DNA of 36,987 nt from a virus, in IMG/VR virus record IMGVR_UViG_3300021963_000336, positions 1-36,987 of that record. One strand, written 5' to 3'. Position 1 is the stretch's first letter, and each line of letters opens with the position of its first letter. The position numbers and the translations under genes were made by a program. The notes beneath the pieces were generated by a model. That model saw nothing but the letters and a program-made list of their open reading frames with translations. It ran no database searches and had not been told where the DNA came from. Below, piece after piece: positions 1 through 36,987 of the stretch.

Positions 1-33
1 ACAATGACAACGCTTATGGAGAAAAACACATGA
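1..33 (+). CDS. 3' end of an upstream early gene (partial)
   Basis: Frame 1 is open from the left edge and stops with TGA at 31-33. That stop overlaps the ATG of the next gene at 30-32 in the ATGA arrangement used repeatedly in this operon. Only about ten residues are visible, so nothing can be said about function. The call rests on the overlap pattern and is weak on its own. Confidence 0.35.
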   Translation, partial: TMTTLMEKNT

Positions 34-269
34 CAGACAACATCAAACCCTTTTTGAAAGCTACCACAGTAGACAACACGGACGCGGTGCGGATGCTGGA
101 GCAGTGGCTGGAAGATGCCAAGGCAGGCGAGCTTGTAACCGTGGGATTGATTGGCAAGCGCGTAGGTGGGGAATGGCAAACTGGCATGAGCAGCAGCCAG
201 AACCAATTAGAGGACGCGGCCATGCTGATCGAGCTAGGGATGCGCCGCCTTGGATTTGCACAACGATAG
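30..269 (+). CDS. Small hypothetical early protein, 79 aa
   Basis: I do not recognise this 79-residue protein. It starts at an ATG preceded by GGAG (18-21) and overlaps the upstream stop as ATGA. The N-terminal half has an acidic helix-prone stretch (about residues 19-33, MLEQWLEDAKAGE). The C-terminal half (about 52-76) is a second probable helix with conserved-looking hydrophobic spacing. No Cys cluster, membrane segment or signal peptide is visible. It is the first complete gene of a rightward string of small genes, the usual location of phage early or accessory proteins. Its ribosome site and start (18-34) are almost identical to those of the next gene (269-285), so the start is well supported. 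Confidence 0.7.
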   Translation: MTDNIKPFLKATTVDNTDAVRMLEQWLEDAKAGELVTVGLIGKRVGGEWQTGMSSSQNQLEDAAMLIELGMRRLGFAQR

Positions 270-280
270 GAGAAGAACAC

Positions 281-472
281 ATGACCCATCCCACACAACA
301 CGTGCTGCCCGGCAACTTGATCAAGCAGCCGGCGCATCGATTCAAGATATGCGCTAAGTGCAAGCAGAACCGGCCTCCGGAAGGCGGCATTGAGATGGGC
401 CCTGAGCGGTGGTACTGCGCTGGTTGTTGGACGCTACGGGCCACCAAAACGCCTAAGGGGACACGCATATGA
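281..472 (+). CDS. Small zinc-ribbon-like protein, 63 aa
   Basis: This 63-residue protein has two CxxC pairs: KICAKC at about residues 24-29 and WYCAGC at about 45-50. Together they form a likely four-cysteine zinc knuckle or ribbon. The same frame is open further upstream (from 104), but that part overlaps the 79-aa gene. The ATG at 281 has an AGGAGAAG ribosome site at 268-275, so I chose the short form. Small phage zinc ribbons often bind nucleic acid or host proteins, but the target cannot be told here. The stop TGA overlaps the next ATG (ATGA at 469-472), implying translational coupling. Confidence 0.7.
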   Translation: MTHPTQHVLPGNLIKQPAHRFKICAKCKQNRPPEGGIEMGPERWYCAGCWTLRATKTPKGTRI

Positions 473-654
473 AATGGAAGGCCTGGAACGTGAGCCATTG
501 GGTGTTGGAAGCGGACGATGGCGAGGTGCTCGATGAAGTGATGCGCAACCACATGAACGATCTGTTCGTGGTCAAGAGCACCCAGAAAACCTACACGTCA
601 GAAAAAGCCGCCAAGGCTGCTGCTGAGAAGGGTAAGAAGGAGGCGCCCAAGTGA
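469..654 (+). CDS. Small hypothetical protein with Lys-rich tail, 61 aa
   Basis: I do not recognise this 61-residue protein. It begins at an ATG inside the ATGA overlap with the zinc-ribbon gene, with AAGGGG eight bases upstream. The N-terminal 38 residues contain several Trp and acidic residues (MKWKAWNVSHWVLEADDGE). The last 20 or so are Ala/Lys/Glu-rich and basic, as in small nucleic-acid-binding or charged accessory proteins. There is no membrane segment. The AAGGAGG near its 3' end (636-642) is the ribosome site of the following GTG-start gene. Confidence 0.65.
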   Translation: MKWKAWNVSHWVLEADDGEVLDEVMRNHMNDLFVVKSTQKTYTSEKAAKAAAEKGKKEAPK

Positions 655-833
655 CCGGCCGTGATCTTGAACGCTACATTGAATTCGACCTGGGAACGAC
701 GCGCAAAGAGTTTGCAAAGCTGCTGGACGTGACCTACCGCACCGTCTGCCGCTGGGTCAACGGAGAAGTGCCCGTCCCTCGCACAGTTGAAATTATTGTG
801 AAGTCCGACTGCATACGTGTTGACAACCAATAA
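651..833 (+). CDS. Small helix-turn-helix DNA-binding protein, 60 aa
   Basis: Residues about 16-38 (TRKEFAKLLDVTYRTVCRW) fit the Cro/XRE-type helix-turn-helix: a helix with the A-K-L-L pattern, a turn, then a recognition helix ending RW-NGE. The protein is little more than this one domain, as in small Cro-like regulators. The start is GTG at 651, overlapping the previous stop as GTGA and preceded by a strong AAGGAGG. A sigma70-type promoter (820-848) begins inside its last codons, so it sits directly before a second transcription unit. It may regulate that promoter or the related one at 9955-9982. This is inferred from position; no operator has been shown. Confidence 0.75.
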   Translation: MTGRDLERYIEFDLGTTRKEFAKLLDVTYRTVCRWVNGEVPVPRTVEIIVKSDCIRVDNQ

Positions 834-848
834 CCCTGCAAGTACACT
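820..848 (+). promoter_or_regulatory. Sigma70-type promoter, TTGACA-N17-TACACT
   Basis: TTGACA at 820-825 and TACACT at 843-848 are separated by exactly 17 bases. This gives a consensus -35 box, optimal spacing and a 4/6 match in the -10 box that keeps the key first T, second A and last T. Transcription would start near 855, just before the AAAGGA ribosome site and the GTG start at 872. It lies over the end of the HTH gene, and the only intergenic gap above 11 bases in this operon follows it. The -10 hexamer is the same as in the divergent promoter near 9955. Confidence 0.75.
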
Positions 849-871
849 TTGCGTAACAAGAAAGGATAGAC

Positions 872-1363
872 GTGAGAAAACGCAGCAAATACAGGCCTAA
901 GGGCGTGATCCTTGATCCGATAAACCATGTCCTTTCTGGCATGAAACGGGTCGGGGACATTAGTGCGGGCACGACGTTGATGCTGCGCAATCACACGGCC
1001 CTTGAGCAGGTAAGAAAGGGCGAGGGCACTCGGCAGGACGTGGACATGCTCATTGATGCAATGAACGTCACTGAAGGGTTGGCTTGGCTCAAGATTGGGG
1101 AAGACTGGCATCCAGAGATTAGGGCCGCGCAAGACGCTCTCTTGGAGTTGGGACGCCGAGGAGCGGAGACCGGCAGGTTTATTTTGCGTGGGCCCGAACT
1201 AACAGCACTGAATTTGGGCATGGAAATTCATGATGCCCAATTGGAAGCTTGCACGATTGGGGAATTGGAGAAGGCCATGGACCTTGTCACAAAACTCATT
1301 CGTGCAGGCAAGGCTCGGCCAATCGTTAGAAAGGAGAGAAATGCCGAACAAACCGCTGACTGA
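872..1363 (+). CDS. Conserved phage early protein of unknown function, 163 aa
   Basis: This 163-residue protein starts with GTG at 872, with AAAGGA nine bases upstream. The N-terminus is basic (MRKRSKYRPKG) and the rest is predicted helical with few Pro or Gly. I recall small early proteins beginning RKRSKYRPK followed by a hydrophobic 'NP..hhh.GM' segment in phages of Betaproteobacteria, all without known function. That is memory, not a search. It is the first gene after the promoter at 820-848, so it is likely expressed early. Its last 23 bases overlap the next gene. Confidence 0.8.
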   Translation: MRKRSKYRPKGVILDPINHVLSGMKRVGDISAGTTLMLRNHTALEQVRKGEGTRQDVDMLIDAMNVTEGLAWLKIGEDWHPEIRAAQDALLELGRRGAETGRFILRGPELTALNLGMEIHDAQLEACTIGELEKAMDLVTKLIRAGKARPIVRKERNAEQTAD

Positions 1364-1496
1364 AGAAGAACTCAAACGGTGGTGGCCGTTTGACCGCTTA
1401 GACACGGAACTCATGCCCAAGCAGCCTAAGCGCAAGCAACCTACGCCACCGATTCAAGAACCTGAACAACCTAACTGGGAAGAAGCCCTACTATGA
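1341..1496 (+). CDS. Small Pro/Lys-rich protein, 51 aa
   Basis: This 51-residue protein starts at ATG 1341 with a strong AAGGAGAG ribosome site (1331-1338), inside the end of the preceding gene. The frame is open further upstream, but that segment lies over the 163-aa gene, so the short form is preferred. The sequence has an acidic/Trp N-terminus (LTEEELKRWWPFDRLD) and a Pro/Lys/Gln-rich, probably disordered C-terminus. I do not recognise it. The stop overlaps the next ATG as ATGA at 1493-1496. Confidence 0.65.
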   Translation: MPNKPLTEEELKRWWPFDRLDTELMPKQPKRKQPTPPIQEPEQPNWEEALL

Positions 1497-1966
1497 AACA
1501 CAAAACTGCAAACCTCCGTGAGTTCCTGCGCACGAACCCTGAGGAAAAGGCGCCGGACGTGGCCAAGAAGTTTGGCGTCACCGTTGCCTACGTCTATCAA
1601 ATGCGCAGCAAGATGCGCAGGGAGCTGTTCTCGCCTTCGGTCATGGCCGCTGCTGTTGCCGCCGTTGCGCCTGCGGTGACCAATCCTGACGCCGGCAGGG
1701 TCGATGCGGTCCTTGACACGCGAGCCACGCAATACGGCACGTTCAAAGACGGCGCCGCTTTGATGCAGTCGCTCAAGCGCACTCTGTCCGCACATGCGCA
1801 AAAGCACGGCAACACCTTTGCGGATGACCAGTGGGAAGCGCTGGAGATGATCATTCACAAGATCGCGCGCATCGTCAACGGCAACCCCGACAACGTCGAT
1901 TCCTGGACCGACATTGCAGGGTATGCGACCTTGGTTGCTGATCGTTTGCAGGGGAACGCAAGGTGA
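1493..1966 (+). CDS. HTH-containing phage protein with DUF6378-like C-terminus, 157 aa
   Basis: Residues about 18-41 (EKAPDVAKKFGVTVAYVYQM) form a helix-turn-helix of the type found in small phage regulators: a helix, a GVT turn, then a recognition helix. A Pro/Ala/Val linker follows (50-75). The C-terminal 50 residues contain NGNPDNVDSWTDIAGYATLV, which resembles the phage DUF6378 signature (a 'W.DIAGYA.L' core). The function of that domain is unknown; the assignment is from memory. An HTH fused to this domain suggests a DNA-bound regulator or recruiter. It is coupled to both neighbours by ATGA and GTGA overlaps. Confidence 0.75.
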   Translation: MKHKTANLREFLRTNPEEKAPDVAKKFGVTVAYVYQMRSKMRRELFSPSVMAAAVAAVAPAVTNPDAGRVDAVLDTRATQYGTFKDGAALMQSLKRTLSAHAQKHGNTFADDQWEALEMIIHKIARIVNGNPDNVDSWTDIAGYATLVADRLQGNAR

Positions 1967-2232
1967 ACACGCATCGCATCACCCCGGATGAAGCGCGGGT
2001 CATGGTCCGTATGGCGTTGCGCTCGGCAGGCGGTGTGGGCAAGACGTCGGAGATTGCCAAGTGGACGGGCCTGCCTGCTTCTGTGGTGCGCCGTGTGGGC
2101 TTGTATCTGGCCTCCAAAGGGGAGGTGGAGGCGGTCCTCATGCCTGGGCGCGGGTCGGGGGAGTGGTCCTTCCAGTTCCCGCAGCCGCGAAAGCCCACCC
2201 TCCTCGAACAGTTTAAGGCGCTGTTCAAATGA
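1963..2232 (+). CDS. Winged-helix-like small protein, 89 aa
   Basis: The start is GTG at 1963, overlapping the previous stop as GTGA, with GGGGAACG upstream. Residues about 22-58 read as a winged helix: a helix, then TSEIAKWTGLPASVVRRVGL as helix-turn-recognition helix. A short beta wing follows (EVEAVLMPGRGSGEWSF). The spacing fits MarR- or replication-initiator-like wHTH domains, but the protein is only one domain long. It is the third HTH-type protein in this operon. Specific targets cannot be inferred. Confidence 0.7.
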   Translation: MNTHRITPDEARVMVRMALRSAGGVGKTSEIAKWTGLPASVVRRVGLYLASKGEVEAVLMPGRGSGEWSFQFPQPRKPTLLEQFKALFK

Positions 2233-2993
2233 GCCCGTTCATCCGTGAATATGCACCCCTGGTGCCTTTTGATCCGGTGCAGTACACCTGGATTGATTTT
2301 GCCAGTGGTCCGTTGGCCACGGAGGAAGATGCTCGTCACCTTCGCGAGACGATGGGCCATCTTCCCTATGGGGTGGCCACTCCTCACCAGGACTGGCCGT
2401 TCCCGTTTGAGAAGATGGCCATTCTTTTGCCCATCCGCTTGAAGGGGGAGGCTTACAGCAAAGGGGCGGTGACGATCACGCTGGAGAGGGCAGGCGATGA
2501 GCTTGTTTTCCAGTGGTGGACCAATGCAGAGAGGGAGCGGGGCAGCGTCATCCTTCGTTCTTCTGGGAGTCTTAAAGAGGACCAGCGCATACATGTTTCG
2601 CCAAAATTCATCCGGCAGATGCAAAAAAGCGAAGCAGACTGCGCCAAACAGGGGGCAGTGAATCTCATGGTGGCGCTGCGCCGGATTGTGGCTTTGGCGG
2701 TCCATGGCGATCCCCAGGCCACTGTGGCGCGCTGCACGGGCGATGCGCTGGTCAACGCCAAGCGAGCTCGCAAGGGCAAACGGCCGTTCTTCGAATGGAC
2801 GACGGTGGAGATCAAGCCCCGGGCCGTGGTCAGTGAGCCGTTAGGCGGCACTCATGCCAGTCCGAAACCGCACATGCGTCGGGGGCACATCCGCCGGCTC
2901 AAGAGCGGCAAGATCGTGACGGTCAAGAACATGATCATCAACAGGCACAAGATGCCTGAAGAAGGATTTGTGTTCCACGACTACAAAGCATAA
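2229..2993 (+). CDS. Conserved phage protein of unknown function with basic C-terminal domain, 254 aa
   Basis: This 254-residue protein starts within an ATGA overlap and ends just before the terminator. The N-terminal 160 residues are a mixed alpha/beta region with no motif I recognise. The C-terminal 50 residues (about 205-254) form a separate basic segment with RRGHIRRLKSGK and end HDY near the C-terminus. I recall this tail in phage proteins of unknown function, where it sits at the end of otherwise variable proteins. An RGH-RRL-SGK motif with many His/Arg suggests nucleic acid contact, but that is inference. No membrane segment or signal peptide is seen. Confidence 0.75.
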   Translation: MSPFIREYAPLVPFDPVQYTWIDFASGPLATEEDARHLRETMGHLPYGVATPHQDWPFPFEKMAILLPIRLKGEAYSKGAVTITLERAGDELVFQWWTNAERERGSVILRSSGSLKEDQRIHVSPKFIRQMQKSEADCAKQGAVNLMVALRRIVALAVHGDPQATVARCTGDALVNAKRARKGKRPFFEWTTVEIKPRAVVSEPLGGTHASPKPHMRRGHIRRLKSGKIVTVKNMIINRHKMPEEGFVFHDYKA

Positions 2994-3019
2994 GGGCCCC
3001 TCGGGGCCCTTTTTATTTT
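2992..3019 (+). terminator. Rho-independent terminator of the early operon
   Basis: AAGGGCCC (2992-2999) and GGGCCCTT (3004-3011) form a perfect 8-bp GC-rich stem with a CTCG loop, followed by TTTATTTTG. The hairpin overlaps the last codon of the 254-aa gene. It separates this operon from the convergent polymerase gene ending at 3013. On the minus strand the hairpin is not followed by a clear T-run, so it mainly serves the plus strand. Confidence 0.9.
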
Positions 3020-4878
3020 GCCTCGCCCCAGCTTGGGCCGACTTCCACGTCGCAGCGGCTGGGAACTTGCAGGGGGACGGCGGTGGCCATGATCTGCGCA
3101 GCCTCCTCGGCCTGGGCGCGGTCCTTGACGCTGAGCGCCACCTCGTCATGCACCTGAAGGATGGGCTTGTGTCCGGCCTTCCACAGGGCCACCATGGCCG
3201 CTTTGGTCTGGTCTGCGGCCGACCCCTGGATAAGACGGTTCAGGCCCTTGTAGGTGCCTGCTCGCTTGATCCGTTGGCCGTATTCCATGACTGCCTGCTC
3301 ACGGGGCAGGGCCTTGTTGACGCCCCACTCCATTGGCTCCCACAGCGGGAAGCGGCACTTGCGGCCTAGCAGGGTGCGGATTGCTCCGCCGGCAGCCGGA
3401 TGCTCAATGCGCTTCATGACGGCATTGACCGTGCCCTTGAGGAACGGCACCTTCTTGTGGAAGCGCTCGATGAGGTCGCTGGCCTCGTCCACGGAGAGGT
3501 CCAGTTGCCCGGCCAGCTTGTTCTTGCCCATGCCGTACATCAGCCCCAGGCCAATTGTCTTGGCGGCCTTGCGTTTGATCTCGGCCATGTCGGCAACCAT
3601 CTGGTGGAAGTCCGTGTTGGGGTCGCTGCGGTAGGCGTCCACCATGACGTCGGCCCCGGGCAGCTCCAGAAGGTTGGCGTAGTGGACCAGGAGCCGTGGT
3701 TCTTGGGAGGAGAAGTCGTTAGACCCCCACAGCTCTCCTTCTTCCGGTAGGAAGAGGCTACGCACCATCGGACCGATCACCTCATGGCGAGCAGGCACCT
3801 GCTGGAGGTTGGGGTTGGCCATGGACAGACGGCCGGTGACGGTACCGCCGTCGTCAGAGCGCATCTGGTTGACGTGCGGGTGGATGCGGCCTGTCTTGGC
3901 GCTGAAGTCCAGGTAGGGCTGCAAGAAGGTGCTGTGCGTCTTGTTGGTTTCGCGCGCCTCAACGATCATCTTGGCCAACGGGTGCTCGCAAGAGTCCAGG
4001 AAGCCTTTGGTGAAGCTGGGCAGACCGTTGGAGGTCTTGCTGTAGGGAATGCCCAGGCGATCGAAGGCCGTGGCGATTGATTGCGCGGCCCAGACGTCCA
4101 CCTGGGAGCCCACCTGCTGCTTCATCTCTTGCAGAAGGTGTTTCTCGCGCTTCTTCATTTGATCGATGAGCTGCTCGCACTTGTCGCGATCAAAGCGAAT
4201 GCCTCGGCGGGTCATGTCAAGCAGCACCGGGAAGACGTCGGTCTCCAATTGGAAGATGGACTCGACTTCCTCCTGGCGCAACTTGATCTTGAAATACTGC
4301 CAGAGCTTGAGGGTCAGCGCTGCGTCTTGCTCGGCGTATTCCCCGACATACATCGCGGGGAGCTTCCAAAGTTCCTTTTTAGGGTGGACACCGAAATCGG
4401 CTGCTGCCTGCTTGAGAGCCTGTTCGCTTTTGACTTCCTTGAGGTGATCAAAGCCGAGCGAATTGAGGCTGTATGAGAATCGGTTCTCATCCAAGAGGGG
4501 GGCGGCGAGCATGGTGTCGTAGATGCGGCCATTGATGGTGAATCCACTTGCACCCAGCCACCCGGCGTCATAGGCAGCGTTGTGCATGATCTTGTCGGCT
4601 GGGGTGGCGAGGACGTCCCGTATCCAGCGTTCCACAAGGCGTTTATCGAGGTTGCCGCCACCGCCGTGAGCAACAGGAAAATACCCAGACCAGCCATCGA
4701 CGGCGACTGCGTAACCAACAATAAACCCGTCGCCCCGAGGCCAACCGGGACCCATAGATTCCATATTCGGATCAGACGTTTCGAGGTCAATTGCGATCTC
4801 CTTGGCTTCGCTGAGGTTAGGGAACGACTGCGGGGGCACCCACTCCGTCTGAGTGGGAAACATGGGGAAGGTCTTCAC
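3013..4878 (-). CDS. Family A DNA polymerase with 3'-5' exonuclease domain
   Basis: This is the replicative polymerase of the phage. The DEDDy proofreading domain is complete: D31/E33 (IDLET), N100-Y103-D104 (HNAAYD) and Y181/D185 (YAEQD). The polymerase domain shows TGRLS (348-352), NLQQVP (357-362), motif A with D388 (NDFSSQEPR), motif B (R436, K440, Y448 in the K-x7-YG pattern) and motif C H577-D578-E579. At 621 residues it lacks the 5'-3' exonuclease domain of bacterial Pol I, as usual for phage enzymes. The residue aligned with E. coli F762 is L444. The start ATG at 4878 overlaps the helicase stop as ATGA. It is the last gene of the leftward replication operon. Confidence 0.97.
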   Translation of the reverse strand: MKTFPMFPTQTEWVPPQSFPNLSEAKEIAIDLETSDPNMESMGPGWPRGDGFIVGYAVAVDGWSGYFPVAHGGGGNLDKRLVERWIRDVLATPADKIMHNAAYDAGWLGASGFTINGRIYDTMLAAPLLDENRFSYSLNSLGFDHLKEVKSEQALKQAAADFGVHPKKELWKLPAMYVGEYAEQDAALTLKLWQYFKIKLRQEEVESIFQLETDVFPVLLDMTRRGIRFDRDKCEQLIDQMKKREKHLLQEMKQQVGSQVDVWAAQSIATAFDRLGIPYSKTSNGLPSFTKGFLDSCEHPLAKMIVEARETNKTHSTFLQPYLDFSAKTGRIHPHVNQMRSDDGGTVTGRLSMANPNLQQVPARHEVIGPMVRSLFLPEEGELWGSNDFSSQEPRLLVHYANLLELPGADVMVDAYRSDPNTDFHQMVADMAEIKRKAAKTIGLGLMYGMGKNKLAGQLDLSVDEASDLIERFHKKVPFLKGTVNAVMKRIEHPAAGGAIRTLLGRKCRFPLWEPMEWGVNKALPREQAVMEYGQRIKRAGTYKGLNRLIQGSAADQTKAAMVALWKAGHKPILQVHDEVALSVKDRAQAEEAAQIMATAVPLQVPSRCDVEVGPSWGEAK

Positions 4879-6377
4879 AGGCGGAATCCTTTTTCTTGGT
4901 GTCGGGGTAGCACTAAGTGCAATGATTTCTTAGCCCGGGTAACGCCCACATAGAACAGGCGATGCACGTTGTCGCCGTTGGTAGCGTATTCCTTGGCGAA
5001 CTTTGGCGAGAGGTCCATGAGCAGTAAGACGTTGTCCGCCTCCCCGCCCTTGGCGCCGTGGATCGTGGACAGGCGTATGCGATTCACGCTGGACAGCTTG
5101 GTCTTCCTGCGCAGCACTGCGATGAGATAGTCGCGCTTGTCCTCAGCAATCCGGGTGAGGGCCTCATGCCAGATAGGTGCGCTCAGCAGGCCGTGGTCCT
5201 TGGTCAGTGCTTCGAGGTCGTACAGCTCGCCGGGCTCACCGCCTTTGAAGGTCCGGTGTCCACGAGCGACGATGTCTGCACTGAGGTACCGATAGATTTC
5301 TGTGACGTCTGCTCCGGAGATAGTCTCGCCCTTGCGCAGCCGCTCCCAATTCTGCACCGCTTGGATCATCTTGATGTTCAGGCTCGGCACCCCACCGCGC
5401 TCGAACAGAACGCCCTGGCTCTTGAGCCATTCATGGATGGGGTTGAGCATGTAGTTGGTGGCGGCCAAGATGAGCCACTGCTCATCGCCGAGGGAGACGT
5501 CCTCGAAGCGGTAGTAGGTCAGGACAGAGCCCTCGAAGTCCCTGGCGCGCCACTCCTTGGGCTGGCGCTCGCGGATGCGGTGGACGATGCGGTCGGCAAG
5601 CTTGTGGACAGTACTGGGGACGCGGTAGGACTGCTGGAGGACGGTGATCTCGCCCTGGAAGGACAGGAAGCTCTTGACGTCGGCTCCGGCCCAAGTAAAT
5701 ACTGCCTGATCGTCGTCTCCGGCGAGGAAGACCCGTTTCGCTTTTTTGGCGAGGGCCTCGACCATTTGCCACTGCAATCGGCTCAAGTCCTGAGCCTCAT
5801 CCACGATCAGCACCTCCAGGGTCGGCAGCCGATCGGGGTCGGAGACGATCATCTCCAAGAGGTCGGTGAAGTCCAGCAGGTCTTTGCTGCGCTTGTAGTG
5901 GCGATAGGTACGCTCGACAAACTCAAAGTGGTGCCACTCGATATCGAGGCCGCACTGGTTGTAGTGCTCACGCAGATCGACACCCCGGATACGGGCAAGG
6001 TTGATCTCGTTGAGGATGGGGTTGTCGGCCTTGGCAAGGTCCACGTCATCCTCACTGGCCAGCTTGATCTCGATGCCAGCCTGGGCCGCGAACTCGCGGT
6101 AGTGCTCGGGCTGCATGATCATGTCCGCCTTGATGGACAGGGCGTGGAAGGCGAGGCTGTGCAGGGTGCGAAAGAACGGGAAGTCGGTCTTGGGGTGCAG
6201 ATAGGGAAACTTCTCCAGGGCCCGGTCGCGCGCTTCGTTGGCCGCCTTTCTGGTGAAAGAAAAGTAGCCGATCCTTACCGAGGAAACGCCATCTTCTAGC
6301 TCTTGCTGTACCCGGTTGAGCAAGTAGGTGGTCTTCCCCGCCCCGGGCGGCCCGAAGATTTTGTGGATGTCACTCAT
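4875..6377 (-). CDS. UvrD/PcrA-like superfamily 1 helicase
   Basis: This 500-residue ATP-dependent DNA helicase has all SF1A motifs. They are Walker A GPPGAGKTT (9-17), FTRKAANEA (41-49, motif Ia), Walker B DEAQ (193-196), motif III GDDDQAVFTW (220-229), YRVP (251-254, motif IV), HGAKG (440-444, motif V) and VTRAKK (479-484, motif VI). It is shorter than bacterial UvrD (about 720 residues), so the accessory 1B/2B domains must be reduced. It probably unwinds duplex DNA for the adjacent polymerase or acts in repair. ATGA overlap with polA downstream suggests coupled synthesis. It overlaps the small upstream gene by 8 bases. Confidence 0.95.
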   Translation of the reverse strand: MSDIHKIFGPPGAGKTTYLLNRVQQELEDGVSSVRIGYFSFTRKAANEARDRALEKFPYLHPKTDFPFFRTLHSLAFHALSIKADMIMQPEHYREFAAQAGIEIKLASEDDVDLAKADNPILNEINLARIRGVDLREHYNQCGLDIEWHHFEFVERTYRHYKRSKDLLDFTDLLEMIVSDPDRLPTLEVLIVDEAQDLSRLQWQMVEALAKKAKRVFLAGDDDQAVFTWAGADVKSFLSFQGEITVLQQSYRVPSTVHKLADRIVHRIRERQPKEWRARDFEGSVLTYYRFEDVSLGDEQWLILAATNYMLNPIHEWLKSQGVLFERGGVPSLNIKMIQAVQNWERLRKGETISGADVTEIYRYLSADIVARGHRTFKGGEPGELYDLEALTKDHGLLSAPIWHEALTRIAEDKRDYLIAVLRRKTKLSSVNRIRLSTIHGAKGGEADNVLLLMDLSPKFAKEYATNGDNVHRLFYVGVTRAKKSLHLVLPRHQEKGFRL

Positions 6378-6606
6378 CCTCTTCCCACCACATGTCCTGC
6401 GTCCAGACCAGAACGGGGGTGCGATCCCCTACATAGGCGCCTTCGATGTTGAACTCGATGTACTCGCGGGCCTCGTCGCAACTCATGCCGTCGCGAGTCA
6501 TAAGAATTTCCCGAATCTTCTCGGCATCGTAGACCAGAACCTCCACGCGGGGATTCCACAGCAGGGCAGGGCCCAGGATGGCTTCGTCGAAGCCGTCGAT
6601 CTTCAT
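6370..6606 (-). CDS. Small conserved phage protein, 78 aa
   Basis: This 78-residue acidic protein sits between primase and helicase. It contains VEVLVYDAEKIREIL and then an EYIEFNIEGAYVG core. I recall similar short proteins (YDxxKI ... YIEFNI-GAYVG-TP) in the replication regions of many phages, always of unknown function. I prefer ATG at 6606, which overlaps the primase stop in a TGATG arrangement. A TTG three bases upstream is possible but less likely. Its conserved place between two replication enzymes suggests an accessory role, which is inference. Confidence 0.8.
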   Translation of the reverse strand: MKIDGFDEAILGPALLWNPRVEVLVYDAEKIREILMTRDGMSCDEAREYIEFNIEGAYVGDRTPVLVWTQDMWWEEDE

Positions 6607-8138
6607 CAAAATGGACTCCCTTCGGTGCGTTGGGTTTGGGTCTCAAACGGTGCGTCTTGTTTCTCGTAGCGGGGGATGCGCCAGCAGCGCACCGCGCGGT
6701 TCTTCAGGAACAGGCTGATGGGCTCGCCGCCGATATCACGCATGCGCTGCGCCATCTTGGGAGCGGTCATGCCCTTGAAGTTGTTGCGCAACAGGTGCGC
6801 TTCGAGGTCTTTCATTCGGAAGTAGGTGCGGGCCTCATCTTCATCGGTCCACGGCCGGCCCATCAGGATTTCATCTCGGGCGAGCGCTTGCTGCATGTGC
6901 GTCGTGAACTCTTCCAAGAGGTCCATGAAGCGGCCGGTCACGCTGGTGTCCTCGCTGGCCACGGTGATCTGCTCGGTCTCCACCATCTCCTTCAGGAGGG
7001 CGTTGAGCAGGTTCTCCCAGTCTTGCTTGCGCAAGGTAGGCGGCACCACGTTGAGGCGCTCCAGGCAGGACTTCTGAAAGGCTGCTTGGTTGTACAGGCT
7101 CTCGGTGTCGAGTTCGATGCGCTTACCGTTGACGTCGAGGAACCACAACGGGGGCTCGCTCGCGTACTTGGACAGGCTCGCAATCTGCGCGGCATCCGGC
7201 GCGTGGGCCCCGATCCCAAACTTGCGGGTCCTGCACAGCCCGCTGTTGCAAAAGCTGTTGAGCGGCGAGTCCTTGCACTTGTACTGGTAGTCCTTCTTGC
7301 CCACCTGCTTGATGAGAATCTGCACCTCATTGTTGGGCAGGGGCGGCGCGACGACTTTCTGGTTGTACTCCACCATCTTGTCCTCCCAGCCCGTCGGGTA
7401 GACGCGCTTGAGGTAGACGCCAATGTTGAACATGCCGTTGTTGCGGGTGCCCTCGGGAAAGCCTTGTGCGCACAGAGCCTGGAGGCACGGTGGTCCATCC
7501 TTGATGGGGCTTTCGGCCTGTTTTGGCGGTTCTGGGAAGTTAAGCGGCACATCCTGCACGGCCGCGTCGTAGAGCGCATAGAACTCTTCGAGCGTAGCGG
7601 CGCTGCCGTCGGCGTTGATGGCGTAGCGCAGGCCGTTGTCCCCGCCGAAGTAGGGCAGGTTTAGGAAGTTGCCGGTGTCGCCGCGATCCACAAGAATCTC
7701 GGCTTGCTTGGGGAAAATCTCGCGCCCTGCTTCGCCCAGGAGCGAAGCGGCGTTCTTCAGGTACTGCTGGAAATCCCGCGCAGGGGCGGGCTCCTTGGTG
7801 AACAGAAAGACGTGCGCGCCGCCAGACTTGCTGCGGCACACGACCATGGGCAGCTTTAGCTGCGCGACCCGCTCAACGAGACCCCGGTGGTCCAGAGGAT
7901 ACTGGTCAATATCAATACAGCCCCAGATGCAGGAGTTATCCGCCCTGATCGGGATAATGCCCAGACTCGGTTCAACACCTTCGAGGTGCTTGACCCAGAG
8001 GTCATCGGTCGGGGGTTTGCGAACGACAGTTGCCTGTCCTGCTTGTTTTCCGTCTCCACGTTCGGCCTTTATTTTGTACGTGCCGTAGGCGATGTCCAGC
8101 CCGCTGAAGATCGCCTTGAATCTTGTTATGTCGGTCAT
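6606..8138 (-). CDS. Archaeo-eukaryotic-type (AEP, TOTE-like) DNA primase
   Basis: This is a 510-residue primase that should make RNA or DNA primers for the family A polymerase. The AEP catalytic motifs are in order: IDID with D76/D78, SGGAH with S105 and H109 (the sxH motif), and a third motif around 148-163 (ILVDRGDTGNFLNLPY). The F-L-N-L-P-Y-F-G-G stretch is what I know from the TOTE-conflict-system AEP family and its phage relatives. A second region has C218 followed by an RNNGMF helix, and C288, C297 and C302. It could be a PriCT-like zinc or iron-sulfur site. The C-terminal 170 residues are helical with no fused helicase motifs. The ribosome site GAGGG lies four bases before the ATG. 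Confidence 0.88.
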   Translation of the reverse strand: MTDITRFKAIFSGLDIAYGTYKIKAERGDGKQAGQATVVRKPPTDDLWVKHLEGVEPSLGIIPIRADNSCIWGCIDIDQYPLDHRGLVERVAQLKLPMVVCRSKSGGAHVFLFTKEPAPARDFQQYLKNAASLLGEAGREIFPKQAEILVDRGDTGNFLNLPYFGGDNGLRYAINADGSAATLEEFYALYDAAVQDVPLNFPEPPKQAESPIKDGPPCLQALCAQGFPEGTRNNGMFNIGVYLKRVYPTGWEDKMVEYNQKVVAPPLPNNEVQILIKQVGKKDYQYKCKDSPLNSFCNSGLCRTRKFGIGAHAPDAAQIASLSKYASEPPLWFLDVNGKRIELDTESLYNQAAFQKSCLERLNVVPPTLRKQDWENLLNALLKEMVETEQITVASEDTSVTGRFMDLLEEFTTHMQQALARDEILMGRPWTDEDEARTYFRMKDLEAHLLRNNFKGMTAPKMAQRMRDIGGEPISLFLKNRAVRCWRIPRYEKQDAPFETQTQRTEGSPF

Positions 8139-8251
8139 CGAACCCTCTATGAAGAAAGGTGGGGCCTACTCGCTGCGTCTGTCCCGGTGCGCAATCCCCG
8201 GGCTTTTGTTTTCAGTAGCGCGTATCCAGCATCCGCTTTCGGCCCCGGAAC
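8139..8251 (-). other. 113-base gap upstream of the primase gene
   Basis: This is the longest non-coding gap inside the replication operon. It holds the primase ribosome site (GAGGG at 8143-8147 on the minus strand). A short CCCGG/CCGGG inverted repeat is present, without a T-run. I see no convincing promoter or terminator, no small ORF with a ribosome site and no tRNA-like fold. Confidence 0.5.
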
Positions 8252-9025
8252 TTAGAACGGAGCGGGTCCGCCGGCAGCGGCGCCTTCTGCTTCGTGCTTG
8301 ACCTTCACTTCACCAGAGTTGATCTGCTGGGCAAAGCTCTTGGCGGCAGCGTACTGGTTGATATCTTCAATCGGGCCGATGCGCTCGACTTCCCAACCGT
8401 ACCACTTGCCCTTGTCGTTGGACTCGGCCTGGGTGGTCAGGCGATACACATGGCTGTACATCGCAGGGGTGTACGGGCCATTCTTGCCCATAAGCTTGGT
8501 GCTTTGCATCATGGTGTTCCACTTGCGGCTCTTCTTAAGCTGGGTGGACTTCATGACGATCAGCGCAGGCTCCGGGATGCCGCTGTCGTTGATGACCATC
8601 ACGTAGTGATTGGCCGTGTTCTCGATGTAGTTGCCGTTGTCCAGATAGTCCTTGTTGTCGCCCGGCTCGCGATGAGTGCGGGTGAGGATGTCGGACGTCG
8701 CCGGATAGATGGCTTGCGGAGCACCCGAGCCAGAGCCACGCGGGGCCCACTCGATGTACTGGCGCACGTAAGCAACGGGGATCACGGTGATGCCCTTCTT
8801 GCCGTCGTACAACTCGCCGCTGACGCTGTTCATGATGAAGCCGGGCATCGCGCCTTCGACCTCGCCAACCTCGGGGCTGGTGCTGGTCAGCAGCTTCAGG
8901 AAAGGCAGGGCGAAGTCGTCCTGGCCCATGCCGTTGAAGCCGCTATTGGCGTCTTGCTCGAAGTCGCTCGCGAGAGCGACGGAGTACTGCTTTTCCTCTT
9001 GAACTGCAACTTGGTTCTTGCTCAT
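8252..9025 (-). CDS. Conserved replication-operon protein, possible ssDNA-binding protein, 257 aa
   Basis: I do not recognise a named domain in this 257-residue protein. It has an acidic N-terminus, a beta-rich middle (about 55-210) with many aromatic residues (YVRQYIEW, NHYVMVIND, WYGWEVERIG), and a flexible Gly/Ala/Pro tail ending PAPF. A beta-rich aromatic core with a disordered C-terminus ending in Pro-Phe next to a primase is the outline of a phage ssDNA-binding protein. However, the tail carries only a few acidic residues, unlike bacterial SSB tails. I rate SSB as plausible but unproven; a recombination mediator is the alternative. The start ATG at 9025 has AAGGAAAA upstream. Confidence 0.7.
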   Translation of the reverse strand: MSKNQVAVQEEKQYSVALASDFEQDANSGFNGMGQDDFALPFLKLLTSTSPEVGEVEGAMPGFIMNSVSGELYDGKKGITVIPVAYVRQYIEWAPRGSGSGAPQAIYPATSDILTRTHREPGDNKDYLDNGNYIENTANHYVMVINDSGIPEPALIVMKSTQLKKSRKWNTMMQSTKLMGKNGPYTPAMYSHVYRLTTQAESNDKGKWYGWEVERIGPIEDINQYAAAKSFAQQINSGEVKVKHEAEGAAAGGPAPF

Positions 9026-9042
9026 GGTTCATTTTCCTTGGT

Positions 9043-9600
9043 TCATGCCGATTTGATGCTGGCTTTCTGGCCGACATAGACGCCAAAAAGCTCAGTGGGG
9101 AACTCGTTGCCGCGTTCCACCTGCTCGCGAACCCAGGCCTTGAGGGTCTGGGGTTCGATCTTCTGCGCCTGCTCCACAGGATAGTTTTGCTCACGCAGTT
9201 GATTCAGAAGCGTCTCGCACAGCTTGTCCTCGTTGCGGCCAAACCGGACAGAGACGGTGTTCTTGATGATGTCGTCGTACCCGTGCTCACGCAGCCATTC
9301 ATAGGCCTGCGCGCGCTTTTCCTCGGGGATGCTGGCGCTGTAGAACGGCTTGACGACGATCTCGCTGCCATCGGTCATCGAGAACTTGGTCAGACCCAGC
9401 TCTTGGAGCATCGCAGGGATGGTCTCCTCCAGAAGCTTGCGGTACTGGCTCTTGCGCTCGGTGAGGATAGTGTCGATCTCCTCGATCTCTTTTTCCAATT
9501 CCTTGGCGCGCTTGGCCAAAGCACCAACGGAGGACAGGTCCTCGTTCTTGACTTGCAGGGCGCCAGCGTCCTGCTCAAACATGTCGCGTAGATTACTCAT
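9043..9600 (-). CDS. Coiled-coil conserved phage protein of unknown function, 185 aa
   Basis: Residues about 21-65 are a long charged coiled-coil helix pair (AKRAKELEKEIEEIDTILTE onward). A beta hairpin (FSMTDGSEIVVKPFYSASI) and a helical C-terminal half ending in a FGVYVGQKASIK strand follow. I chose ATG 9600 over an ATG nine codons upstream because AAGGAGAAAGCG sits directly before it. The gene is embedded in the 3' end of the preceding gene, with an 8-base overlap. The helical hairpin loosely recalls host-nuclease inhibitors of the Gam type, but no diagnostic residue supports this. It is the second gene after the leftward promoter, so it is made early. Confidence 0.75.
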   Translation of the reverse strand: MSNLRDMFEQDAGALQVKNEDLSSVGALAKRAKELEKEIEEIDTILTERKSQYRKLLEETIPAMLQELGLTKFSMTDGSEIVVKPFYSASIPEEKRAQAYEWLREHGYDDIIKNTVSVRFGRNEDKLCETLLNQLREQNYPVEQAQKIEPQTLKAWVREQVERGNEFPTELFGVYVGQKASIKSA

Positions 9601-9922
9601 CGCTTTCTCCTTTCTCAGTGATATCAATCTTAACAGGGATGTACATGCGCTCGCGGCGGTCCCACTTCAGCGCGGTGTAGCGGCCAGAGTTATAGAAAGC
9701 AGCTATCGAGCAGGCCAAGCCGATAGCCACAGGGTCCCCTGTCAAAAGCAGGAAGTCCCCATCCTTGTAGTCGCGCAGTTTGCGCCTCAGGGACCGAACG
9801 GTCGGGACCGTGCTGAACGCGATTTGGGTGTTTGAAGGCAACAAGACCTTCATATCTCCATAGCGCATTGCAGGGGCCAGATCGTGATTCGGCATCTCCT
9901 GAACGATGTAGACAATTGCCAC
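9593..9922 (-). CDS. First gene of the replication operon, small hypothetical protein, 109 aa
   Basis: This is a 109-residue protein with a GTG start at 9922 and a strong AAGGAGAG ribosome site. The sequence is compact alpha/beta: a first strand AIVYIV, an arginine-rich segment VRSLRRKLRDYKDGDFLLL, then GDPVAIGLACSIAAFYNSGR, a Gly/Ala-rich helix, and a final strand with WDRRERMYIPV. The D-F-L-L-L-T-G-D-P-V-A-I-G order suggests a small Rossmann-like fold. I recall similar short proteins in phage early regions without known function. Being promoter-proximal, it is likely the first protein of this operon to appear. Confidence 0.75.
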   Translation of the reverse strand: MAIVYIVQEMPNHDLAPAMRYGDMKVLLPSNTQIAFSTVPTVRSLRRKLRDYKDGDFLLLTGDPVAIGLACSIAAFYNSGRYTALKWDRRERMYIPVKIDITEKGESDE

Positions 9923-9954
9923 GTTTACGCTCTCCTTTCTTAAAACGTGCCGCT

Positions 9955-9964
9955 AGTGTACACT
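9955..9964. promoter_or_regulatory. Perfect 10-bp palindrome AGTGTACACT over the -10 box (possible operator)
   Basis: AGTGTACACT is its own reverse complement. It contains TACACT on both strands, so it supplies the -10 box of the leftward promoter. It could also supply one for rightward transcription (TACACT at 9959-9964), with a weak TTTCTT -35 at 9936-9941. A dimeric regulator bound here would control both operons at once. The HTH proteins of the left operon are candidates. This is inference from symmetry and position. Confidence 0.5.
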
Positions 9965-9982
9965 TGGCCGCAGGGCTGTCAA
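9955..9982 (-). promoter_or_regulatory. Leftward sigma70 promoter for the replication operon
   Basis: Read on the minus strand, TTGACA (9982-9977) and TACACT (9960-9955) are separated by 16 bases. The start point would be near 9948, about 25 bases before the GTG at 9922. The -35 is a perfect consensus, and the -10 is the same hexamer as in the early promoter at 843-848. No other good promoter is visible upstream of the seven-gene operon. Confidence 0.75.
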
Positions 9983-10009
9983 GCCCCTTTTTAAGAAAGG
10001 TAGAGAGTC

Positions 10010-11461
10010 ATGGATTATTTTTTAGAGCGGTACCCCTTTAGGAACAAGCCGTTCCTGCACCAAGCGGCCTTTTTGCAGCGTTTCTGGGAGGACCCGCACG
10101 TCGCGCTCCTTGCAGACATGGGCACGGGCAAGAGCTTCATGCTCATCAACAACGCAGCGATGCTCTACGACAAGGGCAAGATCAACGCAATGTTGGTGGT
10201 CGCGCCCAAGGGCGTGTATCGGAATTGGTACACAGGGGAAATCCCTAAGCACATGCCTGAGCACGTGCCCTACACGATGGCCTGCTGGTCACCGACGCCA
10301 CGCAAGGCGGAGCGCGAACAGATGGACCAGATGCTCAACGCAGTGGACACGCTGCGCATCCTGGTCATGAACGTCGAGGCGTTCAGCACCGAGAAGGGCG
10401 TTGCGTTTGCCCGCACCTTCCTGCGGGTGACCAACGCCTACATGGCCATTGATGAGAGCACCACCATCAAGACGCCCAACGCCAAGCGCACCAAGAACAT
10501 CATCAAGGCAGGCAAGGAGGCGCGCTACAAGCGCATCGCTACGGGCTCTCCTGTCACCAAGAGTCCGCTGGACCTGTTCAGCCAGTGCGAGTTCCTCTCG
10601 CCCACGTGCCTCAACTACAACAGCTTTTACGCCTTCCAGGCGCGGTACGCGGTCCTTGTCGAGAGGCGCATGCCCACACACACGTTCAAGCAGATCGTCG
10701 GCTACCGGCACCTCGAAGAGTTGCAGAAGAAGCTCAACCATTTCTCCTTCCGCGTGACCAAAGAAGAGTGCCTGGACCTGCCGGACAAGGTGTTCATCCG
10801 CCGTGACATTGAACTCACTGATGAGCAGGCCAAGGCCTACAGCCAGATGAAGCTCATGGCGCTCACGATGATCGACGGCAACTTGATGTCCACCAAGAAT
10901 GCGCTCACGCAGATCATGCGTCTGCACCAGATCGTCTGCGGCCACGTGAAGTACGACGACGGCACAGAGGTTGACCTGCCCAACAACCGCATCAAAGAGC
11001 TGCTGGCCACCATCGAGGAGTGCGACGGAAAAATCATCATCTGGGCCAACTACCGGCGCGACATCGAGAACATCAAGAAGGCCTTGGCAGAGGAGTATGG
11101 GATGACCACCGTGGCTACCTACTACGGCGACACCGAGGCAGAGGATCGGCAATCGATCGTAGAGAAGTTCCAGGACCCCAGCAGTGGGCTGCGCTTCTTT
11201 GTCGGTAACCCACGCACCGGCGGCTACGGCCTGACGCTCACCGAGGCCAAGACGGTCATCTACTACAGCAACAGCTTTGACCTGGAAGTGCGCTTGCAAA
11301 GCGAGGACCGCGCTCACCGCATCGGCCAGACCAAGAGCGTGACCTACATCGACTTCATCAGCCCCAACACTGTCGATGAGCACATCGTCAAGGCGCTCCG
11401 CAGCAAGATCAACATCGCCTCGCAAGTGCTGGGCGAAGAACTCAAAGAATGGATCAAGTAA
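10010..11461 (+). CDS. SNF2-type superfamily 2 helicase/translocase
   Basis: This 483-residue DNA translocase has complete SF2/SNF2 motifs: Walker A DMGTGKS (36-42), VVAPKGVYRNW (63-73, motif Ia), a DES box (148-150) in place of DEAH, ATGSP (motif III), IIIWANYR in the C-terminal lobe, then GYGLTLTEA and DRAHRIGQ (433-440, motif VI). The QxxDRxHRIGQ form is diagnostic of the SNF2 family. Phages with this arrangement use such proteins in replication or recombination, perhaps for fork remodelling. It is the first gene of the rightward operon that diverges from the replication operon, with AAGAAAGG some 14 bases before the ATG. It is coupled to the nuclease gene, which begins inside its last codons. 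Confidence 0.95.
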   Translation: MDYFLERYPFRNKPFLHQAAFLQRFWEDPHVALLADMGTGKSFMLINNAAMLYDKGKINAMLVVAPKGVYRNWYTGEIPKHMPEHVPYTMACWSPTPRKAEREQMDQMLNAVDTLRILVMNVEAFSTEKGVAFARTFLRVTNAYMAIDESTTIKTPNAKRTKNIIKAGKEARYKRIATGSPVTKSPLDLFSQCEFLSPTCLNYNSFYAFQARYAVLVERRMPTHTFKQIVGYRHLEELQKKLNHFSFRVTKEECLDLPDKVFIRRDIELTDEQAKAYSQMKLMALTMIDGNLMSTKNALTQIMRLHQIVCGHVKYDDGTEVDLPNNRIKELLATIEECDGKIIIWANYRRDIENIKKALAEEYGMTTVATYYGDTEAEDRQSIVEKFQDPSSGLRFFVGNPRTGGYGLTLTEAKTVIYYSNSFDLEVRLQSEDRAHRIGQTKSVTYIDFISPNTVDEHIVKALRSKINIASQVLGEELKEWIK

Positions 11462-12201
11462 TGCAGCTCATCAACATGCGCAAGCGCTACATGTACAAAA
11501 AAATCGAAAGGCTAGACAGGTCCACGGGACGTGTATATCAAATCGACATGGACAGCATCCCGGTGCCCAGTGTCACCACGATTCTTGATCAGACCAAAGA
11601 CAAGAGCGACCTAAAGGGCTGGGAGGATCGTGTGGGCAAGGCAGAAGCCGATCGCGTTCGCACAGAAGCAGCCACCGTCGGCACCCACATGCACAACGTC
11701 ATCGAGCGCCTGCTCCTGAACCGACCACTGGACACGCCGCGCACATGGCAGCAGGTCCAAGGCTACCGGATGGGTCACCAGCTCATCGAGCATTTCTTCC
11801 CGCATGTTGATGAGGTCTGGGGGACGGAGATTCCCCTGTATGTGCCCAACGTGTATGCGGGAACATCCGACTGCATTGGCGTGTACAAGGGCAAGCCCTG
11901 CATCATGGACTTCAAGCAGACCAACAAACCCAAAAAGCGCGAGTGGATTGAAGACTACTTCGTCCAGCTTGCGGCGTACGCAGAAGCGCACGACAAGGTC
12001 CACGGGACCAAGATAGATTTGGGCGTGATCATGATGATGTCCCGGGCCGGAGAACCGCAGGAGTTCATCACCGCCGGCCGGGAGTTCGACGGCTACAAGG
12101 ACAAGTGGTGGCGCCGCGTTGAGGCGTTCCAAAAAAAGAGTCAGGGGCCGATGGCAACCCCTGACTCAAGTGCCATCAAGGAGGGAGACTCTCCGGGCTA
12201 A
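11449..12201 (+). CDS. PD-(D/E)XK nuclease (Cas4/RecB/MGME1-like)
   Basis: This is a 250-residue nuclease of the restriction-endonuclease fold. Key residues are GTHMHNVIE (78-86, H80), E127, GTSD (D141), IMDFKQT with D154 and K156 (the D-x-K catalytic pair) and QLAAY (173-177), the Q-x3-Y motif of RecB/Cas4-like exonucleases. The N-terminus (PVPSVTTIL, 38-46) matches the MGME1-like pattern. No cysteine cluster for an iron-sulfur site is seen, unlike Cas4. Likely roles are end resection, recombination or host-DNA degradation. Translation may begin at ATG 11449 or at ATG 11461, which overlaps the SNF2 stop as TAATG. The last 25 or so codons overlap a terminator of the opposite strand. Confidence 0.93.
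   Translation: MDQVMQLINMRKRYMYKKIERLDRSTGRVYQIDMDSIPVPSVTTILDQTKDKSDLKGWEDRVGKAEADRVRTEAATVGTHMHNVIERLLLNRPLDTPRTWQQVQGYRMGHQLIEHFFPHVDEVWGTEIPLYVPNVYAGTSDCIGVYKGKPCIMDFKQTNKPKKREWIEDYFVQLAAYAEAHDKVHGTKIDLGVIMMMSRAGEPQEFITAGREFDGYKDKWWRRVEAFQKKSQGPMATPDSSAIKEGDSPG
12131..12167 (-). terminator. Rho-independent terminator of the late operon, inside the nuclease gene
   Basis: GAGTCAGGGG (12138-12147) and CCCCTGACTC (12158-12167) form a perfect 10-bp stem with a 10-base loop. On the minus strand the hairpin is followed by seven T (12137-12131). It lies 53 bases past the stop of the last late gene (12221). It is within the coding sequence of the convergent nuclease, whose C-terminal 20 or so residues are therefore shaped by it. 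Confidence 0.9.
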
Positions 12202-12220
12202 GTGATGGCAACTGCAACCG

Positions 12221-12382
12221 TTACTTGGCCTTAGCCGCGCGGATGTTATCCACCATGTTCGGGTAAGGGCGACCTGCCTTCTTTGCGGCTGCTTTGGCAG
12301 CCGTTTTCTTGGCAGGGCTAAGCTTCTTGGACGGTCCAAGGCCCTTGGGCCGTGGTTTGTCCCACACGGGTTTTTTCATCAT
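12221..12382 (-). CDS. Small Lys/Ala-rich basic protein, 53 aa
   Basis: This 53-residue gene is easily missed. The start is ATG at 12382 (or the adjacent ATG at 12379), with TTGGAG four to seven bases before it; the stop is TAA at 12221. The sequence is strongly basic: an MKKPVWDKPRPKGL N-terminus, then KKLSPAKKTAAKAAAKKAG, and a conserved-looking RPYPNMVDNIRAA end. I recall short proteins of this pattern (MKKPVW, SPAKK, AGRPYPN) near phage structural genes, without known function. The Lys/Ala run resembles DNA-compacting, histone-H1-like tails, so packaged DNA binding is possible. It is the last gene of the late operon, before the terminator at 12131-12167. Confidence 0.75.
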   Translation of the reverse strand: MMKKPVWDKPRPKGLGPSKKLSPAKKTAAKAAAKKAGRPYPNMVDNIRAAKAK

Positions 12383-12391
12383 GTTCTCCAA

Positions 12392-13093
12392 TTAAAAAAG
12401 ACTGCCACCTTGGCCGCCACTTTGCGGAGCGCCTTGCGCGCCGCCCTGCGCGCCAGAGGGGCCAATACTGGGCGCAGGGGTGGAAGAATATGAGGGCAGT
12501 TTGGGGCCCTGGTATGACGAGGGCATTTGCAAGCCGATGGATTGATAGTTAAAAGATTTGTTAGACGGGCCAAACCCTTGAGGAGTTGAAGGACCCATTG
12601 AAGGAGTATTGGGCATCGCAGGGCCTAGCGTACCCGGAGGAGCGGGAGGGGCAAATTGCTGTTGCTGTAATTGCCCCTGCGGGGATACCGGTTGAATTCC
12701 TACCGATGGGGTACTCGGCATTGCTGGGCCTAGCGTACCCGGGAGAGCAGGAGCGGCAAATTGCTGCATGGATGGGATTGACATCGATGGGGTACTTGGC
12801 ATTGCTGGGCCTAGCATACCCGGGGGAGCAGGAGCGGCAAATTGTTGCAGTTGCTGCGAAGACAGCAACTGCATGTATGGATTTGTGGATTGGGGCGCCA
12901 TTTGAGGCATGCTTTGCAACATAGGCGAAGACAAAGAACCGATCCCCCCTTGTGTTGCCATATCTTGTGCAGCCGCCCCCTGTTGAAGTCTCATCATTAC
13001 ATCAGGAGATGCGCCAAATGAGGGCTGCATAACAGGGACGGGCGTAGCCTGCATCGGCGCTTGCGGACGGCTGAATAGATTAAAGAAAGGCAT
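12392..13093 (-). CDS. Repeat-rich Pro/Gln/Gly virion-region protein, 233 aa
   Basis: This is a 233-residue low-complexity protein rich in Pro, Gln, Gly, Ser and Met. Three copies of a unit near QQFAAPAPPGMLGPAMPSTP occupy about residues 83-165; the DNA copies are at 12612-12660, 12717-12765 and 12798-12846. The C-terminal 40 residues are Gly/Gln/Ser-rich and end GGQGGSLF. Disordered, Met/Pro-rich composition is shared with the 819-aa gene of the same operon. The context suggests a minor virion or assembly protein, but no homologue is recognised. The gene starts three bases after the upstream stop, with GAGGTAACCC before the ATG. Confidence 0.75.
   Translation of the reverse strand: MPFFNLFSRPQAPMQATPVPVMQPSFGASPDVMMRLQQGAAAQDMATQGGIGSLSSPMLQSMPQMAPQSTNPYMQLLSSQQLQQFAAPAPPGMLGPAMPSTPSMSIPSMQQFAAPALPGTLGPAMPSTPSVGIQPVSPQGQLQQQQFAPPAPPGTLGPAMPNTPSMGPSTPQGFGPSNKSFNYQSIGLQMPSSYQGPKLPSYSSTPAPSIGPSGAQGGAQGAPQSGGQGGSLF
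12612..12846 (-). repeat. Three 49-bp direct repeats inside the Pro/Gln/Gly gene
   Basis: Copies at 12612-12660, 12717-12765 and 12798-12846 share a GGGCCTAGC-tACCCGG core followed by GGCAAATTG. They are spaced 105 and 81 bases apart, both multiples of three, so the frame is kept. The two right-hand copies also share the sequence just before them (GATGGGGTACT). Unequal recombination could change copy number without breaking the gene. Confidence 0.85.
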
Positions 13094-13096
13094 GGG

Positions 13097-13468
13097 TTAC
13101 CTCAATTTGCGGAGTTTGTACAAAGCAGACAAGAACGTGCCGACGGCCTCGTCGATCAGATTCTGGATTGCCGAGTCCTTCTTGTCCACGGCGTCGTAGC
13201 GCAGCTTCTCGATATCGTCGAGAAAACTCTCCAGCGCCTTGACCGGGTCCTCCTCATCGATCATTGGCAGGTACGGAATCTCGATGATGTCGTGCCGGCC
13301 CTGATAGGCCTCCGTGATGCTGTCGGCGTTTTCGATGATGGCCGTGTAGAACTCGCCCAGCGCTGAATGCTTGGCAAAGCTGCCCGCACCCGTCACGCGC
13401 AAATGGGCCCGGTGAGCGTACTCCCGGGCCAGGAACATCGTACCGACCAACCGTCCGATCATCTCCAT
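13097..13468 (-). CDS. DUF5856-like, Dps/ferritin-like protein, 123 aa
   Basis: This 123-residue all-helical protein has the pattern AREYAHRAHLRVTG (H19, H22), a KHSALGEFY helix (H34, E39) and ADSITEAYQGR (D49, E53). This resembles phage DUF5856 proteins, which I recall as related to the Dps/ferritin fold, where such His/Asp/Glu residues line a metal site. The C-terminal half has two further helices (about 78-121), enough for a four-helix bundle. Dps proteins protect DNA and bind iron. Here it sits between two virion-protein genes, so a virion or assembly role is also possible. The assignment is from memory and moderately sure. Confidence 0.7.
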   Translation of the reverse strand: MEMIGRLVGTMFLAREYAHRAHLRVTGAGSFAKHSALGEFYTAIIENADSITEAYQGRHDIIEIPYLPMIDEEDPVKALESFLDDIEKLRYDAVDKKDSAIQNLIDEAVGTFLSALYKLRKLR

Positions 13469-13480
13469 GTTTTTCTCCGT

Positions 13481-16400
13481 TTATTGCTGAGGCTGACCAC
13501 TGATGGCCGCCGCCCGTTGCTGAAGCAAACCGCTGATCGGGTCGTTGGGGAACATGGCTGGGTACATGAGCGGAATTTGCCTGTTCGCACCAGGGGAGGC
13601 CTGCGGCTTGGTCGGCAAGCGGAAATTGAATTCCGTCCCACGGGTCGGGGGGCCTGCCGGGATGACGCGGTTGAGCATCTGCCGTGCTGTTTCACGTGGA
13701 ACAACAGGCAGACCTTCCATCCCAGCAATTTTGTCTTCTTGGCCCGTGGCGGTGGCATCGCCCAGCGCCTGAGCAGTGCTGCGAATCGCGGGCAGTATGA
13801 CTTTGCGCACGGGAACGCCAATCTGCTCCAATTGCTTGATAACCCGCTGGCCTTCAGCGGGGGTGCCCACGTGCGTGATGCTGCGGGCAAACTCTTCGCT
13901 CTCCAAGGCGCGGGTAAAGATACGCCGGTAGAGTTGGTTTTCCAGGTTTCCAGTCATGCGCAACAGCAGCCCCAGAGCCATGGTATCGGGGGACTGGAAA
14001 TGCATGCCAGTGCTCTTAATGCTGGTGGTAATGTATTGAATACCAGAGCCGAACACACGTTTGAAGCCCTCGTCCAACGACTCAAAAGCCGGAATTTGGC
14101 CTGTGATGTTGGCAAATGCATTGACCCGACGCTGCATGTCCGCCAAGGTCTTAAGGTCCTGAAGATGAGTGGTGCCGTTGAACAAGACCTTCAGCGACTT
14201 CTCGTTGTTGTCCAGGAAGGTCTTCAGGGCCCCGCCGCCTTGGGCGCCTTCGGTAGCCACGTCATAGACAGAGCGGCGCAGGGCCGCGAGCATGTCGGGG
14301 TCCTTGTTCATCGTCCCGACCAGCTTGGTCATCGTCGCCGGGTCGCGCAGAGCATCGATAAGAATGATCCGTGGATCACCGCCCGGGCGCACTGCTTTGG
14401 CCAGCAGGCGGTCCAGTTCGTTATCCTTGGCCAGCGTAACCCGGTTATCAATCTCTGCCGTGCGGGCCAGGAAGTCGTCAGCCAGCTTGACCTCATCGGC
14501 CAGCTTGGCTTGGATATCCTTTGGCAGCGCTTCGACGATGTTGCGGTTCTTGTTCAGAACAGAGCGGATCGTCTTGGGGTCAACCAGTCCATCCTTGTTG
14601 ACTACGCCTTTGGTGCGCAGCCAATCGATCGTGCCGTTGAGCAGGAGCTTTTGGGACTGCGGATCAGGGCCCAGGATGGCAGAGATGTCTTTGACGCCCC
14701 CCGCCGTCCGGAAGGCCGTGCGCATCAGGTCTTCGTTGGGCAGCAACCATTCCCGGCCGCCCTTCTTGGACTGCGTCAGCAGCAGAGGGACAGTCCTGTC
14801 GTAGATCGCCTTGTAGTCGTCCAAGACGATCTTCATCGCGTCGTACTCGCCCTTGAGCCGTGGCGCGTGGTTCAGGACAAGGCCTTCGATGTCCCTGAAC
14901 ACCGCATCGCCCGTATCCAGAAGGCGCTGCGCATCCGTCTGGCGGGTACGGCCCCGGGTCATCGCCGCGTTGTATTGGCTAATCGAATCGTTGCGGAACC
15001 GCTGCGCTGCTGTGAGGTAGTCCAGCGCCTCCGGCATGTTCAAGTCAATCTTGGTGCTGTCAGCGGCAATGCGCTCCGCATCAGCACGGAGCTGCTCCGG
15101 ATTGACGATGATCTTGCGCCCGGGGATAACGCCCGGCACCGCGATATTGCCTTGGGCATCGGGCTTGGGAGCGAGTTCCGCGAGCCCCGGAGTGCGGCGC
15201 CCGGTCTTGACCTTCTCCCCCTTGACCAGCGTCATCACCGAGTCGCGGATAGCTTTGTACACTTCGGGGTCAATTTCCTTGCCCACCGCACCCATTTGCT
15301 GGGATAGGATGTCATCGACCAGGGAGGTCAAAGCTTGGCGCTGAATCTTATCGCGCTGCAACAACTGCGACTGGACAAACCGATCCAACAGGCGGATTGG
15401 CTCCGGCATGGACACGCGCAATGAAGGCCGCTCAGGGCGGTACTTTTGAAGCAATTGCATGACCGCAGTTTCCATGTCCCGCGCGTCAAAGAGCGATTTG
15501 CCTTGGTCGCGTGTAGGCAGTGGGGTGCCGTCCGGAGCAATGGCCTGCTTGAGGCCCATGCGCGAAAGGACCTTCTGGCGCATGTCGTTGTCCATCTCCA
15601 TGCTGCTCATTAGGATGCCGCGTAGCTCATCGTTGAGCCTGTCGATGTTCTGTGGTCCGAGGCGCTCGGACACCGCAGCAATCTCTGCGTCAGTCATCGT
15701 TGTTTTCTGACGCGCAAGGGCGTCAAAGAAACCTTGACGATCTGCTTGCGCCGCCTGGAACGCATCCAACACGGGCTTGCGAGCCTCTGGAGCAAGGTCG
15801 CCAAACAGTTTGGTGAGCGCTTCCTGGTTCTGGTTGATGCGTAGCTTGGTCGCTTCGAGTTCTTTGGGCCCGAGCTTTTCCAACAGAAGTTGCTTCTCCC
15901 GCACCAGCGGGGCGTACATCGTCTTCTCGGCCGCATCAAACACAAAGCCGGCTTCTGCAAACCGAGGGTCGGCCAGCGCCGTCTCCAGCGCCTTGAGCGC
16001 ATCTTGCGCTTCCCGGCTCTCGGCGATTGGACCGAAGACTTGACTTAGCTTGCGCTCAGCATTCTTGATCAGGACCTTGGGGATGATGTTGATGAAGGGG
16101 AGCTTGAAGCCCGCAGGTACTGTGGCCAGCGCTTCCTTTTCAATATCGCTTAGCGGAGTACCGGTGCCAGCGGCGCTCTGGGCCTTGCCCTTGGCCCAGT
16201 TGAAAGCACGGACGCTAGGAGCGTTTTTGACAATTGAGCCGGCAGCCAGGGGCAGCCCAACAAAAGCAGCAGTAGGCAGCAACTCTTTGTACAGGCCTTT
16301 GGCAGGGTTGTCGTCAGAGACGTTCTCCTCCACCGCTTGGCGCAACCCTTCCCAGCCGGCACCGAAGGCCACGTCGATAGCAGCCGCCGTCCGGGGAGCC

Positions 16401-16876
16401 TTCTGGACCATCTTGATGGTGTCGTCTGCAATGCCGCGAAACAAGGTTGTAGCCGCCGGAGTAGCCGTTACCAACGGGCGGGTGGCCGCTGAATACGCCA
16501 GGATGCCGGTAAACGGCAGCGCACTGCCCACGCCTTCGCCAATAGCGCGAGAGTAGCGCTCACCGGAGTTTCGCGGCGCAACCTGCCCACGATTGAAAAA
16601 CTTGGTGAACTGAAAGACCTGCTTGTCGTCCAGCCCCAGCCCGCGCCCAATGACGCGCTGAGCAGCATCGGGCAAGGAAAAGAGCGCCGAGTTGAAGCCC
16701 CAGGAGAAGTTATCGACCAGCCCCTTGACCTTATCCCCACCCTCAGTCATCTGCTCCGGAGCGCCTGGGCCCCCTTTGCGAGGGTCCGCCGTAACCGGCG
16801 CACCTTCCGCCCGGCCCGTGATCTCACCCGTGGTGAAGTCAACAAGCTGACCTTGAGAGTTGAGGATCGTGGCCAT
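13481..16876 (-). CDS. Large virion protein, likely internal/ejection protein, 1131 aa
   Basis: This is a 1131-residue, mostly helical protein with no enzyme motif I can find. After a soluble N-terminus, residues about 112-135 and 195-217 are hydrophobic (IGEGVGSALPFTGILAYSA; LLPTAAFVGLPLAAGSI). They are amphipathic or membrane-active segments around an ERYSRAIGEGVG motif that I know from large phage virion proteins. The rest (250-1050) is long charged helices with Arg/Lys/Glu. Size, composition and position among minor virion genes fit an internal virion protein that passes into the host envelope during DNA ejection, like the large T7 core proteins. No lysozyme or transglycosylase motif is seen. 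Start and upstream stop overlap by one base (TAATG). Confidence 0.75.
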   Translation of the reverse strand: MATILNSQGQLVDFTTGEITGRAEGAPVTADPRKGGPGAPEQMTEGGDKVKGLVDNFSWGFNSALFSLPDAAQRVIGRGLGLDDKQVFQFTKFFNRGQVAPRNSGERYSRAIGEGVGSALPFTGILAYSAATRPLVTATPAATTLFRGIADDTIKMVQKAPRTAAAIDVAFGAGWEGLRQAVEENVSDDNPAKGLYKELLPTAAFVGLPLAAGSIVKNAPSVRAFNWAKGKAQSAAGTGTPLSDIEKEALATVPAGFKLPFINIIPKVLIKNAERKLSQVFGPIAESREAQDALKALETALADPRFAEAGFVFDAAEKTMYAPLVREKQLLLEKLGPKELEATKLRINQNQEALTKLFGDLAPEARKPVLDAFQAAQADRQGFFDALARQKTTMTDAEIAAVSERLGPQNIDRLNDELRGILMSSMEMDNDMRQKVLSRMGLKQAIAPDGTPLPTRDQGKSLFDARDMETAVMQLLQKYRPERPSLRVSMPEPIRLLDRFVQSQLLQRDKIQRQALTSLVDDILSQQMGAVGKEIDPEVYKAIRDSVMTLVKGEKVKTGRRTPGLAELAPKPDAQGNIAVPGVIPGRKIIVNPEQLRADAERIAADSTKIDLNMPEALDYLTAAQRFRNDSISQYNAAMTRGRTRQTDAQRLLDTGDAVFRDIEGLVLNHAPRLKGEYDAMKIVLDDYKAIYDRTVPLLLTQSKKGGREWLLPNEDLMRTAFRTAGGVKDISAILGPDPQSQKLLLNGTIDWLRTKGVVNKDGLVDPKTIRSVLNKNRNIVEALPKDIQAKLADEVKLADDFLARTAEIDNRVTLAKDNELDRLLAKAVRPGGDPRIILIDALRDPATMTKLVGTMNKDPDMLAALRRSVYDVATEGAQGGGALKTFLDNNEKSLKVLFNGTTHLQDLKTLADMQRRVNAFANITGQIPAFESLDEGFKRVFGSGIQYITTSIKSTGMHFQSPDTMALGLLLRMTGNLENQLYRRIFTRALESEEFARSITHVGTPAEGQRVIKQLEQIGVPVRKVILPAIRSTAQALGDATATGQEDKIAGMEGLPVVPRETARQMLNRVIPAGPPTRGTEFNFRLPTKPQASPGANRQIPLMYPAMFPNDPISGLLQQRAAAISGQPQQ

Positions 16877-19335
16877 TATTTCAGCAGCCCTTGCAGTTGG
16901 GTCGGGTTGAAGCTTTGAATCGCACCGTTAGGCATCCGGATGTAGACCGTGGCCCGTGGGTCTTGGAGCTTGCCAATCGTACTACCAAGGAAGTTGAACA
17001 TGCGCTTTTGCTCGTTCGGATCAGTGGGGATCACAAACGGATCGCTTTGGGTGCCGGTGTTGGGGGTGGACATGGTGTAGTCGTTCTTCTCGTACCCCAA
17101 CTGCGTGAGCACCTGCTGGCGAGCGTTACGCAGCATCGTTTCCATGCTGTTCATCTGCTTGGCCACCAGTTCCTTGTCAGCGAAAAACTTGGTTGGATCA
17201 GTAATGCCCTTTGCAGTTTCGCGGACCCACTCCTGCTCCTGCACCGCCACCCGGCCACCATCGTTGGCCGAAGCAATGCTCTTCATAATCGAGTTCATGC
17301 CAGAGCTGATGCGGGTGGAGGCATCGACAAGGTTGACATCCGGACGCACAACAGCAGCAGGCACAACAGGGACCAAAATGTTGTTGACTTTGTCCGAGAA
17401 CCACGCACCGGGGCCATAGGCCTGTGTATAGACGCCCTTGAGGTTGTCCAGCGTAGACAGGCTGTTGTCCAGGGAGCGCAGGCTGTTGGTCAGCTTGACG
17501 CGCTCTCCCTTGTCCGTTTCCACGGAGGTCGGGGCCTCGCCACGATTGACCACAAACGGATTGTCCGTGTTACGCAGCGTCCAACGGCTGGCGAGCGCAG
17601 ACTGCACGGTTGGGTTCTTGGGATCGATGGACACGCCCAGGAACGACCCCTTTGGGCCCTTGGAAACGATAAGGCCCGCGCCGCCATCCTCCAAGACCCC
17701 GCCACCGCTGTTTTTGAGCTGCTCCAGCAAGAGGCGGTAGTCGCCCTTGAGCATCTCCATCTTCATCTGCTGGGCAATCTTGTCCTGCTCTTGCACATCG
17801 TTGATGGCTTGAGACAGCACAGCGGTATCAACCTTGATCTGGCGATCCTTGGCCTGTGCCATGAGCGCCATGAAGCCCTGGGGCAGGCCCTGCGCAGACT
17901 CTGCCAAAAGGGAGATCGGCGTGGACCCTGAACGAGCAGGAGCAGAAGCGTAACGAAGGCCCGCATCTGCAATCATCAGCATGGCGTTGCGGTACATGTC
18001 GTCTTGCGTGTCGCCCAGGAGTTCCCTGTACAGCGGCGCATATTCTCTCTGAAGCGCCTTGACCCGCTCGGTACGGGACTTAGAGTCCTCCGCAACGTCA
18101 GGCGTCTTGACAAGGTTCTTCTGAATGAATTCACCCAACGGGTCGGCCGCTGCTGCCGGAGCAGCAGCGGGGGCCGGAGCCGGAGCCGGAGCGGACGTTC
18201 TAGAAGCTTGGTATGCCTCTACTTCCCCGGCCGCTGGCCCACCAGTACGTTCAATCCGTCGAACGCTCTCCGGGATTCCGGGCATCGGCGCTCGGCCCTG
18301 CGCCATGGCCGCTGCACTGACGGGCGGACGGTCGGCCGCTGGCGCATAGTTGCCTTGCTGGCCCGTCAGCTTGGCGACTTCCGCCTTCAACTGATCATCA
18401 GACATGCTCTGGATGGCAGTGGGCAACGGAATCGAGCGATCCATGCGCTTGTAGTACGCATCCTCAAACTGCTGGAGCAGCGCCGCGCGCTCCGGGGTAA
18501 TGCCACTGCCATCCCCGGCAACGCCCTTGTACATGCCCGATCCGGCAACAAGAACTCCGGCGGCAGTAGCGGCCGGAGCCGCTTGCATACCCAGCCGCTG
18601 TGCAATGCCGCTGATAGTGGGCCCCGCAAACTTGCTCAGGTGCTCGGTCAGCGTCGGGTACTTCAGGATTTGCTCAGCCGTATACCGGCCGCCAGGACCC
18701 CGTACGTTCTCAAAGATAGCGGGGAACTGCTGGGGCAGGCCCCGGCTCATCAGTTGGCCGCCAAGGACGTTGGCCTGGGTTGCTAAAGGGCTGATTTTGT
18801 CCGCAGCCATCTGCGCCATGCGGGTAAGCGGGGTGACAAACGCACCGGCCGCTGCCTGCATCGGAGGCATGCCATCTGGGGTAGGCGGAGCCTGCTCAGC
18901 CCCGCCCTGCGGAAAAGGGGGCATCATGCCCTCCATGCCCGGAGGCATTCCGCCCTGCGGCTGTGGAGGCATCCCCGGCGGCATCATGCCTTGGGCCTGG
19001 GGCAACGCACCGATGCCCGCGCCCTGCTGAGCAAGTTGCGATTGCAGCATCGCCAGCACTTCGGGAGGGGTCTCCATGGCAGCTTCTTCGCCCACCAACT
19101 GAGCAAGCTCCATGTACCGAGCGTCCACCGAGCGCATGTCCCCGCGCAAGTTGTTCATCAGAATCTCAGGATTCTGGGGAGTGCGCGACATCTGAGGCAT
19201 CTCTTCTGAGGGCTCAGGCATCTCTTCCATTTCGTCCATTTCGTCCAAGTCGAACCCGGCCAGAATGCCGGAGTTCTTTGCCTCTTTTGACAAGGGCATG
19301 GCAAACATGGCACGTTTGAGGATGTCTTCTTTCAT
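16876..19335 (-). CDS. Large virion protein with Pro/Met-rich linker, 819 aa
   Basis: This is an 819-residue structural protein of unknown function. The N-terminus has an acidic Met-rich patch (DLDEMDEMEEM, about 29-39). Then comes a helix with VDARYMELAQLVGEEAA and ETPPEVLAML, a combination I recall from phage virion proteins. Residues about 110-160 are a Gly/Met/Pro/Gln linker (GMMPPGMPPQPQGG). A hydrophobic Ala/Gly segment follows (MQAAPAATAAGVLVAGSGM), then long helices and an Ala/Pro repeat near residue 385. The protein probably works with the 1131- and 316-aa proteins as an ejection or internal-core set; that grouping is inference from adjacency. The start at 19335 has AAGG seven bases upstream. 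Confidence 0.75.
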   Translation of the reverse strand: MKEDILKRAMFAMPLSKEAKNSGILAGFDLDEMDEMEEMPEPSEEMPQMSRTPQNPEILMNNLRGDMRSVDARYMELAQLVGEEAAMETPPEVLAMLQSQLAQQGAGIGALPQAQGMMPPGMPPQPQGGMPPGMEGMMPPFPQGGAEQAPPTPDGMPPMQAAAGAFVTPLTRMAQMAADKISPLATQANVLGGQLMSRGLPQQFPAIFENVRGPGGRYTAEQILKYPTLTEHLSKFAGPTISGIAQRLGMQAAPAATAAGVLVAGSGMYKGVAGDGSGITPERAALLQQFEDAYYKRMDRSIPLPTAIQSMSDDQLKAEVAKLTGQQGNYAPAADRPPVSAAAMAQGRAPMPGIPESVRRIERTGGPAAGEVEAYQASRTSAPAPAPAPAAAPAAAADPLGEFIQKNLVKTPDVAEDSKSRTERVKALQREYAPLYRELLGDTQDDMYRNAMLMIADAGLRYASAPARSGSTPISLLAESAQGLPQGFMALMAQAKDRQIKVDTAVLSQAINDVQEQDKIAQQMKMEMLKGDYRLLLEQLKNSGGGVLEDGGAGLIVSKGPKGSFLGVSIDPKNPTVQSALASRWTLRNTDNPFVVNRGEAPTSVETDKGERVKLTNSLRSLDNSLSTLDNLKGVYTQAYGPGAWFSDKVNNILVPVVPAAVVRPDVNLVDASTRISSGMNSIMKSIASANDGGRVAVQEQEWVRETAKGITDPTKFFADKELVAKQMNSMETMLRNARQQVLTQLGYEKNDYTMSTPNTGTQSDPFVIPTDPNEQKRMFNFLGSTIGKLQDPRATVYIRMPNGAIQSFNPTQLQGLLK

Positions 19336-19344
19336 CGTGCGGCC

Positions 19345-20295
19345 TTAGAAAAGTGAGGTCTTGGTCGAGTCTTTTCCGCCAAACGCGGCCGCGCCGGCAA
19401 GAGCGGCAGTGCCCAGGCCCGCGATCTGCTGGAACGGGCTTGGTGCGGGCTGCTGCGCCTGCGTGATCGACATTTGCGAGGAAGGCGCACCCTTGTAGAT
19501 GTCCGACACAAAGGCGAGTTGCTGGTACGGCTGCATGGCCTGCTGCATCTGCGAAGCGCGCAGTGCATCGAGTTCGGCTTGCTGCTGCTTTTGCTGGATG
19601 GAACCCAGGTTGAATTGGAAGTTGACGTCGTTCTGGCCCAAGTTTTGAGCAGTCTGACCAAGCGCGGCCTGCTGGATACCCATGGTGCCCAACTGACTGC
19701 CCAGCGATCCCAGACCTTGGCCCATGGCCAACTGGCGTTGCTGCTGCTGTTCAAAGGCCTGCTGAGCCTGCTGCTGCGCCGCACCATAGCCCGATTGCAG
19801 CGCGCTGATGATGGCTTGATTGCGGGTCTGAGACAGCCCCCGCTCCAGCTCTGCCCTCTGGACGCCTTCGCGGCTGCCACCAAACGCGCCTGCCCGAACA
19901 GCCTGCGCTTGCAGATTCTGACGGGACAGATCGCCTTGGCGGTTGATCTCTTGCAGCGACTGATCAATGACCGACTGCATGTACGGGTTCATGAAGGCCA
20001 TGCCCATACGCGGATCGTAGCCCCCAGCAGCGCCGTACAAGCTGGCAATGCCCTGTCCTACCGTGCCGGCGCCGGCGCCCAACGTAGTCGTTCCCTGTTG
20101 CAGGTACGGCAGATACGCCCCAATGCCCTGCTGCCCCGCCCGCAGCGCATCAAGCTGCCCCTGCTGAAGCCCCGCAACTTGGTAGTTGGGGAGCGTAGGC
20201 ATTTGAAGCGCCTGCGCAGACTTCAAAAGGCCTAGCTTGTAGGCCTCAATTTCCGGCGTTTCCCGGACTATTTGTTCGGTGACTTCGTTAGCCAT
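19345..20295 (-). CDS. Gln/Ala-rich helical virion protein, probable ejection protein, 316 aa
   Basis: This 316-residue protein is rich in Gln, Ala, Gly and Leu with few charges. Residues about 95-130 (FMNPYMQSVIDQSLQEINRQ, then an LQAQAVRAGAFGGSR motif) are a pattern I recall from structural proteins of marine and freshwater podoviruses. A long Gln-rich helix follows (about 165-190), and the C-terminus has an Ala/Gly-rich hydrophobic stretch (AGLGTAALAGAAAFGG). Composition and context resemble the T7 gp14-type small core/ejection protein. There is no catalytic motif. GGGGAT before the ATG at 20295 lies in the end of the upstream gene, whose stop is two bases away. Confidence 0.75.
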   Translation of the reverse strand: MANEVTEQIVRETPEIEAYKLGLLKSAQALQMPTLPNYQVAGLQQGQLDALRAGQQGIGAYLPYLQQGTTTLGAGAGTVGQGIASLYGAAGGYDPRMGMAFMNPYMQSVIDQSLQEINRQGDLSRQNLQAQAVRAGAFGGSREGVQRAELERGLSQTRNQAIISALQSGYGAAQQQAQQAFEQQQQRQLAMGQGLGSLGSQLGTMGIQQAALGQTAQNLGQNDVNFQFNLGSIQQKQQQAELDALRASQMQQAMQPYQQLAFVSDIYKGAPSSQMSITQAQQPAPSPFQQIAGLGTAALAGAAAFGGKDSTKTSLF

Positions 20296-20297
20296 AT

Positions 20298-22442
20298 TTA
20301 TCCCCGCGAGGCGTTGCGCTCAAGCTGATGCATAAGGGCGTACATTTTCTTCGCCCCGGCTCTGCGGCTGCCATTGCCCATGGCCTTCACGGCCTTGGCG
20401 GTCATGACAAATTCGCCGTCAGACAGCATCGCAGGGATGGAATCCGACGTTTCGGTTCCAGGGCCGCTGATTGCTCCTGTTTTCCGAGGATACCCGCCCG
20501 TGGCCAAAGAGGCAATACCGCCGTAGGCGGCCCGCCGGGGGTTGAGATAGTCGTAAGCTGGCGCTCGGACATCCGCCATCGAGGCGAAGGGGCTCCAAGA
20601 GGAAGAGCCCGTGATGTTGCCTTGGGCGCTGTATTGAACGCCGGGCAACCCTTGAATCATGTACCTGCTGGGGTCCTGATTGATAAGGTCCTGGCCCCTG
20701 GCCGAAGGAACAAGAGTTGGCTTAGGGGGCGCGCCCGGCGTAAATCCACCTGCAAGCCCCATCACCCCCACGCCGGCAGCAGCCAAGGGGCCGTACTGGC
20801 GCAGCAAGCCTGGGTTGTTGGCGCTGGCGGCCTTCATTGCTTCGCTGTACGAAGCGCCATTGGCCCGAGCATTTTGGAAGGCTTCTGTGTTTTGCAGTTC
20901 CGCCGCCGACATGGTCTTGGGGAAGAACAGATCAGAAGCGCCTTGTTTGACGGTGTCAAACGCGCCTTCCTTACCCTGCATCAGGTCGCCAATTCCGCCG
21001 GCCATCCGCTGGAAGGAGTCGCCAGCAGTAGGAGTACCGGTCGGGGCTCCGGCCACGGTGTAGCCCGCCTCTGGCGCCGCGCCCGGAGGCAGTTGAAGGC
21101 CCGCAGTGGGGCTATACGGAGCACCCGTCCCTTGCGCCGCCATATTGATCATCGGGGGCTCAACATACGGGCCCATTATTTGGTCCGCCGTCACTCCCTG
21201 AGAGACAGGGCCCAGGGGCTCCGGCATCACCGGATTTGGGGGAGCAACGGGCGAAGTTAGGACGGGAGGTGCAGGGGGAGCAACGGGCGCAGGAGGGGGA
21301 GCAACCGGCGCAGTCTGCGTCCCGCCTTCAATCTGAGTGCTGACGCTCTCCGGGGTAACGGGCCGTGCAGCATCTTGAACGCTTTGGGGGCTCATGGAAC
21401 CAGGGGGCAAGCCGGTGGGAGTGGTTGTGCCAAACCCGCTCTTCATGCCGGCCATGAGACCACTGGTGGCGCCAGCGGTCAGACCAGACTTGACGGCGTC
21501 AGCGAGCTTTTGACCAGACAGCAGGCCCGCGCCCGTTCCAACAATACCCGCCGTGACAGCAGCATTGGCCGCGACGTTGGTAATACCCGCCGCGCCAACA
21601 TACTCGGCAACCGCGCCACCAGGAGCACCGAAGTAGGCCGTGGCCCCTGCTACAAGTGCCTGCTTGATGTTGCCGCCGCCAGCAAGAGTGACAGTACCGG
21701 CAGCAAGGGGCGCCGCAAAAGCGCCAGCAACAGGCCCGAGGAACGTGGCCAGTGCAACGGTAGCCAAGATTCGACCAATCGGAGATTTCAAAATCGGTTT
21801 GACTGCATTAACAACCGACTTGAATGCGGACTTGATCGCACCACCAATCTTCTGGAAGATATTTTTGTACTCGGGCAACCCGGTTTTTGGGTTGATCGTG
21901 CCCGAGCCACCATGGCTGCGCAGAAGACGTGCTTCCTTCGGATTGATATGGGCCAGCATGGTGTCGCCATCCCGGCCCCGAGATGCCACTAGACGTGCCG
22001 CTTCAGCAATCCCACCCCGGGCAAATTGGGCCGGGGGAGCCGGCATTTCCTGCTGGGTTCCCCCTTGACGTTGCTGGAGCGCTTGCATGACAACAGTGCC
22101 GATTGCCGACAGCACTTCCGGATCAAAATCCTCGGGCAGGTCATCCTGTTCAATCGCCCCGGAGCTAATCGCTTCTTGCCGCCGCTTGGCGTATTCCGCC
22201 TCCCCGCCTTCGTAAAGATACTGGACAATTTCCAGCATCTTTTGCAGGTCCTCATCGGAGAGTTGATCCAGCGCAGGAGTGATGCTGCGCATCAGTTCCT
22301 GTATGTCGGCAGAAGCTTGGGGAGAAGCAGTACTCAGGCCTGTCTGTACGGCATCGTACGAGTCTTCCAACGACAATGGTGCGGGGGCCTCGGTCCCCGC
22401 ACCTTGCGGCAGAGACATGATGCCTTGATCTTCAGCGGCCAT
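20298..22442 (-). CDS. Tail-associated virion protein with tape-measure-like C-terminal motif, 714 aa
   Basis: This is a 714-residue virion protein. Its N-terminal 130 residues are acidic and helical. A conserved-looking segment then includes DTMLAHINPKEARLLRSHGG and NPKTGLPEY. Residues about 215-320 are hydrophobic Ala/Gly-rich (likely membrane-active helices, ILATVALATFLGPVAGAFAA). A Pro-rich linker (about 350-410) precedes the C-terminal domain. The last 70 residues contain GPGTETSDSIPAMLSDGEFV and KMYALMHQLE, a motif I know from the C-termini of phage tape-measure and tail-tip-associated proteins. The middle hydrophobic region and this end fit a protein that channels DNA at the envelope. 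AAGGAG lies seven bases before the ATG. Confidence 0.8.
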   Translation of the reverse strand: MAAEDQGIMSLPQGAGTEAPAPLSLEDSYDAVQTGLSTASPQASADIQELMRSITPALDQLSDEDLQKMLEIVQYLYEGGEAEYAKRRQEAISSGAIEQDDLPEDFDPEVLSAIGTVVMQALQQRQGGTQQEMPAPPAQFARGGIAEAARLVASRGRDGDTMLAHINPKEARLLRSHGGSGTINPKTGLPEYKNIFQKIGGAIKSAFKSVVNAVKPILKSPIGRILATVALATFLGPVAGAFAAPLAAGTVTLAGGGNIKQALVAGATAYFGAPGGAVAEYVGAAGITNVAANAAVTAGIVGTGAGLLSGQKLADAVKSGLTAGATSGLMAGMKSGFGTTTPTGLPPGSMSPQSVQDAARPVTPESVSTQIEGGTQTAPVAPPPAPVAPPAPPVLTSPVAPPNPVMPEPLGPVSQGVTADQIMGPYVEPPMINMAAQGTGAPYSPTAGLQLPPGAAPEAGYTVAGAPTGTPTAGDSFQRMAGGIGDLMQGKEGAFDTVKQGASDLFFPKTMSAAELQNTEAFQNARANGASYSEAMKAASANNPGLLRQYGPLAAAGVGVMGLAGGFTPGAPPKPTLVPSARGQDLINQDPSRYMIQGLPGVQYSAQGNITGSSSWSPFASMADVRAPAYDYLNPRRAAYGGIASLATGGYPRKTGAISGPGTETSDSIPAMLSDGEFVMTAKAVKAMGNGSRRAGAKKMYALMHQLERNASRG

Positions 22443-22484
22443 GGGGGTACTCCTTGCTTAATAATCGTATCACGGGGTGGGCAA

Positions 22485-23876
22485 TTACTGCGTCAAATCG
22501 TAGAAAGAGATCGACCCGACGCCATCGCCGGTCGTAGCGCCAGAAATTGTGCGGACGCCCAGGGTATAAATATCACTTACGTTTGTCAGCGACACGCCAA
22601 GTTGCTGATCCCAGTTAAATCCTGTCGGAGAGATCGTATCTGCCTGCCCGCCGCCGCCCGAGCTTGAGATATAGGCGGTCTGGACAATCGTCCCTGCCGT
22701 GGCAATCGCCGTGGCAGCAACATCAAACTCGACGTTGCTGTCCGATGGAACCGTTGCTGCCCAAGTCGCCCCCGTCAAAACCGGGTTCTTGATGAGAGCT
22801 ACTTCGTAGTTTTGCAGGGTGGTTGGCTGGAACTGGATTCGGTTGGGCAGCACCACCGCGCCAAGTGCAGTTGACGCCAGCCGAATTGATACCACTGGTA
22901 GGAAGTTGGCGGCTGTATTAATGGTGCCAAGCACCGTCGTACGTCTAGCAACGTGCTCAATCGACGTGGCCTCAAAGCCCCCCTCCGATATAACAGAAGA
23001 GCAAATCTGCGTCAGGGTGGCAGCAACTGCCGACGTTGTGGTGGTAATTTCATAACGAACCGGCAAAACAGCCGTCGTCATATACACCGTGGTTCCGTAG
23101 ACGTTGGCGGTATCAAACGTGTGGCAAACGATGTACTGGCCGTTGATGATGAAGCCACACCGAACCGACCCCACGCCAAGCCACTCAAAGTCCATCCAAA
23201 GAATTTGAGGATGCGTCAGATCAAGCGTCAGGCCGGACGCTCCCGTGCCATCAAGTTTGTCGCCATTCCAGTTTGCTTGGTTGGCAAATCTAGCGTCACT
23301 TGCCGTGCCCGTTGTGTATGAACGCATCACGAACGAATTGACGCCACCCGTGCGCTGGAAAAATACGCCGTTTTGCGTGTTGAAGTAGCCCACCCTCTGT
23401 GTGAGGTTGGCAGATGACCCGTTGTCCATCTGAAACGTAGCAAGGGCCAGCAAGCCCTTGCCCGGTTGATACAGCATATTGCGGTACGACTGCCGCACAA
23501 CGGAACCCACACCAGCGCCCGTCACGGCCATGCTGACACTGGACTGATTGGTATTGAAGGTAGAAGTGCCAGTGCCAGAAGTGGAGGTGCTGAACTGGTT
23601 ATCAGCAGCATACCGGCTCTGACTATCAAACAGGGTATACGGTTCACTGACTCGAAGCCGGCCAAACGCATCGGTGTTGGTGCCGCCAATAGAAATAGGG
23701 ATTGTGTCCATAGTTGCTACAAGCTGCCCCAGAATGTTGTCGAGCCGATTGAAGTACAGGCGCAGGACATCGGAAAATTGGTCATGGAATCTCTTCTCAT
23801 ACTCAAGAGGCGCGGTGGGTAGACGCGGTGCCGTAACCCGGTTGAGTTCAAACTCAGAGGTGACAATCAGCGTCAT
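22485..23876 (-). CDS. Beta-rich phage structural protein, 463 aa
   Basis: The N-terminal 50 residues hold an LPTAPLEYEKRFHDQFSDVL and LRLYFNRLDNIL segment that I recall from the start of phage tail or neck proteins. A GRLRVSEPYTLFDSQSRYAA motif follows. The remaining 380 residues are Thr/Ser/Asn/Gly-rich beta structure with no lysine-rich or catalytic motif, in the style of a jelly-roll or beta-sandwich virion protein. Position next to the tail hub candidate suggests a neck, hub or decoration protein of the tail. No enzymatic function is seen. GGAG lies seven bases before the ATG at 23876, three bases after the upstream stop. Confidence 0.75.
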   Translation of the reverse strand: MTLIVTSEFELNRVTAPRLPTAPLEYEKRFHDQFSDVLRLYFNRLDNILGQLVATMDTIPISIGGTNTDAFGRLRVSEPYTLFDSQSRYAADNQFSTSTSGTGTSTFNTNQSSVSMAVTGAGVGSVVRQSYRNMLYQPGKGLLALATFQMDNGSSANLTQRVGYFNTQNGVFFQRTGGVNSFVMRSYTTGTASDARFANQANWNGDKLDGTGASGLTLDLTHPQILWMDFEWLGVGSVRCGFIINGQYIVCHTFDTANVYGTTVYMTTAVLPVRYEITTTTSAVAATLTQICSSVISEGGFEATSIEHVARRTTVLGTINTAANFLPVVSIRLASTALGAVVLPNRIQFQPTTLQNYEVALIKNPVLTGATWAATVPSDSNVEFDVAATAIATAGTIVQTAYISSSGGGGQADTISPTGFNWDQQLGVSLTNVSDIYTLGVRTISGATTGDGVGSISFYDLTQ

Positions 23877-23879
23877 GCG

Positions 23880-25877
23880 TTATCTCCGGCCGTCCGGGCG
23901 CACATCAATTGAAGGCACACCAAGCTGCCAGTTCACACCAAGTCCATCAGAGCTAATCTTGAAAGCCATCTGCCGCCCACGGACCCGGGTGTAGATGATC
24001 TCGGTGAACTCTTGGACAATGTAGTTGCGCTGCGTCTGATAGTTCTGCGCACTAGTCACGCCCTCAGCCGCCGTAGCGGAGTAAAGCGATCCAGGGTTCT
24101 GGCGCGGCTTCATGGAGAAGGTTACTGCGGGCTGGTTGACGTAAGACCCATCAAAGGTCACGTCAGGGATCACCCGCCACACAAACCCGTAGTTGTGCCC
24201 ATCCCCGATATTGAAGTCGGCAGACTGAATGTAGGACTCGATTGCGGTGGGCGGGTTAGTGGTGCCGTCATCCACGCCATCTTCGTGATACACCAACAGG
24301 CCCCCCGTGGTGGCAGCAACCGGATAGCCGCGCAGCGCCGTGTCGAGCCACGCCGTCCGGCTGAGATTGCCATAGGCCCAGGTCTGCTCCAGGTAGTTAT
24401 AGATGACGTAGCGGTCAATGATGTTTGAATTCGACGAGCAGTAGAAGAACCAAATTTCGTTGTAGTTCTCGTTTGTGCTGGCAAAGAACTGGTACCGCTG
24501 GGACAGGTTGATGTTGCCAAAAATGTATTGGCGAAGAGGGCAGTAGAGCGTTTCCACACGACCGGAGTACATGTAGAACTTGTCCGTGCCCATCCAAAAG
24601 GTGATGTTTGCAGCCGTTGCAACCGAGTTCGGCCCCATGATGGAGATGTTGTCACCAAGAATCTGGAAGCCCCACACGTACGGCGGGCCAAGATACTGCA
24701 TGGAATACAGGGCAGCGTCGGTCCACACCAAGATTTCCTGACGAGACTGAAGTTGGGCTACGATGGACGAGCCAATGTTTAAGCGGTATGACCCCGCTTG
24801 GTTAGTCGCCTCTGGCCACCATACCGCATAGTTTTCTTGATCAGACCAGCGAACAAGCAACGGATCACATACCGTGGACGCGGCTGCTCCTTTTGTAGCG
24901 GGCAACTCATTGCAGCCAAACGCAATCACAAACCGAGAGGTGTCTGAGGTTGCGACGATGTTGCAAATATTCGGGCAAGAGGTATCCGTCAACCAGTATT
25001 GAATGCTGTCCTGGGTATTGGCATTGCTGGGAGATAGAACCTGCGCGCGGTAATAAGTGGCCGGAGCAGCTGCGGGAACCCACAAATAAATTGGGCCGCC
25101 TCGCGGGTTCATTACAAGGTAGTCGCCGTAGTTGTCCTGGCTCCACAAGCGAAGTTGCGTTCCAATACCCACCCCAGCGGGGGCCGGGCTGCCCCACCCG
25201 GTGCTTGCATATCCGGATGTGATACCGCCCCAACCCCCAGCGCCCCACCCCACGCCCGTCGTATAGATGTCGCTGCCCGTAGTGATCTGATAGGTGAAGG
25301 TGGCCGCCCCCGTAGTACCGCTAGAAGTTGCGGCAGTATCCACCACAATCGTGTAGGCATTCCCGCTCACGATGGAGACGATCTGAAACTCTTTGTTCAG
25401 GCTTGCAGCCGGGATGCCGTTGACAGCAGACGCCACACCAGAAATGGTGACAAAGTCGTTGGCCTGCGCCCCGTGCCCCGTGTCGTTGACCGTGACCGTC
25501 GTGCTGGTGTTGACGGTGGTGAAGGCGTTGGAAGCAACAGTGTCCGTTGCCCTGATCGGGGTGACGTCGTAAAACGTGCCGTTGGCCGTCTGCTGAATGT
25601 AGTATTTTAGGTTGGTCCCAACGCCCATCAGGTTAAAGCTTGCAACCGTGACCCAGTTAAACAGCGACCGGCACACGCCCCAAAACGAGCCCGTCGGGGG
25701 AGCAGCCTCACCCCCGGTAGTATTGGCTGATCCGGTGTCCTTGGTCCACCCCCCAAGTTTTTCCGGATAGCCGGACCGGAAGCGCACTTTGTCCATCTCG
25801 AACCACGTGCCTTCGTTGGCCAAACTGGTCGATTCGCGATTGACCCCCGGCTTAAGTTGGAGTTTTTGCAGCGGCAT
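23880..25877 (-). CDS. Tail hub/stabilisation protein candidate (P22 gp10-like), 665 aa
   Basis: This is a 665-residue beta-rich protein from ATG 25877; an in-frame ATG seven codons upstream lies over the endolysin end and is less likely. It opens MPLQKLQLKPGVNRESTSLA, with EKLGGW soon after. That N-terminal layout resembles P22 gp10-type packaged-DNA stabilisation (tail hub) proteins and their many unnamed relatives. The body repeats W-x-G/aromatic-Gly patterns (GVGWGAGGWGGI) and sheets fitting a beta-propeller hub. If correct, it would plug the portal and hold the tail fibres. The assignment is from N-terminal pattern and context only. Confidence 0.6.
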   Translation of the reverse strand: MPLQKLQLKPGVNRESTSLANEGTWFEMDKVRFRSGYPEKLGGWTKDTGSANTTGGEAAPPTGSFWGVCRSLFNWVTVASFNLMGVGTNLKYYIQQTANGTFYDVTPIRATDTVASNAFTTVNTSTTVTVNDTGHGAQANDFVTISGVASAVNGIPAASLNKEFQIVSIVSGNAYTIVVDTAATSSGTTGAATFTYQITTGSDIYTTGVGWGAGGWGGITSGYASTGWGSPAPAGVGIGTQLRLWSQDNYGDYLVMNPRGGPIYLWVPAAAPATYYRAQVLSPSNANTQDSIQYWLTDTSCPNICNIVATSDTSRFVIAFGCNELPATKGAAASTVCDPLLVRWSDQENYAVWWPEATNQAGSYRLNIGSSIVAQLQSRQEILVWTDAALYSMQYLGPPYVWGFQILGDNISIMGPNSVATAANITFWMGTDKFYMYSGRVETLYCPLRQYIFGNINLSQRYQFFASTNENYNEIWFFYCSSNSNIIDRYVIYNYLEQTWAYGNLSRTAWLDTALRGYPVAATTGGLLVYHEDGVDDGTTNPPTAIESYIQSADFNIGDGHNYGFVWRVIPDVTFDGSYVNQPAVTFSMKPRQNPGSLYSATAAEGVTSAQNYQTQRNYIVQEFTEIIYTRVRGRQMAFKISSDGLGVNWQLGVPSIDVRPDGRR

Positions 25878-25879
25878 GG

Positions 25880-26323
25880 TTATCCAATCAGTGCGCACTC
25901 AGCGGTACGCCGTTTAACTAGGCCGGGCAGCACTTTGCCGCCTCCCCGCGTCCAAAGCATCAATTGCTCTTTTGCGCCATCCCAGTCTTTGGCGTTGATT
26001 TTCCTACGGAGTGTGCTGGTCTGCAACCGGCCAATCCCAAGGTTGTAGACAAAGTCCACGATGGCGTTGAATTTAGGCACGTCCGTAATCAGGCCCGGGC
26101 AGAGACGAATGACCCCCGGGGCATAGGTATGCTCCAGTTCCACCATCAAAAGGGCCCGGGCCGCAGGCTCATCCATTGGGCGGTCGATGAGTTGGACTTT
26201 GCGGCCGTCGGCGTAGTACGTAGACCCGTACCCGATGGTGGGGACACCAGCCGGGCACAGATAGGGCTTCGCCCTGAAGCCCTCGAACCTGCGGCACAAC
26301 TCTGCGGCAAGCTCCAGGTTCAT
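25880..26323 (-). CDS. Endolysin, T4-lysozyme-type muramidase (GH24)
   Basis: This is a 147-residue peptidoglycan hydrolase that cleaves the MurNAc-GlcNAc bond at lysis. The catalytic signature is E14 (FEGF), C23 and T29 in the spacing E-8-C-5-T (EGFRAKPYLCPAGVPTIGYG). This is the GH24 pattern in which cysteine replaces the usual aspartate, as known from P1 Lyz. There is no N-terminal signal-anchor helix, so export should depend on the holin encoded just upstream. Length is typical (140-165 residues). I start at ATG 26323, overlapping the holin stop as TGATG. A GTG one codon upstream is the alternative. Confidence 0.95.
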   Translation of the reverse strand: MNLELAAELCRRFEGFRAKPYLCPAGVPTIGYGSTYYADGRKVQLIDRPMDEPAARALLMVELEHTYAPGVIRLCPGLITDVPKFNAIVDFVYNLGIGRLQTSTLRRKINAKDWDGAKEQLMLWTRGGGKVLPGLVKRRTAECALIG

Positions 26324-26817
26324 CACAGCCCCCGCTGTTTCAAAGTGCGGTCCAAGAACCAGAAATTGATGGTGCCAGAAAGAAGCGCGGCAAAGTCAGG
26401 AGACATGATCTGCTTGAACACTTCAGCCGGGGGAAGGCCATTTGCCCAGGCATTCCAGGCAAACCAGATATGGGCAAAGGACCAGATCAGCAGCACCCAG
26501 TACGTTACCACCGGGCGAACGCTGGCGGAGAGCGCAGCGGACCAACCGCCGGCTGCCTTGACCATTTCGGCCTGCTGCTGAATGGCGGAGTTAAAAGCAT
26601 CCATGACCCCCACGTCGATCGCAGCATCCCGAGCGGCCCCGATTTCAGCGAGCTTCTGCTGCCCCCGGACCTTCTCCAGGTCGCACTGCTTATCGAACAT
26701 CGACAGTTCATGCTGGCGCTCGTTTTTCTTGTCGAAAAACTTCAGTACCTCCGGAGCAAGCCGGAAGACCCCGCCAAAGATGCCACCGAGTAAGCCGCCG
26801 CTGAGTAGATCAAACAT
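26323..26817 (-). CDS. Holin, 3-TM type (GTA_holin_3TM-like)
   Basis: This is a 164-residue membrane protein next to the endolysin. An N-terminal Gly-rich hydrophobic stretch (5-20), a charged coiled-coil helix (about 28-90), a strong hydrophobic segment at about 102-124 (VVTYWVLLIWSFAHIWFAW) and a third at about 142-155 give the layout of the GTA-type three-TM holins. The conserved-looking SVRPVVTYW motif supports this. It would form lethal membrane lesions at a set time, releasing the leaderless endolysin. AAGGAG lies five bases before the ATG. The adjacent stop/start overlap with the endolysin gives stoichiometric coupling. Confidence 0.85.
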   Translation of the reverse strand: MFDLLSGGLLGGIFGGVFRLAPEVLKFFDKKNERQHELSMFDKQCDLEKVRGQQKLAEIGAARDAAIDVGVMDAFNSAIQQQAEMVKAAGGWSAALSASVRPVVTYWVLLIWSFAHIWFAWNAWANGLPPAEVFKQIMSPDFAALLSGTINFWFLDRTLKQRGL

Positions 26818-26826
26818 GGTCGCTCC

Positions 26827-27444
26827 TTAAAGTTGCTGTTTGCTCTTAGAGAGCATGGTTGCACCGATGCGCAGCAATGTGCGGTACGCATCTACATCAG
26901 GTGGCTCTTCTTTCCACCCCACGGTTATCTGGCCTATGAACTTACCCTGCTCGGGCGGGACGCTGATACGGCATCCGTAAGTCATGCCCTGTTCTATATA
27001 CCATAGCCCAATCTCGCTCTGCGCCGTCTTGTAGTGACCGCACGGAATCTCCCCGGCCATCAGCGCCACCACGTCCGCATTGTTAGATGCGTTACCCGTG
27101 AAAAGCCCAACATCCAGCCCCTCGTGAGTTTTGTCCCTGCCGTCTCGTGTGTAGGCGCGGTACAGGACTCTGGTTCCAAACACCGGGTTGACCTTAAAGA
27201 TTGCCACCACCGCAGCGCCGGTATTCTTGAACAGGTGGGCCGCCGCATCCTCTACGCGGTCCTCGGCTATGGTGGGAAGCTTCTTGTGCTCCTTGTACGC
27301 GCCGAGAATGAACTCTTGGTTCTGCCAGATGGCATACCCTACAAAGGCGATGACCGCCATGAGGATGATGGCAAACAACTTGAAGGGCGAGTCCACATAC
27401 CCAAGGACCTTGTCAAGGACGGTGGAGGATTTTTCGTCACTCAT
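26827..27444 (-). CDS. Membrane-anchored lysis-cassette protein with possible GAF-like domain, 205 aa
   Basis: This 205-residue protein has one N-terminal TM segment (about 21-40, FKLFAIILMAVIAFVGYAIW) and a large soluble domain after it. That domain has alternating strands and helices (AVVAIFKVNPVFGTRVLYRA; YIEQGMTYGCRIS; FIGQITVGW), suggesting a GAF/PAS-like sensory fold. I do not know this family by name. The start overlaps the previous gene as ATGA. Sitting between a second membrane protein and the holin, it could modulate lysis timing, act as a spanin-like factor, or serve superinfection exclusion. It lacks the coiled-coil periplasmic domain of typical i-spanins. Confidence 0.7.
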   Translation of the reverse strand: MSDEKSSTVLDKVLGYVDSPFKLFAIILMAVIAFVGYAIWQNQEFILGAYKEHKKLPTIAEDRVEDAAAHLFKNTGAAVVAIFKVNPVFGTRVLYRAYTRDGRDKTHEGLDVGLFTGNASNNADVVALMAGEIPCGHYKTAQSEIGLWYIEQGMTYGCRISVPPEQGKFIGQITVGWKEEPPDVDAYRTLLRIGATMLSKSKQQL

Positions 27445-27896
27445 ACGTGCATGATGATGTAAACGAACCCGATCAGGAAAGAGACAAACGCAACGGTGAT
27501 GAAGATATACAGCGTCATCATCGCTGTCTCTTGTCTACGCTTTAGCTTCGCTGCCTTCTCCTCCGCCTCCCGCTTCTTCCTGGCTCTTTGAATCTCCATG
27601 TGCTTCTGGAGAAACAGTGTCCAGAGTTCTGGATAGCCGCCGTACACCAACTGGTGCTTCAAGTGCTCCATGTCCTCACGCAGCTTGTTTTGCTGCATGA
27701 CGATCTCCATTGCCTGCGCCGCGTCTGACTTCCCAGCATGCGCTTCGTTAGCGGCCTTGTTGATAACGTCAGCAGACTCAAAGAGCGCCGAAAACTCCTT
27801 GATGCAGCCGGTGATGTCCTTACCGAGCTTGAGCGCCTTTTGGATGCCTGCCACCGCAGCTTGCGCAGTGGCAAATGCGGTGATTGGGTCGATCAT
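27441..27896 (-). CDS. C-terminally membrane-anchored coiled-coil protein, 151 aa
   Basis: The 151-residue protein starts MIDPITAFATAQAAVAGIQK, an amphipathic Ala-rich helix I recall from conserved phage proteins near lysis and tail genes. The middle is helical, with a charged coiled-coil at about 95-122 (RARKKREAEEKAAKLKRR). One TM helix lies at the C-terminus (about 126-149). Tail-anchored topology with the bulk in the cytoplasm is predicted. Starts and stops overlap both neighbours by ATGA, so it is translated with the 2OG oxygenase and the 205-aa membrane protein. The lysis context suggests it interacts with the holin or membrane, but this is inference. Confidence 0.75.
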   Translation of the reverse strand: MIDPITAFATAQAAVAGIQKALKLGKDITGCIKEFSALFESADVINKAANEAHAGKSDAAQAMEIVMQQNKLREDMEHLKHQLVYGGYPELWTLFLQKHMEIQRARKKREAEEKAAKLKRRQETAMMTLYIFITVAFVSFLIGFVYIIMHV

Positions 27897-28504
27897 GGGT
27901 CACTTTTAATTTGCAAATGTGTGCGTCCAGTGCGGTTTCCCATACGGCCCCGGATAAACGTGTTGAACGCAATGCTCACACGAGTCCGAGAGCTTTTGGT
28001 CGGCGGGACCATGTGCTCCATGTAAGAAGGAAAGAGGATCAACTGCCCGGCCTCAACATCAAAACCCCACGAGTGTGCGTTGAGGGTGTTGCCCGGAGCG
28101 GGGTCGATGGTCATCTGACTAGGGCCGGGGCGGTAGAAAATAACCTCGTCGCAGTTGCGTTCAGCCTGCACATAGAAGACGCCCGAGATGAACGAGTTGG
28201 CGTGAGCATGTTTTTGGTGCTGCTTGCCCGGCTCGGTGTAGTTTGCCCAAGACTGCGTCACAAACAAGGTAGTGTCATAAGCGGGGCTGTATACCGAAGC
28301 AATGTGCTCATCCAAGCAAGCCTGCACAAACTTTCCCAGCTCGACCATCCGGGGGTCGTCCAAAAGCTGATCGTTAACCGTAATCTCGTTGTGCATGTTT
28401 TGAGCTTTTTCCTGCTCGTACACGCAAGCAAGCTCTTCCATCGTAAGCCCGCGCCCAAGGGAGTGCATGCTGACAACAGTGGGGAAGATGGTAAACAGCT
28501 TCAC
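27893..28504 (-). CDS. Putative 2OG-Fe(II) oxygenase
   Basis: This is a 203-residue protein of the 2OG-Fe(II) oxygenase superfamily (PF13759-like). The double-stranded beta-helix core shows a QHQKHAHANSFISGVFYV motif with H99 and H101, and GQLILFPSYMEHMVPP with the distal ligand H164. R175 in the RTRVSIAFN strand should bind 2-oxoglutarate. I chose GTG 28504, which has GAAGG seven bases upstream; 30 further codons open upstream are in the tail-fibre gene. Such enzymes hydroxylate protein or nucleic-acid substrates and are common in T4-like cyanophages. The substrate here is unknown. Next to the tail fibre and lysis genes, a virion-protein or host-target modification is possible. Confidence 0.88.
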   Translation of the reverse strand: MKLFTIFPTVVSMHSLGRGLTMEELACVYEQEKAQNMHNEITVNDQLLDDPRMVELGKFVQACLDEHIASVYSPAYDTTLFVTQSWANYTEPGKQHQKHAHANSFISGVFYVQAERNCDEVIFYRPGPSQMTIDPAPGNTLNAHSWGFDVEAGQLILFPSYMEHMVPPTKSSRTRVSIAFNTFIRGRMGNRTGRTHLQIKSDP

Positions 28505-28514
28505 TGGACAACCT

Positions 28515-29531
28515 TCACGCCGTGCGCTTCCACATGTACACAGTGATGTACGGCTGGTAGTTGGCGTTGGTGCCAGAAGAACCAGAAGATGCAACAGTCG
28601 TGGTGATGTTCGCGGTGCCTGTATTGGTCGTGAGTGTAGTATTGACCTCCCCTCGGAACGTCGCGTTGGGTCCGTTCTGGTAAGAGCTAGAGGTGTTGCG
28701 GCCCCCCTCCTGTACCACGGTATGCGTGTGGCCAGAATCAGTAGACGTAGCCGTGTGGGTGTGAGCTACCGTAATTGCATCCGCGCTACCGCCGGTCTCT
28801 TCAGCCGTGTCGAACAGCGGGTTGCCTGCGTTAAAACCAACCGGCACCCGACCAGCGCCAAATGCGGTCCAAGTACCGAAGCCAAGCAACGTGCCGGGAT
28901 TAGTGGAGTTCGTGGCGTTAATGTAGATGGAGCCCACGGGGTGGAGCGCTTGGAGCGCCGCCTGCACAAAAGCGGTGGTGGCGATGCTGGTGTCGTTATC
29001 GCCAAATGTTTGCGTAACTGCGGTAGACCCGGCGGTGGCGGTCACTACTCCATTAATATTCCCCGTCACGTTGCCAGTCAGGTCTCCGGTCACGTTGCCA
29101 ACCACAGTACCAATCACATGGCTGTTCTGGACCAAGAAGTCGGTGCCGTTAGACCAGACCGTCATGGTCTTTCCAGCGGGGATGGCCACCCCAGCGCCAG
29201 CAGCAGTCGTGTTTCCAGCTACGGTGGAGTTGTAGATCGTGGCAGTGTACGAGCTGCCGTTTTGGATAACGTACTGCTTGGAGACCGGGGGCGCGTAGAC
29301 CGCGAAGTTTGCCGCTGTAGTCGTGGTCAACCGGATCATGGCAAGCCGCGCCTGATCATATGCGCCATCCACAATCGTGAATGCTTGGCTGGCAGAGGAT
29401 GCGATCGCCGCGTACCCGGCAATCGCATCCTCCAAGATGGTGCCCAGGTTGGTGTTGGTGGTATCGCCCCACGTACCAGCTTCTGCGCCGTTAGCGATGA
29501 GGGTGAGTCGGAGAATGTCTGATGTGGCCAT
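28515..29531 (-). CDS. Tail fibre with collar-type C-terminal domain, 338 aa
   Basis: The N-terminus (LRLTLIANGAEAGTWGDTTN, about 7-26) is the particle-attachment motif seen in many phage fibres. Residues about 138-165 contain short G-N-V-T-G-D/N repeats, typical of triple-stranded fibre shafts. The C-terminal part has PVGSIYINATNSTNP and GTWTAFGAGRVPVGF (about 198-233), then HTHT and HTHT (257-270). Such HxH motifs bind metal in T4-type fibre tips. It ends NYQPYITVYMWKRTA, a collar-type C-terminus. It would form the host-contacting trimer or baseplate fibre. A strong AAGGAGCAACG ribosome site precedes the ATG. Confidence 0.9.
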   Translation of the reverse strand: MATSDILRLTLIANGAEAGTWGDTTNTNLGTILEDAIAGYAAIASSASQAFTIVDGAYDQARLAMIRLTTTTAANFAVYAPPVSKQYVIQNGSSYTATIYNSTVAGNTTAAGAGVAIPAGKTMTVWSNGTDFLVQNSHVIGTVVGNVTGDLTGNVTGNINGVVTATAGSTAVTQTFGDNDTSIATTAFVQAALQALHPVGSIYINATNSTNPGTLLGFGTWTAFGAGRVPVGFNAGNPLFDTAEETGGSADAITVAHTHTATSTDSGHTHTVVQEGGRNTSSSYQNGPNATFRGEVNTTLTTNTGTANITTTVASSGSSGTNANYQPYITVYMWKRTA

Positions 29532-29593
29532 TCGTTGCTCCTTAGTCGATTAGTTGCATTTTGTCAGTTTGCCTGTCGGATGTCACCCGGGGT
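29532..29593 (-). other. 62-base gap between adhesin and tail-fibre genes
   Basis: On the minus strand this gap holds the AAGGAG ribosome site for the fibre gene. A CTGACA-like hexamer has no matching -10 box. I see no terminator hairpin, so the adhesin and the fibre are probably co-transcribed. Confidence 0.5.
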
Positions 29594-32500
29594 TTACCGA
29601 ACCTCTGGAATGATGTTCCACGAGGTTGCCGTCGAGGCATCCACCACACCCCATGCGTTTGTTGGCCAAGCGGCGTTGATCGCATTGAAAGTGGAGAAGT
29701 TTGGTGAAGTGTAGAAAGTGCCCGTAAAAGGGATGGCGTAACCCGGCGGGATGTACTGACCGTTAATAGACCCCATCAAGTAGCTTGCCTGTATTGTTGG
29801 GATGTAAAAACGCCCCGGCAGATAGCCAAGCAGCGTGAACGTGGTCAGTGTGGAGTTTGCGGCGTAGAACGCAGCATTGGTGGAACCCGCACCGGCGGTA
29901 GCAAAGACAAACTGCGCCCCATCCCAAAACGCCCAAACTGCCTGCGTACTAAGCGGCGACGGGGGGCTAACGGTTGTCCATGTAATCCCGTTAGTACTGG
30001 TGCGAATCTGGGGCGAATCGAACGCAAAGATGTTTCTTGCAATTACAACAAATCTAGAACCGCTCCACGATACCGATCCACGTTGCCCAGACCAACCCAC
30101 CCCAGTGAAACTAACGGCCTGAGTCCACGTCAGTGCGTTTGCGCTAGTGAATACCCTTCGCCCGTCGCACATAACGTACAGACCAGCACCGAACGCAAAC
30201 CCTACAACAGCCCCCTGCAAATCACCGGGCAGAGCGGAACTAGCAGTCCACGTCGCGCAATTGTCTGTGCTGATGTAGGTGAGGTTGTTGTAGGCAATGA
30301 CGATGGTAGAGCCATTGCCAAACATCCCCAACACTTGTCTGGTGTTAGGGGTGCTGGTGGGCAGTGTTGTGACCGCCGACCAATTCAGGCCATCGGTGCT
30401 GCGCAGCAATTTAGCGCCGTACGAAACGTTGGTGTTAGCGCTGTACACAAAGTACTGGCCATTGATGTACTGAATTGAGTTAAAAACTCCCGGTATAGTC
30501 AATCGTGGAACTATCCAAGCCCCGTTCCTGTAGAACATGTACTGCTGGTAGACGTCAGTTGTCTGCTGGCCATTGAGCAAAATAGCCGTACCGCCGCCCG
30601 CCGCAGATGCGGCCCATGTTGGCCCATACCTATCAGTCGTGATCGGAATGATGTTCCAGCCACCAGACTGAGATGCCTCGACATGCGCCCATGTTGTGGG
30701 TTGCGCGGCATCGACAAGGCTCCAAGTTACGTTCTGAGAATCATTGATTAGGTTCCACAGGAACGCCCCGATCACGCTGTCGGACAGGGTGGCGCTCTCA
30801 GGGACGGTGACGTTGTAGATGCTGCCTGCCGGGTTGAAGTTGTCAATAGCCGTGGCAGCGGCAACCGCGATGGCGTTGAAGATGGACGGGGCAACCAGCA
30901 CCGAGTCTGCGGCGGCAGAGGTCTCGGAAATACTGGCGGCAAATGCTTGGAGTGCGCTGGCTACATCGGTAATCGTGGCTGACTCGGTAATCGTCGCCAA
31001 GGGGATGAAGGCTGCGCTGTTGGTCTGGGTGCCGGTGGCGGTCTCGGACAGAGAAACGGGGAAGACAGCCGTGGTGGTAAGTGCGTCTTGCGCCTGCGCA
31101 AGCTCCTGCATCAGGATGTTGTAGGCTGATCCCGGAGCGTTTACAGCATCTTGGGCCGTAGCGGCTTCTTGGAGCCGACCAACAAAATTTACCAGCGCGG
31201 TAGGAGACCCCACTAACGTAGAGAACTGGACACGCCCGTTTGCGCCATTGCCACCCGGAGCGTTTAAAAATCCACCGGTATATATGCCGCCCGCACCGCC
31301 ACCGCCCGGGGCGTTACCCGCAGCGCCGCTTGTAGTTCCACCAGTACCTCCGCCCGGACCTCCTGCGGTTCCCCCGGTAATGACCACTCCAGTACCGCCA
31401 GAAATATTGATGTCGCCGCCAGTGGCAGTCCCTCCGGCCCCAAAAACAGCGCCGCCTCCAGCCGAAATAGTGCTGTAAGTAGACGCAGTGCCTGCGGTGG
31501 CTGGGACAACGGGAAAGACACTAAACCCCGCGCCGCCACTACCCACAACGTAATTCAAGCTCGCGCCGGGGGTCACGCTCAATATCTTCTTAGCGTAAGC
31601 GCCGCCACCTCCACCAGCGCCATTTCCAGATGCTCTGCCTTCGTACCCGCCAGCGCCACCGCCCCACAGTTCAATGATTGCGCTGGTCACTCCAGCAGGG
31701 ACAGTCCATGAACCGGCACCGGGGGTGTTAAAGGTGGCGTTTGCGACATAGCTGCCCTCGTAGATGGTGAGAGCCTCAACAACCGCCGCCGCTAACGCCC
31801 GTAGGGCACTGATCTGGTCCGAACCGGTGGCAAGCTCGCTGACCTGTGCGGCAACGACAAAGAACGCTTGGACAAGCTCTTGGGCGACGGCAGACTCGGA
31901 GATGTTTGATTTAAACGTAGCCCGGGCGGTAATGGCCTCAGTTCCGGTTGCGGTCTCGGAGATTGTTCCCGCAGCGGTCAACTTGGCTGCGTCAGTGTCA
32001 GTGCCGGTGGCGCTCTCAGAAATACTGGGCCGCGCAATGTAGCGCGGGGAAACAGTCTCAGTGCCCGTGGCAGTCTCAGCAATGTTGGGCTGGGCAATAT
32101 ACCGGGGAGTGACGGTCTCAGTGCCGGTAGCAGACTCGGAGATATTTGGGTTGGCGATGTACCGAGGGGTGACGGTTTCAGTGCCGGTAGCAGACTCAAC
32201 GATGTAAACGAAGTATCCCTTAAGGGCAGAGATAAGGTCCGTGATCGTGGCGGACTCAGCTACGGCGGAACGGAATGTAGCCCGCGCAGAAACTGCGTCA
32301 GTACCAGTAGCCGTCTCGGCAATGTTGGGACGGGCGATGTAGCGGGTGGCAATAGCTTCAGTACCGGTAGCAGACTCGAAGATGTTTGGGTTAGCGATGT
32401 ACCGAGGAGAAACGGTTTCCGTGCCGGTAGCAGACTCAACGATGTAGGCAACCGCCCCCTTGAGCGCCGAGACTAAGTCCGTGATCGTGGCGGACTCGGC

Positions 32501-35500
32501 TACAGCAGAACGGAATATAGCCAGAGCGGAAACCGCGTCAGTGCCAGTAGCTGTTTCGGCAATGTTGGGCCGAGCGATGTAGCGGGTGGCTACGGTTTCA
32601 GTGCCGGTAGCGGACTCAGAAACACTGGGCCGCAGGGTGTTGGTAGCAGAATCGGTGTCTGTACCCGTGGCAGTCTCGGAGATGCTTGTCGGGAAGCTAA
32701 TACGCCCAACATCGGTATCCGTTCCCGTGGCGGTCTCATCCAGAGTAGCGCGGGCAATTAGCCGAGCAAGGTCAGTATCGGCAAGGGTGGCAGACTCAAG
32801 GATTGCAGCCCCCAAGGCCGACTGCGCGGAAATGGTGTCAGAACCAAGCCCGGATTCAGCAAGAGAGGCCCGGAAAATAGCTTGAGCCAGTACGGAGTCA
32901 GACCCTGTGGCAAGTTCCGATACGGTACCAAGGTAAAGAAAACTAGCGCTAATGCTATCTGTGCCTGTGGCGGTATCGGACAGGCTGCTGTTAAAAGCTG
33001 CTCGGGCAAGGATAGAGTCAGTACCCGTACCCGTTTCAGTAATCGTTGCGGCGTAGACCGTGCCGCCAGCGGCAACGAAGTACCAGCCCAGAGAACCGTT
33101 GTTGGTGGAGTTGGCCCCGGCGTACCACTCATCCACCAAGGGATAAGCACGGACGTTACTGATGGTGAGGTAGTCAACCGAGTTGGCGGCAACGCCAGCG
33201 CCCGTGTAAATTAAAGTGCCCGGAGCGGCGGCGGATGTACCACTGACAGTCAAAACCCGAGTTGCCGCCCCCGTAGCGGTCCACGGATCGGTCAGGGTCT
33301 GGGTGGTACTGCCCAGCGCAATCGACGTAGCGCCCGTGGCGCTGTACGTGTTGGTAATTGTCTTGAAGGTGTTGTTTCCGCCAATGGTCAAGGTGCCCGC
33401 ACCGCCTTGATTGAGGGTGATGCCGGAATAGGAAAGACCCCCGCCAGTAAACTGTTTACCAGAAGCGTTTGGGAAGCTAATGGTTCCAGAGCCAGTAATA
33501 GTAATGTTGGAACCGGAAACGGCCCACTGCGCCCCAGACCCTGAAAATGTCCACGTGCCGGAACCAATAGCTAATGTTCTGGTAAGCGTTCCGGTAGAAG
33601 AGAATGCTTGATATGATCCCGTTCCTGCGTTGGTTACGTTATACCCGTTGGCATCAAAGGTACCAGCCAAAAGTTCCGGGTTAAAGTTGGCCGTTCCAGA
33701 ACTTGTTACCCAAGCGTCTTGAAGAGTTACAGAGCCTCCAAGGCTGTTTATAGTTGTCTGCTGGGTAAACGTCTTGCCTGCGCTGGTGATCTGCTGCGCC
33801 CCTCGACCTGCGTACGTTAACCTGCCCGAGCCACTTAGCGTTGTTCCCGTCCCGTTGATCCAGTTGCCGTAGATAGTCGGGTTTGTCGTACCCATCGCCA
33901 GCGTCATTGTGTTGGCCGTTCGGGCCGACATATCAATGGTGCCGATGTTGAAGGAAGCGTTGATGGTGACGATATTCCCGCTAGTCGGATAAGCGGTGGG
34001 CGAAGAAGGAAAAATGGCAGTGTCTTGGGCTAACGGAAAAGCAGTAGCGTCTAATGCGCCATTATTGGTAAGTGACCAACTTCCCGATCCTGTGGTTGCC
34101 CATGAAACCGAAGTAGACTGTCTGTAATAAACCGTCTTGGCTGCGGGGAACGTGATCCCGGAGTTTCCCTTGGCGTCACCTAACCGGGTTCCACTGATAG
34201 GAGCCGCTGCGCCTGCAATAGTGATGTCCCTGAAATCAGCGTCGGTCGCAGACACAGCCGCGCAGGTAAGGGTTCTGGTGGTGCCTATCGTGTCAGAGGC
34301 AAGGAACGTGCGATATGCGGCTGCGGTACCCGCGCTAACGGTCAGGGTCCCGTTGATAGTTTGGTTGGCGTTAAAAGTGACGGGGGTAATTCCTACAGTA
34401 GTGCGACCCGTAAAGGACAGGTTGTTAAATGTGTTTGCTTGGTTAATAGCTATAGAAGCAGGGTTGGCGCCGGTAAAACTGATGTTATAAAATGTCAGTC
34501 CGCCGCCGTTAAAAATAGGTCCAGAAACAGAACTTGATGTAATAGTAGATGTGTTGGCATTAAATGTTAAGTTAGTAGATGTAGTAAATGTAACAAAAGT
34601 TGCTTGTGATATAGATAATGAACTGCTATTTAATGTTATTGTTCTTATGTTGCTATTGTTAGACGAAATACTTCCCAAAGTAACCGCATAGTTGCTTGCC
34701 GATGTATTAAATGTTCCGTATGTAACTGTAAGTGTAGGCGTACCGATATCTAAAGCACTTCCAAGCGTCCATGTTGATCCAATTCCGAGAACCGTGCAGT
34801 TTGACCCAAGTGTCAGCCCATTGGTTGTAAACGTGTAGCTGGCGTTACCTGCCCAGTTCATCGTGCCCGTGTATGTCCGGGTGATCCCGGTAGCAGCGAA
34901 GCTGACGTTCCCGTGGAAGGCAATACCCACCGTGCCTGCAAAGGTCACGTTACCCGCCAGCGGGCCAGCCATGGTGAACGAAGCGCAGCGAGCTAGGGTT
35001 ACTCCTGCGTCAATGGTCGCTGTGTAGGCTGTGGCGTTAGAGGCGGAGTCAAAGACAACCGCGTCAAGGGATGTTGGGATGGCTGCGCCCGATGCGCCAC
35101 CGGAGGATGTGGACCACTTAGTGGTGGAGGACCAGTTGCCCGTGCCGCCTACCCAGTAGAGAGTGCGTGGGGCAGGTGTAGCCGTGAAAAAGATAGGGCC
35201 ACTGTTACCCGATACGTTTGTGCTGTTTGCGCCAACGTAGAACTCACCGGAGCTGGTGGTAGAGACTGCGCAGTCACGAACAGACAGATAATCAACACCT
35301 GTGGTGGCCGGACCTAATATAAATAAGTTAAAAACCGTGCCAGCAGCATTGGAGGTAACAGTAACCACATTACCAGAAGTACCGGTAATTGACCACTTGC
35401 CTACTTGTGTAGTTACGTTTTGAGTAAATTGTACTGTATGCGCAACTGTCTTGGTAGACGCCAATTCGGATAAAATAATAGACCCACTAAAAAACGTACT

Positions 35501-36987
35501 AGACGTTCCGGTAGCCCCTCCAATTGTGAGTTTGTTGTAATACAGGCCGCTACCAATAAAAGTTCTGCCACTTGTGGATGTATCAGAGAGAACAATATTA
35601 GAAGTCCCAACAATCAATATTGACGCAGCATTTGCGTTCCACACAGTTCCAGTGCCGGACATCGTCCACGTACCAGAACCCATCCGCGTGGTGGTGTTGC
35701 CCGCAGATGAAAACGCCCCTGCTGTTACGTTATAGGTGACAGCATCAAATGTCCCTGCGGTGAGGGTCAAGGTGCGGGTAGAACCTAGCGACAGAGCGTC
35801 GGCAAGTTGGACGGTGCCAGAAGGATTGTTAACGGTTACGTTGCAGCCAAACTGAACGCCGTTGCTGGTGATGGCCTGAGTGCCGTTCTTGCTAAAAACC
35901 AACGTGTCCGTGGTGCTGGAGGAGGTAACACCTGTGCCAAACGTCCAGTTGCCATATACCACTGGGTTGTTAGTGCTGGTGCTTAGCGTCATTGCACTAG
36001 TCCGTGCAGACGCATCAAAGGTGCCGATGTTCCACGCCCGCTCAATTGTGATCGTGCCTGCGGCTCCTGTGTTATCAAACACAGCCGTGTCTTGAGCCAA
36101 GGGAAAGTTATTAACCGCCGGGGCTCCTCCAGAGCTAGTTGCCCACCCCGTAGCGCTCCAGTTCTGTGTGCCCGCAAGGTTCCAGTAGACCGTCTTGGCC
36201 GCAGGAAAGGTGATGCCCGAGTTGCCACCGCAGTCTCCTGCGCGTGTAGGAGAAGCGCCTGATGCCGCACCAGCAAGGTTGATGTCGCGGAAATCACAAT
36301 CAGTGGCGGATATGGCTGCGGCTGTCAGCGTGCGCTGAGTTCCAAGGGTGTTAGATTGTAGGAATACACGCCGCACCGCAGATGCGCCTGCACAAGTTAG
36401 GGTGCCGTTGATTGTCTGGTTTGCAGAAAATGCATAAACAGCAAAACCAGCACCTATCCCATTTACAATTGTAAGATTATTAAATACTGTATTTACAGCG
36501 CCGCTAAAAGTATATACAAAGGAGCCCGAAGAACTATTATTTAATGTTACATTATACCATGTAACTCCACCCCAAAATACGTTAAGCGTACCGCTGGAGT
36601 TGTAATTAACATTAACAGAAGATGTTCCTGCGTTAAAAGTTAAATTAGTTGCGCCAAAATTTACATGCGTTGTTACGGAGCTTAAGGTTAAAGTGCTCGC
36701 TCCAAGATTAACGGTCCTTACGTTGCTGCTGTTAGACGTAATGCCACCAGCAGTTATCGCATAGCTTGCTGTAGTAAACGTACCGTTTGTAACCGTCAGA
36801 ATCTGCGAGCCAATGTTCAGCGCGTCGGCAAGTTGAACCGTGCCGCCGTAGGTGTCGATGGTGATGGGACCAGAAAATGTTTTGCCTGCGCTGGTGATTG
36901 TCTGGGTTGTGCCACCGGAGAAAGTTAGCGTTACGGCGTTTGTTAATGTTGTGCCGGAGCCGTTTGTCCAATTTCCGTACACCGTTG
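29594..36987 (-). CDS. Giant modular repeat adhesin / tail fibre (N-terminus outside window)
   Basis: More than 2460 residues are visible, and the frame runs open off the right edge, so the start codon lies outside. Reading N to C: three whole and two partial beta-rich modules of about 345 residues, each beginning near KTVYW (36,190-33,100); a 22-copy array of 20-residue repeats (33,055-31,755); a glycine-rich sheet domain (31,730-31,215, TVPAGVTSAIIELWGGGAGG); a second shorter set of degenerate 20-residue units (31,180-30,750); and a beta-propeller region with Asp-box motifs (30,640-29,650). There is no Cys-rich or catalytic motif and no signal peptide in view. Size, beta content and neighbouring fibre gene point to a receptor-binding tail appendage. 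A conserved attachment domain would be expected at the missing N-terminus. Confidence 0.85.
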   Translation of the reverse strand, partial: TVYGNWTNGSGTTLTNAVTLTFSGGTTQTITSAGKTFSGPITIDTYGGTVQLADALNIGSQILTVTNGTFTTASYAITAGGITSNSSNVRTVNLGASTLTLSSVTTHVNFGATNLTFNAGTSSVNVNYNSSGTLNVFWGGVTWYNVTLNNSSSGSFVYTFSGAVNTVFNNLTIVNGIGAGFAVYAFSANQTINGTLTCAGASAVRRVFLQSNTLGTQRTLTAAAISATDCDFRDINLAGAASGASPTRAGDCGGNSGITFPAAKTVYWNLAGTQNWSATGWATSSGGAPAVNNFPLAQDTAVFDNTGAAGTITIERAWNIGTFDASARTSAMTLSTSTNNPVVYGNWTFGTGVTSSSTTDTLVFSKNGTQAITSNGVQFGCNVTVNNPSGTVQLADALSLGSTRTLTLTAGTFDAVTYNVTAGAFSSAGNTTTRMGSGTWTMSGTGTVWNANAASILIVGTSNIVLSDTSTSGRTFIGSGLYYNKLTIGGATGTSSTFFSGSIILSELASTKTVAHTVQFTQNVTTQVGKWSITGTSGNVVTVTSNAAGTVFNLFILGPATTGVDYLSVRDCAVSTTSSGEFYVGANSTNVSGNSGPIFFTATPAPRTLYWVGGTGNWSSTTKWSTSSGGASGAAIPTSLDAVVFDSASNATAYTATIDAGVTLARCASFTMAGPLAGNVTFAGTVGIAFHGNVSFAATGITRTYTGTMNWAGNASYTFTTNGLTLGSNCTVLGIGSTWTLGSALDIGTPTLTVTYGTFNTSASNYAVTLGSISSNNSNIRTITLNSSSLSISQATFVTFTTSTNLTFNANTSTITSSSVSGPIFNGGGLTFYNISFTGANPASIAINQANTFNNLSFTGRTTVGITPVTFNANQTINGTLTVSAGTAAAYRTFLASDTIGTTRTLTCAAVSATDADFRDITIAGAAAPISGTRLGDAKGNSGITFPAAKTVYYRQSTSVSWATTGSGSWSLTNNGALDATAFPLAQDTAIFPSSPTAYPTSGNIVTINASFNIGTIDMSARTANTMTLAMGTTNPTIYGNWINGTGTTLSGSGRLTYAGRGAQQITSAGKTFTQQTTINSLGGSVTLQDAWVTSSGTANFNPELLAGTFDANGYNVTNAGTGSYQAFSSTGTLTRTLAIGSGTWTFSGSGAQWAVSGSNITITGSGTISFPNASGKQFTGGGLSYSGITLNQGGAGTLTIGGNNTFKTITNTYSATGATSIALGSTTQTLTDPWTATGAATRVLTVSGTSAAAPGTLIYTGAGVAANSVDYLTISNVRAYPLVDEWYAGANSTNNGSLGWYFVAAGGTVYAATITETGTGTDSILARAAFNSSLSDTATGTDSISASFLYLGTVSELATGSDSVLAQAIFRASLAESGLGSDTISAQSALGAAILESATLADTDLARLIARATLDETATGTDTDVGRISFPTSISETATGTDTDSATNTLRPSVSESATGTETVATRYIARPNIAETATGTDAVSALAIFRSAVAESATITDLVSALKGAVAYIVESATGTETVSPRYIANPNIFESATGTEAIATRYIARPNIAETATGTDAVSARATFRSAVAESATITDLISALKGYFVYIVESATGTETVTPRYIANPNISESATGTETVTPRYIAQPNIAETATGTETVSPRYIARPSISESATGTDTDAAKLTAAGTISETATGTEAITARATFKSNISESAVAQELVQAFFVVAAQVSELATGSDQISALRALAAAVVEALTIYEGSYVANATFNTPGAGSWTVPAGVTSAIIELWGGGAGGYEGRASGNGAGGGGGAYAKKILSVTPGASLNYVVGSGGAGFSVFPVVPATAGTASTYSTISAGGGAVFGAGGTATGGDINISGGTGVVITGGTAGGPGGGTGGTTSGAAGNAPGGGGAGGIYTGGFLNAPGGNGANGRVQFSTLVGSPTALVNFVGRLQEAATAQDAVNAPGSAYNILMQELAQAQDALTTTAVFPVSLSETATGTQTNSAAFIPLATITESATITDVASALQAFAASISETSAAADSVLVAPSIFNAIAVAAATAIDNFNPAGSIYNVTVPESATLSDSVIGAFLWNLINDSQNVTWSLVDAAQPTTWAHVEASQSGGWNIIPITTDRYGPTWAASAAGGGTAILLNGQQTTDVYQQYMFYRNGAWIVPRLTIPGVFNSIQYINGQYFVYSANTNVSYGAKLLRSTDGLNWSAVTTLPTSTPNTRQVLGMFGNGSTIVIAYNNLTYISTDNCATWTASSALPGDLQGAVVGFAFGAGLYVMCDGRRVFTSANALTWTQAVSFTGVGWSGQRGSVSWSGSRFVVIARNIFAFDSPQIRTSTNGITWTTVSPPSPLSTQAVWAFWDGAQFVFATAGAGSTNAAFYAANSTLTTFTLLGYLPGRFYIPTIQASYLMGSINGQYIPPGYAIPFTGTFYTSPNFSTFNAINAAWPTNAWGVVDASTATSWNIIPEVR
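29700..30620 (-). other. Asp-box beta-propeller domain of the adhesin
   Basis: Four S-x-[DN]-x-x-x-x-W motifs lie near 30,380-30,403 (RSTDGLNW), 30,248-30,277 (ISTDNCATW), 30,125-30,150 (TSANALTW) and 29,977-30,003 (RTSTNGITW). They have about 130-base spacing, the blade length expected for sialidase-type Asp-box propellers. No sialidase catalytic Arg triad or Tyr/Glu pair can be assigned, so a carbohydrate-binding role is more likely than cleavage. Confidence 0.75.
31755..33055 (-). repeat. 22-copy, 60-bp tandem repeat encoding a 20-residue unit
   Basis: The coding repeat has a consensus near xISESATGTETVxxRYIAxP. The DNA copies are in exact 60-bp register, with GTGCCGGTAGC-GACTC as the best-conserved part (in plus-strand reading). 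Conserved positions are E, S/T-A-T-G-T, an acidic pair and a hydrophobic tail. A higher-order 240-bp duplication is visible: units around 32,221-32,340 recur at 32,461-32,580. Confidence 0.9.
33100..36200 (-). repeat. About 1.03-kb modular repeats of the adhesin N-terminal half
   Basis: Recurring landmarks are Y-[WY]-x-W(A/S)xTG at about 36,170, 35,150 and 34,110, and YGNW-x-GTG at 36,982, 35,955 and 33,870. DFRDI with NSGITFPAAKTVY occurs at 36,290 and 34,225. Spacing is about 1.02-1.04 kb (about 345 codons), or 2.06 kb for the elements present in alternate modules. Modules are related but diverged. Confidence 0.75.

Follow-up and report, generated by a model that had tools for sequence, protein, structure and literature searches.

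Extent, unit number and possible fold of a 20-residue repeat array in a phage gene at a tail-fibre locus

The window, the whole 36,987-bp stretch of DNA analysed here and a linear IMG/VR virus record of an uncultured aquatic phage, carries a gene dominated by tandem 60-bp units. What does such an array encode, how far does it extend, and does its length change between phages? A sequence-only reading had described 22 copies, 60-bp-periodic and free of indels. Unit analysis bears this out: the minus-strand ORF contains 22 consecutive units of exactly 20 residues, all in one phase, which form residues 1310-1749 of the ORF fragment. The unit consensus is x-[AFY]-x-[AS]-x-[VI]-x-E-[ST]-A-T-G-T-[DE]-x-[VI]-x-A-x-x, and a regular-expression search for the acidic turn motif finds 21 of 21 occurrences in one phase modulo 20. 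The array DNA is autocorrelated at lags of 60 (0.52) and 240 (0.58), whereas none of 1000 codon shuffles exceeded 0.346. TRF, run on the window, reports 60-bp and 240-bp sub-arrays only, because DNA identity among units is only ~50%. The gene and its surroundings are laid out as follows.

29594-36985, minus strand: putative adhesin ORF, at least 2463 residues, open at the contig end
33059-36985, minus strand: N-terminal region, the downstream part of five ~341-residue beta-strand-rich modules (YWVGGTGNWSSTTKWS type), from module comparison
31739-33058, minus strand: main repeat array, 22 units of 20 residues (60 bp), from unit analysis
32339-32578, minus strand: four-unit block, copy 1 (units 9-12), 81% DNA identity to copy 2
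32099-32338, minus strand: four-unit block, copy 2 (units 13-16), 81% DNA identity to copy 1
31190-31756, minus strand: inserted glycine-rich domain of ~189 residues (Pfam PF21722, Gly_rich_2), directly after the acidic turn of unit 22
30761-31189, minus strand: array continuation, seven more divergent units with insertions of 1-2 residues (NAPGS, NPAGS) in the inter-unit loop
30638-30760, minus strand: Trp-repeat segment (LWNLINDSQNVTWSLVDAAQPTTWAHV...), like the C-terminus of stand-alone repeat proteins
29660-30637, minus strand: C-terminal domain with sub-threshold BNR/DUF6242 similarity (E 0.002 and 0.014, below the Pfam cut-offs)
29597-29659, minus strand: final Trp repeat (NAWGVVDASTATSWNIIPEVR)
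28515-29531, minus strand: adjoining tail-fibre gene with a Gp10_C domain

The array is indeed present at 31755-33055, where it had been placed, but that extent was incomplete: unit 22 is split after its first turn by the Gly-rich domain, and past this insert the array resumes for seven further units, giving 29 in total. Those coordinates came without strand or end status; the gene runs along the minus strand, and the end of the contig cuts it short. Plus-strand ORFs within the array (e.g. 31764-32042 and 32586-32885) we took as chance frames opposite a repetitive coding strand.

An overlapping contig, L003 (IMGVR_UViG_3300021962_000883), shares 7,372 identical bp with the window and extends upstream to the start of the gene. 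The whole protein has ~2880 residues and begins MADRYWVGG, and its N-terminus in L003 consists of the five tandem modules, which are 26-45% identical to one another and have no match in Pfam or NCBIfam. The Gly-rich insert matches Gly_rich_2 with an E value of 5.3e-10 (40.1 bits, curated cut-off 24.3); it also occurs in the related locus L014 and is missing from L004-L013. The domain at 29660-30637 is possibly a beta-propeller, judging from its similarities.

The array gene lies directly upstream of the Gp10_C tail-fibre gene. The related contigs L004, L009, L050 and L055 have a common gene order: a ~190-residue gene, the array gene and then a fibre with a GTWGDTVN-type N-terminus, and the array gene of the window occupies the same slot. 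The earlier assignment to a tail adhesin is supported by this genomic context, that is, by the Gp10_C neighbour, the Gly_rich_2 domain and the synteny of the tail locus; the protein would be expected on the virion. The window's structural protein at 22485-23876 is 89% identical to that of phage DSL-LC04 (OR003939), for which the family Dishuiviridae has been proposed (PMC10611076). Protein WJZ48131 of that phage shares with the array protein its locus, a Trp-Gly N-terminus, central short beta-type repeats and C-terminal Trp repeats, whereas the repeat in its middle belongs to a different class (VTGVQATGYVGTVTV, ~22 residues).

Relatives of the array occur at no fewer than 104 loci in IMG/VR viral contigs (at least; the best 80 of these were studied). 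With a 20-position profile over 81 loci, the spacing between units is exactly 20 in 1030 of ~1100 intervals. Two gene types are present. The long type (the window and L004-L016) has the N-terminal modules wherever the contig extends that far. Proteins of the short type mostly have 150-440 residues. Their N-terminus resembles GGWGSGTWGQAGWG, their unit number is most often 10 or 14, and a LWEIIDDTQTANWQNIGNTQ Trp repeat lies at the C-terminus; N-termini of other kinds are found in L029 and L043. Both types sit at one locus in the four contigs compared above, between the ~190-residue gene and the tail-fibre gene.

Searches of Pfam, PHROG and NCBIfam with the array and with the stand-alone protein gave no convincing match, and the window protein matches PHROG 34423 marginally (E 0.0024), a family that gives no function. 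tblastn of annotated phage records with the low-complexity filter on returned nothing matching the array or its stand-alone relative. None of 62 pattern matches in genome contigs was confirmed, and these therefore give no host or prophage link. A literature search found no paper with ETATGTD, and searches for tail fibres of variable repeat length returned nothing on this repeat family. Profile matches in the PDB to designed helical repeats were rejected as periodicity artefacts. The repeat family is real, occurs in putative phage tail adhesins and is missing from the catalogues searched (Pfam, PHROG and NCBIfam). Length-variable repeat shafts are an already known kind, of which this repeat is another variant. 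It marks tail-adhesin genes that are now annotated as hypothetical in environmental phage genomes.

Unit number is not fixed among the relatives: it ranges from 13 to 34 in the gene type of the window and from 3 to 24 elsewhere. Contig pairs with at least 95% flank identity have equal unit numbers, with the lone exception of L054/L063, which is explained by a truncated array; differences appear from ~93% flank identity downwards. Unit-level alignments show that relatives differ by whole units (+4 in L008, -4 in L011, -4 in L015/L016, -1 in L007 and -1 in the window), and L013 and L015 are four units apart at a pS of 0.036. The upstream-gene tree requires no fewer than 31 changes of unit number, compared with 50 when labels are shuffled, and unit number is therefore inherited yet labile. 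The commonest count is 10 units (51 of 108 non-redundant arrays), in arrays that are 40-100% identical to each other. Odd counts (5, 11, 13, 15, 17, 19 and 29) also occur, so each unit brings the chain back to the same side. Differences of four units had looked dominant (10/14, 26/30/34 and the 240-bp block). As a general rule, a four-unit step was rejected: the share of four-unit changes on the upstream-gene tree is 0.32, and 0.34 with shuffled labels.

Could these counts mean nothing for function, being either noise from neutral slippage or artefacts of assembly? Repeats can be collapsed when short reads are assembled, and the number of changes on the tree, at least 31, would suit such noise. 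However, unit number is the same in independent contigs whose flanks are identical (window/L003, L004/L006, L009/L010 and L031/L080), and the units differ by ~50% in DNA, so that reads can place them. Synonymous divergence within arrays is high and pN/pS low, and arrays that share as little as 40% identity still have 10 units as their commonest count. We consider meaningless counts highly improbable. The repeat offers a natural length series, from 3 to 34 units, of one adhesin part in a widespread family missing from the catalogues searched, well suited to studying the effect of shaft length on host reach and the evolution of tail-fibre length.

The sequence-only reading had also seen a duplicated 240-bp block of four units and taken it for a recent expansion. 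The block is there, in two copies with 81% DNA identity, but its recency is rejected because the copies differ with a pS of 0.46 and a pN of 0.08. Over the other units the window differs from the related phages L004/L009 with a pS of 0.56-0.64, and the synonymous difference between the block copies is not far below this. The duplication is old and under purifying selection. Only two arrays were seen to contain internal DNA block duplications with an identity of at least 75%: that of the window (offset 4) and that of L017 (offsets 1 and 4).

Recombination had been put forward as the means of length change. The whole-unit differences between phages agree with this, but the constant count at 95% flank identity and above gives no indication that unit number is hypervariable within a population. 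Homologous recombination between 60-bp units would add or remove whole units in frame and thereby change the length of the array, and is the probable source of the differences.

We wondered what fold a unit of this kind could adopt. Across the 51 non-redundant 10-unit arrays, all ten even unit positions are local entropy minima relative to both neighbours. Glu8 (98%, entropy 0.16 bits) and Asp14 (91%, 0.31 bits) flank the turn A-T-G-T. Read independently of structure prediction, this alternation is what a strand would show if one of its faces were constrained and the other free. The sites of length change are those expected of surface loops: short indels lie at unit positions 19-1, and the Gly-rich domain enters just past the acidic turn.

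AlphaFold2 (AF2) models contain two strands per unit both in the stand-alone protein and in the window array. In the window array pLDDT is 75-82 over roughly the first four units and ~60-70 beyond (mean 62, pTM 0.43); the stand-alone protein has a mean pLDDT of 51 and ~57 within its array, and pTM across models is 0.41-0.43. Foldseek searches of the PDB with these models gave nothing at E ≤ 0.001. The viral matches that Foldseek returned at E ≤ 0.001 (Hokovirus, a mimivirus collagen-like protein, Tetraselmis virus and an ACG-2014f baseplate protein) are 6-14% identical and were set aside as shared geometry only. VIA-align groups the model with beta-solenoids and tailspike beta-helices: the Pam1 tailspike aligns with a Z of 21.1 (rmsd 3.2 over 359 residues) and CsgA (8c50_A) with a Z of 25.5 (rmsd 9.2). 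AF2 is biased towards beta-solenoids for repeat sequences, and internally stacked uncompensated acids are a warning sign of a false solenoid, to which calcium-bound repeats are the natural exception (PMC11795689). Glu8 and Asp14 would stack internally in the AF2 solenoid, matching that sign, and the repeat is a natural test case for the bias. A beta-solenoid, as had been suggested, here with two strands per unit, is the fold that we favour: the two predicted strands, the solenoid-like chains and the alternation of residues make it plausible, whereas AF2 confidence is low to moderate and the bias is known. The accompanying suggestion of a flexible shaft is not supported by the rigid 20-residue period.

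The bias would also fit a linker that is rich in Thr, Ser and Ala, disordered or mucin-like and without a regular fold, the solenoid then being an artefact of AF2 (PMC11795689); the small-residue, Thr/Ser-rich composition and the moderate pLDDT point the same way. Conservation, on the other hand, alternates perfectly over 20 positions, with near-invariant Glu8 and Asp14 in arrays only 40-60% identical, and length within units does not drift at all, as it does in disordered linkers. A linker of this kind appears very unlikely to us.

An intertwined trimeric fibre shaft, a triple beta-spiral or triple-stranded beta-helix comparable to the adenovirus fibre and to phage needles and spikes, would build each unit from a strand, a tight Gly turn and a variable loop, and would fold only as a trimer. 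Phage fibres are usually trimers, each unit of the array has a conserved tight Gly turn and a variable loop, and an obligate trimer would be expected to yield low confidence in a single-chain AF2 model. However, the constrained face carries two acidic residues per unit, which would be unusual in a buried trimer core, and the single-chain models look like single-chain beta-solenoids, a form towards which AF2 is biased. We regard the trimeric shaft as rather unlikely.

With a little more than even confidence, we incline to the view that the array is an elongated beta-structured shaft, or spacer, in a virion tail adhesin, and that gain and loss of units change the length of this shaft over evolution. 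Each unit would be one rung of two short strands: positions ~5-8 would run into the tight acidic turn E8-x-A-T-G-T-D14, positions 14-20 would form the second strand, and the variable loop at 19-1 would connect to the next unit. Stacked rungs would hold the beta-rich N-terminal modules apart from C-terminal binding parts (the Trp repeats and the propeller-like domain), a Gly-rich domain could be inserted at a turn, and selection would maintain the turn residues and the inward-facing positions.

Among known systems, the tailspike parallel beta-helices of P22, HK620 and Pam1 resemble this proposed shaft as elongated beta structures in phage adhesins (VIA-align Z 16-21 at ~3 Å). They differ in having irregular rungs and no 20-residue sequence repeat, and a PDB profile search found no sequence relation between them and the array. 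Curli CsgA also has short tandem units predicted to be strand-arch-strand solenoid rungs, with conserved polar residues and Gly at the arch. Its motif is Q-x-G-x-G-N-x-A in the csg operon, in contrast to a 20-residue period with E-x-A-T-G-T-D at a tail locus, and the Pfam Curlin_rpt profile (PF07012) does not match the array proteins.

RTX beta-rolls and the calcium-bound ice-binding repeats of Marinomonas share with the array an acidic tight turn (T-G-x-D, then x-hydrophobic), a two-strand turn of ~18-20 residues and an adhesin setting, and the RTX block 6sus tops the Foldseek list of the first model, as a non-significant match. Unlike RTX beta-rolls, the array has one acidic turn per unit rather than two and an invariant Glu8; neither the RTX nonapeptide GGxGxDxux nor the HemolysinCabind profile was found in the array proteins. 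Glu8 and Asp14 of successive units might line up as acidic ladders, with a column of metal ions, most likely calcium, bound to them; this would stiffen a ruler-like shaft whose length is set by unit number and would make a new class of cation-bound beta-solenoid. Metal binding by these ladders is speculative, and we hold the whole proposal to be quite unlikely. Bacterial ice nucleation proteins (PMC9418140) likewise have extended arrays of short repeats, for which a beta-solenoid carrying outward rows of Thr has been modelled; they are bacterial surface proteins, with 16-residue units and another consensus.

The window ends (position 36987) within the gene for the putative tail adhesin, which is carried onward by L003, an overlapping IMG/VR contig (IMGVR_UViG_3300021962_000883) that is identical across the overlap. 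The two records appear, from their sequences, to be parts of one virus. The N-terminal part of the adhesin is modular:

L003:820-5997 (downstream part, window 33059-36985), N-terminal modules, five in tandem, ~341 residues each, beta-rich

The five modules share 26-45% pairwise identity, and searches of Pfam and NCBIfam returned no match to them.

A shared Trp-Gly N-terminus and Trp-repeat C-terminus are found in proteins at six loci (L170, L171, L174, L164, L196 and L277:1150-2280). The short central repeats of these proteins are very unlike the 20-residue unit, with a VTGVAGTGAVGTVTV class and an ESVxATDSQ class, and the arrangement seems to be one of conserved ends with an exchangeable repeat cassette between them. 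In the related array of contig L017, adjacent units are near-identical (88-90% DNA identity at offsets 1 and 4); its expansion is younger than that of the window array.

Three other genes of the window are of note:

12392-13093, (-), Pro/Met-rich protein, 233 aa, in which a QQFAAPAPPGTLGPAMPSTPSM-like repeat occurs three times
20298-22442, (-), gene with a tape-measure-like C-terminal segment, matching tail tape-measure PHROGs, SDSIPAMLSDGEFVM motif
27893-28594, (-), 2OG-Fe(II) oxygenase gene, adjoining tail-fibre and lysis genes

Despite the PHROG match, gene order around 20298-22442 is otherwise as in the annotated phage DSL-LC04, and a DNA-ejection type protein adjoins this gene. The oxygenase gene of DSL-LC04 likewise lies within the tail region.
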